Source: Syncephalastrum monosporum B8922 (lineage: Eukaryota; Mucoromycota; Mucoromycetes; Mucorales; Syncephalastraceae). From it: a DNA stretch of 64,000 nucleotides. Below, one piece after another: positions 1 to 64,000 of the stretch; positions within the stretch are counted from its first letter, which is position 1; each line of letters opens with the position of its first letter. Made by a program: the position numbers and the translations under genes. The notes beneath the pieces are model-generated. The model was not told the origin of the DNA, ran no database searches, and worked only from the letters and a program-made list of their open reading frames with translations. The stretch spans positions 62,001 to 126,000 of the forward strand of contig JNEN01001262.1 of NCBI GenBank assembly GCA_000697355.1, written 5' to 3'.

Positions 1-1194
1 CCACGACGAAAAGCAGCCTTGCAGGTAAACCTGTGCGACACCTCCTGTCACCACCTCTGCCGATGCTCCAAACGTCGCCGTCTGCGGCACATCACCAAGC
101 GGCCTCGGCGCACCAGAACCTCTTGTCCGTGTCACAGCCGAACCTGATTCATGCCCCAGCCAACCATTACCCGTGTGCCAAGCTGTCCAATGTAAGAATC
201 ATCTGTTTGGCTCGGCCACAAAGTTTTGACGTTTTAGTAGATCCCGTGGGATATCTCGCAAACCGACATACGGGCGCTTTTCGCCGCATACCAGCTGGCG
301 CCCGTGCCACAGCCTATTCATGCAAGTGGAACCTTAAAATGCATTCCTGCAAGAAACTGACCTTCCACCTAATACCAGATCATGATGGATCGTGCGTCCG
401 GCAAGACCCTGTCTGACCGCTGTTTTGTCGAGTTTGCAAACATACACGAGCTACACAGCGCGCTTTCGGTGCGCCCGCCCATGTTTCTGCGGGGCCGGAT
501 CGTGCGGATGGTCGAGTCCTCGCCAGCGGTCCTGTTTCACGCCACATTTCCCAACCACAATGCACTTTTGCCGGGTGGACCGTTCATTACGCGCGACGAG
601 ATCAATAGTCTTCTCGTGATTTGCAAGAGCTACAAGCTGCATGGGTCGCGCAAATGCCCTGAACGTCCATTCGAAAACATCCTGTCCATCGTCAGCAAGT
701 GCCCCTGGCATCAACCGCACCTGATCACGACTATGCACAGAGACCATATCTACGAGATGCTTAAACTCGCGATTGGTATGTTCCAAGTTTTTCCGCAAAC
801 TCTATCGTGTTGTGTGTTGAACTGTATATAATAGAGGCCCTTGTGATGCACCTGTCGCGAAAAAATGTTCCCATCGACCCAGGTTTGAAGGAGCGCATGG
901 CCCTGGTGGGCATGGCCTGCCCCGCCTTCACGCTCCGGCAAAAGACCACCTTGTTCCATGCCGCCGGTCTGCCCTGCCCGCAGGTGCTGCTGCAAGAAGA
1001 AGAAGACCAGCGCTCCTCGCCTCCAGCCCTGTCTCCATCCTCTTCCGCCTCAACCTCCTCGCAGCGTGAGTCGTTGCTCCAGGCACTCCTTTCTGACAAG
1101 ACTTCATCTCATTGGCCCAGCAGTAAGTCATTTGGAAGAAATAGCCCCACTTTGCGTTTGACCATCCATTCTTCCTTCAGTTGCTGGCCAGTAA
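1..1194 (+). CDS. RRM-domain RNA-binding protein, 5' partial
   Basis: The frame is open from the first base, so the start lies upstream of the window. Exons are about 1-191, 241-321, 379-775, 835-1122 and 1181-1194. Spliced, the central part reads PCAKLSN + IPWDISQTDIRALFAAYQ, then PIH + IMMDRASGKTLSDRCFVEF. This is the beta1-alpha1-beta2-beta3 pattern of an RNA recognition motif, with the RNP1-like strand ending in CFVEF. A second alpha/beta segment and a Ser/Pro-rich tail follow, and the stop is TAA at 1192. The region before the RRM is Gln/Ser/Pro/His-rich and looks disordered. The second intron (322-378) starts with GC, not GT. Likely an RNA-processing factor of the hnRNP type; the specific orthologue is not recognised. 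The RRM call is firm, the last exon (9 bases plus stop) is tentative. Confidence 0.75.
322..378 (+). other. GC-AG intron in the RRM gene
   Basis: Donor GCAAGT follows the CAT codon and acceptor CCAG precedes ATCATG. Only this junction joins the two RRM half-strands in one frame; reading through instead meets a stop (AGAAACTGA) within the intron. GCAAGT is the usual strong consensus of minor GC donors. Confidence 0.7.
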
Positions 1195-1550
1195 ACGGAA
1201 AAAAGACAGATTTATGCTATGATACAGAATTGCATGATGGATTCTATGCGGTCCTGACACTACTGGACCATGCTTTAGATAACACTTAGCTCAAGAGCTA
1301 ACATGGTATACAAAAAATGGATTTAATCCATTTCAAGTTTTAAGTTTTTTTTTACGCAGAAATATACAACATATGGATCCAAATTACACATTTCATATCA
1401 CTAAGAACTACACGATGACGACCACTTTATACTACAGGTGCAGGCGGTCCAAGTTGGAGGGGATGAGGGGCGAGATAAAGGAAGGAGATATGCTTTATAC
1501 ACGGTCAATATTTGCAAACGACACCGTCCAGCGGCTTTTCACTGCGCAAA
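1195..1550. other. Convergent intergenic stretch
   Basis: Lies between the 3' end of the RRM gene and the 3' end of the SNF2-family gene on the other strand. It has T-rich runs near 1340-1350 suitable for a shared 3' UTR/polyadenylation zone. No other coding signal was seen. Confidence 0.5.
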
Positions 1551-4500
1551 TTAATTCATCATGGCGACGCCTTCGTCGTCACCCATAAAGTCGTCGTCCT
1601 CATCGTCAACAACGGTGCGGAAAAGTTCGCTCTGGATGTAGATTACAGTTATATATATATTTCTCCTAGATTCACCTTGTGTGGTTCGTCCCACACTTAC
1701 CTTTTTCTTTAAAATGTTGTCCATCAGACCTTCTTCGATCGTGTTTTTCATGATGATGGTGTGAATGAAGGTCTGTTTGGACTGTGTCATTCTATGGATA
1801 CGTGCAATAGCCTGGTCTATACACGAGGTGAGTGAAGCTATCCACAGTTACGCATGCATCGTCACCTACCCATGGTTGCTAAAAACGATTCACATGCATG
1901 ATTTCAATTAGTCCAACGTTTCTTTGCCTAAACAAGCCAAAAAATTTCTTTTTGGGCTGTGTGTGTGCGTGCGTGCACACAACATACCTGGATTCCACCT
2001 AAAATGAAATTTAAAGTTAGTCAGATGTCAACAGGAACATTCTGGAGAATTACCATCTGTCAAGAATGACCATATGATTGGCACGCTGCAAGTTCAAGCC
2101 TACGCCGCCCGCCTTGAGTGTGAGGAGCATGACGCGCACATCATCGTCGTGGTTGAACTGTCTCAAGGAGACAGTACGGGCAGTGGTCGACATTTCACCG
2201 TGGTCTATAACATGATAAGAAACAAAAAAAAAAAAAAAGCGACAGGTTGCTTTTTCTTTCCGCTTTCACATACAGGTGATGTGTTTGATACCGATTTTCG
2301 CCAACACGTCCGAAATAATGTACAGCAAGTCCAAGAACTACACACTGCGTAAATTCCCACGTATCTTTCTGCGTGTCTTCATTTTCCCTTCTTGCTTTTA
2401 CCTGGGTGACTACCACCACTTTCTCGCCCCGATGATGACGCGTAGTGGTCTGCAGGAATTGGATCAACCAGGCGACCTTAGTAGAGTGCTCGCGGTAGAA
2501 TAGTTCTTGCAACGCTCCAACATCCACCGGGAGCGCATCCAGTGGCTGATTTGGAGGGCCACTATTACCCTCAGTTTCGTTGCTGTTACTGCTATTCAGG
2601 TGGTTTTCTTGTGCTTCTAGTGCCTCTTCGTCACTTTAGGAAGATGAGTTTGATATTGTTTGATCCCCGTGGCGATACGTACTAATATGTCTCGATGATA
2701 TCCATCACCTCATGCAACTCGTTTTCCTCGTCCTGGGCCGAGTATCTCTCCATCCTGCGTTGCTCGCTCTCATCCACCGTGCCCAACTCATGGAGGGCTG
2801 CCTCTTGGTTGCTTTCCATAAGTGGGATCAGGTTGGGAAATTTGCCAGTCAGGATACGGAAATGACCGCAAGCTAAAGGATATATATGAAAAAAAAAAAT
2901 CGGATGCGTCAGTTGATTCATCTTTTTTCATGCTCAGCACGACTTGCTTTGTTTGAGACGCAGATACAGGATACCAGCAATGGTGCGTCCGTTATCGTTC
3001 TGAGCATGTTTTCGCCAATCGCTGATTTGCTTATAAAGCACACGTTCGAGGTAGTCGTAAAGGGCGCGTTCCGCATCAGTGAACTCGAGGACGACCCGGT
3101 TCTCGCGTTGCGGGAGGATGGTGAGTGCAGCCTGTAAAGATTTTTTGGTGCGTCGCACCATGTGCTGTTTGAGCATGGTCGACATGTACGCGGGGTCATG
3201 CTTGTATTTGGTGGAAAGAGGGATTTCGAGGAAGGCAAAGATGGGATAAAGTTCAGAGATGTTGTTCTAAAAGGACCAGGTTTGCGGGGTTGGTTGGTTA
3301 GTTGGAGGGAAGGGATCGTTAATTATGTATACGCAAAAGAACGTGCATGTGCATTCGAAAGCGTACCTGAAGGGGCGTGCCTGTCAGGCACCAACGGTAC
3401 CGTGTCCGCAGCTCAAGCACGGATTCGGTGACTTTGGAATGCATGGTGCGGATTTTATTGGATTCATCCAAGACAATACGAAACCAGTCCTGGTCGATCA
3501 AGGGCGACGGCTTGCCCGTCAACTCCCTGTTTCTGTACTCGGATCGAATGCGGTCGTAAGTGGTGATCACGATACGAAAAATGGGTTCTGTTGTAAAAAC
3601 AAGTGTGAGTCAGTAGCGTCCTACGGAGTACAGGGAGTCCCATTACGATCGATGAGGGTCAAGGTTTCTTCGCCGTAGATGAAATGGGGTAAACTGCCGT
3701 AGGTGGTTTTGGTGCGGATTTCTTCTGCCCATTGTTCGGCCACCTAATTCATCAATGATATCCATAAATACATTCCGACACACGCGCGTTCATGCGTTGT
3801 CTTGTGTTGTCACTTACACCACGTGAAGGAACGACGACAAGGGTGCATGCACGAACATTCAATTTGGGCTGTTGTCGCATAATCAAAGATAGCATCTGTA
3901 GCGTCTAAGGAGAGATGAAAAGATATCAGTTGTCACGCCACGCTTGTCCATCCGACTGCCCGTGATGATAGCACAGATAGCTTACCTTACCAAGTCCCAT
4001 CTACAAAGCAAACGAAAACGTGAGTTTAGACAGATAGTATCGCGTAGAAAACGAGTGGACCTACATCGTCGGCAAGGATGCCGCCGCGATAGGATTTCTC
4101 CATGCTGATCATACGATAGACGCCTTCTTCCTGATGAGGCTGGAGTTCAACGTCTTCGCGTAAAGACGCGTGGACTATTCAAACCCGTATGAGCTTACGT
4201 GCTGACGCGATAGGGACAATAGAGGTACGTACTGGCATTCATACTGACGTCGGGGAGCTGACCTGGATCTTCGACGGTCGTGATCAAGACGTTATCCTTA
4301 TCTGTGACGGCATAACACAGACTTGGTCAATGGACATGCAAGCTATAGAGAGCGCTCGAGCTAAGACGCCTCACCTCTAAGCCAGAATGCGTGTTCAACA
4401 GCATAGTAGGATCCGCCCACGTCAATGTAGAAGAAATAAACTGTCTCCAGAAACCAATCGTTCGGGAATTCTTGGCACAGGGCGATCAAGATGTTCTGTA

Positions 4501-4629
4501 GATTGTCGTCCCTGTGGGCATGAAACAGATGGCGACGGGTCGATTCGGCTTGGTTTCTGACAATGAGCCTGTATGTGTCCGTAAACCCTCGTGCGCACTT
4601 CGCACAACGGGGCTGGCCACGCGAGTTCA
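1551..4629 (-). CDS. SNF2-family DNA-dependent ATPase (Rad5/Rad16/TTF2-like, no RING)
   Basis: A gene of about a dozen exons, roughly 700-750 residues. Order seen: an N-terminal CxxC pair (CAKCARG), a linker, then the SNF2 N-lobe with [26 protein letters not shown] (Walker A; the ADD|MGLGK|T parts sit on separate exons), [29 protein letters not shown], a Walker B/DExH-type VLDESN and [11 protein letters not shown]. The SNF2 C-terminal linker has MVRRTKKS and LYDYLE. The helicase C-lobe has [35 protein letters not shown] and [10 protein letters not shown]. The tail is acidic ([12 protein letters not shown]). DESN replaces the usual DEAH/DEGH. No RING finger is inserted between the lobes, unlike Rad5, Rad16 and HLTF. 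Expected role: nucleosome or protein-DNA remodelling in repair or transcription, in the nucleus. The start at 4629 gives MNSRGQPRC; an earlier start is not excluded. It includes a 9-nt microexon and a GC-AG intron, described separately. Confidence 0.85.
1870..1878 (-). other. 9-nt microexon of the SNF2-family gene
   Basis: CAACCATGG lies between a TTTTTAG acceptor and a GTAGGT donor on the minus strand. Including it converts [13 protein letters not shown] to [16 protein letters not shown], restoring the three residues that almost all SNF2 ATPases have between WNP and the DQA of motif VI (typically AVE). The flanking introns are about 45 and 110 nt. Skipping would stay in frame but delete those residues. 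Confidence 0.75.
2873..2947 (-). other. GC-AG intron in the SNF2-family gene
   Basis: Donor GCAAGT after CTCAAACAAA and acceptor TTTAG before CTTGCGGTC give YLRLKQTCGHFRIL, the conserved LRLRQxCCHP-type motif of SNF2 proteins. Using the GT two bases further on breaks the frame. Confidence 0.7.
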
Positions 4630-5080
4630 TTTTCTTTTTAATTTGATCAGAAAAAAATAAAGAAAAAGGAGGGGAAAAGAGAAAAAGCTGGAGAGAGAGA
4701 AGGAAAAAAAAGAAGAAGACAATACAGTACAAAAAATAGATGCTTGCTGTGATGGTTGGGATGATGCTGTACACGCGTTGGTGATGGTCCGGCATACGCG
4801 CGCATTTTTTTTTGTGTTTGCTGAGAGCGCGGTATTCCTTTTTTTCCTTTTTTTTTTTCTTTCGTTCTTCGTGTGTATGTTCTCCAATGCGAGCGGTCGA
4901 CCGTGCAGAAAGCTGCGTTGCGTAGCGGGCGAGAAATAGTTGAAAGGAGAGGGGGAGTAAGAAAAATGGGTGAGGGCAATGACAAGGAAAGAGAAAAAGG
5001 AAATGAAAAAAAGAAATTGGTGAAGCAAACAGACGAAGAGGAATACGAAAAAGAGAGCGAGAGAGAAAGAGGCGGTATCA
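4630..5080. other. Intergenic stretch, purine/pyrimidine-skewed
   Basis: Upstream of the SNF2-family gene start and downstream of the GNAT gene stop. It is rich in A/G runs on the plus strand (T/C on the minus strand), which is typical of 5' UTR/core promoter pyrimidine tracts for a minus-strand gene. Long frames here are low-complexity artefacts. Confidence 0.4.
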
Positions 5081-6134
5081 TCATCCAGTGGTCGTAGGCA
5101 AGACATCATCATTCTTTTCAAGATCTCCCGGAAGAGTAGTAGTAGCTATACAATGCCAGCGCTCCCCTTTGGTATCCAAGTAACGCTGAACAAAGGGACA
5201 AGTGGGTATCACGACGCGCTTGGTTGCCTCAGCCCAGCGCAGGCCTTGCGTCACAAGTAAGTCACCGATGCCTAATTCTCGGTATGCAGTTGGTATCTCC
5301 TGCGAATGAAAAGACGAGGATGAGTCCATGTCCACGGGTTGTGCCTATCGATAGAAACTGCTTCTTACGGTATGGTAAAATTCGACGGTGCGTTCAAATT
5401 GAGTGGGTAGATAGCAGAGGGCGGCTAAAAGAATAAATATGGGAAGGAAAGAAAACAAAGAATCTCAGGAACAAGGTTCACCTATTTTTGTTGTTTTCTC
5501 TTCTCTTCTGTTGTCTCTTCTTATTTGTCTTACCGGTAGTGCCTTCTGCATCGAGTGTGATGCGGAACATGCAGCAATAGATATCGTGGACGACATCGGA
5601 AACATTAAAGGATGCGGCTGTTTTTGCAGAGGACCAGCGGCGACGGCCCTGGTGATGGAGCTGATGGATCGGACGGACAGGTTTTTTGTGCTGTAAGCTC
5701 GGAGTAGGGGTAGGTAGTGGTGAGGAGGAGGAGGACGGAGTGGCGGGGAATGCGGTGGCAGTAATAGTAGTAGTAGAAGTAGTGTTGGTGGTGTGGGGAT
5801 TGGTATTAGCAGCGTCAGCAGTATGACTACTGCTATTGGGTAAAGGTGGGTCGGTCAACGGAGGTGTGAGAGGGCCTATGCTGTTGACGTGTGTCGTCGA
5901 AACGGCAACCGAGGGCGAGGCAAACAAAGGACCCGAGTACAGCCGAGGGAATGGCAGCGCCATCTTGAAGCGCTGTCCGAATGCAGACACTTGCTGCTGA
6001 GCATACCGCGGTATGAGCGGAAATCCTACGCTCTGTTGCTGAGGAGTGCTATTTCGTTTGTTATTTGTCGTCGCTTTGTCGCGTTCTTCTTCCACCGCGG
6101 CCGGTAATACAGGAGAAGGTGGTCGTGCTGACAT
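5081..6134 (-). CDS. GNAT-fold N-acetyltransferase-like protein (YjdJ/NATD1 type) with disordered N-terminus
   Basis: Three exons, 6134-5534, 5424-5369 and 5299-5081, give 291 residues. The C-terminal third reads MFRITLDAEG, ALCYLPTQFERTVEFYHTE, IPTAYRELGIGDLLVTQGL, WAEATKRVVIPTCPFVQRYL. This is the compact acetyl-CoA-binding fold of small YjdJ/NATD1-like proteins: beta strands, a TE.P..yrG.GIG.LL pyrophosphate-loop analogue and the closing C.FV..Y. Here the loop is RELGIG, with Leu where a Gly is common. The first 190 residues are Ser/Thr/Pro-rich and probably disordered; the start at 6134 (MSARPPSP) is the first ATG of the frame after an untranslated-looking pyrimidine tract. Substrate unknown; many members of this family lack a proven activity. 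Confidence 0.75.
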
Positions 6135-6588
6135 GACTTGGAGCAGTAAGGCTGGAATGGTGGGGACTTTGTGCTGTGTTGGTGATGAGGACGAGACAGC
6201 ACAGGAAAAGGGAAGAAATGGGTGTGTATGTATTATTGCTGTTGTTGGGTGTGGTCCAGACCCAGAAATAAAAATAAAAAGAAGTGAAAGGAAGAGAGAA
6301 AAAGGAAAAAGCGGGAGGAATGGGAATATATGAATAAGAAGAGAGAGAGCGAGAAGAAAAAGATGTGTGTGTATGTGTGTATATGTGTGTATGTAGAGGT
6401 GAGGGGATTGGGGGGTGTGTTGCAGCAAACCGATGAGGAGGATAAAAAAAAAAAAGAACCAAACACAAGCCAACCTAAAAGCAATCCTAAAGTGCCGTTT
6501 CTTCTGGATGGCAATGTTTGTGCAATGGCCACCCCATGCACCTCCAAAGTCCGGGCTTCCTTGTATATATGGATCGTACGACGTACAT
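6135..6588. other. Intergenic stretch with TG microsatellite
   Basis: Between the stop of the START gene and the start of the GNAT gene, both on the minus strand. It carries an A/G-rich tract (6260-6360) and a (TG/TATG)n run near 6365-6400. Frames crossing it encode only Ser/Phe/Leu or Thr/His low complexity. Confidence 0.4.
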
Positions 6589-9500
6589 CTAGCACCGGCA
6601 TGAAAGCTTGCCCATGTAATAACACACGGCCATCAGCAAAAAGATCACCGACAGCTGCGGTCCACTAAATGACAGCTCTTCGCTGATCACTAGGACGCTA
6701 CTGTTCCTCCGTCGCATAAACTACAAAAAAGAAATAAAAATAGTTTAAAAAAAATAGAGTGATCAGTTTTACAGGCAAAAAGAACCCGACACAGTTTTGT
6801 ACAACACGCACACATACACACATACACACATACACACATACACATACACATACGCATACACCACAAACGACAGCTAGGACCCCATCGTACGCTGTGTCAT
6901 TTTCCCCTTTTTTTTTTCTCTCTCTCTCTTTGAAAATAGTCCATACCTGTCCGCTGACCACTGAGGCAGAAGTAGGCGACCGGAACCAATCTGTTTCGCC
7001 TGCTGTAAATAGACTTTCTTCTCTTTCTTCTTTAGGTATCCAGAGCGGCGACGGCCGTAAGATCGAGGCCGTCTTCTTGTTTTGTTCTTTGACAGGAGGC
7101 ATGGCTCTCGGCTTTGGTACCTTTTCATCGTGCTCTGGTGCTGCGTCCGTCAGCGGCTCTTCTTCCTCATCCTCCTCATCATAAACTCCCTCGCCGCCTG
7201 CCGCTTCCTCGTCGTCTTCGTCGTCTTTAAGCGAGACGCCGTTGCAGACGTACCGCGGCTTCCCAGAAGTAGTCGCTTCAATGGCCGTAATCTCAATCTC
7301 GACCGTGTCGCCCTCGGCCTGGTCGCTGAGGGTGTATATCCGAATTCCCATATCATCCGCGCGCAGTTCCACACGGACCTTGTCGGGAGGACTCGCTTGA
7401 ACTTTGAAGCCAGCCGCATACATACTGGGGTGGGTCCTTACATCCGTGCACCACGTCTTGGACGGGTGTTTGGACGTCGCAGGTCGGTGCTTGGCGATAT
7501 AGGCGATGCGGTACGTTTTTTGCTTGCTGTCAAAATCTTCTTGGATGATTTTACCCGCGACGCGCCGGATGTACGGCGGGCAGCCATGCTGCCGCAGGTA
7601 CCACTGCACGCGGTCGATGCACAGCGGTACCTCGGTGGTGAGGAGTCGGATGATGGCAGGCGGCAGTGGCGTCGCGCCTTCCAAGTCCATGTGCGAAATG
7701 AAGGTCACCTTCACTCCGCTCAACTTGCCTTGGCTCGTGTGCATCGGTGCGAGCACCCAGCCGTAAGCGTAGATGCGCCCGCGCACATGTGCCTTTTGCT
7801 CGGGCACCAAAGCGTCCGAGACACTCGCGGTTGCGACGCAAATGACACCCGTGGCTGGATCGCTGTCAAGCGTTGTGAGAAGGCAAAAGTCGCGGCTGTG
7901 GATGGGGAAGATGCTTCGCATTTGGTTGTACACAAGATACTCCTTTTGCGAGAAACGCTCGACCACATGGCCCGTCTCCAGGTAATCGTCCCCTAAAAGA
8001 TGGAAAAAAAAGGGAATACAATAAAAAACAATGATTAGCATACACACCCTGAACACGATTTGCCCATTTTCATACATATTTTCCGAGCGCCAAAACACTG
8101 GATCACGGAGCACACTTGTTCGGGGGTCCATGGTCCGGTGATCACGCTGTCGCCGCGTAGAATGGGCAAGGGCGAGCCTTGCACGGACTTGCTGTAGATC
8201 TTGCACTGATTTTTCTCTCCTGTTTCTTTCCATTCGTCGAGATCGCTTGCGGCCAGCCGTTTCACTGTCTCCAGGCACTGTTTGCGCGCCGTCTTGTGAC
8301 GGCTCGGTTGATAGAGCCGATGGCTGTCCGATGGAGGGAGTGTTTCAGTGCTGGATTTGGCAGGCTCATGTGGTATTTCTTCGTTTTCGTCTGCGAAATG
8401 GATGCGTCTTAATGAGGAGGACTGGGAATGGTGCGGATTGTGTTTTTGTTTTTGTTGTTGTCGTGAAGGCAGTGATGAGCCGCGGGGCGGTGGATTGGCG
8501 AGGATACCCGGTCGACGCAGAGGGGCTGCGTTGTTACTATAGAAGGCGAGGAAAGGGGGCCGCGGCGTCAGTGCACGGGTATGCCAGACAATCGATCCAT
8601 TACCTTGGTTGTGAATTGGAGAGAATGGAAGGGCGGCGTGTGGCTGAGGAGGGTGTGAGTGAAACGGTGCTCTGCGACCGTTCTCGAAAACGATCGGATT
8701 TGTGCTGCAAATAAGACTGAATCTCGGCGATAATGAGGGGTCGACGTGCCAGCGACTTCTTTGTGAGGCCAGGGATCCAGCCTTTGACGCTCTCCTGGGT
8801 AATAAAAGTGACCTTGGTGGATGGGGGGCTCGTCTGCAGTGGTTTCAATATCCAACCCTGAAGCTAACGGGCAGAAGATTAGAGACGTTAGTATAGAGAG
8901 AGATGTATCGTTGCATTGCATGCGTATATATGCGTGTGTATGTGTACCTTGAGCTGCCTCCGTGACCGTCCAGGGACTTTGGGTATCTTTGGCGTTTCTA
9001 TGCTGGTGCATGCGAATGCGATGACGCCATCAGCTGAGCACTCTATTTTTTCGACGAGCGCCACATCATAGGCTCTACATATGAAATACAGGTGGACATA
9101 CATGCATGAATTAAAAAAAACTCCAGATGCGCGCACAGACATTGAATTACTTTGATGATGAGCTGGGTCGGTAGGATTCGTAGGTGATGGAGGAGGTTTC
9201 GTTGAGGTTTTCAATGAGACGGCCTTCCTCGAAGCTATCAAGTCAATTAATTAACGGTGAGCCAATGCCCTCCATCGAAAAAATTGGACGTACTTTTCGT
9301 CCCAGAGTTTGCGCATGCCTATCACGTAAAACACAGACTGCGGCGTGAAGCCATGGATGACGGTTTCGCCTTTAAAGATGGGTGCTTTCGTGTCGAAGCG
9401 GTCGGCCTTGGGCGGTTGGAGCATGTAGACGACCACACCGCTCTTGTGTTTGAGTGCCTTCTTCCAGGATTCTTCTCGCGCGAGCTGTTTCAGGGCGAGG

Positions 9501-9763
9501 ATGGCTTGATCGCCCTGGTGGGCATGGTAACTCATCGAGGTCAGGGCCTGGTTGACTTCGGTGAATGACTGGGGATGGGCGGCGGGGAGGGGCTCGTCGT
9601 CATCGCTGAATGGATGAGAGTAGTAGCGTTTCGGTGGGTTCAGCCGCCCCAGATCAGCATCTGAATCGGCCTCGGTGGAGATGCCAGAGTCACGATCCTG
9701 GAGTACGTGGGCGGGAATGAGGGAAGACGAGGACGATCGGGGCAAAGAGTCGTTGAGCCGCAT
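6589..9763 (-). CDS. Tandem START-domain lipid-binding protein with C-terminal transmembrane segment
   Basis: Seven exons (9763-9294, 9234-9151, 9074-8948, 8857-8604, 8536-8076, 7992-6947, 6720-6589) join in frame to 857 residues. START 1: SWKKALKHKSGVVVYML, KGETVIHGFTPQSVFYVIG, RKLWDEKFEEG, AYDVALVEKI, GWILKPL, KVTFITQESVKGWIP. A Ser/Arg/Gln-rich linker follows. START 2: KIYSKSVQGSPLPILRGDS, WTPEQVCSVIQCFGARKIWDD, LETGHVVERFSQKEYLVY, SRDFCLLTTLD, RIYAYGWVLAPM, KVTFISHMDLEG. After it come a second small beta-rich region, an acidic stretch (DEEDEEEEPL), and a hydrophobic C-terminal segment (LSVIFLLMAVCYYMG) likely to anchor the protein in a membrane. START domains bind sterols, phospholipids or ceramide, so a role in lipid transfer at a membrane contact is inferred, not shown. 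The last intron contains a (TG)n run. Confidence 0.85.
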
Positions 9764-10791
9764 ACGAAGGGAATGTTACGCGTAGAGCCGACGACAGCAG
9801 CAAACAATGGTTATTGTGGTGGGGTGATACGAAAAGGAAGGGCAATGGTTGAACACAACTGTAACGGTAATATGAACGTGCAGAAGGAAAAGAAGGAACC
9901 AAACGATCTGTATTTTTTTCGGTCTAATGCGATGCGGTGTAACTCCCTTTTTCATCTTCTTGTCCTCCCTCTCTCTCTCGCCGCCCTCCATTTTCACTGA
10001 CGCTTGGCAAATAAAACAATTCAGTCCTTTGTGCCGTATTAATATTACATATGCCTATTCGCATTATTAAGCGAGACTTTTCCTTTTCGTATCCGCCAAG
10101 CGCCCGTGTCACTTTTCTTTAGTCTTTCTTACTTATAAATACATATATACCGAGTCGATATAACGTTAAATGTACCTGACAGGTGCACACAGAATGCTGG
10201 GTTTGTCATGGGGGATGAAAAATATTCACAAAAAAATTTCATGCACTCCTCCAGCAAGGAAATTACAAAAAAGAAGCTACTGCTGTTACTGCAGGTTCAT
10301 TTGTAAACGCGTTAAATAAAGTAGCGGCTCGAAAGGAGTGAATGACAAGGGTCGATTGCTGCACGCATGCATCTGCCCACGGGTAGAATGCAGTCTTGTC
10401 CAAATGGGTAGCATCATGCGGAAGGTGCATGGGCCGCCTTAAAGTAACTTTATTCTCACAAGCGGATAGGGTACACGGTGCCTTCAATAAGAATAGCATT
10501 AGAGTGTACCTATAAGTATTGATGTTCGCTAGGCCGTGCGTGATGTCATGCCACGTACTACCATTCGATCGCCTCTCTCTTTTTACTTAATTCATCTAAT
10601 CCCCGCGGTCGGCCCTTTTAACGCATTGGAGAAGCCAGCCTTTTTTATGTTGCACAATACCCTCACGGCTTTAAGGCCGTCCGGCTTTTTTTTTCCCTTG
10701 TTCTCTTTTTTTGTTTTCTTCACAAGCACTGTTGTCTTCTTTTCATTCTACTCTTTCTTTCCACTGCAAACTCCTTTTCACTTTCTAAAAG
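9764..10791. other. Divergent intergenic region of about 1 kb
   Basis: Shared upstream region between the tandem START gene (minus) and the orphan acidic gene (plus). It has CT-rich stretches just before 10792 (10680-10790), the usual fungal 5' UTR signature. I see no coding signal or known motif. Confidence 0.4.
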
Positions 10792-13116
10792 ATGGCGACA
10801 CCTACCTTGGAAAAACCGCGTGAGCGTAAAGTCAGACGCAGCCTCACCCAGCGGGCGGGTAGTAAAGTGCGCCGCTTGATAGAGGTATATACACGAACCC
10901 TTTTTTCTGTTCCCTGGCGACCCCCTCTTTCCTGCTTCTTTTGTCCCCCATGAGTGCGACGAAAATGGTTGCTGACATATACGATGGTCTAGCGCGCACG
11001 TCGCCATCGGCGTGATAGTGCGACGAGCCGATCGACGCTGGACAAGGAAGACGAAGAGGAGATTGGCAGCGACGAGTCGATCTTCTCCAGGAGCTTTTCG
11101 GATTCAGAAGAAGACGCTTTGTCAGATAGTAACAACCATGCTCATGACAGCCCGCGTTTGCGAAAGCACTCGACCGCCAAGGACAGCAAGTACAGTGCCG
11201 AGTCTCAACGGCGCGTGCCTCTGTCCGAGCATCATCACGACTCGTCGTCCCATAGCAAGGAGCGAGGTAAAAAAAAAAAAAAAAAAAAAAAAGCACTGGC
11301 CGTGCTGCAACACGCAGGAGACTTTGAATACTGACTCGCTTTCTTTTCTCTCTCATGGAAGCCGTCATGCGTTCTGATTCTGATTCAACAAACGATCAAA
11401 AAAGCGGCGGCGCACCGGCCACCCCTTCGCCATCCAGTTCTGCAGGCGTTTTGCAATACAAACAACAAGGCACGCCTCAGATTTCGATTCTGTTTATCGT
11501 TACTGTAATGCAATTAACCTTATTCGCTTTACCCGTTTAGTCGCGCCCTCTTCACCCCCTATCACGCCGAGTACGCCGACCTTCAAGATCACCCAACCCA
11601 AAGAGGAGGACGATAAGCGCGCCCACGGCGCCGTTATCACGCCACCTGCCTCAAAAATGAAGACGGATGTGCCCAAACAAGAAAAACAGCATCAGAAGGC
11701 AACTGAAGAAAAAGAAAGCGCGCGAAACAATGCGGTGGCGTCAGCTGAGCAGCAGGAGCCAAAGTCACACGTGGCCGAAAAGCCCAGTGCCGCCGCCGCC
11801 GCCGCTGTGACGCCACCAGAAACAGAATCGACTGTGCAGGTTGACAAGACTCCCAACGCGACAGAGCAGAAACCCGAGGCGACTTTGTCACAGCCGTCCG
11901 AAAAGCCTGTGGTAGCTCCGGTGGAGGCCAAACCAGCGCCAGAGAAGCCAAAGGAGGAGCCAAAATCACGCGAAGCGACAGCCGCCGATAACACACAGAC
12001 ACACAGCGAGATCGCGTCACCAGCACCGGCAGCGGCAGCACAAACTGGACAGACAGGAAATGAGCAATCCAAGGCGCAAATACCTGTGCAAAATGCGCTC
12101 CCTCCCAAAGCAGAACAAAAAGAGCAAATGCCACAAAAAACGCTACACAAATCACAGCAACCAGAGGAGACGCCCCAGCAGATAAGTACAACTGCCCCCT
12201 CTTCATCAGTTACATCACAAGAAGAGAAGACGACTCCCGTTGCCGCTCCTGCTACCAGTGCTGCCACTGCCACTGTTCCTGAAACAACCGCTTCACCGAG
12301 TCCAGCTGCAGCTGAAGCAAAGAAGGAGAACCCTGCCGAAGACGAAGGTGTCGTGACGGAAGAAAGAGACGAAGACCTGCAGCCGTACGCGATCCACGAC
12401 CAGACCACCATCGAACCTACAAAGAAAGACGATGATTCCATCACCAGTACCAGCACCAGCACCAACGAAAATGCAGTCGCGCGTCGGGTGCACTACTTTG
12501 ACAAGCAGCGTCGGGGCAAATTCACGATGCTCGACACATTCACATGTATATGCGGAATCATATCACTAATTGCCGTGGGCTGACTTTTTTTTTGTCTTTA
12601 GCTTTGCGCGGGCTAGGCTATAACTGGTTATTCGCCGTGCCTGCGACACTGATCATGCATATGCGTTTATCACCCTCGACGAGCCCGCACAAATTCCCGC
12701 TTCTGCAATGGTCCCTCAAGGACTGGCTGAGCCTGCCGGTCTATACGAATCGACTCGCGGTCGTCTTGTCGGTGCCCACAATGCACCCTGTCGATCGCTG
12801 GGTGCAGCTCTATGGCCAGGAGCGCGGCGCCGTCCGTGGCTTGTCGTTCTGGGGCGGATTCCGAGCCCTGCATGCCAGTGAAAAAGCGACCCTGCGATGG
12901 TGGCAGCTGGGACTATGGTAAAATGACACAAAAGAAAAAAGATGAAACGTGCGCTCTGTATACTCACGATTGACTTTATATTTTAGGCTGGCACATCGGT
13001 TCCAATGGCTGTTGACGTATACGATGCTCCATGATCCCACGACTCGGATGGTGACCCAGCCCATTCTGGAGGGTCTTTGTCACGACCGAATCCTGTCATC
13101 AGACGTGTCATCATAG
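10792..13116 (+). CDS. Orphan protein: long acidic/Ala-Pro-Glu disordered region plus conserved-looking C-terminus
   Basis: Starts MATPTLEKPRERKVRRSL. Exons seen: 10792-about 10892, 11002-11268, about 11363-11480, 11542-12546, about 12602-12918 and about 12988-13116. Exon 2 is Ser/Asp/Arg-rich. Exon 4 is a Pro/Ala/Glu/Lys-rich disordered stretch. The last three exons give RRGKFTMLDTFTSLRGLGYN, WLFAVPATLIMHMRL, FPLLQWSLKDWLSLPVY, VDRWVQLYGQERG, FWGGFRALHASEKATLRWWQ, which is aromatic-rich and looks folded, possibly membrane-associated. The junction between exons 3 and 4 is uncertain: the downstream frame needs a phase-1 donor and no good GT fits, so a GC donor or an error is possible. No family recognised. 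Confidence 0.6.
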
Positions 13117-13523
13117 TCTTTCATTCTTTCTTTTTTCGTTTTCATCCTTTTATGTATATCTAATCAGAATGCGCTTATTGTTGTCTCTCTCGCTCTCTCT
13201 CTCTCTCCCTGTCTCTTTCTTTGAGTTTTCTCTTTGTGTCGAAGTGTCTGCGTCTTGACCCGCTTGTGTTTCCCTTGCTTGGTTTTTTTTTCTGAATTTT
13301 TTTTTTTTTTTTTTTTTGCGGTGTCAGTTTACAAATGTGTGCGTGATAAGATTCCCCTTACCCCCAATAAAGATACACACACTCTCTCTCGTATTTACGC
13401 ACACGTACACATAACCATTTACTTTCCCCATTTGTTTACGCTTTTCTTTTTTCTTTTTCTTTCATTCCCGTCTCACCCCGCATCTTTCACACACACACAC
13501 ACATAAAAAATATTTCAAAAAGG
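13117..13523. other. Intergenic stretch with CT/T-rich 5' leader
   Basis: Between two plus-strand genes. It is strongly pyrimidine-rich (CTCTCT near 13188-13210, T run near 13295-13317) and leads into the ATG at 13524, so it probably includes that gene's core promoter and leader. Confidence 0.4.
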
Positions 13524-15071
13524 ATGAGGAAGCACTATGCGGCGTCCATGTATAGTCAAAAGAGCACGACGAGCGCCAAGAGCGGACGGTCGTTCTTATC
13601 TTTAACAACCAAACCGGTTTACAATGAACCCGAGTCGCTCAAAGACGCCAAGCAGGGATTATGGACTAGTTTAAAGTCGTGGATGCCGCCGAATCCGTTA
13701 CGCCGGCGTGCTCCCGAAGGCACCACAACAAATAATAAGGCCCCCAGCATTGCCTCGTCATCTTCGTCTGTGCGGTCCTTTTCATCCTACAGTCGCTTCA
13801 AGAAGCGCTTCTTGAGCGGGATCAGCAACAGCAGCGGTCACAGTAGCAGTAGCAGCAGCCCACAGGACGATGGGGACAGTCATAGCAGTACAAAACGTAT
13901 GACGACGACAACAACTCAGCCTGAGGAACCACAATCACCGGACCGGAAGGATTCCGCCACCAGCAGCAGCGACGAGCCAAACACCCCCAACGATATGATG
14001 TACAGTCATCCCTTCTCGTTGCCTGTAGCCACACCCGCCCCACCCCATACGTCGAAACGCACCCCTTCCGGCATCCTGCTCAATGCCGGTGGCGATTCCG
14101 AAGAGGCCGTGGCTGAACAGCGCCTCAGACGCCAGGCACGACGTCAGTATCTCATGCAAACCGCGCAGCGGCGCCGGCAACAACAACAGCACCATCAAAG
14201 ACAACAAAAGGAACAGCAGCAGCTCCAGTTCCAGCCGCAGCAGTATTACGAAGAATCGTCGTCCTCCTCCACTTTGCTGTCCACGCCACCGCCACCGGAT
14301 GAGAAACACACGTTCCATGACGACGGAGAAAACGATCTGTTTATTGGGCCGCGTGTTACCTTTCTCGAGACGAGCCCCGTCCCGCGCTTCCGCAATGCAC
14401 CGCCGGCACCACCGGCTTCCCCGCCGTATCTCCACGTCTCGGTCGCAGACGATCCCTACGAGTCCGTTATCCAGGCCGAAGACGAGCCCGATGAATTGGG
14501 CGGGCCGACCGTCTTCACCACCAAAAGAAGGCCGAATAGCAGCACCGCCACCCTGAGTACACTCGCCTCTGCGGCGTCTGTCAACCTCTGCCCCCGGCTG
14601 TACTTTCATGCGCCGCTGAGCCGCGGTCAGACCCTCGCCTTTTGTATTCACAACGCGCTGCCGGAAGAACACATCCTGGTGTACAAGTTTTTGACCAGTA
14701 ATGCCAAGCTGGGGCGGCGTCGGAAGCGTCGGTCGGATCACACCACGCGCCGCAGCGCACACGTCTCGGTCCAGCAACCCATCCAGTCCGGCGAGCGCTA
14801 CTTTGTTCGACCGAGCGCGGGCCGGATGGTCGCGGCCGACCACACCGAGATCATGCTCTTCCTCAATCACGTGCCGACCATGCATCCAGACGAGGTCCTG
14901 AAAGACAAGATTTTGGTGCGCTGGGCGGTCGTCCAGCGACATACGCAGGTGGATGCCTGGGTCCAGTCCTTGACGGAGAACACGCGGCGCAAATGGCTCG
15001 AGATGCTGGTCGAGCGGTGGCCGGATCAGGTCACGGTGCGGGAGACGCGGCTCAAGATTCGTTTTGTATAA
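13524..15071 (+). CDS. MSP (VAP-like) domain protein with long disordered N-terminus
   Basis: Single exon, 515 residues. Residues 1 to about 340 are Ser/Gln/Pro-rich with Q runs and probably disordered. The C-terminal part matches the major sperm protein fold: LYFHAPLSRGQTLAFCIHN, ILVYKFLTSNAK, a basic insert (RRRKRRSDHTTRR), then RYFVRPSAGRMVAADHTEIM and KDKILVRWAVV. These are the LxF, NxxxxxxxYKxxTxxPxxYxVxPxxGxI and KDKFLV-type positions. MSP domains of VAP/Scs2 bind FFAT motifs at ER contacts, but here no transmembrane tail is seen, so the protein would be soluble or a partner. The basic insert sits where the FFAT groove lysines normally lie. The rest (WVQSLTENTRRKWLEMLVE) is helical. Confidence 0.7.
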   Translation: MRKHYAASMYSQKSTTSAKSGRSFLSLTTKPVYNEPESLKDAKQGLWTSLKSWMPPNPLRRRAPEGTTTNNKAPSIASSSSSVRSFSSYSRFKKRFLSGISNSSGHSSSSSSPQDDGDSHSSTKRMTTTTTQPEEPQSPDRKDSATSSSDEPNTPNDMMYSHPFSLPVATPAPPHTSKRTPSGILLNAGGDSEEAVAEQRLRRQARRQYLMQTAQRRRQQQQHHQRQQKEQQQLQFQPQQYYEESSSSSTLLSTPPPPDEKHTFHDDGENDLFIGPRVTFLETSPVPRFRNAPPAPPASPPYLHVSVADDPYESVIQAEDEPDELGGPTVFTTKRRPNSSTATLSTLASAASVNLCPRLYFHAPLSRGQTLAFCIHNALPEEHILVYKFLTSNAKLGRRRKRRSDHTTRRSAHVSVQQPIQSGERYFVRPSAGRMVAADHTEIMLFLNHVPTMHPDEVLKDKILVRWAVVQRHTQVDAWVQSLTENTRRKWLEMLVERWPDQVTVRETRLKIRFV

Positions 15072-16042
15072 GCCAATTGTTCATTCTATGCATATATTCC
15101 ATATATAAAAACAAACCCCCATTGTACATACTTATTTTGAAGACAGTACTGGAATCCCAGAAAAGAAACCGTACATAGGGCAGAGAGTACGGACGTAACT
15201 CATGTGGAAGAAAAATAGCCGATTGACAGCGACCTTAGCATGCAACAGAACAGGAAAACGTACGAATACCATATACTGTCCCTGGAAAGGCGCGTAGATG
15301 GTGTAGGCCTTATACGTAGAGCACAGACTGATGCAAATAGTTTATGCCTGTTTATTACTCGTTTTATTATTGTGGCCTTTTACATTGGTGAATACGACTG
15401 TGCCTCTAGCAGATACGTGTACACTGTGTTTTTCCGGTCGATGCAGCTTCACAAGCATTTGACCTATGATCACTGCTGTCCCATGCGTCAAGCTGAATGC
15501 CTTGCAGAAGCGGGATAATTAATTTTACTGACTAATAAATGGTGTCGTTTGTGAGATATCTAGCTGCCTTCCTACTGGTCCTACATCTTCCTTCTGTGCA
15601 TGGATATACGCTGGACTTGACATATTTCACCACGTACTTCATGACATACTTCATGATATGGTAAATGGTGACTCGTGCAGTGCAGCGAGAGTTCGAATTC
15701 GATACGCAGCAACACAACATGCATGCGTTTACGAGAGCTTTGGTTCTGGCCAACTGCCACTGTGGTTGATGTGCTGACATATTTCATGGACTAGATAGAA
15801 TGTTCGTAATGGCAAAGACCACTTTCAAAGCTTACTTTTTGCGGTCAGTTTCGTCTATAACACAGCTGGTTTCCTTATTCTCCTGGCATAGAATGGCCCG
15901 TGGAACTTGGTACTGCATCTAGCCAAACCTTAACAGGTCGGTCATGATCAGCATCATACTTTGTAGAATCAATTGTATAGATAAAATAGTAAGGCGTGGT
16001 ATTTTATGCATATAATCGATATAAAGAGGAAAACTGTACATA
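15072..16042. other. Convergent intergenic region, about 1 kb
   Basis: Between the 3' ends of the MSP-domain gene and PEX13. AT-rich 3' UTR-like sequence with small spurious frames. Short repeats (TACTTCATGACATACTTCATGATATGG around 15637-15660 as a local near-duplication) were noted; nothing coding is supported. Confidence 0.4.
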
Positions 16043-17440
16043 TTACGGGGCAGAGATGGGTTGGGACGGGATGGCGGGCGAGGCAGAGGAAGAAGGGGAG
16101 GAGGAAGAGGAAGCAGGGGAAGCAGGAAGAGAAGGAGCAGCGCCGATCGCTTGTGCGGCCTGCTCACCCGATTTTTGGACGATCTCGACATAGTTGGCCG
16201 GGAACATGCCCATACGCCCGTCTCGTAAACGGCCGCGCCACCATTGGCTGACCTGGTTGGTGGCAGGGTCCACTTTTGTGAGAATGGCAACAATATCGCC
16301 CTTTTTCAGGGAGAGTTCCATCTGGGACTCGCCGTTGAAGTCGTACGTAGCGCGCGCAAATTCGAGTTTGGAGGGGTCGATTTTACCCTGCTGGAGCAGA
16401 GCAGGGTCGACACCTGGCATCTGCTGTTGTTGTTGCTGTTGCTGCTGCTCTTGCTGCTTGGTGATGAGTTGGATGAGTTTATGCATCAAGTAAGGCAGAC
16501 CGACGACCATAAAGACAAAGATGAGGATGGGCTTGCGGGAGATCTTGGGCTTGCTGTCGAACTTTTGGAACTCCATGAGGTTGAGTTCGTTGACCTTACC
16601 GGGCTCGACACGGCCCGTCATCTTGTACAGCAGAGACTTGACCATGCGGTAGAGCGCAAAGACGCTGAAGACCTGGCCGAGGTAGTTTTTGAGGTAGCCG
16701 AGCTGTTCGGCCATGCCGACCATGGCCATAAAACTCGAGTGGGTAGCCATAAACGTCGAGTCGAGCATCTGGGCAAAGCCGCCAAAGGCACCGACGATTT
16801 GTTCAATGACTTCGAAGGCGGGGCGTGTACCGACTTCCATGCGCTGCATCAAGCTCGGGTCTTGGGGGCCGCCAGGACCCATCATGCCCCCATTGCCGTA
16901 CATGCCGCCACCGAATCGACCGTAAGAGCCCATGCCGCCGTAGGAGCCCATGCCGCCATAGCCGCCGTAGGAACTGCCCATGCCGTACCGGCTGTAGCCG
17001 CCATAAGAGCCCATGCCGCCGTAAGAGCCCATGCCACCATAGGAGCCGTAGCTGGAGCCGTAGCCGGAGCCGTAACCAGAGCCGTAGCCAGAGCCGTAGC
17101 CAGAGCCGTAGCCAGAGCCGTAGCCAGAGCCGTAGCCGCTGCCGTAGCCTCCGTAGCCTGAGTTCATGTGAGCCGAATGGAAAAAGGAATGGGAAACCGG
17201 AAAAGAGAAAGAAAGCGATTATACTCTACCTGTGGTGGGACGACTTAAGGCTGTATTTGCGGAGTAGTCTGAACGGTTGGGGACAGGTGGTGGCGCTGCG
17301 TCCGTGCTGGTTGTGGTCGTCTGTGACATGGCTGCGGAGGGTGAGGTGATAGCGCCGGATGCAAGCGACGTAGCAGCACCTGTAGATTGACCTCCTCCTG
17401 CTGCGTTATTGACCTCCCATGGTTTGGGTGGTGATGGCAT
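16043..17440 (-). CDS. PEX13: Peroxisomal docking protein PEX13
   Basis: Two exons, 17440-17230 and 17157-16043, encode 441 residues. The start MPSPPKPWEVNN is the hallmark PEX13 N-terminus (PPKPWE). A Gly/Tyr region follows, with about nine GYGS(S) repeats and then GGMGSYGGMGSYG-type units. Next come the conserved membrane-proximal segment (FGGFAQMLDSTFMATHSSFMA), a second hydrophobic segment (ILIFVFMVVGLPYLMHKL), a short Gln run and a C-terminal SH3 domain (FARATYDFNGESQMELSLKK, GDIVAIL, WWRGRL, GMFPANYVEIV). PEX13 forms, with PEX14, the import pore for matrix proteins; the YG-rich part is known to build a meshwork in the pore, and the SH3 binds PEX14/PEX5. An Ala/Ser/Pro tail ends the protein. 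Confidence 0.97.
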
Positions 17441-17953
17441 TATATTGTTTTGTGCAAATGTGAGAAAGAGCGGTGAGTGTCGAATTTCATATGAATCAGC
17501 GCAATCGTTTTTCTTTTCTCGTTGGTTCAATCACGGTTGAAACACCGCCATATCAGCCCACTCCAAGCTCCACGGGCACCTGAAATATGCCATATTTGGA
17601 CACTCGAATGATGACGTTATGAATAATCAACACATGCGTTTCCCCACTCTCTTTCTGATTTTTTTTTTTTTTTTTGCATTGTCACCATACGCATAACAAT
17701 GAAGACATCGAAAATTGGTTTACTGGATCTAAGATCAATATGATGATCGGCATGCAAGCTGCGAGTATAGGAATAGTGCGTGGATGTGAGAAAAATATAC
17801 ATTGAAATAGCGAGATATGCAATTGTAGGAAGTAGGAGCAGGGAAACAGAAACATGGCTGGAGTTTGACGAGTTTGAGGAGAAGGAGGAGTACAACAGAG
17901 AGAGGGGGGAGGGGAATATTGATGAGTTGCGACGTGCGTACACCGCAGGGTAA
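17441..17953. other. Intergenic region between two minus-strand genes
   Basis: Separates the PEX13 start from the phytochelatin synthase stop. Contains T runs (17656-17676) and no supported gene. Confidence 0.4.
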
Positions 17954-19572
17954 TTACTGTTGGGACGTGCTGGCGCAAGAAGTGCCTTCGGTAGTCCATC
18001 CAGGACCGCACGTGCAGAAAGTCTTAGTGAGCTCGTTCACCTCGACGGAAATGTGCTCGACCTCGCGCTGGACCAACGGGGTCATGGACGCATCCCGGCG
18101 GTGCTGATCCAACGTATCCTGAAGCTCGCGTGGCAGGGACGTGTAGAGCATGCGCGGAGAGCCGAGCATGAAGAGCGTCGCAAACGCGGCATGGTGATCT
18201 ACCGGTGCGGCTGCGACCAACTTGGCCTTGTGCGGGTAGAGGGCCTCGAGCACGACGGGGTAGAGCGCCGAGTGCGTGGTTTCCTGCAAGAGCTGCTGAA
18301 TGTAGCTTTCAGGGGCCATCGACGTGGACCGAAGCGACTTTTTAGCAAGGATGACAGTGTACTCGGGCGGCACGTTGCGCAGCACGAGCTGGACCACATG
18401 GGCCAACGTTCTGGGTTTCTCGAGCCAGATGTTTTCTGGAATACGCTTGCAGAAGCTCTGGGCTAGGGTGGACCAGTTGAGGGCGGGCGCGGCATGTGCA
18501 GCCGCCTCCGTGCCCTGATGGACGGGCTGCTGGGGTTGCGGTGCTGGCTGGGATGGTCGAGAGACGCCGCACAGGTTGATGGGCGGGCGCTCGGCATCGT
18601 AACTGAGCAAGAAATACCCGCGCGGACGACCCGTCTCCTTGTCGACAGGCTTCATGGACTCAAACAAGGTCTCGAGCGGGCACCAGTAGCTGGGGTACTT
18701 GTACCGGGCCGTGTCCAGGACCAGGACCATGTCGTTTTCCGGGTTGTAGGCACCAATGGGCGAGAAATGGCCATCGCCCGTCTGGCCGAGGGTCTTGCGC
18801 GAGAACGAGATGACCATGAACTCATCCGACTTGCTGGTCACCCGTTCGATATCACGCCGAAACTCGTCGACGGTGAACTCGTTGCCGCGTCGCACGACGA
18901 CATCGCTGTGGCACTTGGCAAGGCAGGCAAACTTGTCAAAGGTGATACCGTTCTTCTTCATGTCCTCTTTGGACGAGCAGCATTCGAGGAGCTCATCCGA
19001 ATACCAGCGCCAGTTGCCCTTCCAGGTGCGCTTCGGGTCGACTTCAAGTGCATTCAAGACCATGGCCACTATGCATACAAATTATAAAACAATCGAAGCA
19101 GCGTGAGTGCTTTGTTCTACCATCCCCCCGGTCCCTTATCCTTATCCTTACATGAACTGGGCCCACAGTAAGCGGGCTCGCTTTGGGTGGTGAAGTTACC
19201 GGTGAGAGGAAAGAAACCTTCGGCATGGCCTGCCTCCATGGCAGTCCGGAATTGGAGTTTACCCTCCTTGGAAGAGAATCGTACCAGGGTGGACGGCAGC
19301 TCGCGCTGATAAAAAGTATTCTTGATCTCCGGTTGAGGTCGATTTAAGCCAAGCAGATCGCGAAAGGCATTGCTTGCATGGGAAGCAGAACCTTCAGGGT
19401 TTGTTGGTGCCTGCCCCGGCTGCTCTTGTTGTTGTCGATGTTCTTGAGAATGGGGGAGCGTTGATGTGACAGTGGATTGCAGCCGATAAGAGAGGGGCAG
19501 CGTAGGCGGTACAAGACGGCGTCTGATCAGGCAGCGCCGCGTGGCAGGAGTGAATGGGCCCAACCGCAACAT
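17954..19572 (-). CDS. Phytochelatin synthase (glutathione gamma-glutamylcysteinyltransferase)
   Basis: Two exons, 19572-19152 and 19068-17954, give 511 residues. The papain-like catalytic domain is clear: FYQRELPSTLVRFSSKEGK, GFFPLTGNFTTQSEPAYCGP with the catalytic Cys spanning up to the intron (CGPSSLAMVLNAL), TFDKFACLAKCH, GHFSPIGAYN with the catalytic His, and LVLDTARYKYPSYWCPL with the catalytic Asp. The C-terminal half is variable as usual, with Cys near the end (FCTCGPGWTTEGTSC). The enzyme joins gamma-Glu-Cys units of glutathione when metals are bound, making phytochelatins that chelate cadmium and other metals. The first ~45 residues (MLRLGPFTPATRRCLIRRRL) are Arg-rich, lack acids and look like a mitochondrial targeting sequence, which would be unusual for this mainly cytosolic enzyme. 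Confidence 0.95.
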
Positions 19573-20696
19573 TACAGATACAAAGAAGAAATGCGGTGGA
19601 TGCCCCGACCACGGCAGCTATTTGAGCACCCTATTTTCAGCCAACCCGCCCCGCATATGCGCGCAAGGCCGATAAAATAATAAACCAATCGTCTTTCACC
19701 TTTTCTCGGATCTTATCAGATCCTCCCTCTTCTCGCGCACTTTCCTATCAGACAAAAATCCTCACTATCATCTCATCGACCTTGTACCACTTTATCCATC
19801 CTACCCGTCATGATACAGTTGCAAGTTTGAAAAAATGCATTACAGAGCACAGTTTGTCTTCACTATTTCAGACCTTCTATTTTTTTTGTAGCTTCTTCTT
19901 CATATGATCGTCACGATCACTAATACAAGAGGTATCTGATAAATTCTGAAGGGAGCGGTGCCTGCATTAAACAAGCAAGTCATGCATCCAGACTCAGTGA
20001 AAGTATAACTGAAACATGATTACATCGATAATCATCCGACTTGCGATCTATGCACATGGACCCTGGGCAGACGAAGCGCACTAGCATGGAGACCGGACGA
20101 CCACGGTATTTGTACACAGTAAATCCATGAACTCTGCCTTCTACCCGCTCTTTTTGGCAATACTGTACATAGGTGTTCTGTAGGGAGAAGTGCCCCCTAC
20201 CACAGTAGCATGTTAACTTTATTGCATTGTCAGACGTCAAAGGAAAATCGCTGGTTATCTTTTTTTACACACCATCATGTAAGCATGGTGAATGCAGTCA
20301 GGAATGATATAGCGCCGCGTCTCTGTTGCCTCTTATGCGCGTGTATACGTGTCGTCATGAGACTGGCGAAAAGGTAGGACTTCTTCTCCTTTGCAGCGCC
20401 TTCTTGTAGACCACTATTCAGTACTTCGACCTTTGTCTCCCTCAGACTTCAGAGCCTTATGCTGTCCATATCATATTGACATACTGTACTGTAATTGCAT
20501 GCTGTCAACTGAAAAGATGAAAAGATGTCTAGGTTTTTATTTACCATTGATCATTATCATTTGTCTATAATGTTACTATACTAGAGGCTGCCGCTGGCGT
20601 TACCCAGGGATCACCGCGTGGAGGTCGCAGCCCGTGGATCCCCACCCTTATTACTTTATTAACTTGCCTGGACCTCAATTCCACTTCCGAAGAGAC

Positions 20697-20852
20697 AACA
20701 CATACATGCCAGTCCCGCATCCACTGCCAGCATGCCCCAAAGAGGTGGACTCACAGACATCAAGAAGTAGCAAACACCATCATACTTACAAAAGACACGA
20801 AACACATACATGCCAGCCCCCGTATCCACTGCCAGCATGCCCTAAAGAGGTG
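20697..20852. repeat. Direct repeat of about 50 bp, period about 103 bp
   Basis: The block beginning ACACATACATGCCAG and ending AAAGAGGTGG occurs twice, 103 bp apart, with three to four substitutions (for example CCGCATCC versus CCGTATCC and CCCCAAAG versus CCCTAAAG). Confidence 0.8.
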
Positions 20853-21659
20853 GTGAACAGACTGTATGGGAAAGGGGCCCCCCGCGAGGAAGGCGAAAAA
20901 CCCATAGGAGAACAAAGGAAGTGGAAGAGGTATAAAGAAAAGGACACAGTAATCCAGACCGTTCTTATCGTCCGTTGAACCTTTTGGATCCAGCAGCCTG
21001 GTCCTGTCTGGCTTGCACGTGTGAACGTGAGAGTCTTGCTGCGGAAACTCCTCTCTCTGTCTCTCTCTCTCTTTGTTTTTTTTTTTCTTTCTCCTTCATT
21101 ATTTTTGAGTGTAAAAAAGTGATCTACTTTGCGTTAGATCTTCTGGTTGCTTGCTGATGTGCTAGTTCGCAGAGTGCCCATAGAGATCCTTTTAAGCGAA
21201 AGCAATGGATAGACAAAGATGATAATCGATGACGACACCATGTCATGAGAAGATTAAGCAAAAGTTGATAAACAAAAGTGTTTTATTAGCGCGTTCCCAA
21301 TGTGTGGGTTTGCCGTCTTTCCGCGGAGCATGTTTACTCTTATGCGTCAGAGACCCAGCCGCACCCCGTGCCATCAAACGCAAGAGAAATCAGACAGATG
21401 GCCTCATCCATAGGATAAAAATCAAACATACATCTTCCTCTCTATATAAATCTTGCGATCACTCTTACAATTTTCCTTATGCTCTGGTAGAGGCAGTGGA
21501 ACAGTCAGCAACAAACTCCAGTTGTGATCTGCTGTTGTAACACAGAATGTGGAAAGAACAAAGTTACAATGCAGATAATCCACTTCAACTGTCAATGCGG
21601 CGGGACGTGCCGATGTGTAACCCAGAGATGATCCCATAATAGGTCTAACACTTTTCTGA

Positions 21660-21770
21660 CAAAAAAAAAAGTGAGAAGAAAAACGAAGATAGAAAAGAAA
21701 AGAAAGAAAAGAAAAGAAAAGAAAAGAAAGAAAAGAGAAGAGAAGAGAAGAGAAGAAAAAGAAAAATAAA
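21660..21770 (+). repeat. Polypurine tract (AAAAG/AGAAG)n
   Basis: About 110 bases of almost pure A and G with AAAAG and then AGAAG pentamers. The minus-strand frame through it (Phe/Leu/Ser only) is not a gene. Confidence 0.85.
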
Positions 21771-22133
21771 GACGGCTGTCCTATCCTCATTATGAAATAC
21801 AAAATGGAACAGCGATAAAGAATACTATACCTACATACCTACATTAAATATGAATCATAAAGAGATATTATCTGAATCTGAAGGTCAATAAAAAGTTTTT
21901 TTTTCATATGCTTACGCCACTCGTGTTGTACCGTCGCATGGTGGTGATGTGGTTGTCACATAGCGTAGATGTTGGGGGGCGGTGTTTATGCTGATTATCA
22001 TTTATCGTTGGAACAGCGAACAGACCCAGAGGAAAGGATGAGGACGCGTTTACTGAGGGATACTCACACACTCTTCCTTTTTTCTTCTTCCTCTGCTCCT
22101 CGATCTTCCTTTTTTTTTTTTTCTTGATTGACC

Positions 22134-23216
22134 ATGCTCTTTTTCTCATTGAACCCCTTCAAATCTACTTCTAACCACACCCGCGGTGCGTCTGGGATGG
22201 CTCAAGACCAGTTGGACTCGCCCCTCAATGCTTGGATTTTCCGGCCTCTTTGTGCAATAGGTCATGGTCTTATCAACGCCTTGACTAGCAGCTGGCCGTG
22301 CAAGGACATGCTTCAAGAGCATCATGCTATCGCTTCTTCTGACACTATCGGCAACGATGACACTTACGACATGCTGGATGACAAGGACGAGATTGTGCAG
22401 CAACGCCAGAAGTACCTTTCCAGCTGCATTAAGCGTGGAATGTTCCATGGCCACGGACCTTTCAATCTTTCACCTTACTGCGTCCCTTCGCTCACGTCAA
22501 ACTGCGTGACCGCCGTTGAACGGGTTTTCCAAAGATTTGTTGCCCCGGTGCTGCCTACCACTCAAGCTGGCATATTCATGCATGGTGTCAGCCGTAGCTA
22601 CACGTATTACTTTTACACCTCTACTGCTGCCAGACAAGCACACGAAATCAATGATGCTGCGCGTAGCCGTCTTCTCACCACAGCTGCTACTGCTGGTGCG
22701 GCTGTCCAAAGCAGCAGCCATTCGCTGACCATGTCTTTCCTCTGCAATCTGCCATTGACTGTACGCTCCTACTCGTTCCGTCTCCTCTACAAGAGTATCA
22801 TCCTATGCCGTGTCGCTCAGCACCTGCCCCAACACCATCCCCGTGCGCTGTTCCAAGGTGAGGAGGAGGAAGAGGAGGTCAAGAAAGATGAGTACAGCTG
22901 CTTCCCAGCCGCTGCCGCTGAGGCAATGCGCCAGGCTGTGGCCGAGGATGATGAAAAGTGGGTCTCGATCGACAAGCAAGAGATCGACGACGACTTCTTT
23001 GGTACCAGCAACGATGACGACGACGACTATGACCATGTCCAGAAAGATGAAGACTACGACCTAGTTCAAGAAAAGGAAGCGCAAGAATGGTTCCCTTCCG
23101 ACATCCGCCACTACAAACAGGACGCCTACCATGATCAGCTGTTGTCGTCTTCGCGTCTTAACGGCGCTCGAAACAAAATCCATCGCTGGTGCCGAGTGCT
23201 GGGCGTGGGCGCTTGA
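22134..23216 (+). CDS. Orphan single-exon acidic protein, 360 residues
   Basis: Starts MLFFSLNPFKSTSNH and ends at TGA/TAA 23216. It has a helical middle with several Cys and His residues (WPCKDMLQEHH, CVTAVERVFQRFVAP, SYTYYFYTSTAARQAHEIND) and a strongly acidic stretch (EEEEEEVKKDE, later SNDDDDDYDHVQKDEDYD). Hydrophobic segments such as MSFLCNLPLTVRSYSFRLLY are too short or polar for confident membrane calls. Codon use looks coding (C-ending codons, no stops over 1 kb), which supports a real gene. No family recognised. Confidence 0.65.
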   Translation: MLFFSLNPFKSTSNHTRGASGMAQDQLDSPLNAWIFRPLCAIGHGLINALTSSWPCKDMLQEHHAIASSDTIGNDDTYDMLDDKDEIVQQRQKYLSSCIKRGMFHGHGPFNLSPYCVPSLTSNCVTAVERVFQRFVAPVLPTTQAGIFMHGVSRSYTYYFYTSTAARQAHEINDAARSRLLTTAATAGAAVQSSSHSLTMSFLCNLPLTVRSYSFRLLYKSIILCRVAQHLPQHHPRALFQGEEEEEEVKKDEYSCFPAAAAEAMRQAVAEDDEKWVSIDKQEIDDDFFGTSNDDDDDYDHVQKDEDYDLVQEKEAQEWFPSDIRHYKQDAYHDQLLSSSRLNGARNKIHRWCRVLGVGA

Positions 23217-24207
23217 ATAATCCACTTATCATTCGCCCGTGGCAAGGCGCCGCCATGCGTCTCCAAAAAATTCAAAATCTTACCCTTTGCTTTAGCGACT
23301 TTTTGCGTATACCAAGCTACATGTGTATATATACTATCCCTTACAAATGAAAAGGTACAATCTCTACTTTTGTTTCAATAAAATTCACAACTATACTCTA
23401 CATAAGCATAAGATACGCTCGTCCACGATTACTAGCGTCGCATTAACAGAATAACTGTGTATGTAGCTGTCAGCTCGTTGCTCCAAGATACTTCTCACAG
23501 TATCGAGATACATACTCACGCACATCAAGCAAGTTCAAGGAATTCTTTCATTGTACAGCTGCTTCAACGCAGAAAGACTTAGCAGAGTAGTCCGTAAATA
23601 CCAGATGAATGGTAGATACCGGCGCGGGCGGTGATGATCGACTTAATGCTTCAACTAAGTTTATGTTGGCTCAATAAGTTGTGAAAAAGGTCGATGGTGC
23701 GATACAAGCTCGGGTGAGCCTGCGTCAAACCAAAAGCAAATTCGCAGGTTGATCTCGCGTCCACTTGTCTATGTTCATTGACTGACTACGAGATGAGCAT
23801 CAAGCTTACGAGCTTTTTTCCCAGTCATGGAGGTGAGAAGCACGAATGATCAAGTGAGGGAGAAATCGAATAAGAGATTATTTGTTTGCATGGCTTGTCC
23901 TGCCTATTGAGGCAGTCCAGGTAAAGGCGCATTATCTTGAATCCTTCATAAGCCCTCCATGATATGTTGTGATCTCTACTAAAACGAATTCGCAAATAGC
24001 GAGCTTCAGAATGGAGAAGGCGTAAAAAAAAAAAAAAGAATTGGAATGGGTTTCAGGAGGGCCAAAACCACTCATCGGCCGATCACGATGGCTTCGAGTG
24101 GCCACACCTGTCCAGCACGCGCTATCATCCTCTATACAGTATGTACAGAGGGGCAGGCTACAGCTGTGTGGACTCTGCTGTCTGCTCTTTGGATGATTCT
24201 GGTTTAT
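23217..24207. other. Intergenic stretch, no gene seen
   Basis: AT-rich, with an AATAAA-like signal near 23377 (TTTCAATAAAATTC) that could serve the upstream gene. A (A)13 run lies at 24025. Nothing else supported. Confidence 0.45.
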
Positions 24208-25264
24208 TTATTGATTATGTACAAGAAAGAAGTTGGCAGACTATATATGGTGTCTACTTCACTCACCTTACAATGCAAACACTGCTATGGCTCAGATAGA
24301 AATTGTCCAAGATTTAAGCTTGGTGAACACGACATCATCATGAGTAGCAAGGGCTGCATTCTAAGCACAGCGGGTGTGCTTGGCAGGCAGTCGGTGCCTG
24401 TGGGTGGTGTGCTTGGCTTAACAGAGAGACGGTGATCGTGAAATTAGAGTGTATGCTTTTTTCGTGTCAGACATCTCTCTGGATACGTCAATCGTGGGTA
24501 TCGTTGGGATGAGGGCTTGGCTCAACAGAGAGACGGTGATCGTGAAATTAGAATTGAACTGCTTTTTTCGTGTCAGACATCTCTCTGGATACGTCCATCC
24601 TGGTGCTGCGCAGCAAACTACAAAAAAGAAAGATGAAGGAAAAAGGACGTGTCTGCCGCAGCACTTTATTTACTCACGGTTTGTGGCTTAATTCTAAACC
24701 AGTGCTATGGGTGCGCTCTGCTTTAGGCAGAATGGATAATGGGATAGAGTCATGCCTGGACGAGGGTGTCCAAGTCTTTTGAACAGTGTTTCAGGCGAGG
24801 CACGCACTTTGACGCACTCCAGGTGATCGATTCACGGTAGTTCTTGCATAAGATCCCCAATGTTGTCATGAGTCACCTGACATAAAATTGAGCTCTCTTA
24901 CTGCTTCAACACTGTGTATCTCTGCACTGAACGCTCGAACTGTTTTCTGCGTAGTATAAGAAGGTTCAGTCAGTCAATTACAAATGGAGTCCTGGGTTTG
25001 AAGTGCTCAGGCAACGTTATGAATTTATTGATAAGCTGCAGCAAATATGGCTTGGACTCAGCACCTGAAGATGCATATAAGTACTTTATAAGTACTTTAT
25101 TATGTTACCCTAGCATTGTATTGGGAAGAACGAATGCAATAAAGCTTCCGTAGAGCATGGACACGGAGGCATTTCGAAAGGCACAATTCGCTAGACAAAG
25201 AGCTGTTTCACGTCAATTATGCGTGCGGAGCTGCGGAGTACAAGGTGCAGCAGCCAGCATACAC
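24208..25264 (+). repeat. Dispersed repeat family 1, copy A
   Basis: About 1.05 kb that matches 50078-51006 in the same orientation, at roughly 85-90 percent identity by eye, from GATTATGTACAAGAAAG to CAGCCAGCATACACGCG. This copy carries an extra internal tandem duplication of about 105 bp: the segment with AACAGAGAGACGGTGATCGT and TCTCTCTGGATACGTC appears twice at 24419-24500 and 24522-24600. No terminal inverted repeats or clear target duplication. A short shared frame encodes LQCKHCYGSDRNC, but substitutions between copies are not mainly synonymous. Confidence 0.85.
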
Positions 25265-25763
25265 GCGGACGCTATAGCTATAGTATACCTTTTTGATCAT
25301 TAATTTATACGGTCACTGGTCATTGGATTAAAGACTCTTAGGTATGTACGTAATGAGCAAGCGCTCGAACAGAGATTGTGGCAAAGAAAAAGAAAACAGA
25401 AAGCATCAGTTGTCTTTAACAAAACCGCATTCACTGGCCAGTCAAGGTCAAATGTATTTAAAAAGACGTAGTTGTGAACAGCAATTTGATTTTTTGATCT
25501 AACGATAATATGCTCGTTTCATAGATTCCGCGCTGGCACGGAATAGGTTTATACTAGATATTAAAAAAAGCCATGAGTACAAAAGTCAAAGCATAACTTA
25601 TATCCTTTTCAGCTTACTCATCTATCCCGTGCAGTCGCTCATCACGGTCAACGTTAATCGTCACGGCAAGTGCTGCAAGTCCTTCACCGTCGACTTGCGC
25701 ATCACCGTGAAAGTACTCCCGGCTTCTCGACAGGTTCTCCAACCTACTACGGGCAAACGCAGG
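25265..25763. other. Intergenic stretch
   Basis: AT-rich, no supported gene. A plus-strand frame from 25629 overlaps the decayed minus-strand gene and is judged a shadow. Confidence 0.35.
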
Positions 25764-27760
25764 TTATCCAGCCTGCAGCTTCTCCCACACGCGAGGGCCA
25801 AAGCAGTTCTTGTACACTGTCATCGAAAAGACACCAGGCACCACCAACTTCTGGCCCTCACGACGAGACAACGATGTGCAAAAGAAGAAGTCGGACGGGT
25901 AGAGTCGTGCAGTGCGTTGATCGCCAAGGTACCTTTCGACTTGACTCCAGCTGCTGCGCGTGTTGCTGCTGGAAAACCGGCCGTTCGCCACGGCCGCAAG
26001 AACAAGCTGCACCGTGTAGGCTGTTAAAGGATTTTGGTATCGGCTGTTGGACAGCCCTACCGCGACAGCCTCCAAACCAGCGACAAGGGCCATACGGAAT
26101 CCGGCTAAGACGTCGGAAGGGATCCAGACAATGGCTCCGACTCGATGGGAATATTCCCTAAGTGAAATCAAGGTTTTCGTTAGATGACTTGCAAACATAT
26201 AACATCGTGTACAATGCTTACTCGACCATCGAGCGGAGACCATGCCAGTGCTCCCGAAAGTCGACCAGCGTCTGCCGGATTTCATACCGGACACCCCAAG
26301 TACTTGTGCTGTGAGCCAGCGAACCAAGGACTGCCAGGTTCTGTAAAAGAAGCAATATGAGTATAATCTGTCTCCTTATCTTACTTTATCACTTGTATAA
26401 CATACCTTGGCCCGACCTAGACGACCAGCACCGATTCCTTGAGGGGTAAAGGTAGGTACCGCGCGGTAGTTGCCTTTACGCCAGCAGTAAAAAGGATTCT
26501 TGACCTTCGAGTATGCCTGAAACGACAAAAGGCCAAAGTCACCCACACCGTCCTCACCAGCAGGCACACGCAGTCGGCAATCACCGAGTGACTGGAGCCG
26601 GCAAAAGGAGTTGAAACTAAACATACAGAACACAGCGGAAAACTTTAGAGCTCAACTTATCCACAACAGTAATATAGCACCAATTACCTGTACACGAGGT
26701 TGTCTCCACCACCGTAACTGCTCAGCAACTGACATAAATGATCGTGACTGCGTTGATCTTGCGCACGGGATGGCAGGTTTCTAGCAAAGACACCAACCAA
26801 GGCCGGGTTCAGGCTGGGATCAGGGCTGACCTCAACACCATGGTCGATGGCTACGTAGCGAGGATCCACGGTAGGCGCATTCGATCTCCGAAAAAAGCAG
26901 CGTACAGCTCGCGACGATGATGCACGCGCTTCATACCAGCAGCCCAGGTCCAGAAGAAGAAGCCTTTAAAACGGCCTAGATCGTTCTCGGGATCTTGAAT
27001 AATGCGGCCCATTTCTTGAACGATGTCCGAAAGGAAACGACCACGCAAGTCAGCTTTACCAGACGTAAGCCTACCCTGTTCGTCCCGCACACGACATTCC
27101 TTGGCCTTGGCATTACGGGGCATACTGGAAGAGTCCCGGACCGGCAGTACAGCATGGGCAGCAGGAAGAAATACAAGGTCCATGAACGACTCAAAAGTGG
27201 CAGCACTGGCGTGAGGTTCGTCCAAGTTTGGAAAGCAAATGTTCGCCTACATCAATAAAGTGAGTAATCTATTACAAGGCAAACCAAAATGATATCAAAC
27301 ATACCATGAAACGAGACTTGTGCCCAAACTGGAGCAACACAAAGTTGGGAAAGCGAGACACGTCCAGCGAATGCCCGTCTTGATGCTGGTGATTGAACTG
27401 CAGTCAATCGTCTATGGTCCAAGTAGCATTGCACTGCGTGAACACCTGAACGTTGACCTCGGCGGGCAGGTGATCCGACGTGATGGCAATTTTTTTTTTC
27501 TTTTTCAGCAAGGCTGAGTTTACCGCCCATGCGCGTCACTTTGATGGAGGAGAGGCACTCAGACGATGACAAATAAACTGAGTCAGTCAATATTTACCGT
27601 GTCAAAAGCACCACATTGATAAACATGGCTATCATCCACTGCGTCATGCTACAGCCGACGCATCCACGAGTGACTGGGCCATTGACTTTGGTGATGTTCT
27701 TACGCACAGGGGCCCGGAATCTGCGGAAGCGAGCCGCCAAGTGTCATGCTAGTGCACAGA
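25764..27760 (-). pseudogene. Decayed multi-exon gene of unknown family
   Basis: Protein-like blocks follow each other on the minus strand: FRAPVRKNITKVNGPVTRGC, SSECLSSIKVTRMGGKLSL, AITSDHLPAEVNVQVFTQCN, GHSLDVSRFPNFVLLQFGHK, ANICFPNLDEPHASAATF, DLRGRFLSDIVQEMGRIIQD, FFFWTWAAGMKRVHHRRELY, YVAIDHGVEVSPDPSLNPAL, CQLLSSYGGGDNLVYRF, VPAGEDGVGDFGLLSFQAYS, GVRYEIRQTLVDFREHWHG, YSHRVGAIVWIPSDVLAGF. Clean introns (for example GTAAGC...TTAG between MVE and EYSHR) join several of them. Lesions: an in-frame TGA after TWTIDD, a frameshift in an A run near 27490, and a frameshift at RMRLP/VDPRY near 26863. It was therefore once a spliced cellular gene. I do not recognise the family. Confidence 0.6.
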
Positions 27761-28012
27761 CCACAACCAAGCGTCAATGGTTCCGCGGGTAAGATCATTT
27801 CCGTACATATGCCCTGGAGAATTGGGTATCGATGTGAAATCATGGGATTAATAGTAGACAAGAGGAACCACAAGATTCTATATAGTCAGGGTGGAAGCAC
27901 CAGTAAAACATCTACATTTCCATCTCACTTGACTTCTGCTGTCTCGTTTCTGTACTATCCGCTCTACACAACATCTACACAACTCTCTCTCTGGATCGTC
28001 GTAGCCGTGACC
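27761..28012. other. Upstream region of the QEA-repeat ORF
   Basis: Contains a TATA-like TCTATATAG at 27877-27885, about 130 bp before the ATG at 28013, and a pyrimidine-rich leader (CTCTCTCTCTGG). Confidence 0.35.
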
Positions 28013-28357
28013 ATGGACAGTTCTAGGGATCATTTCCAAGCTCAAGAAGCTCAAGAAGCTCAAGAAGCTCAAGAAGCTCAAGAAGCTCAAGAAGCGCGAG
28101 ATAGCCCAGCAGCACCATCAGTCACCATAGCCTCTATCAGTACTACAATGCCTAACGACACTCCAGTAAATGCAAGTTCGGCACCATCCACTCCGACCAA
28201 TGGGTCAATACACACCCCGGAACACCTTACCACAATAGACGTCGATATTTGGCTATGCTGGGACACCCATTTGACTATGTTGCCATACTCATTTGGCTAT
28301 GCTGCCATACGTATTTGGCTATGCTGGCGACAAGGACTAGATGTAGAAGATTTATAA
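28013..28357 (+). CDS. Small QEA-repeat protein, hypothetical
   Basis: 114 residues, MDSSRDHFQ then six or seven QEA units from a 9-nt repeat (CAAGAAGCT), then a Ser/Thr/Pro-rich part. The C-terminal 35 residues are encoded by four copies of the dispersed motif ATTTGGCTATGCTG. A TATA-like box and CT-rich leader precede it. The C-terminal repeat origin and small size make it uncertain that this is a conserved gene. Confidence 0.35.
   Translation: MDSSRDHFQAQEAQEAQEAQEAQEAQEARDSPAAPSVTIASISTTMPNDTPVNASSAPSTPTNGSIHTPEHLTTIDVDIWLCWDTHLTMLPYSFGYAAIRIWLCWRQGLDVEDL
28039..28095 (+). repeat. 9-nt tandem repeat (CAAGAAGCT)n
   Basis: Six near-identical units in frame, encoding QEA. Confidence 0.9.
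28244..28330 (+). repeat. Short interspersed motif cluster ATTTGGCTATGCTGG, four copies
   Basis: Copies begin near 28246, 28270, 28291 and 28312, spaced 21-24 bp. The same motif is found in the opposite orientation at 46071-46106 and 56344-56362. Confidence 0.8.
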
Positions 28358-28706
28358 AGCTTAATAGTGAATGATATATAAAGCGAAAAAGATATCGAAT
28401 ATGGGGCTCTGCAGAATACATGGTCGTTTTCTATCTTGCGCCGAGGAAAAGATATCCTCGAAAGCGTCTTTGCTGAGAGATGGTGAAGAAGCAGTGGGGG
28501 TCGTGGAAACGTTTTCATCGGCATCCACACACCATCTGTCGAAGGCGTTCATGATTGCGAGCATGGTTGACAGCCGTGTTATTAATGCAGGCAACTCCTT
28601 GAGAGAGCGTGGGACGGTCAGTTCGCCAAGTTTCAGCATGACATGTAGAGTGGGTGCTGGCTGAACCAAGATGTAGAAATGGACAGAAAATCCGATGACC
28701 TGTATA

Positions 28707-28744
28707 CAGTAGCCGCGCGGATAAGTTATACCCAGATAAGTTAT
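28707..28744 (+). mobile_element. Partial copy of the MITE (left end)
   Basis: CAGTAGCCGCGCGGATAAG and the following TTATACCCAGATAAG match the left end of the element at 28990, again directly after a TA. The right end is missing. It is read through in frame by the minus-strand open stretch, where it encodes TYLGITYPRGYC. Confidence 0.65.
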
Positions 28745-28989
28745 TATCTCGCCTACGGCATTTGCAACTGCTCTTTCGTGCTTGCGCATATTCATTGTGT
28801 CGATATGCGTCCGAGCTTGTCGCCGTGTGAGCTTGTCTTGCAATACATCGTCGATGACACCGATCAGAGCAGTCATCAACGGAAGAGGCATGGGCTGCTC
28901 CTCAAGTCGTAACGCTCGTGTACGTACTTGATCAATGCATTTTGGTTGTCGTTAACGAACTGCTGGCTCAGATCGCCTCGATATACATA

Positions 28990-29089
28990 TAGTAGTCGCG
29001 CGGATAGGCTATACCCAGATAAGGTATATTCTGGTCCTAGTTATAATTTTCTGATCTCCCGAGCGTATAACTTATGCGTGCGGCTACTG
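28990..29089. mobile_element. 100-bp MITE with terminal inverted repeats and TA target duplication
   Basis: The left end TAGTAGTCGCGCGGATAGG pairs with the reverse complement of the right end, CAGTAGCCGCACGCATAAG, over about 24 bp with few mismatches. TA dinucleotides flank both ends (28988-28989 and 29090-29091), as for Tc1/mariner-mobilised elements. There is no coding capacity. Confidence 0.75.
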
Positions 29090-29701
29090 TATTCCAGGAA
29101 TCATCAAACGATGTTGTTGAGTGCCAGAGCGAGCGAGAGATGAGTTTCCAGCGGTAACTTCCATTGGCGGTCTTGAACAGATAGGCGCGTGTTGTGCAAT
29201 GCCATAGTCACATCTAAGGAGTTGACCAAAAGATGTTGCAGATGAGACATCATCCAGGCGTATCACGGCAGCTGAAAGCGGTTCTGATGCTCTTCGCTTG
29301 CGAATAACCGGACTATCGCTGTCACTGGGGCCTTAATGGCTATGATCATGGAAGTCCGATTTTTTTTTCCTGGATCGTCTTGGCCGTGATTATGGGAACG
29401 TTCAGACCCAGGGGAATACGAGGCATGTTCATGCGTGACATACTTGTGAAGCTGGTCAACATAGCCTGATTGACCTTTGGGGTCATCAGATACGTCGCCA
29501 AAATAATACTCCGTGCGTAAATTCTTGAACGCTTCGCTGCGGTCGTGTGTGAACTTTCGATCGGCGTTCAGTATGTGATTGAGTTCCTCCGCCAGCATAG
29601 CTGAGTGAGGACCACGAGCTTTGGCGTTGTTGAACTGGCCATGGCTTTGAACAACAGAGAAAAAACGTTGGGAGCAGAGATGGGAGGAAAAGAAAAGAAA
29701 A

Positions 29702-30230
29702 ACCGTGTGAAGGTATTGTCCGCGTTTATGCCATCAGGAGCACGTCATAATGTTCCTCACATGAGTCCTTATCCATGATAACGGTAAAGAAAAGGCTGCT
29801 GCGGTTTCAATGAGTGTCGTTGCCCTGAACGACGCGAGATCAAAACAGCCACTACGCGCATCCAGAAGATTAATCTGAATTTGACAACAGTTTACTTCAT
29901 CCAAAGAAGACGCGAGTTTTTTTATCACACAGCGACGCCGCCTTCGCTTAGTTCAGCCCAGAAGTTACATGGATGCGTAGCGCACGTTCTCGTGTGCATG
30001 TGCAAACTTCTGCGTGTTTACGATGCCGTTATCGTACTCTGCCACGGTCATTTGGGGTATCGTACGAAAAAAAGCCCATCTCCCAGACGTGGAATTCGCT
30101 TGACCAATCCATCTAGAGTCCGGTCTCAAAGCTTGTCAGGGTGAACTAAGCCAATGTCGCATATTCACAGTGAACGTATAAGGTCTTGTTTCCATGAATG
30201 TCCTTGGATGTCCATTATAGACCGTTTCCA
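29702..30230 (+). repeat. Dispersed repeat family 2, copy A
   Basis: Matches 45147-45835 in the same orientation. Shared blocks include GACGCGAGATCAAAACAGCC, CTACGCGCATCCAGAAG, TTCATCCAAAGAAGACGCGA, CAGCGACGCCGCCTTCGCTT, CCCAGAAGTTACATGG, GGGTATCGTACGAAAAAAAG and GAATTCGCTTGACCAATC. This copy lacks two segments of about 85 and 45 bp present in copy B. Confidence 0.85.
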
Positions 30231-30472
30231 CTGTGTTTTTTTTTTTTTGTTTTTGGAACTGCCAACTTGAGTATCGAAACATAAGCCAGAACAACTGCAG
30301 GAGCCGCTTGGATCAAGATTTGGATGGTGTGTGCGTGGCCCAGACAGAACAAACGCTGGATATCCTTCGCCTTGCTCCACCACGTTTTAATATGCAGCAT
30401 TATACATCTAAGATCCTTAATGTGTTATACAAAGTGCATTGCTTTTTATTAGCTAGAGGTATTTTCACTTTT

Positions 30473-31689
30473 CTACACTTCGATGACAAGCTTGCCGAAC
30501 TGGTCGCTGTTACTAAAAAGGCAAATAGAAATCGTCAGTATCAGTCGAAGACAGCTTGCATCTATCGTTAAAGCACTTACGCCATGACGGTAAAAGCGTC
30601 ATCGACGCTTTCCTGGGTGAGACCTTTCCAGGTATGCGAGACAATAGGCTTAATCTTGTGTTTGTTGACAAAGGCAACCATTTCCTGGAACTCGCGGCGT
30701 GAGCCCATGGTCGAACCAACGAAATCAATGTTCTTGACCCAGTAGGGAAGGCTATAAGTGACGCCTTGCGGGGTTGCCGTGTGACCATATTGGACGACTC
30801 TCGCGCCCTCTTTGAGAACTCTGTGATACTCCGCATACAGAGGGCCACCAGCACCGTCGATAATGACAGACAGGAGGTTGCCACCCGTCTTCTCCAAAAG
30901 CTTATCAAGGCAGCCATCTAAACGAGGAACCAACATTTCAGTCTTTGGAAAATCTCAGAGTCAAGCTGACACTTACCCTCCTTGTAGTTGATACCACCCT
31001 TGGCACCGAGTGCAATGGCCTTCTGGATCTTTTCGTCGCTGCCGGACGAGACGTAGACGTTGGCACCAGCCGCGACAGCAAACTGGAGCGCGAAAAGGGC
31101 AACACCACCACCAATACCGGTAATCAAGATATAGTCACCTGCCTTGATGTCTCCCTTGGTGAACAAGGCCCGGTATGCGGTCAAACCGGCCAAAGGGAGT
31201 GCGGCGGCTTCGGCAGTGGACAAATGGTCGGGGCATGCCACGAGCTCATCTTGATCGATGGCAACCTTGTCGGCGAAAAGGCCAATGTCCGGGAGAAGGC
31301 CGAAAATGTTGAATTTACCTTCCGGGGCTCGCGGATCGGTCAGCCAGTGGCGGCCGGGGGTGATAAGGACGCGTTGGTCCTTGGCAAACTTGGAACTAGC
31401 TTCTTGTAGGCTTCCAACGGCGTCAGCTCCGAGTACAGAGTCAAGCACTAGGTTTGGATACTGGCCCTTGATGAGCCAAAGATCACTAAAAAGTTGTTAA
31501 ATTAGTACAGGAGTTTTAATGCGCATGCGTCTGAAGGTCTTACCGATGATTGAACGCGACAGCTTGCACATTAATGACCACATCCTGAGGAGAACCCTGC
31601 TTCTGGTACTCGTTATCTTCCTCGACGACCGCGCTGTATTTGTAGTTGGTCCCGGCTGCGGGAGTGGACTTGAGGACGACTCTAACCAT
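30473..31689 (-). CDS. MDR-superfamily NAD(P)-dependent oxidoreductase (quinone reductase-like)
   Basis: Four exons, 31689-31544, 31485-30977, 30917-30581 and 30512-30473, give 343 residues. Order: MVRVVLKSTPAAGTNYKYSA, QDVVINVQAVAFNHRDLWLI (GroES-like N-domain), YPNLVLDSVLGADAVG, VLITPGRHWLTDPRAPEG, LSTAEAAALPLAGLTAYRAL (typical PAALPCAGLTAW-type helix), AGDYILITGIGGGVALFALQ (nucleotide-binding GxGGVA/GxxA loop), GANVYVSSGSDEKIQKAIAL, VIIDGAGGPLYAEY, GARVVQYGHTA, IKPIVSHTWKGLTQ, FGKLVIEV. The structural and catalytic zinc ligands of alcohol dehydrogenases are not evident, so a quinone oxidoreductase or YogA-type enzyme is likelier. A decayed paralogue lies 1.4 kb upstream. Confidence 0.92.
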
Positions 31690-32712
31690 GGCTACTGATA
31701 TAATGAAAGATGTTTTATCAAAAATGCATGATCAGGGGCTGCCATTTTATACCTTTGCGAAATCCTGATTTTCCGCTGAGAATGGCGTCTCACATTCATT
31801 TTCTGAAACCTCTTGTTACGGGATCGAATAGAAGTAACGCGCGTGCTGACAAATTACAGTGCACAGTGCGTTTTCTTACAGTCTTCTGTATCCCAAATGC
31901 CGACAAACACCATCGCACCCTATGTTTTCTCATGTTTCTTCTCAGAAGCTCACATGCTTACAAATACGGGTACATCCTTGTCGCTGTTTTTGCCGGATCT
32001 GTTGAACTTTCTAACTCGATCCACATTGTGCTACTGTCTCTACTGAGATGGGCGGCACGTCATTGAGCTGCGCCCATTATCTGAATATACGTATACGATA
32101 GTTGATGTCGTCACCTTCGCAGCAGCATGGCATCAAAAAGAATTTAGTTCCATCGACTACAGATCAGTATTCTGTCGGCCCAAAATGACATAGTTTTTCT
32201 GCACACATGTCAATACACTTGCCCTGAAGATACTGAGCAACAGCGATGACAAGCTATAGAGTATACCACAACACATAGCACATGGATCAAAGGGATTAGA
32301 AAATTTGGGTAAATACTAGGCATGGGATATTTAGTCTCCCTATTTCGTGGCGCCATTATATTACATGAGACGGCTTGGTGCGCGCAGATACTTGCATCCT
32401 GCACTAACTATAAACCTAATGTGGTCATCCTATTTTCCATTGGGTGCACTCAGGAATCTGTGCCCATTGTTGGGCATTAAGACGGTGCTGTCTGTCTGAA
32501 CGATTGATACTGGTATGACCGCCGACTATGAATGACGACATGGATCACGTATATCCAAGCGTAAGCCGGAACCTTGTTCTACGCGATCAGCTTACTAATA
32601 TGACATGGTAGTTCCTATGACACACTTTTTGCGATTCGAGATACTATTTCTTATAACTTGAGCGACAGAAACGACAAGATAATTTGGATGGATGTGTTGT
32701 ATTTGGGCTGTT
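31690..32712. other. Intergenic stretch
   Basis: AT-rich with short spurious frames; nothing supported. Confidence 0.4.
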
Positions 32713-33039
32713 TTACAGAATTTCTGACAGTCTTACATGCGGCTTCAATCCGAATGCGTGTTGTTTTAGCATTTTCAATACCTGAGACTCCCCTTCTGGT
32801 ATGCCCGTGGCTGCACTGACTGCCGTAATTGAATAACGAAGTTCGAGTCTAGAGAGACGCCAGCCATACCAGAGCTCCCTTGCATCCAAAATGAAACCCA
32901 TTTGCGCGTATTGGTCAAGTGGATTAGGCAGAAGCTGTTTCATCCACTTTATATCATTGCCACTCGATTGACTGTTGTTAAGATATATAATCTGTATGTC
33001 GTCACTATCATCACAGTGACCATTGTACGGGCCTGTCAA
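32713..33039 (-). CDS. Hypothetical fragment, 108 codons
   Basis: An open minus-strand frame, MTGPYNGHCDDSDDIQIIYL through FILDARELWYGWRLSRLELR and ITAVSAATGIPEGESQVLKM to a stop at 32713. The composition is protein-like (balanced, with helical periodicity) but there is no recognised domain, and the 5' side runs into the MDR pseudogene. It could be a gene tail or a relic exon. Confidence 0.3.
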   Translation of the reverse strand: MTGPYNGHCDDSDDIQIIYLNNSQSSGNDIKWMKQLLPNPLDQYAQMGFILDARELWYGWRLSRLELRYSITAVSAATGIPEGESQVLKMLKQHAFGLKPHVRLSEIL

Positions 33040-33089
33040 TATGGCATATCACAAATAAAGCTACATGACAGACTCTGAGTATTGCTGGA

Positions 33090-33660
33090 GCCACTGCTGC
33101 GACCTTGTCTTCCTCTTCGGTGAACATGGTACCGTATGCCGTCAAACCGGCTAGTGGAAGCGCAATGGCTTCGTGGACAGATGATCCGGGGATAGCGCAA
33201 GATTATATTGGTTACTACCTTGTGGGCAAAAGGTGTTAACGCTCGGAAGCAGACCGATAATGTTGAAGTTGTTCTTCAGAATTGCCTATTGCCCACCCAG
33301 TCGTGAGCCGGATTAGGAAGGACGCGTTGGCCCTTACCAACCTTCGAGAAGGCGTCTTGGAGGGTGTAGACAGAGTTGAAGCCGAGCACAAGCTGAGTAG
33401 CACTGGTTGGATACTGGTCCTTGAGGATCTATAGAGCATTAAAGAATGGGGCGCGGTCAGTCATAGGATGCACACCATACATCACGTCCCGGAGACTGGT
33501 ACCGGTGCTTGAACGCATCGCCTGCAAGTCGACTACCATGTCTTGAAAGAACCTTGCTTGGGGTACTGTCTGTCTTTTGCAACCACCGCATTCTGCTTGT
33601 GGTCGGTGTCGGCTTTGGGAGGGAATGACTTCGAGATTGGTGTACGTTGATGTACGTTGT
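33090..33660 (-). pseudogene. Decayed paralogue of the MDR oxidoreductase
   Basis: Base-by-base comparison shows clear homology to the intact gene at 30473-31689. GGATACTGGTCCTTGA matches GGATACTGGCCCTTGA, AAGGACGCGTTGG matches exactly, TATGCCGTCAAACCGGC matches TATGCGGTCAAACCGGC, and TTCGAGATTGG-side sequence resembles the N-terminal exon. Frames shift repeatedly, and homology covers only about the first 170 codons (to the AYRALFTKG region). A truncated, neutral-looking duplicate. Confidence 0.8.
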
Positions 33661-34913
33661 GTCAGGTTTGCTGACAAATGGGATGGCAAATTCGGCAAAA
33701 GGGTTTCCGCGGAATTTGCTTTTCCGTAGAGCATGATCGGGCAATGCCTTACTGATACTCTTATTCTGATGCTGATTAATACTAGTACATCATTAATCCT
33801 TGCAAAAGGGGACTCTTGTATTTGTAACTTCTTACATGCTGGGAACCTTCCGCAGAGGCTACATTACTGCTACACGTATGGGCTAATATGGCTATTGCTT
33901 CGTCCACCGGATTGCGAGCTCAAAATGCTTGTTTGATTCATAGGCAGCCACGTAAGAAAAGGGCACGATATGCACGTATAGTAGCGCATGTATGCTATAG
34001 TATAATGAAACTGCGTTCACCATACTTAAGAGAGGGGAATTTATTGATGAAAGTAGTATGTGATGCTTGTACAGTACTATGAAACGGGTTACAGATGTGA
34101 TGTCGGAGCACTTAGTCCAAACACTTGATATTCAAGCTGACTTATGTTGCAGAAGCTTCCGCAGCTAGAACGCCGTGGAGACGAGGGTAATTCAGAGCTG
34201 TTCACTTTATATAGTGTGAATGGTCATATATAATGGGAGTGCTATGAAATAATTCGACAAAAGGACAGCAAAGACCGTAGCCTGGCGCAGAGTTTACCTG
34301 TGTAATGAAATAACTCGACATGTAGTTATTTGGATTCTCCCAAAGATGCTTGTTGCAGACTATGGCATGAAATGGCGGATGACCTGGTGCAAAACAAACG
34401 AATATGCGTTATGGAAGCAGTATACAAATTAACGACGCTGTCAGTAATGATCTTCAGTAAGTTTCTTTTCGCCCTCCTAATGGATATTGCCAAGATAATC
34501 GCGTATTCCTTTTTTTTTACAGTCAACTTCGCGATCTTCAGCCGCCCTAGAAGTTTTGCACCGCTGCGGCAGTGCTTGTCCCGCGCCATGTCTATTCGGG
34601 GCCAAAGCGGTCGGTAGTGGAAGCATATGGCCGTTTCACGGCGTTTATGCGTTGTGAAATGAGTATGAGTGAGAGACAGGGACCACGAGGAAGAAGATCA
34701 ACGGCGGGGGTTGGCCAATAAGTTTCAGAGTAAATATCAGGTCAATGAAACATCCATTGCTGAAATACATGTTGTTCTTACTCTTACTTTTACTCTTCGT
34801 AGAAAGGTTGCTACCGAAGGACTGATATAACAAACGCGCGGCGGTGGTGACGGTAGCTCAAGCTCGGAATCACTCTCACCCACGCTGAATCCACTGCGCA
34901 ACAAGATAGCCGT
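33661..34913. other. Intergenic stretch
   Basis: AT-rich. TGAAATAAYTCGACA occurs twice (34248 and 34307). No gene supported; the plus-strand frame at 34330 has no motifs. Confidence 0.4.
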
Positions 34914-35155
34914 CTAGTTTTCATACAGGGCTCTAATGTTGAGCATGTTCACGAAATGCCGCACTTGATGTTGGTGTGTGAGAGAGAGCCGAGACGAGAC
35001 ACTATTAGTAACAACACACCCCTGGACAGGTCTTGTTGAGTAATGCCGGAAGCTGATAGCTAAGCTCTTGCCACCACCAGTGAGCCTAAATACAAAGCAG
35101 TTGGCGCCTTGCATGGTGGTGCGGATGGTATCAGACTGCTGTGATGGAAATTTGC
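34914..35155 (-). pseudogene. RecQ-family helicase relic (motif 0/I/Ia region)
   Basis: Reads KFPSQQSDTIRTTMQGANCF, VFRLTGGGKSL (Walker A of RecQ), then in the next frame SYQLPALLNKTCPGVC, then back to SSRLSLTHQHQVRHFV. RecQ helicases read xPTGGGKSLCYQLPA...SPLxSLxxDQVxxL. A one-base loss right after GGGKSL explains the shift. Flanks carry no further helicase motifs, so only about 80 codons remain. RecQ genes are common as subtelomeric repeats in fungi, so this may be a dispersed fragment. Confidence 0.75.
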
Positions 35156-35519
35156 TGCCTTTCGACTGGTCTTTTCAACGACGGCCCAATGGATATTATT
35201 GTTGGTTGATATCTTAGTGCGTATCCTATGTTATATGATGCCTATGAGTTCAGAAACCCTGTTAACGATGGCCGGGTAGCTGCGCATTGTCAAAAGCTAC
35301 AGGGGTATTCATGCTCAGTTTGTTGCGATATCTGTGTAAATCCGTGCGCACATGTGCACCGGGAGTTAAGTTAAACCTGCAGATTGCAGTTTTCTTGTAA
35401 AGACTTTGACAGGATAGGGGAATGAGAACTCATGCTAACAAAAAAACAGGACATGCGATTTTGAGGGACGCACACTATAATTTATACACTATGGGGGAGA
35501 AGGAGGAGGAGGAGAGACT
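35156..35519. other. Intergenic stretch
   Basis: Nothing supported; an A run at 35449 and AT-rich sequence suggest the 3' UTR side of the phosphodiesterase gene. Confidence 0.35.
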
Positions 35520-37504
35520 TCAGAACAGACCGGTACCATTGTTGGGGGCTGGGTAGAGGTTGAGAATCGTCGACACAAAACCATAGACCTCGACATTGTA
35601 GAAAGGCGGAAGCACGGTGCCCGCGCCAAAGTGCTTCTCGACACGCGGGCCCTGGGCCATAAAGATAGCGCGCATCTCGACTGCTTCGTTGTCGTAGCCA
35701 TGGATGCCCCTGGGACGGTAATCTTTGCCAGAATGGATATCGTAGTCTTTGTGGCTCACAATGGCATAACCGACGTCAGGGATCATGACCACAGGAGCAA
35801 TACGCTCGTTGTGGCTGTAGTGGAAGTGCTCGGGCACGTCCTCTCGGAGGTAGACCTGAAAGTGGGGGTCATCCACGCGCTGAGCATAGTCTGAGAGCTC
35901 CTTGTAGATCTGCTGGACGGCATGCGCGGGCGCGTCGTCCTTGGGGCGTAGGTTGAGGAGCGGCCATACTTCGCGGTCGCGCAAGAACGAGAGGGATTCC
36001 TTGGAAAGGATATCTTCGTAGAAAATCAGGCGGGACTTGTCTGTGGCGGCCATGCCATGGTCGCTCACCTAGTTATATCATTATAAGAATGCATGGCCAT
36101 GTGCTGAGTGTGTCCACCTACCACGACGACGTGGACATGGGAGTCGAGATTGCGGGCTTTGAGGCCGTCCATCAAGTGTCCGACGGCGCTGTCCATTTGG
36201 CTGAGCACAGAGTTCAGCTATCCCAAAGTGATTAACATGTATGATTGGCTCTGTAAAAATGCCTCACCTGTTTCCCCTGAGGCCCGCCACCGTGGCCCTT
36301 TTGGTCGACCTGGGGTATATAGACGGCAATCATCTGGGGGCGTTCCTCCAAGGGCATATCAAGCCAATTTAAAGCGGCGTCCATCTTCTGGTCGGCCGTG
36401 ACAGCGCGCTCATAGTCCCAGAGGTAATCTGGTTTGAACCGCTGGACGGGCGAGCCAGGCCACATGACGACGGCGGAGCGCTTGCCTTGTGTCGAGCTAG
36501 TCGTCCATATCTACGCGTGCACAACAAAGAAAGAGAAAATAAGAAAAAAAAAATGAAGCTCAGGTACCCAAAAACCGGAAAAGATAGACTTACGGGTTCG
36601 CCACCCCACCACTCATCGGTGGAGCTGATGGTAGGGACTTTATGGATAAACTGCTTCTGAAGAACGGGATCGTAAAACTCGTTGCCGACGATGCCATGTG
36701 CCTCGGGGTATAGACCGGTCGCAAGCGTCCAGTGGTTGGGAAATGTGATGGACTAGAACAGAATCAGAATGTCGATCAGCGATAAATACACGTAATTCAT
36801 GGAAGGCTGATAATACAACTTACGGGAAATGAGGGCTTCATGTACTCTGCACTGATACCGTTGGCAGCTACATGGATATGAAATAAACATTACATGCATG
36901 CATGAGACACAGCAAGGCAAACCAAAAAAGGAGAGGGGGCGGGCGATCGTACCGAGTTTGTCGAGATGAGGAGTGACGCCGCGTTGGAGATAGTCGTTGC
37001 GGAAACCATCGAGCGAGACGAGGATCAGGGTCGGGCCAAACTGGGCAGTGCCGTTATTATAAAGTTCTTCTACGCCGTGGTGATGCTTCATCGACTCGGC
37101 CGAGTGTCCGAATTTGAGAACAATGATCTTGAAGAACAAGAAGCCAAAGCCTATGCATGCGCCTATCATGATGAATCGCCACACAGACCGCATATCCTGA
37201 TCACGGTGATCATGATCATAATGCATTATTATTATACATTGAGTATCATATATCGGGAATAATGATAGAGGGATAACGGTTGACTTACAGTCTGTCGGTA
37301 GTGGCCCTGGTGGTCTGGGTCGTCGTCGCCATCGTCCCAATCGTCAAAGCCGGAGAGAACAGTAGCTTCTTCTTTAGGGAGGAGGTGCTGCTGGTCTGTG
37401 GTCTCTTCTTCGTCTTGGTGTTGGAGGGTGGCGGGCGAGGACACGTCGGTGAAGCTGCGACGGGGACGTAATGACAGGTTGGAATTGCTTCGTTTCAGAT
37501 GCAT
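35520..37504 (-). CDS. Ectonucleotide pyrophosphatase/phosphodiesterase (ENPP/NPP family), type II membrane protein
   Basis: Six or seven exons. The N-terminus is cytosolic and acidic/Ser-rich (MHLKRSNSNLSLRPRRS...), followed by a signal-anchor (FIMIGACIGFGFLFFKIIV). The alkaline-phosphatase-fold catalytic domain follows: LILVSLDGFRNDYLQRGVTP (metal Asp), SITFPNHWTLATGLYPEAHG (nucleophile Thr of TFPN), EWWGGEPIW, MIAVYIPQVDQKGHGGGPQG (metal Asp and His), VVVSDHGMAAT (metal Asp-His) and RGIHGYDN (metal His). All two-metal-site residues are present. NPPs hydrolyse nucleotide phosphodiester/pyrophosphate bonds, or some lysophospholipids, on the lumenal or extracellular side; yeast NPP1/NPP2 act in phosphate scavenging. 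The start faces the 160-residue orphan gene across a 156-bp region. Confidence 0.95.
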
Positions 37505-37660
37505 TGAAGGGGAAACGAAGAAGAAAGAAGGAGAGGGGCGCTTTGAGGCGATTCCTCCAACAGAGATAAAAGAGAGAGAGAAAAAAAAAGGGGGCGAAGT
37601 TGCCTAAATTTTTGAAGCATAAAACCAACCACGCAACCTGTCGTTGTCCCTCCAACGAGA
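37505..37660. promoter_or_regulatory. Short bidirectional promoter region
   Basis: Only 156 bp separate the start codons of the phosphodiesterase gene (minus) and the 160-residue orphan gene (plus). It carries an A/G-rich tract on the plus strand at 37562-37590. Shared control is inferred from spacing only. Confidence 0.4.
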
Positions 37661-38305
37661 ATGACCCGACATGTCCTGCATCTCAGACTCACGCCGTCTA
37701 GCGTACGTCTCAATCCAGACGCTGTCCTCCCATATTAACACAGTCTAGATCCTGCGCATGGTGCTGTACATTGAACCTAGCAAGGAGGACTGGTACACGG
37801 AGAACTTGCAAAAGCTATTCACTGCCCTTCAGCCTGTCATACTGCAGCACCTTGTGGGCGGGGAGCAAGGCAAACCCATCACCCGGCAGAACAGAAAGCT
37901 TGAGACCCCGAAAATATTGAGTGAAGGTAAAGCCAAAGACAAAAGGATAGCCTCGGTGCATTTCTCATGACCTCTTCCCTACTCTGTGTACAGCGGATTA
38001 CAGTCTGGTGTATCGCTTCAAGTGGCATGACGTGCAGCAGAGCATACTCCTTCGCGTAAGTGCTCTGATAGGAATGATGTGGTATTTTTAATGCTATGCG
38101 GTAGGAACATGACTACATTTTCGTGGGTCAAAGTGAGGGAGCCGAGGAGGAAGAGGAGGAGTATGCAGAAGAAAGAGATGAAGACGAGAAACCGGAGCGG
38201 CATACGCGATACCAGCCATTGTCGTTGTACCCTTATCATTTGTACGTCTCCGTAGCGGATCCACAAAAGACAGAGAGCATCGACCGCTACTGGGCCGCTT
38301 CTTGA
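37661..38305 (+). CDS. Conserved-looking small protein, 160 residues, unknown
   Basis: Four exons (37661-37702, 37749-37926, 37994-38055, 38105-38305) join cleanly: MTRHVLHLRLTPSSILRMVL, SKEDWYTENLQKLFTALQPV, ADYSLVYRFKWHDVQQSILL, EHDYIFVGQSEG, an acidic loop (EEEEEEYAEERDEDE), YQPLSLYPYHLYVSVADP. Four introns with good GTANGT/CAG sites and an open spliced frame argue that it is real. The alternating strand/helix pattern suggests a small folded domain around an acidic loop. Family not recognised. Confidence 0.7.
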
Positions 38306-38318
38306 CCATTCAATAACA

Positions 38319-38693
38319 CTATAAGAAAACACCTTCTTCTTCTTCTTCTCCTCCTCCTTCTTGTTCCATGGGGTCGTCATGTGGTGGCGTTGTGGGGTGC
38401 TGCTTTCGGAAGGCTTCTACGTTGCTTGCCATTTCCCGCGCAGCTGCCTCACCGATCCGCTGTCGGATCACGTCCAACGTCATGTCGATGCGTGCCTCGT
38501 AGCGTTGCAGGACGCCTTCGTTTTCGGCAATCGCCTGCACCAGATCGGGATCCTCGCTTTTGGGATCAAACTCGCGCATCTCGGCATTCGACCTGAGGAG
38601 CTGAGCAATGGCGTTTTGCACGGTTGGGATCTCGGTGAGTAAAGTGTCGTGTGGCAGCTGCTCGAGGGCAAGACGAAGGTGGTTAGGGTCCAT
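38319..38693 (-). CDS. Small coiled-coil protein, 124 residues, unknown
   Basis: Single exon MDPNHLRLALEQLPHDTLL, IPTVQNAIAQLLRSNAEMRE, ENEGVLQRYEARIDMTLDVI, tail rich in Glu/Gly. Mostly helical with heptad-like spacing. Lies 90 bp downstream of U2SURP on the same strand and ends 13 bp from the end of the opposing orphan gene, so the 3' ends nearly overlap. No family assigned. Confidence 0.7.
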   Translation of the reverse strand: MDPNHLRLALEQLPHDTLLTEIPTVQNAIAQLLRSNAEMREFDPKSEDPDLVQAIAENEGVLQRYEARIDMTLDVIRQRIGEAAAREMASNVEAFRKQHPTTPPHDDPMEQEGGGEEEEEGVFL

Positions 38694-38783
38694 GGTCGAG
38701 TAAGTATGTGTGCAGTATGAACAATAGCAAAAAAGAAAGGGAAAGAGAGAGAGAGAGGGCGAGGGAATGGAAGAAGGAATAAT

Positions 38784-41755
38784 TTATTGCGCAAACATGT
38801 CGTGCACGTCGTCTAGTCGCACAGACCTTCGTCCTTCCTGCTCTTCTGCTTCCAGCGGTTCGCCATCCACATCCTCTTCGTGGTGCGCTTCCATCGGTGC
38901 GCCCTCGATATCCTCCATCGGTTCGCCGTCCACATCTTCGAGCGGCTCCCCATCCACTTCCAGAGGCTCACCGTCTACATCGTCCAGAGGTTCACCGTCG
39001 ATATCCTGCATCGGCTCACCATCCACATCCTCCTCCTTTTCCTCCTCTTTCTCTTGGGCGGTCGGTTCCTCTACAGGCGGCACAGGTGCAGATGCACGAG
39101 CAGGTGCAGGCGCGGGTACTTCTTCCGCGGGACCCGGCGATGGTGTATGGCTGGACGCCTTGCGGACAACGATCTCATTGAGTTGCTTCAGGAAGGGTTC
39201 CGGAAATACCATCCAGGTCTCCCATGCCGTCAGCACGCCTGTGATATGGAGTCGCACCTGCTCGGCTTTGAGGCGAGCCCCGATGGAACGGTAGATGGCG
39301 TTGAATTGCTCAAATACGGGTATGAGTTTGCCTTCAAAACTGCGTCCAGGTGAGACGGCTGCATTTATACACTGTATGAAAAAGCTTACCCGACCCGGTA
39401 CTTCCATGCGTTGGGCACGTCCGTTCCGCTATTGTGCAGGATATCCGAAACCAAAAAGAGCCGAGCCAACTTGACAGGCAGCGGCGTCTCTTGCTGGGTC
39501 AGCGACTTGATGATGATTTCAATGACCTATCCAAATGCGTCAGTCAACACACTGGAGCCAAATGTTCGCACAGACTCACCTCGTCCGCTGCGTCCGAGTG
39601 ATCGATCGCGAACGCCATCGCCCTCGCGATCGAGCCACGCTGAAACGTGACCTGACGAAGCATGTATTCAAAGCGCTGCTTGGCCACCTTGCCGAGGACG
39701 CCCTTGGGCACATTGTGCCGTTTCCGGTCTCTCTCTTCGTCGTCCGTATTCAAGAGCACCTCCATGCCCTGAAATAAAAGGAATATCAGTCTTTTGCCCT
39801 GCCAAGCCTTTCCCGTGTTCTTTACCTCATCACTGAAAGGCACTTCGGGCGGCACCCACCAGGGACCGTTCTCAAACATCTGGAAGGGTTCTGTCCGCCA
39901 TTGAGATTTGGTATCCCCCTGCAGAATGGAATACAATCGCCACCGGTAATAGATGTGTTCTTCCGACTATAACATGGATATCAGTGCCTACTGCCCCCAC
40001 ACAAAGCCCCCATCGACTTACGTTATTGACAAAGAGAAACTTGAACAGCGGATTCTCCCGTTCGCGCTCCATCAGAAGTTTCTAGACACACCATGTTGAG
40101 AAATCCGCCATCATCAGGTGCCTGAGTCCGCTTACCTCAAAGGCAGGGCCGTGCTGGACGACACGCTCTATTGTTCGATGGATGGTCTTGACCTGTTTGA
40201 TATCGGATGGCAATGTGACCTGTACCACCGCCCGTCCTTTGTTCTGCACAAACGTCAGCCGCTGTCCTCATCACGTATCGCCTATACTCACAGGTCCTGA
40301 AGAAGCAATGCGGGCATTGAAGGGCAAATTGGTGGGCGTGTCTTCAGACTTCGCTTCCAGCACTATCTCCACGTTAGTCCATGGCGCTTCCAAGTATCTC
40401 TGGCACATACCAAACACAGGCTTGGGAGGCAAGGGGACGGCCTTGCCCCATCCGACCTTGAGAGCATGACCCTGGACGGTCTTGCCGTTCAGGTCGACCA
40501 AGGCTTCCTCGGCGTCGGATCGCGCCATGAAGCTGACAAAGCCGCAGTTGCTGCTTTTCTCGTGCTCTTCTTGGGTCCGGGGCCACATGATCTTGACGGA
40601 GGCAATGGGGCCGTGAACAGCAAATGTCTGGCACAACATGGCCTCGTTCATCTAAAGGGGGCGGGCCATCACGGCATGAGAAGAAGGGTTGACTATGCGG
40701 TCGCATACGGTTACATTCCGCGGGATATTGCCGACATAGAGGTTCGTCGTCATGGGATCACCTGTATCGTGCGATCCGTCCGGGGCATGCGTGAGCTCGG
40801 CTGAAGGAGGAGCGGGTATGGAGTCGGGTTGAGAAGGAGGATGGTGGTGGTGGTGATGTTTGGCGCGTGTCCGGTCTTCGCGGTACTCTTGCTCTCTACC
40901 AGTACGATCAGGATATGGACATGCGATGAAGAAGTGCCCTTACTTTTTAATCTCTTCGAGAAAGATGTCGAGATTACGTTTCTTCTGTGCTCGGGCCTCG
41001 CGGAGGATGCGTACCTAGCAAACAAAGGATGAACGTCTGTTCTACTTTTGAACGCGTGGCAATCGTACATTTTCCTCCTCTTCGTCGTCGTCATCATCGT
41101 CAGCTTGGGCAAGGACTGATTTGGCCTTGCTCTCGCTCGGTTTGATGAATGGTTTTGCAGTAAACGTAGGTTTGGACAGGTGCGTCGTCGACGGCTGCTT
41201 GGCCTTTTGAAAGGCGACAGGCGAAGGCGCGGCTGCCTGTGGCGGTTGCTGTGGTGGCTGTGGCGGCTGTCGCGAAGGTGGATGCGTCGGCTGGGATGCG
41301 TCTATCCAAAAGTCATGAGCACGGCATAGGCTGGATCGCGTGCGAGAGTGGGGTTACGTGATGAAGAAGACTGGCTGCCTGCTTTGACAAAGGATCGGGT
41401 GGAGGTATAGTCGCCTGGATCTTCAAAGGATGCCAAAAACTCATTGTACACTTTGGCCGTTTCTTCTGACTCTCTCTGCGTTTTTTCATGTAAGCCAATG
41501 GGAAGACAACACGGAGGCCCACGAACCTTTTTCTTCTGTTCGGCCTCTTCCTTGCGTTTCAGGAACGGAGTCATGCGGTGACTCCCGGACGTGAATGCCT
41601 GCAGCTTCGAGGCAGGGATCGGCTGGTGATGGATTGAGTTTTGTTTAGTTGTGTCAAGGGATGTCGCTTCCTACTTTGATCTTTCGGCGGGGTTCAGGCG
41701 ATGGTGAGCGATCGGGGGTGGATCGTCGTCGAGCTCGAGGAGGGTCGTCTGCCAT
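38784..41755 (-). CDS. U2SURP: U2 snRNP-associated SURP motif protein (SR140)
   Basis: Many short introns. Order: MADDPPRARRRSTPDRSPSP, KLQAFTSGSHRMTPFLKRKE (the conserved SR140 N-terminal motif), ETAKVYNEFLASFED, a Pro/Gln-rich linker, an RRM (TNLYVGNI, TFAVHGPIASVKIMWPRTQE, CGFVSFMARSDAEEALVDLN, LKVGWGKAVPLP), the SURP module (RTIERVVQHGPAFEKLLMER, PLFKFLFVNNSEEHIYYRWR), a CID/RPR domain (GSIARAMAFAIDHSDAADEV, LPVKLARLFLVSDILHNSG, FEGKLIPVFEQFNAIYRSIG) and an Ala/Pro linker. The last 90 residues are an acidic repeat of (V/I)DGEP(L/M). SR140 binds U2 snRNP and CHERP in pre-mRNA splicing in the nucleus. Animals and many fungi have it; budding yeast does not. The usual C-terminal RS-rich tail is replaced by the acidic repeat. 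Confidence 0.95.
38860..39030 (-). repeat. Coding repeat (DGEP) in U2SURP
   Basis: About eight units of 21-27 nt encode E(P)LxxVDGEP or EDIDGEPM. The plus strand reads TCACCATCC, TCGCCGTCC and TCCCCATCC in regular spacing. Confidence 0.8.
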
Positions 41756-42039
41756 ATTACGCTGAGTACGAAGGAAAAGAAGAGGTATGATTTGATACTC
41801 GCTCTATGACGCTATGATGTATTTCTCAATCTGGCGCCGCAGAGTGGCTGAAAACACTCCACATATGAATCACTGTATAATGAAAAGACGGTGCGCAAGC
41901 ACAATGAAGACATCGATCATGTACCACTGTTTTCGCTGTATGTATTCAATATTTTTGCTGTTATTACGTTTGTGACATACTATGCCGAAACACCTTCTAT
42001 CATCAATTTTCCTGTTAAGTCCAAACTTAAGAAATGCAT
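41756..42039. other. Intergenic stretch
   Basis: Upstream of U2SURP, downstream of the inositol polyphosphate kinase; AT-rich, nothing else seen. Confidence 0.4.
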
Positions 42040-43275
42040 TTAGAGCTTTTCAGAACGCTGTCGATCAAGGCATTCATTCAATAGACGTAAAACGTTATGG
42101 AATCCCTTGAGCAGACCTGCGTCTTGAGCTGTCCGGTCCACGTCCCAGCGCGAATGGGCAAAATCAATCAGGCGTACATCGTACAGCTTGGGCTCTTCTT
42201 CCTCTTCCTCTTCCTCTTCCTCTTCCTCTTCCTCTTCCTCTTCGTCGTGTACTTTGTCTTGTGCTTCGCGGTTGTCTTCTTCAATAAGTTTCTTCCAGAC
42301 TCGATTGGCTGCCTCGGTATCGCCTTCATACACGATCAGCAGCGACGCACCAATGAGTTCCACGGCAGGGTAGGCTTCCAAGAACTCGACCATGGATGCA
42401 ATATCCTCAACGAGGCTTTCGATGATCCACCGCATTTTGGTGCCTGTCAGCTTCTTGCGGAGGCTCGAGGATGATTCAGCGGGGTGTTCCTCATCTGGAG
42501 TGGTAGTGCGGTTTTCTTCGGGTGCTTTGGCGTAGGCTGAGGTAGGGAAAAAGTAGGCAAGGAACGCGTCGAGGATGGTGTCCTGGGTGCGTGATCGTCC
42601 GTAGGCTTTCGGATAGGAGGACCACGCTCTGTCTACCGTATCATAGACCTGGACACAAGGGTTGCAAGCATGAGCAAACATGAGGGTCCGACAGCGGACG
42701 AGTTACCTTCATGCCTGATATCCGCGCAGCCAATGTCTCAATGGTCGTGCCCTTCGCATTGGCCTGCATCTTTTTGCGCTTTTCCTCGTCAGCGTCATCG
42801 TCATAAAGCCGGTCACCCAGTTTGATGTCCATAATACAGGGTCGTGTGAAGCCATGCAAAAGATTTTCTAGGCACAAGTGCTGTGTATATCCAATCTCGG
42901 TTACGGATGATACAATAGGAAAGGATCATGCATAGGTATATAAAATGCCCAAAAAAGGATATCATCCAGAGCTCGACCTTGGGTATCGCGCGGGCGCTCG
43001 ACACCCGGTATCGGCACCACACCCTCGTTCTCCTTTTCATTGTTCAGCAGCTGCTTCTCGGCCTCCGTCGACGAGCGTAAGCTGCCAAAGCATTGCGGAA
43101 TCCAAGGCGTGAATTCTGGGTACTGCTGTGCGGTTTCGTAAAAGTCGAGCTCGGTCCGGGTACACGGTTTAATGACGAGCAGATCCGTTGTAGACAGCTG
43201 CAAAAGACGATCGTGCCCTGCAATTTGGTTATCGAACTTGACAAGTTGGTGATCACTCGCAATCAAGGACGCCAT
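42040..43275 (-). CDS. Inositol polyphosphate multikinase (IPMK/Arg82-like)
   Basis: Start MASLIASDHQLVKFDNQIAG. Motifs in order: GHDRLLQLSTTDLLVIKPCT, ELDFYETAQQYPEFTPWIPQ, LCLENLLHGFTRPCIMDIKL with the inositol-binding PxxxDxKxG signature (PCIMDIKLG), TTIETLAARISGMKVYD, a kinase C-lobe with IGASLLIVYEGD (SLL motif) and YDVRLIDFAHSRW (metal-binding IDF). An acidic run of about 20 Glu lies just before the IDF motif. The IDFAHS variant and size fit IPMK rather than IP6K/Kcs1. The enzyme makes IP4/IP5 from IP3 in the nucleus and supports transcription and inositol pyrophosphate supply. The join between the N-terminal exon and HLCLENLL is not certain from splice sites. Confidence 0.9.
42190..42248 (-). 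repeat. Coding hexanucleotide repeat (GAGGAA)n
   Basis: Encodes the poly-Glu run in the IPMK gene; on the plus strand it reads (TTCCTC)n. Confidence 0.9.
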
Positions 43276-43601
43276 GAGCAAACAACTGACAACGCTCAAG
43301 AGATACGTGGGTGCGGTATTTCAATTCAATCCTGGGTTCGCGAGAACCTGGAGGGGGACTTTTTTTGTTGTTTAAAAATTAGCATAACTCTCATCATCTT
43401 CCGCCTTCAATATAACACCAGGCTATCAATCATTTGAAGGTTTGCTTCTTCGAAATGTGACAAAATCTAAAAGCTATGCGAGACTACAGCTGTTTTATTT
43501 CAAATATCAGGGAGCATCGTCAGGGAGCATCGTAAAAGAAAAAGAGATACGGAACAAAATGTATCTAAGACATGATTACACGGAGCAAGTTTTCTAGTCT
43601 G
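43276..43601. other. Intergenic stretch
   Basis: AT-rich. A direct duplication CAGGGAGCATCGT occurs at about 43507 and 43520. It separates the IPMK start from the end of the cassette-array gene. Confidence 0.4.
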
Positions 43602-45004
43602 TCATACAAGAGTAGCATCTGCTAATCTAACACGTCTCTTTTCTAACGTACCTTCAGACAAATCGGTGACCTCGGTAGTCGTGCGATACGCTTCTGTAAA
43701 AGAGAAAGGGAAGGGGAAGGGGAATGGGAAGGGGAATGGAAGAGGAAGGGGAACGGAAGAGGAAGGGCAAAAAAAATGGGAGTTGACTTACCACCAGACC
43801 CACCGCCGCCACCGTCGCCCCCCTTCACCTACACTGTTAAATCAGTAATCATTTTTTTTTTTTGAACAAAATTGATTGATTGACTTACCTTCGCATCCTC
43901 CACCTCCACCGCCACCTGCCGCCCGCCGCCGTCGCCACCTATGTCATAATATCAATAAGTATTCATGTAGAATGTGATTTGTCTGGCTTACCTCCACCGC
44001 CACTGCCTCCTCCTCTCCACCGCCGCCGCCACCACCGCCGCCGCCACCTATGTTATTATATCAATAAGTATTGATGTAGAGTGTGATTTGTCTGACTTAC
44101 CTCTACCGCCACCGCCGCCGCCTCCTCCTCCACCTCCACCTACCTTCGCCGCCGCCGCCGTCGCCACCTATGTTATTATATCAATAAGTATTCATGTAGA
44201 ATATGATCTGTCTGGCTTACCTCCACCACCACCGCCTCCTCTCCATCGCCGCCTGCCGCCTGCCGCCGTCGCCCTTCACCTGCACTGTTAAATCAGTATC
44301 ATTTTTTTTGAACAAAGTGATTTGATTGGCTTACCTCCACATCCTCCACCGCCACCTGCCACCTGCCACCTGCCACCGCCGCCGTCGCCACCACCGCCGC
44401 CGTCACCATCTATGTTATTATATCAATAAGTATTCATGTAGAATGTGGTTTGTCTGGCTTACCTCCACCGCCGCCGTCGCCACCACCACCGCCGTCACTA
44501 CCTATGTTATTATATCAATAGGTATTCATGTAGAGTGTGATTTGTTTGGCTTACCTCCGCCGCCACCACCACCACCTCCTCCTCCTCCTCCTCCTCTCCA
44601 CCGCCGCCGTCGCCACCTATGTCATAATATCAATAAGTATTCATGTAGAATGTGATTTGTCTGGCTTACCTCTACCGCCACCGCCGCCGCCTCCTCCTCC
44701 ACCTCCACCTACCTTCGCCGCCGTCGCCGCCGTCGCCGCCGTTGCCACCTATGTTATTATATCAGTAAGTATTTATGTATAATGTGATATGTCTGGCTTA
44801 CCTCCGCCGCCACTGTCTCCTCCTCTCCACCGCCGCCTGCCGCCTGCCACCTGCCGCCGTCGCCGTCGCCATCGCCATCTATGTTATTATATCAATAAGT
44901 ATTCATGTAGAATATGATCTGTCTGGCTTACCTCCACCTCCGCCGCCACTGCCACCTCCGCCTACCTTCGCCGCCGTCGCCGCCGTCGCCCACCACTGCT
45001 CTGT
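43602..45004 (-). CDS. Gene-like array of Gly/Ala-rich exon cassettes with near-identical introns
   Basis: On the minus strand, cassette exons of 73, 77, 79, 62, 39, 75, 59, 67, 56, 50 and 37 nt (45004-44932, 44878-44802, 44748-44670, 44616-44555, 44501-44463, 44409-44335, 44279-44221, 44167-44101, 44047-43992, 43938-43889, 43828-43792) are separated by near-copies of the same intron. A normal tail exon (43693-43652) encodes EAYRTTTEVTDLSE, and a final exon ends DATLV-stop at 43602. The cassettes are GGC/GGT/GCG-rich and give Gly runs, or Ala/Val/Glu in the other frame. The full path meets a stop in the 67-nt cassette, but skipping the 59- and 56-nt cassettes keeps the frame open to the tail. 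No start codon with good context was found 5' of 45004; a TATATATATA stretch lies at 45057-45070. Product and function unknown; protein-coding status is inferred from the splice signals and the tail. Confidence 0.55.
43829..44931 (-). repeat. Tandem array of ten near-identical introns (eight type A, two type B)
   Basis: Type A introns are all 53 nt, at 44931-44879, 44801-44749, 44669-44617, 44554-44502, 44462-44410, 44220-44168, 44100-44048 and 43991-43939. They run GTAAGCCAGACAAATCACAT ... ATAATAACATAG with one to four differences each. Type B introns (44334-44280, 55 nt; 43888-43829, 60 nt) run GTAAGYCAATCAA ... TTTAACAGTGYAG. The order is 5A, B, 3A, B, consistent with block duplication. 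Confidence 0.9.
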
Positions 45005-45146
45005 CTATGGAATCAGATATATGCGTTAGCCATTCATATGAAAGAGAGAGAGAGAGATATATATATATAGGGAGTGGGGAGAGCATGAGTGCGTTAGTCG
45101 GTGGTAAGGAAAGTTGAAAAGAAAAAGAAAAAGAAAAAGAAAAACC
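45005..45146. other. TATA-rich stretch upstream of the cassette array
   Basis: (AG)n followed by (AT)n at 45040-45070 reads on the minus strand as TATATATATATCTCTCTC, a possible core promoter. It then meets a (GAAAAA)n run at 45117-45145 and the family 2 repeat. Confidence 0.35.
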
Positions 45147-45835
45147 GCTTCAAGGCGCTGTCCGCGTTTTTTCATGCAGTCAGAATCATGCAAAAGTGTC
45201 TATCACGTTCTTCTACGGTCCATGGGAGTCTCTATCCAAGTGAACGGTAAAAAAAAAAAGCTGCTGCGGTTTCAAAGAGTGTCGCTGTCCTGAAGGACGC
45301 GAGATCAAAACAGCCAGAACCCTCCATATCACTTTCTAGTATAGCTAAACCATATTGCTAAGCGGATCAGCCATTCTTTTATGTGTTCTAATACTTGCCA
45401 CTACGCGCATTCAGAAGGGTAACCTAGACTTGACAGCAGTCTAGTTCATCCAAAGAAGACGCGAGTCTTCTCAAGTGTCCACATTTGGAAATCCCAAAAA
45501 GTCCTTTCTCTTTTTCATCACACAGCAACGCCGCCTTCGCTTCGTTCCGCCCAGAAGTTACATGGTAGCATGGCGCACATTCTCATGTGCATGTACAAAC
45601 TTTTCGCGTGTCTGTACGATGTCATTATCGTATTCTGCCGTGGTGATTTGGGTATCGTACGAAAAAAAAGACGATCCCCCAAACGTGAAATTCGCTTGAC
45701 CAATCACGAGTCGCCATTATACAGACCAGTGTCGAAGCTCCTCCAAAGAACTTCCCGAATATTTCATTTACAGTGAGCATATAAGGCCTTATTCTATGAT
45801 GTATTTGGATATCAATTACAGAATGTTAGAGTAGA
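45147..45835 (+). repeat. Dispersed repeat family 2, copy B
   Basis: Longer copy of the element at 29702-30230. It has extra segments of about 85 bp after AAAACAGCC and about 45 bp before TCACACAGCAACGCC. A minus-strand frame has YDTQITTAEYDNDIVQTREK in this copy, with stops in copy A, so a former coding segment is possible. Confidence 0.85.
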
Positions 45836-46339
45836 CTTAAAATTGGGAACGATTCGAAATATAGAAAGAGGACTTCACTGGACTATTGATGCAATCACTG
45901 ACGAAGTGATGGCTCACACTATGAACTGTCATTATTATCAAACAACTGCTTTGTGATTTATACTCATTATGACATACATGGGAAAAATTAGCAGCAGACT
46001 TTCTGGTGTTTATGCAGACAAGTTATAACACACAAACTGTCTTGTGTGGGCAATAAGGTAAGGCAAAGCGCTAGCATAGCCAAATGGGTAAGCCAGCATA
46101 GCCAACTTAAAAGAAATATGTGCGTGCTGCGATAGAAACGAGGTACATGCTGTACATACGCTATACAGACATTATTCACGCAACTTATGCGTAAAGAGGA
46201 ACATAAAGGTGCCTATATATCTGTGCTGCAGCACAATTGTGGTGAAATGACCGACTTTACAGGATGTGTAGCATTCGGTATCAAAGTTGGCAGACAACAC
46301 AAATTAAAATTTGCGCGTCTCACTTTTTCTGCTCCTGTC
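45836..46339. other. Intergenic stretch with two copies of the CAGCATAGCCAA motif
   Basis: GCTAGCATAGCCAAATGGG and CCAGCATAGCCAACTT lie at 46070-46106. Otherwise AT-rich upstream sequence of the PIP-box gene. Confidence 0.5.
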
Positions 46340-46843
46340 ATGGCCAATCCCAAGAAACGCCCTCGAGAGGAACTTGATGCCAGTCCATCTTTACCCCCCG
46401 TTCAAAAGCAGACACGTATGACCGCGTTCTTTTCCAGACAACAAGGAGACGCGTCTGACTCTGACTCAGAAGTCGCCATGCAAATAACGCCGAGATCCAA
46501 GCTGGATTTCGAAGCAAACAAGGACCTGAAGCAAGTCTGCATGCTCCAACTCGATCCAGCCTCGCCATCCTCACCTGCTCCTTCCACCAAGCCCGCGGCA
46601 GAGCTGCGAGATACCCCCGAACCACGCTCGCTTCAACCACGCTCGTCCAACCGGCTCTCTATCGCTAACGCTGCTCGCAAACTAAAGACGGGTGTCGATC
46701 CGCAACAACCGCTGCCTCAGAAACAGCGAAAATCTGCGCAACCAAGCAGGTCAAAGGAAGAATCGACCAAAGCATTTGACCGTGGTATGCAGAGCATGCT
46801 TGAACGCATCCGCGCTAAGAAAGCAAAGCAAAAGTCGTCCTAA
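46340..46843 (+). CDS. Small PCNA-interacting-peptide (PIP-box) protein
   Basis: Start MANPKKRPREELDASPSL chosen because the basic KKRPR cluster (nuclear localisation-like) and PIP box follow directly; an open frame extends upstream to 46187 but through repeat sequence. Residues about 25-34 read QKQTRMTAFF, matching Qxx(M/L/I)xx(F)(F), a canonical PIP box. The remaining sequence is disordered and Ser/Pro-rich, with a conserved-looking patch (SSNRLSIANAARKLKTG) and a C-terminal basic helix (SMLERIRAKKAKQK). 167 residues, single exon. Similar small PIP-box proteins act at replication forks; the partner is inferred from the motif only. Confidence 0.6.
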   Translation: MANPKKRPREELDASPSLPPVQKQTRMTAFFSRQQGDASDSDSEVAMQITPRSKLDFEANKDLKQVCMLQLDPASPSSPAPSTKPAAELRDTPEPRSLQPRSSNRLSIANAARKLKTGVDPQQPLPQKQRKSAQPSRSKEESTKAFDRGMQSMLERIRAKKAKQKSS

Positions 46844-46995
46844 ACAAGAATCACCCTCACCTAATGTAAACACTCATTCCATCTGTATCATGATGCTACT
46901 CGTACATACTTTGCAAATACAAGAACCCACTACATACTTGCTGTCTACCCTACTCATCATCACATATGCTATTCTATAAGGACTAAAAGACGATA
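46844..46995. other. Short convergent gap
   Basis: Between the 3' ends of the PIP-box gene and the large orphan gene; likely overlapping 3' UTRs. Confidence 0.4.
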
Positions 46996-49538
46996 CTAGG
47001 TCGAAGACGAACGTGCCATCCGGCGACCGAAATTGGACAGAGTGGCCTTGCGCACCAAGTGAGACCAGATTTTGGTGTTTTGCTTGGAAGCGTACAGTCG
47101 CAGATACGGCTCTGCGCGCGTACTCGCGCAAACGTCCAAGTCGGCCGTGTCCGACAGATTGCCTGTGGCTGCAGTCATCACAGGATGCGCGTCAGGCGGC
47201 GACTGCTGGGGCTGGAACGAGAGCATGGATTCCTCTTGCTCTGGCACGCCCTGCTTTTTCGCTTCCTCCGCCATCAGCGTCTCGAACCGCCGATCGTAGG
47301 CCGTTAAATGCGTCAGTGACTGGACTTTGCGAAGCGAAGCTGGTGTCTCTTGTCGCTGAGCAAGCGATTCCGCGCTCATCATGGCCTTCAATCGATGCCT
47401 TTCGCCGTGCTGACAAGGCTCATCAGTATACGTACCCATCAGAAGAGCATAATGTCTTCACTTACTTTGGGTATTTCATGGGCCGTGAGATGGGGACAGG
47501 GTCGATAGTGAGGGTGGCAATATACATCTGCAGGCAGTGCAAGCTCAATCACCCACCACTGTTCCGCCGGATTGCTTATCAGGGCAATCTCCTTGGCAAC
47601 CACTGAGTGCAGTTGCGACAGGTCAGGCGTTGCAGCACGCACCGGCGTTGGCTGTGGCAAAAGGGAGAACGCTGGATGGTGCTGGTGCTGTGAGTGGGAA
47701 GCCTGCTTCGTCATGTGCTGCCGCCCGCCGCTGTTCAGCTTGGTGACGCTCGTGTTGGACGCTGTCGTGTTGCCAGTGCTACAGTGCACCGGTGACGAGA
47801 ACTGGCTGTTGGGTGATTCGGCAATGCTCATGGGAGACAAAACAGAAGAAGTAGGAAGAAGGGTTGCAGCAGCAGCCGCGGGAGGCGGGGGCACCGCGAT
47901 GGAGGCAGCTGGTGGAGGAGGTGGGTGTACTGGTGGCGACTGCTGCTTTTGCGGAGAAGAGTGGGAGGACGTATTGAGGTTGGTCATGGAACACAAGTAG
48001 AGCACCTGGCGCAAGGCCACGATGTCGCAGTGCAACACGTGTTTCCGTCGACCAATGTCGATATCCACGTTCATACCCATATCTGTCGACGCCTCGTCGT
48101 CCTTGCCCAGTCCCAGCCCTGGCATCTCGACGGTCCATCGATGCGGCTGCATATCGTTCTGGTTTTGCGGGTCGATCAGCTCGATCCCACGCAGCCGAGT
48201 GGTTTGCTGTTGCGGAGAGTCCGACAATGAAGCCGTTTGGGCCGATGTGCGCGTGAGAATCATGGCGTCAGAAGACAAGGCTGGTCTGTGCTCATTCATG
48301 GGCGTTTCACAAGCCGGGTAGAGGTAGACATGGCTGCCACACCGAATATGTTCGGGCTCGTAGAGGGTTTCGAGGTGAAAGGCGGATGGCTCCGTGCGGC
48401 GCGTGTTCCATTCAAAACGCCACAGGTACTGACTCTGCGACGTGTTGGCATGTTCGGCGGGTGTGGTGGCAAAGAGAACCTGAGGTTTTTCGTCGCGATT
48501 GGATTTGCCTTTTCCGGTATCCCTTTTATTGTTGTTGTTATTGTTATTGCCCGCTATTCGCCAACTGAGGTAACTCGATGTGCATAGATTGCGTAGCTTA
48601 ACGGGGTGGTGCACTGGGATCCGATGGACAAACATCCTGATCATCTCGCGGATCGTGTCGCGTGTGGGGGCGGGTAAGAACTCATAGATGGGCCGGACGT
48701 CGTTGCGTTTGATGATCGCCCACTGGCTCGTATCTTCTTTTTTAGTATCACCTTGCTGCTGCTGTTCTCCTTCTGGCTAATTTGCTGTGATGAGCTGCAC
48801 CCGAAGACGCAAACATTGTATCTCACCTGCGCGTTTCGCTGCTAGCTTTGTCTCCATCTGCGCAAAGGCTTCATCTCTCGACAAACGCAATCGATAGATA
48901 CGATCTTGGTCAGTGCCCGTCGACTTGTACTTGCGCTGCACATGGATCTTGTGTCCTTCATATAAAAGTAATGGGTCAGTAATTCGAACAAAAGTTACGC
49001 TCTATTCTCACACCCTCCATTGAGCTTTATATTCTTTCTTCTTTTTCTTTTTACCGAGAACGATCTTTTGAGGCCAAAGAAAGCCAAACTCGTACCAGAC
49101 ACGGCACAACTCTTGCCATGCCCCGGACGGATCGTTCGGCCACAGGCCGACCACGTTATCCAGCGCCTTTTGAAATTTGATCGTCGGTCGCAAAATGTTA
49201 TTGACGGCAAACCAGGCGTGCGTATCAAAATGAAGGAGATGCAATGATTTGTGTCGCGGCTTTTGAGCCGCATGAAAGATGAGGAAGCACTCAGACACGG
49301 CGTGCATCGTCGAGTCATCGTTGAGGTTCCATATCGCATCGGATTCAACCAGGTTCGCCGTCCATGTACTCTGCGTCACCAAACAGGTGCGCGATTGATC
49401 GGCTGACAAGCGCTGCACCGTCGGCATTTCGCGCAGTGCGAAACAGGGCTGGGTGGCGAGTCCGCCCGACGGCGCGATTGCGTAGCGCCAGTCGATGCGC
49501 TCCAGAATTTTCTCCGTTTCGTCTGGGTCGAGAGACAT
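46996..49538 (-). CDS. Large orphan protein, about 780 residues
   Basis: Start MSLDPDETEKILERIDWRYA. The N-terminal 170 residues look folded and aromatic-rich (STWTANLVESDAIWNLNDDS, ECFLIFHAAQKPRHKSLHLL, FDTHAWFAVNNILRPTIKF, WQELCRVWYEFGFLWPQKIV). Then HKIHVQRKYKSTGTDQDRIY with DEAFAQMETKLAAKRA, WAIIKRNDVRPIYEFLPAPT, an Asn run, YLWRFEWNTRRTEPSAFHLE, RCGSHVYLYPACETP, a Pro/Ser/Gln linker, then QWWVIELALPADVYCHPHYR and a C-terminal helical part (LKAMMSAESLAQRQETPASL). Introns near 49010, 48950-48830 and 47440 fit GT-AG. Possibly a Mediator-like or other nuclear scaffold, but no family signature is certain. Confidence 0.65.
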
Positions 49539-50077
49539 TTGTAAAGTAAAGGAGAGTAAAAAGGAAAATGAAGAAAGGGAGAAAAAGTGGAAAGAGGGAA
49601 GCGGGTTGGAGGTGTCACCGCAGGACAAAAACAAAAGAACTTTAATGGCAACCGTCACGGCTCACGCGGAGGCCAGGTTGCACCTGTGATAGGACGCACC
49701 AAGCCCAAATTCATTTTATGGATGGCTATATCCTTCAACATTCGATCTGCGTCCTCATGCTCATTTCAAGCGTCATATACACAGTGCGTTTGGAAGAAAA
49801 AGCACAACATGCATTGACCCACAAACTGTGTCGGGAAATCATGCCGCTCGCTGCAGCCTGCTCATTATCCAAAATACAACCGCACTCCATACAAGGCCAG
49901 TCTCAGCTTGCACCTCTGCTGAACAGTAAGGATGTATTATTTATCACTGGTGATAAATGCCAGGGATAGCACAGCATGTAATGAAATGGTGGCACTGCAA
50001 ATATTCGAAAGTCATTGATGGTATAGACCAAATTATAAAACGATAACGGAAAGATGAACGGATACCAGAAAGATGGT
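49539..50077. other. Intergenic stretch
   Basis: Leader side of the orphan gene (A/G-rich on the plus strand, 49550-49600), then AT-rich sequence to the repeat. Nothing else seen. Confidence 0.4.
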
Positions 50078-51006
50078 ATATTATCGATTATGTACAAGAA
50101 AGAAGTTGGCAGATACATATGTTGTCTACTTCACTCAACTTACAATGCAAACACTGCTATGGCTCAGATAGGAATTGTCTAAGATTTAAACTTGGTGAAT
50201 ACGACATCATCATGAGTAGCAAGGGCCGCATCCTAAGTACATGGCTGTGCTGGGCAGGCAGTGGGTGCCTGTGTGTGGGCGTACTTGGCTCAACAGAGAG
50301 ACGGTGATCGTGAAATTAGAGTGTATGCTTTTTTCGTGTCAGACACCTCTCTGGATACGTCAATCGTATACGTCCATCCTGGTGCTGCGCAGCAAACTAC
50401 AGAAAAGAAAGATGAGGGAAAAAGGACGTGTCTGCCGCAGCACTTTGTTTACTCACGGTATGTGGCTTACTTTTGAATCAGTGCTATGGGTGCGCTCTTC
50501 TTTTGGTAGAATGAACAGAGTAATAGAGCCGTGCCTGGAGGAGTGTGTCTAAGTCTTTTTAACAGTGTTTCAGGCAAGACACGTACTTTGACGCACTCCA
50601 GGTGATCGACTCACGGAAGACACCTTGTATAAGATCCCCATACATAAAGTAGATCTGTCTAACTGCTTCAACGCTGTGTATCTCTGCACTGAACGTTCGA
50701 ACTGTTTTCTGCGTAGTATAAGAAGGTTCAGTCAGTCAGTTACAAATGGACCCCTGGGTTTTAGGTGCTCAGGCACGTTATGCATTTATTGATAGGCTGC
50801 AGCAATTATGGCATGGACTGAGCACCTGAAGATGCATAGAGATACTTTATGCTACTCAGCATTGTATTGGGAAGAATGAATGCAATAAGGCTTCCGTAGA
50901 GCATAGACACGAAGGCATTTTAAAAGATACAAATTTCGCTAGACGAAGAGCTGTTTCACGTCAATTATGCGTGCGGAGCTGCGGAGTACAGCAGCCAGCA
51001 TACACG
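50078..51006 (+). repeat. Dispersed repeat family 1, copy B
   Basis: Same orientation as 24208-25264. Lacks that copy's internal 105-bp duplication and has TATACGTCC where copy A has the longer form. Ends at CAGCCAGCATACACGCG like copy A. Confidence 0.85.
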
Positions 51007-51261
51007 CGCTCACGCCTTTCGCCATAGATACCTTCGCCTGACCACTGGTTTATGCCTTCACTAATTATTGCTATGAAAAAAAAAAGAAAAGCTCATGACC
51101 AAAAAACACGTCGAATACAGTGAGCTTCCGTGCCGAAGTCACAAGCTGATTTTGATCGTTTTCAGTGTGCATTTCGCTGCTGCTTGCAACAGCTCAATTA
51201 TTCTTGTCTCAGGGTTATACGTCGTTATAAATGTTTGGACAACTGTCGGACCACAGAGCCA

Positions 51262-51769
51262 TTATAATACAGACTCGAGTTTCTCACAATAACTGCAGAA
51301 GTATAAAAGACAAAAACTCAAGGAGAACAAGGAAATCAATAAAAAAAAGAAAACGGATGAACGAAGACGGGGCCAACACTGACGATCGTTTTGGTAGTCA
51401 ACCGAGACAAGCCTTTCTTTGCTGGGCTCAAGCTGTATGAAAATGGGGCAACGCCTTCTTTTGCATGCATTGGTTGGCTGGACGGGGACTGGCCAAGACT
51501 CGCACGAGTTAAAGTAGATAAATGGGTCCCGATGTAATGGAGTCTCGTCGATCATTGCGCGATTGCTGTTTCGTTTTTTCTATCTTCCTTTTTTTTTTTT
51601 TTACCTCAAGAAAACAATGTTCATCAGAATAAAAGATTATATCATGACACACTTGAGGATCGCCCAGGCAGAAAGGATTTGTGCAAATAGAGCGGATAAT
51701 TGGAAGATGGTCAAGCGATGGAATTAAGAGAGGCATGATAGAATGTATAGACAGCAATAAGCGATTCAT
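51262..51769 (-). pseudogene. Gene fragment with Cys-rich segment, unclassified
   Basis: Minus-strand block ICTNPFCLGDPQVCHDIIFY-SDEHCFLE is followed by GTAAAA...ACAG and MIDETPLHRDPFIYF or an alternative frame. It looks like exon, intron, exon, but no start or continuation was found. Confidence 0.3.
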
Positions 51770-52600
51770 ATGGCAGAAACTGATGTATACTGTTCTGGTA
51801 ATCCCTTGATGGCAATTGGTTTTGGTTTGCCTATTTGCGGCAGCTATGCCAGAGGTGGTTTCTTGAGCCAGTTTAGCGAAACCTTGTGTAGGTGCTAAGC
51901 AAGGTTGTGTTGCGTCGCTTTATGTAATAGGATGTTTGAGGTGTGTGGGCCAAAGCACTTGTAGGTCCGGAGTGCGGACTGGGAAAATGCGGGTATATGA
52001 AAAAGGGAAAAAGGTAGAAAAGTAGAGGTTAGACTATTGTATGTGAAAGTGTGATACCCAGCAAAATTTATTTGGAAAGCTTTGCAAAGAAGGCAAGCAG
52101 TGAGATAAAAAGAGGTTAAGAAAAGTGGAAAGATAAGAGATTCGAAAATTTGATATTTGAAATGAGGTTTCTGGAGAACGTTGACTACGTCAGAATGGAG
52201 TTGTAAGAACTTGAGCTTTTCGATGGCGTCTTGATAACTAACCAACGGAGATCAGTGACAGATGATAGCAAAGGTTTCTGTAGCGTCAGCGAGAAAAGAG
52301 AATCGTCTTCAAAAGAGAGTATACTGAGTTACATTAATCTTGTGGAATCCGTATCTGTAACTGTATCTGTATCTCTACCTCTAAGGCTAACAATTTAAGG
52401 GCTATTTATATGTTTGAACTACTAAGAGATATGATATGTGAGTAGAGAATACTCAGCGAAGAGGCTGATTGCTTGTGTTATATTCAGGCCAGAGTTCGAA
52501 TGCTTGGGGGGTTACTCAGGAAAATGTTTGAATGTTGGTAGGGTAGGTGATGCCGTTTATCATAAGAGCACTTCACAGTGCTCTCAATGGCCAACTTTGA
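51770..52600. other. Stretch with a weak gene-like segment
   Basis: A minus-strand frame near 52236-52100 reads SYQDAIEKLKFLQLHSDVVN, reminiscent of the N-terminus of folylpolyglutamate synthase, but nothing that follows matches that enzyme. No other signal. Confidence 0.25.
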
Positions 52601-53756
52601 CTAGAGAATAGACACCAATGCACAAAAGTCCGTCCACAATTTGGTCGACTTCTGTCCCATTTCTTTTCTCGAGGCGAGCCGCAGTTTAATGTCACCACGC
52701 TTCACGATGAGCGGTGTGGGGACCAACCTCTGTCCCAGCTTATTTGCCTGAGCAACGTAACATGTTTCCAAAGCCGACGAGAGATTACAATATTTGCAGG
52801 TATTCATCGATAATGCGAGTGCTTGTAGAAATTGAGACGTCAGGTTGGTGACAGCAGGAGCCGATGAACCATATTCTTGATGCGGCATAATGTGAACACG
52901 GTCTCGGGCATCAGCAAATCATTTGCAAATTCTTCATGATTTGCATGACCTGGCAGAATAGTAGTTTTGTCGACAAATCTCGAAACAAGTTGTCGTAATG
53001 ATGCAACAGATATCGACGGCTGACAATTGATTGCTGGATTGTTGTTCATGATATCCATCAAGTCGTTATTATGCACTTGCGAAACAGGACTCTGTCCGTA
53101 CTGGGCTGGATGCGCCAAGGAGTGGCAGAAGTTTCGGGTCCAATGTTTGCTGATTGCCGTAGGATTCTTCGTGCACACCAGCTGAGAGTGATCGATAGTA
53201 ACATGTTGACGGAGATGGCCGCGACTCAGGTTGGTTTCGGCAAGAGCATCAGATTATTTTCCACCGCAATATCCTTCGACGGTCATTAAAAAGATGAGAC
53301 CTTTGTCCAGGATCGAGGGGCCAGCGTGCAGTTTTGTGGCTGTCTGGATGAGTTTCGGTGCCTGGGGGAAGTCGAAATTCAACCTCTTGATAATACCAAT
53401 GATCGTGTTGGCAACAACCAATCCATTGATGAAACTAGTGCCAGCCCGATCGCCTAGAGGAAGTGAAAGTCGTAGCAAGATTGGTATATAGGAGCGATTT
53501 GATTTTTAAAAGGACGAGCACGTTGGAGAGTATGGAGAGTATCACGCTTCTCTTGTGAGAATTGATTCAGACATTTCACCGGTCTTGATACACTGTCGTT
53601 TCCTAACGGCACACAGTTGGACAAATGCGGAACGTTGCTTGAATGAAAGAGACCAGAGACCATCACTGGATTCATAGTGGGATGGCGAAAATGGAGAGCA
53701 GTTGGTTCACATTCCTGTGAGAGAGTTGTGCGGAATGCACGGTCTACGTTCTGCAT
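52601..53756 (-). pseudogene. Unclassified decayed coding blocks
   Basis: Successive minus-strand frames look protein-like: ALHFRHPTMNPVMVSGLFHS, NCVPLGNDSVSRPVKCLNQF, GDRAGTSFINGLVVANTIIG, LVCTKNPTAISKHWTRNFCH, LRQLVSRFVDKTTILPGHAN, NLTSQFLQALALSMNTCKYC, RGDIKLRLASRKEMGQKSTK. They alternate among three frames, with some possible introns and several stops. Either a poorly modelled gene or, more likely, a relic. No domain recognised. Confidence 0.35.
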
Positions 53757-54419
53757 CTTCAGAGCTTTGAAGGTTTACAGATGTGTCATGTACCCAACTT
53801 ACTTCAGTGCAAGTTCAGCCTCACCCATTCGCTTGTCTCTGTATCACCTCTTTTTTACTATCACATTCTCCCTACATCTCAGGACGTCAGTAATAAAGTT
53901 GGAAGGACCCGGATAAAGCTTGGGACAATCAATGCCATTGCTGCACAGCCAATAAAAAAAATGGCACAATTTGGTTATGGATCCCAAAATTTATTGGATG
54001 ATGACTCATACAAGAGGTTCTTCTATTATATTTTGTTTAGTATTTAGGTAATTCATTATGAGATTTGGCTTGTAAAGAAACAACAGATGATGCCACAATA
54101 TCCAATTGTAATGGTAATCCTGCGCCCTTAGGAAGTAACAAGTCTTTGAAAAAGAGGTATTAAAGGTCGCGTTAGAGTCATTCATCAGAGTCAACGGGGT
54201 ATCTTTCTCTTTTACAGGACGCCACCAGCGCGACCAGCGGCACCTTTAGGAAGGGTGCTACCAAGAGAACGAAGGACGGCATCATCATTACCATAGTCAG
54301 TAGCACCAGTGCCACCGGGACTTGGCAAAGCGTAGACTACATCGGAAAGACAGATTACCACGAATAATCAAGGCTTGACGCTCGCAAGATGTGCTATTTC
54401 AATTGACAGTTTGGACTAC
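53757..54419. other. Stretch with possible distal relic
   Basis: A minus-strand segment at 54200-54340 reads DVVYALPSPGGTGATDYGND then LRSLGSTLPKGAAGRAGGVL. It may be the tail of the RdRP relic upstream or a separate exon; not resolved. Confidence 0.3.
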
Positions 54420-54760
54420 AACTAGGAGCCGTCGATTCGCATGTGCGCGAGCCCTCGCTGGTATGATTGCGGCCAAGACGAGCCATGGAAAGTCACATTG
54501 CCTCTCGATGAATTCGGTTGAGGTGCACTGTCGCAATCACCTCGTGGATGCACATACTAAACGATACAACCCACCAGTCTCACAGACGCATTCGCCTTGA
54601 ACTATCCGATAAAACTTGCCTGGTCAGTCCCGGGAAGAGTTGCCTCCTGACAAAAGATCTGGTTGGGCTCCAGCGTGCGTGTTTCGTCCATGGCACCGAA
54701 AAGAGTGACACCCTTCAGCACATTGACTGACCCACACTTCTTAATGTCCTCTGCCGTCCG
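54420..54760 (-). pseudogene. Relic of a cellular (RNAi-type) RNA-dependent RNA polymerase
   Basis: Minus strand: VLKGVTLFGAMDETRTLEPN then QIFCQEATLPGTDQ resembles the GxxDExGxLxxxQVFxQ segment of eukaryotic RdRPs. After a frame change, IVQGECVCETGG and then HPRGD / LRQCTSTE resemble the following G.vvvxRNPCLHPGDxRxxxAV segment. ARARAHANR may match the KGPRPHxNE part just before the catalytic DxDGD. Stops (TAG after SFIG, TGA in the HPRGD segment) and at least two frameshifts show decay. The catalytic DLDGD itself was not found. Confidence 0.55.
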
Positions 54761-54879
54761 ATCTCAGCTACCTTCAGCCATGCCAATATCGATAACGTTA
54801 TCAATATTTTTGGGAGACTATGAGCCTGGATGGATGTACCACTCTTGCCACAGGTCATCCCAAGGGGTTGTCCCTTGAG

Positions 54880-55600
54880 CTCCCATGCGCCTCCGTGAGC
54901 GGCCCTACCTCCTTCGTATCCGCTTATGCTCCTGCCGCCAGCCAGATGGCGCAAACCTTTTTTTTTTTTTTTGCCTAACCAGCGTTGACAAAGGCCTATG
55001 AACCTCTACTTGTGGTGGCGCTAGGGCCTTTTCGACAGAGAATCGCGTGTGTTTTTTATCCTGTCCATCGCCTGAAGTGTTCTGTCTTGCCGATGTCACT
55101 GATCTGTGACGATGTACAAAGCTTTGATACACTAAGTTTTATGATCCAAAATGTTTGATATACTGTCGACAGCACCTTTAACATGATTCTGGCGCTTGCA
55201 TACAGATGCATTTTAATCGATTCTTATAATCAAAGCATTATTAAAATTTGATGCCTTATGTAGGTAATGTAATGAGTATCGCAGATGCTTTATAGCTGTT
55301 GGAAATTTTAGTTTGTCTCTAATCCTGTATATATGATGTGTTACATCTTCAGTCGCAGTCTCACGCAAATCACATGAGATGTAAGTAGTGATATGTACAA
55401 GTTACTTTGACGGCCCTTCTGGCTATCTCACTCACATATATATGTCGATCGCTCACCCTTTCAAATAGATCTCCTTTCCCCACGCATTTCAGCTTCTGTA
55501 TAATCAGCAGGATGCTCTTATTTTTGCTTCAGAAGTGCGCAGCCAGGGATAGCAGAATTTCGGTCCAGCGAAAAAAGAAAAAACTATAAAAGGGTAGTAA
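54880..55600. other. AT-rich stretch, nothing firm
   Basis: Contains a T14 run at 54958-54972 and AT-rich sequence. A minus-strand frame up to 55132 has no motifs. Confidence 0.35.
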
Positions 55601-55677
55601 GCTGCGTGCTTTGAAGCAAATGAAATATCAACATAAAACTATCATGCGCTCCTTCTTTCTCTTAGCTGCTACGGCCG

Positions 55678-56280
55678 TCAAGAGGAACTATTGGAATGGC
55701 GGGGTTGGCAATATATGATGCATGATAGCTGTAATGGGTTGGTAGGGCAAGGCCTTTTCAAGGGACGCAAGCGTCTTGAGAAGGTCAGTCGAAACGGTGG
55801 AGAACCAAGGGACTCAGCGTATTGACTCATTTCAGTCATATTCATGTATTTCCATACCACATTGGTCGACCAGGGGTACAGGTTCGGCGTCTAAGCTACC
55901 CACAACTGACAGTGCAGCCGGAAGGTCGGATTTCACCTGGACACTAGTGCGACATGCAGTTATTAGCGCATTGACATCAGGGCCGTTTTTGAGTTTCTCG
56001 TATTTGGAATGCATATATATCCATCGGTTCAAAGACTTGGAAGGGGTATGGTGGTGCTTCGGGTCCAGGACGGTTTGCCCGATCTATAGTTCCACTCACA
56101 CAGGCATGACTTCTGGCTTTCATGGGTTCTGACTTTTCGTCCAAGGCTGCAAAACTGGCGCCTATATTTCTTGATATCGATATTCAATTTCTTCATTGTT
56201 TTATTTTTCGCTTCACTTTCGTTCGCTTCATTATTCCAGACGAGATGGGCAGCCTCAATGAAACTCTCCCTTCCCCACAC
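55678..56280 (-). pseudogene. Unclassified decayed gene fragment
   Basis: Minus-strand blocks: MWGRESFIEAAHLVWNNEAN, KKLNIDIKKYRRQFCSLGRK, then one frame over NRWIYMHSKYEKLKNGPDVN, LITACRTSVQVKSDLPAALS, then another frame shift to WFSTVSTDLLKTLASLEKAL. One-base shifts with no room for introns suggest decay. Family unknown. Confidence 0.35.
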
Positions 56281-56749
56281 GCATCCTAGCGCAACTCTCC
56301 GCTTTGTTTAAAAGCTAAGTTCTTCACCCTCTGATGAATCATATGCCAGCATAGCCAAATGGGTGTGCTAGTGCTAGGGGTCGTCCCGACCTAGTCATCT
56401 AGAGATATCGTAGCCTCCAAATCATTTCAAACCATGGGTATTGGGGAGCCAAGGCGGCCGATCAAGGACACAACGATTACTGCATCTGTATGGATCTTTT
56501 ATCATTTAGAGCGTAACAATCATGTGCACCCATCATGCCTTTTTCACGAGTCATTGTTTCTACGCCTTAAATGAGCACAGTAAAGCAATAAAAAAGATGA
56601 AGGTTCATTATCGTAACATGAAAAGAAAAAGAAAAAAAGCGGCATTGATAGAGAGATTGTGGTGGTGGTGGTGTGTGTGCGTGTGTGTGTTTGTATGTGT
56701 ATGCGAAAATGTAGGTTTTTGGACTCGGAAGATGGTGGTGTTTTCCAGA
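56281..56749. other. Intergenic stretch with CAGCATAGCCAAATGGG motif and TG repeat
   Basis: The motif lies at 56346-56362. A (GT)n run lies at 56661-56702 in what is probably the NSA2 3' flank. Confidence 0.5.
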
Positions 56750-57654
56750 TTAGACAAGAAGCACAGCATTGATACAGCCATCGTTCTCGGGGTTGTTGGT
56801 GACTTGGGCATATTTACCCCAGACGACCTTACCACCGGTGGTGACGAGACCGAGCTCAGAGACGTTGACTTCGAGGACGGTACCCTTGGTGATCACACCC
56901 AGCTGGGTATACAGGGGGGACTGCGGGTTCTTTTTGACACCAATGATCGGCAGCTGGAAGGTCGCCTTGAGCTCCGGATGCGTGACATGCGCTTTCTTGA
57001 AACGCAAGCCCATCGGCCGAATAAACCGTTCGTACTTCGGCGGCTTGCGCGTGAAACCTTCTCCCACAAAGGTCGCCTTTGTGATCATACGCTTCCACGA
57101 CTTGTCCTTCTTCTTGCCGGTCTTGACCACCTTGAACATCTCGTCCTCGGCCATGCCACGCACCTGAGGCAGCGGCACCGACCACTTGCCTGCCTTCTCT
57201 TTCCGCTTCTGCTTCACCATGTTGCTCAGCACCTTGGCACGGTCCTGGCCCTCACGGTCCAAAAGATAAGCTGGCACAGCACCCTCGGGAATCGCATCCG
57301 CCGACTTCTGCTTGGCATTCTTCTCCTCGTGCTGCTTGATGGTCTTCTTCATTTGGATCTTCTCTGCCCGACGCTTCTTGTTGTGAAGCTTGGCCTTCAG
57401 ACCGTGCACCTTTTGAGCATACTGCGATGCCTTGTGTGCCTCACGCGCCTCCCGCTTTCGCCTGGAAAACAGAGCAAACTAATGAGATCCTGTTTTGGAT
57501 CATGAGCCAATGCTAACTTACTTGCGCTCGGCGTAATCGAAGCGCCGACCGTGCTTCTTGATGTGTTCCTCGATATGCTCGTTCTGGGGCTGAAGACGCA
57601 AACAACCATGTCAGTTCAAAGATCGATCACTCGACATGCTTGCACTTACCATGC
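56750..57654 (-). CDS. NSA2: Ribosome biogenesis protein NSA2
   Basis: Three exons, 57654-57652 (ATG only), 57589-57522 and 57461-56750, give 260 residues, the usual length. It reads [140 protein letters not shown], then the RPS8e-like beta domain [20 protein letters not shown], ending [11 protein letters not shown]2 is a nucleolar factor of pre-60S particles needed for 27S rRNA processing. Near-complete identity to the family and correct length make this very secure. The first coding exon consists solely of the initiator codon. Confidence 0.97.
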
Positions 57655-57807
57655 TATGGACAGATCAAGGACAACAAGCGTGCTTGGATGGAACTCGAAA
57701 AAAAAATGCTTGAAAAAAATTCGCTTTTTGCAAACGCCGCCCCGTCCCACCAATCACACTTGGCCGCCAACCACGCTAATAACAACAATAGGCATGTTTT
57801 ATTCTTA

Positions 57808-59373
57808 TCATTTCAGTGCGCTGTCAAAATCAGCACGCACTTGCTGATACACGTTCTCATCCAGGGCAACCAAGGCCGCGGTCTTGGATAAGCACTTGGC
57901 AGCGCGCAGCGTTGCCTGGTGCGCTTCCGGGGTACCAGCCGCCCGGGCAAAGTCAATCGTATGATTCGGACCGGTCGTCTCAATCTTAAATCTAGTATCA
58001 CTCGGTTTAGCCTACTTACGAAGGTCTCTTCCGTTCGCAGGCGCAACTTACCCTGGCTGCAATGCGGGAACAACATAGGTGATGTTGCCAAAATCAGAGG
58101 AAGCGCCTGGAATTTGTTCCTCTACCTCGCGAGACTCAAAGTGCACACCTTCCTTCTTCATGAAGCTCTTGTATGTCTCGGCGAGGGTGTCGTTGATCAC
58201 GGCGTCATCCACCTGGCCAAACGGCGCCCAGGTCAGCTTGACCTTACAGCCCGTCGCTACCGCTGCGGCTTCGAAGCATTTCTCGGCTTTCTGCTTGAGC
58301 TCGGCCAACTCGCTGCGCTTTTGCGCGCGAGCATAAAACTTGGCCGAGGCATAAGCCGGAATGACATTGGGCTATCCATTAAAGAGAAGATGTCAACTGT
58401 ATGATCCTCAGGTACCCTCGTGAACATACCGAATTGCCGCCATGCACGATGTAACCGTGCAGTCTGCAAGAATAAAAAATCAGTATGCACGACAAAGCAT
58501 GACATGGTTCTGTTTTACCGGTTGGTAGGCAATGTCTGCTGTCGCAGCATGGAAATATTGTCCCAGGCTTGCATCAGGGCATCGACAGCATTGATACCCT
58601 CCCATGGTGTGGCACCCGCATGGGCAGCGCGGCCGAAATACTCGACTGTGAACGAATGGAGTGCTAGAGAATGAGCATATACACCGTCCATCGGTGTAGG
58701 ATGCCTAAGAAATGACGCGTGAGCATCCAAGAAAGAGCTTCCTTCCAAATAAAAGAAAAATTAAAAGTAGAATTACTTACAGCATCAAGACAACATCCGC
58801 ATTACGCTGAACCTCGCCCTGATTCACAAAGGTAATCTTGCCCGAACTCGACTCTTCTGCGGGCGTGCCAAACAGGATCACAGAGCCCTGGATGTGACCT
58901 TGCTCGATCAAAGTCTTGGTCGCGATCGCACACGCGACGCCCGCAATCGCAATTAGGTTGTGTCCACATGCATGGCCGACGCTAGGAATTGGTCAATGTT
59001 TATTTTATGTGATACGATATTGACATTACCCAGGCAGCGCGTCATATTCGGAACAAAAGCCAATGCGCCGCCCTGGCGCACGTCCAGCATATTCGGCTGT
59101 GAACGCTGTTGCCAGGCCAACCACGCCGCGCTTCACCAGGAAACCTTTGCTTTCCATGTAGTCTGCCAGCAGCTTGGAAGCCATGAACTCATGATCGCCT
59201 AATTCCGGATGGTCGTGGATCTTTATGTTATTTATGCCATTGCGATTCCGTCAGTTTCATGTTTAAACCGATAACAAAGGAAAACAAAGTGAGACCTGAA
59301 GGCTGATTGAGCGCAGCTCGTCGGCAATACCATCTATGACCTGCACAATGGTGTTTTCTACGGTATCATTCAT
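57808..59373 (-). CDS. M20 family metallopeptidase/amidohydrolase (PM20D2-like), copy 1
   Basis: Multi-exon. Starts MNDTVENTIVQVIDGIADEL. Motifs: IHDHPELGDHEFMASKLLAD, KGFLVKRGVVGLATAFTAEY, GRRIGFCSEYDALPG|VGHACGHNLIAIAG (metal ligands His and Asp in the M20 arrangement), ILFGTPAEESSSGKI (catalytic Glu-Glu), HPTPMDGVYAHSLALHSF, YFGRAAHAGATPWEGINAVD (dimerisation-domain His), HGYIVHGGNS|PNVIPAYASA, GASSDFGNITYVVPALQPG, ETTGPNHTIDFARAAGTPEA. Two-metal carboxypeptidase/amidohydrolase of the ACY1L2/AbgB type; substrates are N-acylated or dipeptide-like compounds. A second copy lies immediately upstream in the same orientation. Confidence 0.92.
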
Positions 59374-59529
59374 GTTTATCTTTTTCAATATGATAGGATA
59401 GGGAAAAAAAAAAAAGGACGCTCACTCTCTTTCTCTCTTAGTTTCTCACTCTTTATCTACGTGGAGGAGCAGGGTTGTACTACGCGAGATGTCCGAGGCA
59501 CCGGACACCCAACTGAGAGAAAGACACGT

Positions 59530-61132
59530 CTATTGAGGTTTGCCCTTTTTAAAGTCGGCCACCACTGCGCTGTACACAGCGTCGTCCAAAGACACGGTCG
59601 CAGCCGTCATGGCCAAGCATCGCGCAGCGCGCAGGGTGCATTCATGTGCGTATTCGGTCGCGGTCGCCTTGGTAAATTCGACCGTATGGTTCGCCGCATC
59701 TGTACCAATGCCGAACCTTATTTCAAAAAAGATAGGTGAGTGGGAGATATTCCCGACGACGCTTGTTTCCTTACCCTGGGTGGATCGTAGGGACCACGTA
59801 GCTTATGTTACCGCAGTCCGTGCTGCCGGTCGTCAGCTTTTCCTCCTCGGCGCGCGGCAAAAAGTGAGCGCCTTCCATTTCCATGTATTCCTTGTAGTAT
59901 TGCGCCATTGTGTTGTTCATAAACACATCTATTAGATCAACAGGGGTGAGTAGAGGTATTAGCCTGAATAGATGCTCACGCGGTACCTTCGACAGGGCCC
60001 TTAGCCGCCCACGTAGACTCGAGACGGCATCCAGTGGCCACCGCAGCGGCCTTGAAGCAGTTCTCGACCTTGACCTTGAACTCCTTGAGCTGGTTCCGAG
60101 TGACGGCGCGCACGTAGAAAAAGGCGGAGGCATAATCGGGTATCACATTGGGCTGCATGCGTGTGTGTAATGTGAGTGTTCGATAATCAATTCAAAATGA
60201 CTGACTTACTCTGCTACCACCGTGGGTGATGATACCATGGACTCTAAAGTACACACTTTAGTACCTTTGCACGCACCTTATCTTCTTCTTACCTGTTAGT
60301 TGTCAATGTTTGTTGTCTCAGCATCGATACATTGTCATAGCCTTGCATCAAGGCGTCCAAAGCGTTGATTCCTTCCCACGGTTTCATGCCAGCATGCGAG
60401 GTTCGGCCAAAGAACTCAAATTTGACAGAGTCGAGGGCCAGCATCAGCGGGTAAATGCCGTCCTTTGCAAAAGGATGCCTATATAGGAGTCAAGCCCGTG
60501 ACACCCATACGCGCGCATGTCCGACTTACAGCATCAAAACAACTTCGGTACGCTTCTGGACCTCGCCGGCCTGAACGAGATCTATCTTGCCGCTCGTCGA
60601 CTCCTCGGCGGGCGTACCAAACAGCGTGACACTGCCGTTCAAGAGACCCTTCTCCATCAGGGTGCGCGTAGCGATCGCACAGGCAAGGCCGGAAATGGCA
60701 ATCAGGTTGTGACCGCAGCCATGGCCCACGCTTTTGTATGAACCGAGTGTCAATAAAACAGGGCAAGGTGGGCGTTTTTTTTTTTTTTTTGCTATCTTTG
60801 TTACCCAGGCAACGCGTCGTATTCAGCACAGTAGCCGATCCGTCGGCCGGGCTGGCCGCTCGTGTACTCGGCAATAAACGCGGTAGGCAGACCAGCTACA
60901 CCGCGCGTCACCGTAAAGCCTTTCTGCTCGAGGTAGTCCGACAAGAGCGCAGCTGCCTTGTATTCTTTCTCGCCCGTCTCGGGATTATCGTGGATCTGTG
61001 TCATGGGGAGGTTGTTGGTTATGCGGCAGGATAAGACGTGTATAAAGTGTTCACCTTGAGACTAATGTCGCGCAATTCGCGATCGAGACCGTTAATGGTG
61101 GAGTCAATAATGGACTTGACCTCGGCGTTCAT
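59530..61132 (-). CDS. M20 family metallopeptidase/amidohydrolase (PM20D2-like), copy 2
   Basis: Same exon organisation and motif order as copy 1. It reads MNAEVKSIIDSTINGLDREL, IHDNPETGEKEYKAAALLSD, KGFTVTRGVAGLPTAFIAEY, RIGYCAEYDALPG|VGHGCGHNLIAISG, VTLFGTPAEESTSGKI, HPFAKDGIYPLMLALDSV, FFGRTSHAGMKPWEGINALD, HGIITHGGS|PNVIPDYASA, TDCGNISYVVPTIHPG, and ends FKKGKPQ. All visible metal and catalytic residues are retained, so both copies are probably active. Differences cluster in the substrate-side dimerisation domain. The 156-bp gap to copy 1 suggests tandem duplication. Confidence 0.92.
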
Positions 61133-61870
61133 TTTGGAAAGGAAAAGAAGGAAAGGTGAAAGAGAAAGAAAGGAAAAAACAGCAAGAGGTATATACAGTA
61201 ATATATGTTTGTGTGTGCCAGTGTCTGTGTGTGAGCCGAAACAGCGGGGCACACAATTGTTGAAAGGACCTGCATATCCAGAACTCAGCTCCACCGATGC
61301 TCGGAGGGAGACTCTCCAGTTTTCTGCTTGACAGCCGTTATATATTTATTCACGCGACAAATTCGAAATTTCGGTCTTATCGCACTTTCATCGACGCGCG
61401 TGCGCGTGCTAATGCCTCTTACAAACTCTCCATATTATTGTCCTCACCCATTTGGATAGCAAGATACCAGCATGATAAGCCTACGACGAGGCATATTATC
61501 CTTTGTTTCTTCAGGAGTCATTGTGCAGTACTGTAGAGTCAGGTAGGGAAAAATAAAAGTTCACAGGCGCAGCATTCACAATCACACTATACAAGTGAGG
61601 AAGGCAGAAGAGAGAGCAGAAGAACAGATAATAGAAGTAGAACGAGGAGGACGAGAAAGAAAATGTAATAAAGGGCAGAAAGTGACTGCAAGCACATGGA
61701 AAATAACAGGCTAAACAGCATGATCATTTAGCCGATGACCAGGGTCAAAAGGAGCTGCTGGGAGTGGAAGAGCATTTATCCTTGGCGCGGTAGGGTGCGG
61801 CAAAGGAAAAAAAAAATATTTTCTGCTGCTTCCCGAGACTTTCCCTTTCACCTCTTGTTTGTTCTTCGCC
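61133..61870. other. Divergent intergenic region
   Basis: Separates the second M20 gene (minus) from IDH1 (plus). It holds a purine-rich run at 61600-61680 and a pyrimidine-rich leader before the IDH1 start (61823-61860). No gene supported. Confidence 0.4.
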
Positions 61871-63357
61871 ATGCTTTTCAAGGTTGCTACTCGCCCGGCC
61901 CTTGCCACCGCCGTCACTGCCCAGAAGGTATGCCTCACTCATCCCCATGCCAACCATACCCTCATTCCACTTGCATGCCATGACTTATGCCTTTTGCTTC
62001 GACTCTTCCCGCAGGTTGCCGCCCGCGCCTTTGCCTCGCAAGTGAGCACTTCCATCCCTACCCCTGCTCCCGCTGAGCAAGAGACCGTAAGACACCAACC
62101 AAACGGATAAGAGTCATCGAATTCACTCTCTCTCTCTCTCTATGATATGCGGTACAGATCTTCCCCAAGAAGTATGGCGGCAAGTACACCGTGACCCTTA
62201 TTCCCGGCGACGGTGTCGGTCAGGAGATCGCCACGTCGCTCAAGGACGTGTTCTCGGCTGCTGATGTCCCCGTCGAATTCGAGCAGTACAACGTGTCGGG
62301 TCTGACTGAGGAGGGCGAGGCTCTCTTCCAGGAGTCGCTCGCCTCGCTCCGCCGCAACAAGGTCGGTATCAAGGGCACCCTCTACACCCCCACCACGAAG
62401 CTCGGTCACAAGTCCTTCAACGTCACCATGCGCAAGGACCTCGACATGTACGCTTCGCTCTCGCTCTGCAAGAACATCCCCGGTATCGAGTCCCGTCTCT
62501 CCAACGTCGACATCGCCATCATCCGTGAAAACACCGAGGGTGAGTACTCTGGCCTCGAGCACCAGTCTGTCCCCGGCGTCGTCGAGTCGCTCAAGATCAT
62601 CACCCGCAAGAAGACCGAGCGTATCGCTCGCTTCGCCTTTGACTTTGCTGTCAAGAACAACCGCCAGAAGGTTACCGCTGTCCACAAGGCCAACATCATG
62701 TAAGCCATCCTACTCCTGTTTCAATAGCAATAGGCATGCTGAATCATGATGTTCAGGAAACTCGCTGATGGTCTCTTCCTCCGCACCTGCCGCGACGTCG
62801 CCAAGGAGTACGAGCACCACGGCATCCAGTTCAACGACATGATCGTCGACAACACCGCCATGCAGCTCGTCAGCCGTCCCCAGCAGTTCGACGTCATGGT
62901 CATGCCCAACCTCTACGGTTCCATCACCTCCAACATTGGTGCTGGTCTTGTCGGTGGCCCCGGTCTCATCCCCGGTTGCAACATTGGCCGTGAATACGCC
63001 ATGTTCGAGCCCGTATGTATTTCATCACACACACACAAGGATCATGGGGCAGTTTCTCATCTTACCAACTTTATAGGGTTGCCGTCACGTCGGTGCTGAT
63101 ATTGGTGGCACCAACACCGCTAACCCCACTGCCATGCTCCTCAGCTCCGTCATGATGCTCCGTCACTTGCGACTGGACGAGTACGCAAACCAGATCTCCA
63201 AGGCCATTTACAACACCATCCAGGCCGGCAACGTAAGTACACATGAAGGAATCTTTGAGAAGGGTGTACTTAGTCATATCATTAGGTGAGAACCAAGGAC
63301 ATTGGTGGCAACAGCTCCACCACCGAGTTTACCAAGGCCGTCATCAAGGCCCTGTAG
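61871..63357 (+). CDS. IDH1: Isocitrate dehydrogenase [NAD], mitochondrial, regulatory-type subunit 1
   Basis: Six exons, 61871-61927, 62015-62086, 62158-62699, 62757-63012, 63077-63232 and 63286-63357, give 384 residues. The N-terminal [20 protein letters not shown] is a mitochondrial presequence (Arg/Lys, no acids). Motifs: [134 protein letters not shown]. The variant KANIMK and the pattern around FNVTMRK match fungal IDH1 (regulatory) rather than IDH2. With IDH2 it forms the octameric TCA-cycle enzyme in the matrix. Codon use is strongly biased (C-ending), as in highly expressed genes. Confidence 0.95.
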
Positions 63358-64000
63358 ATTGCATAATAGTTATACATCACTCCTCAAATCCAACCAAACA
63401 ATGAAATCCGATATCTCCATAGACAAACCAAGTCAAGTGCGGTGTAGCTTTTGCTTAGCAAATCCTTACCATCGTTAGCTTCCATTATAAGAACTTTACA
63501 GGGATGCGTCGCATGTTTCTAGACACCAAAGCCAATGTAGAAGCCTAAACCGGTTGAAAGGTGCAGAAACTGCGATTTTACAATCCACCTGATGGTGTCC
63601 AGATTATGGGTGCATCCTGTTTCATTTATCGGTTTTATCTGCCAATCAAGATCTGGGTATGTGTTTCCTGTCTGAGCATATGTTCCTTGGTTCTCCCCAT
63701 TTTCAATATGTACGAAGGTTTATAGGGTGGCATATGGAACTTGACGATGTGGAGCTACTTCACTTCTTTGAAGATATAGTCTCGCACATGAATATGTCTT
63801 ATGGCGATGCACAGTACATGACGATGTCCTTATATTTATTTGTATATAGGCATGCAAAGTGGCACAAGGCAAAAAGTGATACGAGTGGCATGTAAACGGC
63901 GGGAAATGGCCGGTGTAACTCTTCGTGGCAGGGTCAGGAACTAAAATGGATACAAGCCACCTAGGATAAGTCAAACTGGAATAAACTTCACCTTACGTAA
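63358..64000. other. 3' flank of IDH1 and window end
   Basis: AT-rich; a short plus-strand frame at 63659 has no motif and is not supported. Confidence 0.4.

Follow-up and report, generated by a model that had tools for sequence, protein, structure and literature searches.

The window analysed here is a stretch of 64,000 nucleotides that comprises bases 62001-126000 of contig C183 (547,694 bases); the genome searched amounts to 27.5 Mb in 198 contigs. On the minus strand of the window, from 45004 to 43602, ten intron-like segments lie in tandem, spanning 44931 to 43829 (locus A; Table 1). Eight of them are exactly 53 nt long (type T1), and two belong to a related type (T2) of 55 and 60 nt, or of 50 and 55 nt if each T2 intron is taken to end at the earlier of its two acceptor AGs. 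All ten start with GTAAGC or GTAAGT and end with TAG or CAG, and the G-rich internal cassettes measure 37-79 nt. This layout had been described in a sequence-only reading of the window, and a recount gave the same ten minus-strand segments, the same two types, and the same range of cassette lengths.

The T1 introns of locus A differ from one another by 0-13.2%, and are thus near-identical introns within a single gene; two pairs (introns 1 and 7, and introns 3 and 9) are identical, as expected from the duplication of units or blocks. The T1 and T2 introns can be aligned over most of their length, look homologous, and keep the same signals, and the two acceptor AGs of T2, spaced 5 nt apart, are kept in all five T2 copies. 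The repeat unit of the array contains exon ends together with a complete intron, and Tandem Repeats Finder scores reached 622, far beyond chance. After the terminal intron, the tail reads EAYRTTTEVTDLSE, continues as GTLEKRRVRLADATLV, and ends with a stop at 43602. Donor-like and intron-end-like sequences (GTACGT...TGACAG) occur 3′ of the tail; the frame simply continues to a TGA whose position is shared by the three paralogues described below.

Several other features were recorded in the window, in which three of nine ORFs matched Pfam at E ≤ 0.01. An inositol polyphosphate kinase gene (42040-43275, with PF03770 in the ORF 42040-42681) lies on the same strand as the array; by eye, some 330 bp separate the array tail from the downstream ATG of this gene. 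An NSA2 ORF was 90% identical to that of Umbelopsis vinacea and 89% identical to that of Bifiguratus adelaidae, the best 2 of 120 listed matches (5263 found), which makes an early-diverging member of the Mucoromycota the probable source of the DNA. Two diverged duplicate pairs are present, one at 31158-31490 and 33119-33443 (66% identity), mostly within an ORF with a zinc-binding dehydrogenase domain, and the other at 58775-59222 and 60524-60997 (65% identity). A 22-nt tandem repeat, ATTTGGCTATGCTGCCACACCC, occupies 28247-28326, and similar TTGGCTATGCT motifs were seen by eye near 46080-46110.

Table 1. Features of array A, its sister arrays, and the relics; positions are those of the window unless a contig or other sequence is named.
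Feature	Location	Strand	Remark
Shared upstream segment, promoter-like by position, CT-rich tract at its end	45018..45458	-	homologous in A, B, and C, partly in relic D; 11.8-14.5% substitutions between A, B, and C
First G-rich exon, 73 nt	44932..45004	-	follows a possible acceptor, ATTCCATAG, assigned by eye
Intron 1, T1, 53 nt	44879..44931	-	identical to intron 7
Cassette, 77 nt	44802..44878	-	
Intron 2, T1, 53 nt	44749..44801	-	
Cassette, 79 nt	44670..44748	-	
Intron 3, T1, 53 nt	44617..44669	-	identical to intron 9
Cassette, 62 nt	44555..44616	-	
Intron 4, T1, 53 nt	44502..44554	-	
Cassette, 39 nt	44463..44501	-	
Intron 5, T1, 53 nt	44410..44462	-	
Cassette, 75 nt	44335..44409	-	
Intron 6, T2, 55 nt	44280..44334	-	50 nt with the first of two acceptor AGs
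Cassette, 59 nt	44221..44279	-	
Intron 7, T1, 53 nt	44168..44220	-	identical to intron 1
Cassette, 67 nt	44101..44167	-	
Intron 8, T1, 53 nt	44048..44100	-	
Cassette, 56 nt	43992..44047	-	
Intron 9, T1, 53 nt	43939..43991	-	identical to intron 3
Cassette, 50 nt	43889..43938	-	
Intron 10, T2, 60 nt	43829..43888	-	55 nt with the first AG
Cassette, 37 nt	43792..43828	-	
Terminal pyrimidine-rich intron, 98 nt	43694..43791	-	acceptor AG in A and B, AA in C
Tail exon, 92 nt including the stop	43602..43693	-	reads ...AYRTTTEVTDLSEGTLEKRRVRLADATLV; stop position common to A, B, and C
Array B	C183:34090-35140	+	similarity search; 5 T1 and 2 T2 introns
Array C	C183:507455-508294	-	similarity search; 4 T1 and 1 T2 introns
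Relic D	29685..29920	-	pieces of the upstream segment without an array, running into other sequence
Relic E, decayed array gene	L002 ~2830-3110	inverted	adjoins B; 61-76% alike in pieces

Similarity searches with T1- and T2-unit queries, in which the best candidates were scored, returned locus A and two sister arrays, B and C. A genome search for further copies of the 53-nt intron had been suggested from the sequence of A, and it was in these two arrays only that such copies were found. The three arrays lie on one contig and hold 22 introns of the T1/T2 family, 10 in A, 7 in B, and 5 in C; a search of the genome with the tail peptide likewise gave A, B, and C only. Relic D shares with A, in the same order, a pair of adjacent modules that comprise an upstream segment and a portion of the segment upstream of the array (45126-45822 and 29685-30221); at D the modules lead into other sequence, as if a promoter had been reused. 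In relic E, the terminal pyrimidine-rich intron is still recognisable, and a T2-like intron is, by eye, without donor and acceptor.

Array C is embedded in a longer dispersed repeat. Pieces of this repeat at 20336-25536 of the window share 83-93% identity with the right-hand end of C183 (at about 503-510 kb), with the region upstream of B, with part of contig C123, and partly with window 50074-51080. The array segment of C (1,347 bp between the flanking matches) lies inside the repeat, an array-free form of which is present at about 20500-25536 of the window, and some 400 bp of the repeat (window 21268-21670) occur on both sides of the array in C. An ORF of the host repeat (22128-23216) matched neither Pfam nor, among 4207 candidates, any protein (E ≤ 0.01 in both searches). 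B joins the host repeat at the same upstream point as C, a shared junction that points to a single event from which both arrays probably descend, having been copied as DNA.

Many near-identical introns are also what a mobile intron of the introner type, inserting repeatedly into a G-rich exon, would leave behind. The 18-nt donor-side pattern of the array introns was searched genome-wide with zero to two mismatches, and the pattern read backwards served as control. With zero or one mismatch, 17 sites were found, and all 17 lie inside A, B, or C, which fits tandem duplication of exon plus intron rather than a mobile intron; with two mismatches there were 14 sites, 3 in the arrays and 11 elsewhere, compared with 5 for the control. 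Moreover, exon parts are repeated together with the introns. Contradicted by both the genome-wide pattern search and the unit similarity searches, a mobile intron is implausible in the extreme.

The array could instead be a non-coding minisatellite, a plain DNA repeat with a unit of about 92-130 nt that is never spliced, and of which GTAAG and AG are mere parts. A tandem repeat with a variable G-rich part and no conserved frame would suit such a description, and so would the tail region, for which residues 80-122 of the B read gave no protein database match at E ≤ 1 (14 candidates). However, the columns of the splice signals are invariant more often than chance would explain: 23 of the 53 T1 columns vary, compared with none of the 11 in GTAAG, TGAT, and the final AG (P = 7e-4; 16/17 copies; kinship of the copies ignored). 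Counting minimum changes gave 29 events in 17 copies and P = 1.2e-3, again with kinship ignored, and leaving out the branch columns weakened the test (GTAAG and AG, 0/7 variable; P ~0.013, calculated by hand from the same counts). The TGAT motif is presumably the branch site, as judged from fungal introns in general. Because the donor had been the search key in the first listing, 172.7 kb (the window, the right end of C183, the B region, and part of C123) were rescanned with models of the intron interior from which the ends had been cut off. The same 22 introns were returned, together with one weak match per model (E = 0.049 and 0.064), and GTAAG and YAG were kept in all 22; the models, built from array introns, missed the diverged relic E within the scanned B region.

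The invariance of the signal columns amid this variation suggests that splicing has been maintained in the array introns. The pyrimidine-rich terminal intron, which is distinct from the others and in A and B has GTAAG and TTTTACAG, and the tail, with a stop common to the paralogues, also argue against a minisatellite, which we regard as unlikely but not negligible. The loss of the last acceptor in C, where AG has changed to AA, indicates that the constraint on splicing is incomplete. The view that TTGAT, the form present in arrays A and B, is a weaker branch sequence than CTGAT was not borne out when intron-like motifs were counted in DNA outside the arrays, a count that gave too few sites for a genome consensus (sites against reversed controls: CTGAY, 6 versus 1; TTGAY, 11 versus 2; CTAAY, 1 versus 2; CTTAY, 3 versus 2).

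The sequence-only reading had also raised the possibility of a functional gene whose cassettes, used selectively, yield a family of Gly-rich (or Ala/Val/Glu-rich) proteins, and its individual observations held. In frame 0, the path that includes all cassettes meets its first stop in the 67-nt cassette; a path without the 59- and 56-nt cassettes is open to the tail stop; and the cassettes are not multiples of three as a group. Only 6 of the 22 internal exons of A, B, and C are such multiples (lengths modulo 3 of 0, 1, and 2 in 6, 6, and 10 exons), a distribution that looks random and leaves no regular in-frame units. All cassette subsets were enumerated, the second T2 acceptor being used throughout. 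When they were read in the tail-stop frame, with the first ten codons ignored, A had 262 open subsets of 1024, B had 19 of 128, and C had 0 of 32. With so many open choices in A, the open path that skips two cassettes is unremarkable, and since GGN sequence should contain few stops in any frame, open choices are to be expected.

From the tested leader ATG, none of the subsets was open (0/1024 in A, 0/128 in B, and 0/32 in C), and the all-in path from this ATG to the tail was closed in the three arrays with every acceptor choice tested (4, 4, and 2 combinations, respectively). In A, the reading frame of the leader ATG reaches a stop at its seventh codon. By eye, A has a further ATG upstream that shares the frame of the first exon; this ATG is absent in C and followed by a stop in B. 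Retention of any of the ten array introns of A would introduce stop codons in all three frames. The tail, 30 codons long, ends at the same stop in all three loci, and its pairwise nonsynonymous to synonymous differences are 8:0, 8:1, and 8:1, against about 28% synonymous expected without selection. Such an excess could reflect diversifying selection; however, the 8-9 differences per pair are too few for a firm test, so that diversifying selection is not firmly indicated, and nothing in the tail points to protein constraint. The enumeration of subsets did not support exon choice as a device for protein diversity, and with the mostly amino-acid-altering changes in the tail, its lack of a database relative in the search described above, and the lost acceptor in C also counting against it, a protein family of this kind is highly doubtful.

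The relationships among the arrays differ between introns and flanking sequence. Among the T1 introns of a single locus, the difference is 8.1% in A, 6.4% in B, and 17.3% in C; the difference between A and B (7.8%) equals the level within these two loci, as might result from homogenisation of the silk type discussed below, and the upstream segments of these two loci differ by 13.1% (A-C, 14.5%; B-C, 11.8%). C is not homogenised with A and B, whose T1 introns differ from those of C by 21.0% and 21.5%. In a tree of the introns, those of A and B are mixed and the first intron of C falls among them (support 91/95, below the mark of the tool), 12 of the 16 inner branches being unresolved and the bootstrap not settled. 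These values suggest that exchange between the loci has preserved the similarity of A and B, or that C has drifted faster.

The arrays consist of tandem units, occur at three loci, include identical intron pairs, and differ in copy number. The explanation that we consider fairly probable is a small, contig-local family of Gly-codon-repeat genes, grown by expansion of an intron-containing repeat, which now appears to be free of protein constraint and would be either decaying or non-coding. Unequal exchange or replication slippage would have multiplied, in head-to-tail order, a unit comprising a G-rich (GGN-repeat) exon and a short spliceosomal intron, and the amplified gene would have been copied as DNA to other sites on the contig, with A and B remaining alike through exchange or C drifting faster. 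A minus-strand primary transcript is predicted to be spliced at GTAAG...TGAT...YAG, joining 12, 9, and 7 exons in A, B, and C, respectively. Because cassette lengths disregard the reading frame, the spliced product would contain no conserved protein, and the locus would for that reason be decaying or a source of spliced non-coding RNA. The sequence-only interpretation thus survives in one part, growth by duplication of exon-plus-intron units, which the identical intron pairs and the array lengths of 10, 7, and 5 favour, and finds no support in the other, a protein family generated by exon choice.

If the introns are spliced, the question arises of what keeps the splice signals once the frame is no longer kept. 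One answer would be a functional gene for a spliced non-coding RNA that depends on the repeated exons or on splicing itself, for which the preserved splice signals, the unpreserved frame, and the paired T2 acceptors all speak. Against it stand the acceptor lost in C and a search of Rfam, which returned no family above its gathering score; a known RNA family was set aside on this result, the one match being below threshold (21.1 bits versus 62). A functional RNA gene is unlikely, although the estimate overlaps with that for the favoured repeat expansion. A related and distinctly unlikely proposal is that splicing itself, and not a protein, is under selection; the array of repeated introns would then be maintained in order to be spliced, or to yield a spliced RNA of repeats, and the tandem T2 acceptors and frame-free cassettes would act as a frame randomiser.

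The sequence-only reading had known of no named system like this array, but published precedents exist in the repeat expansion of a Cryptococcus gene (PMC2395259) and in the repeated, homogenised introns of spider silk genes (PMC9779670). In the account of Sharpton et al. 2008 (PMC2395259), introns 3, 4, and 5 of Cryptococcus CNN00420 are identical and lie in a repeat of about 107 nt that consists of exon ends and the full intron, short exonic repeats of about 39 nt also being present; splicing is supported by ESTs, intron number varies among strains, and the single-copy gene is called functional. The array resembles this gene, as there described, in being a fungal locus with near-identical introns, an intron-containing repeat, and a variable copy number, here among paralogues. 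It differs in that CNN00420 is single-copy, EST-supported, and polymorphic between strains, whereas here there are three loci with 10, 7, and 5 introns that are predicted to be spliced. A kept coding frame, present in CNN00420 and not needed for the mechanism, was not found at the array loci.

The MaSp2 silk genes of the spider Argiope were reported to contain repetitive exons split by homogenised near-identical introns, of two types in some genes, and exchange between clustered paralogues was proposed, with the introns of flagelliform spidroin cited likewise (Baker et al. 2022, PMC9779670). The array shares the repetitive exons and the near-identical introns of two types, which may likewise have been homogenised. 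As far as that account goes, however, silk exons are regular protein units, whereas those of the array follow no frame; the introns of silk genes mostly cluster gene by gene, whereas those of A and B are mixed; and T1 and T2 do not alternate.

Introners and introner-like elements, which have been described as inserting into many genes (PMC4457414, PMC9860276), are likewise numerous and near-identical, but they do not fit, because the array introns have not spread; they are confined to three arrays and repeated with their exons. The SP7-like effectors of Rhizophagus (PMC11333574) are also fungal repeat genes with paralogues; they are described as having conserved protein repeats and a conserved intron before the first repeat, features that set them apart from the array, and that report gives no hints of them in Mucoromycotina or Mortierellomycotina. 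A literature search found few cases of spliceosomal introns multiplying in tandem with exons in a fungus. The array is an unusual case of a known type of gene growth, from which it differs by its three arrays and frame-free exons, and because one contig carries three sister arrays of unequal length, and close by a copy of the repeat that hosts C but lacks an array, the way in which such introns grow in number and decay can be tested.
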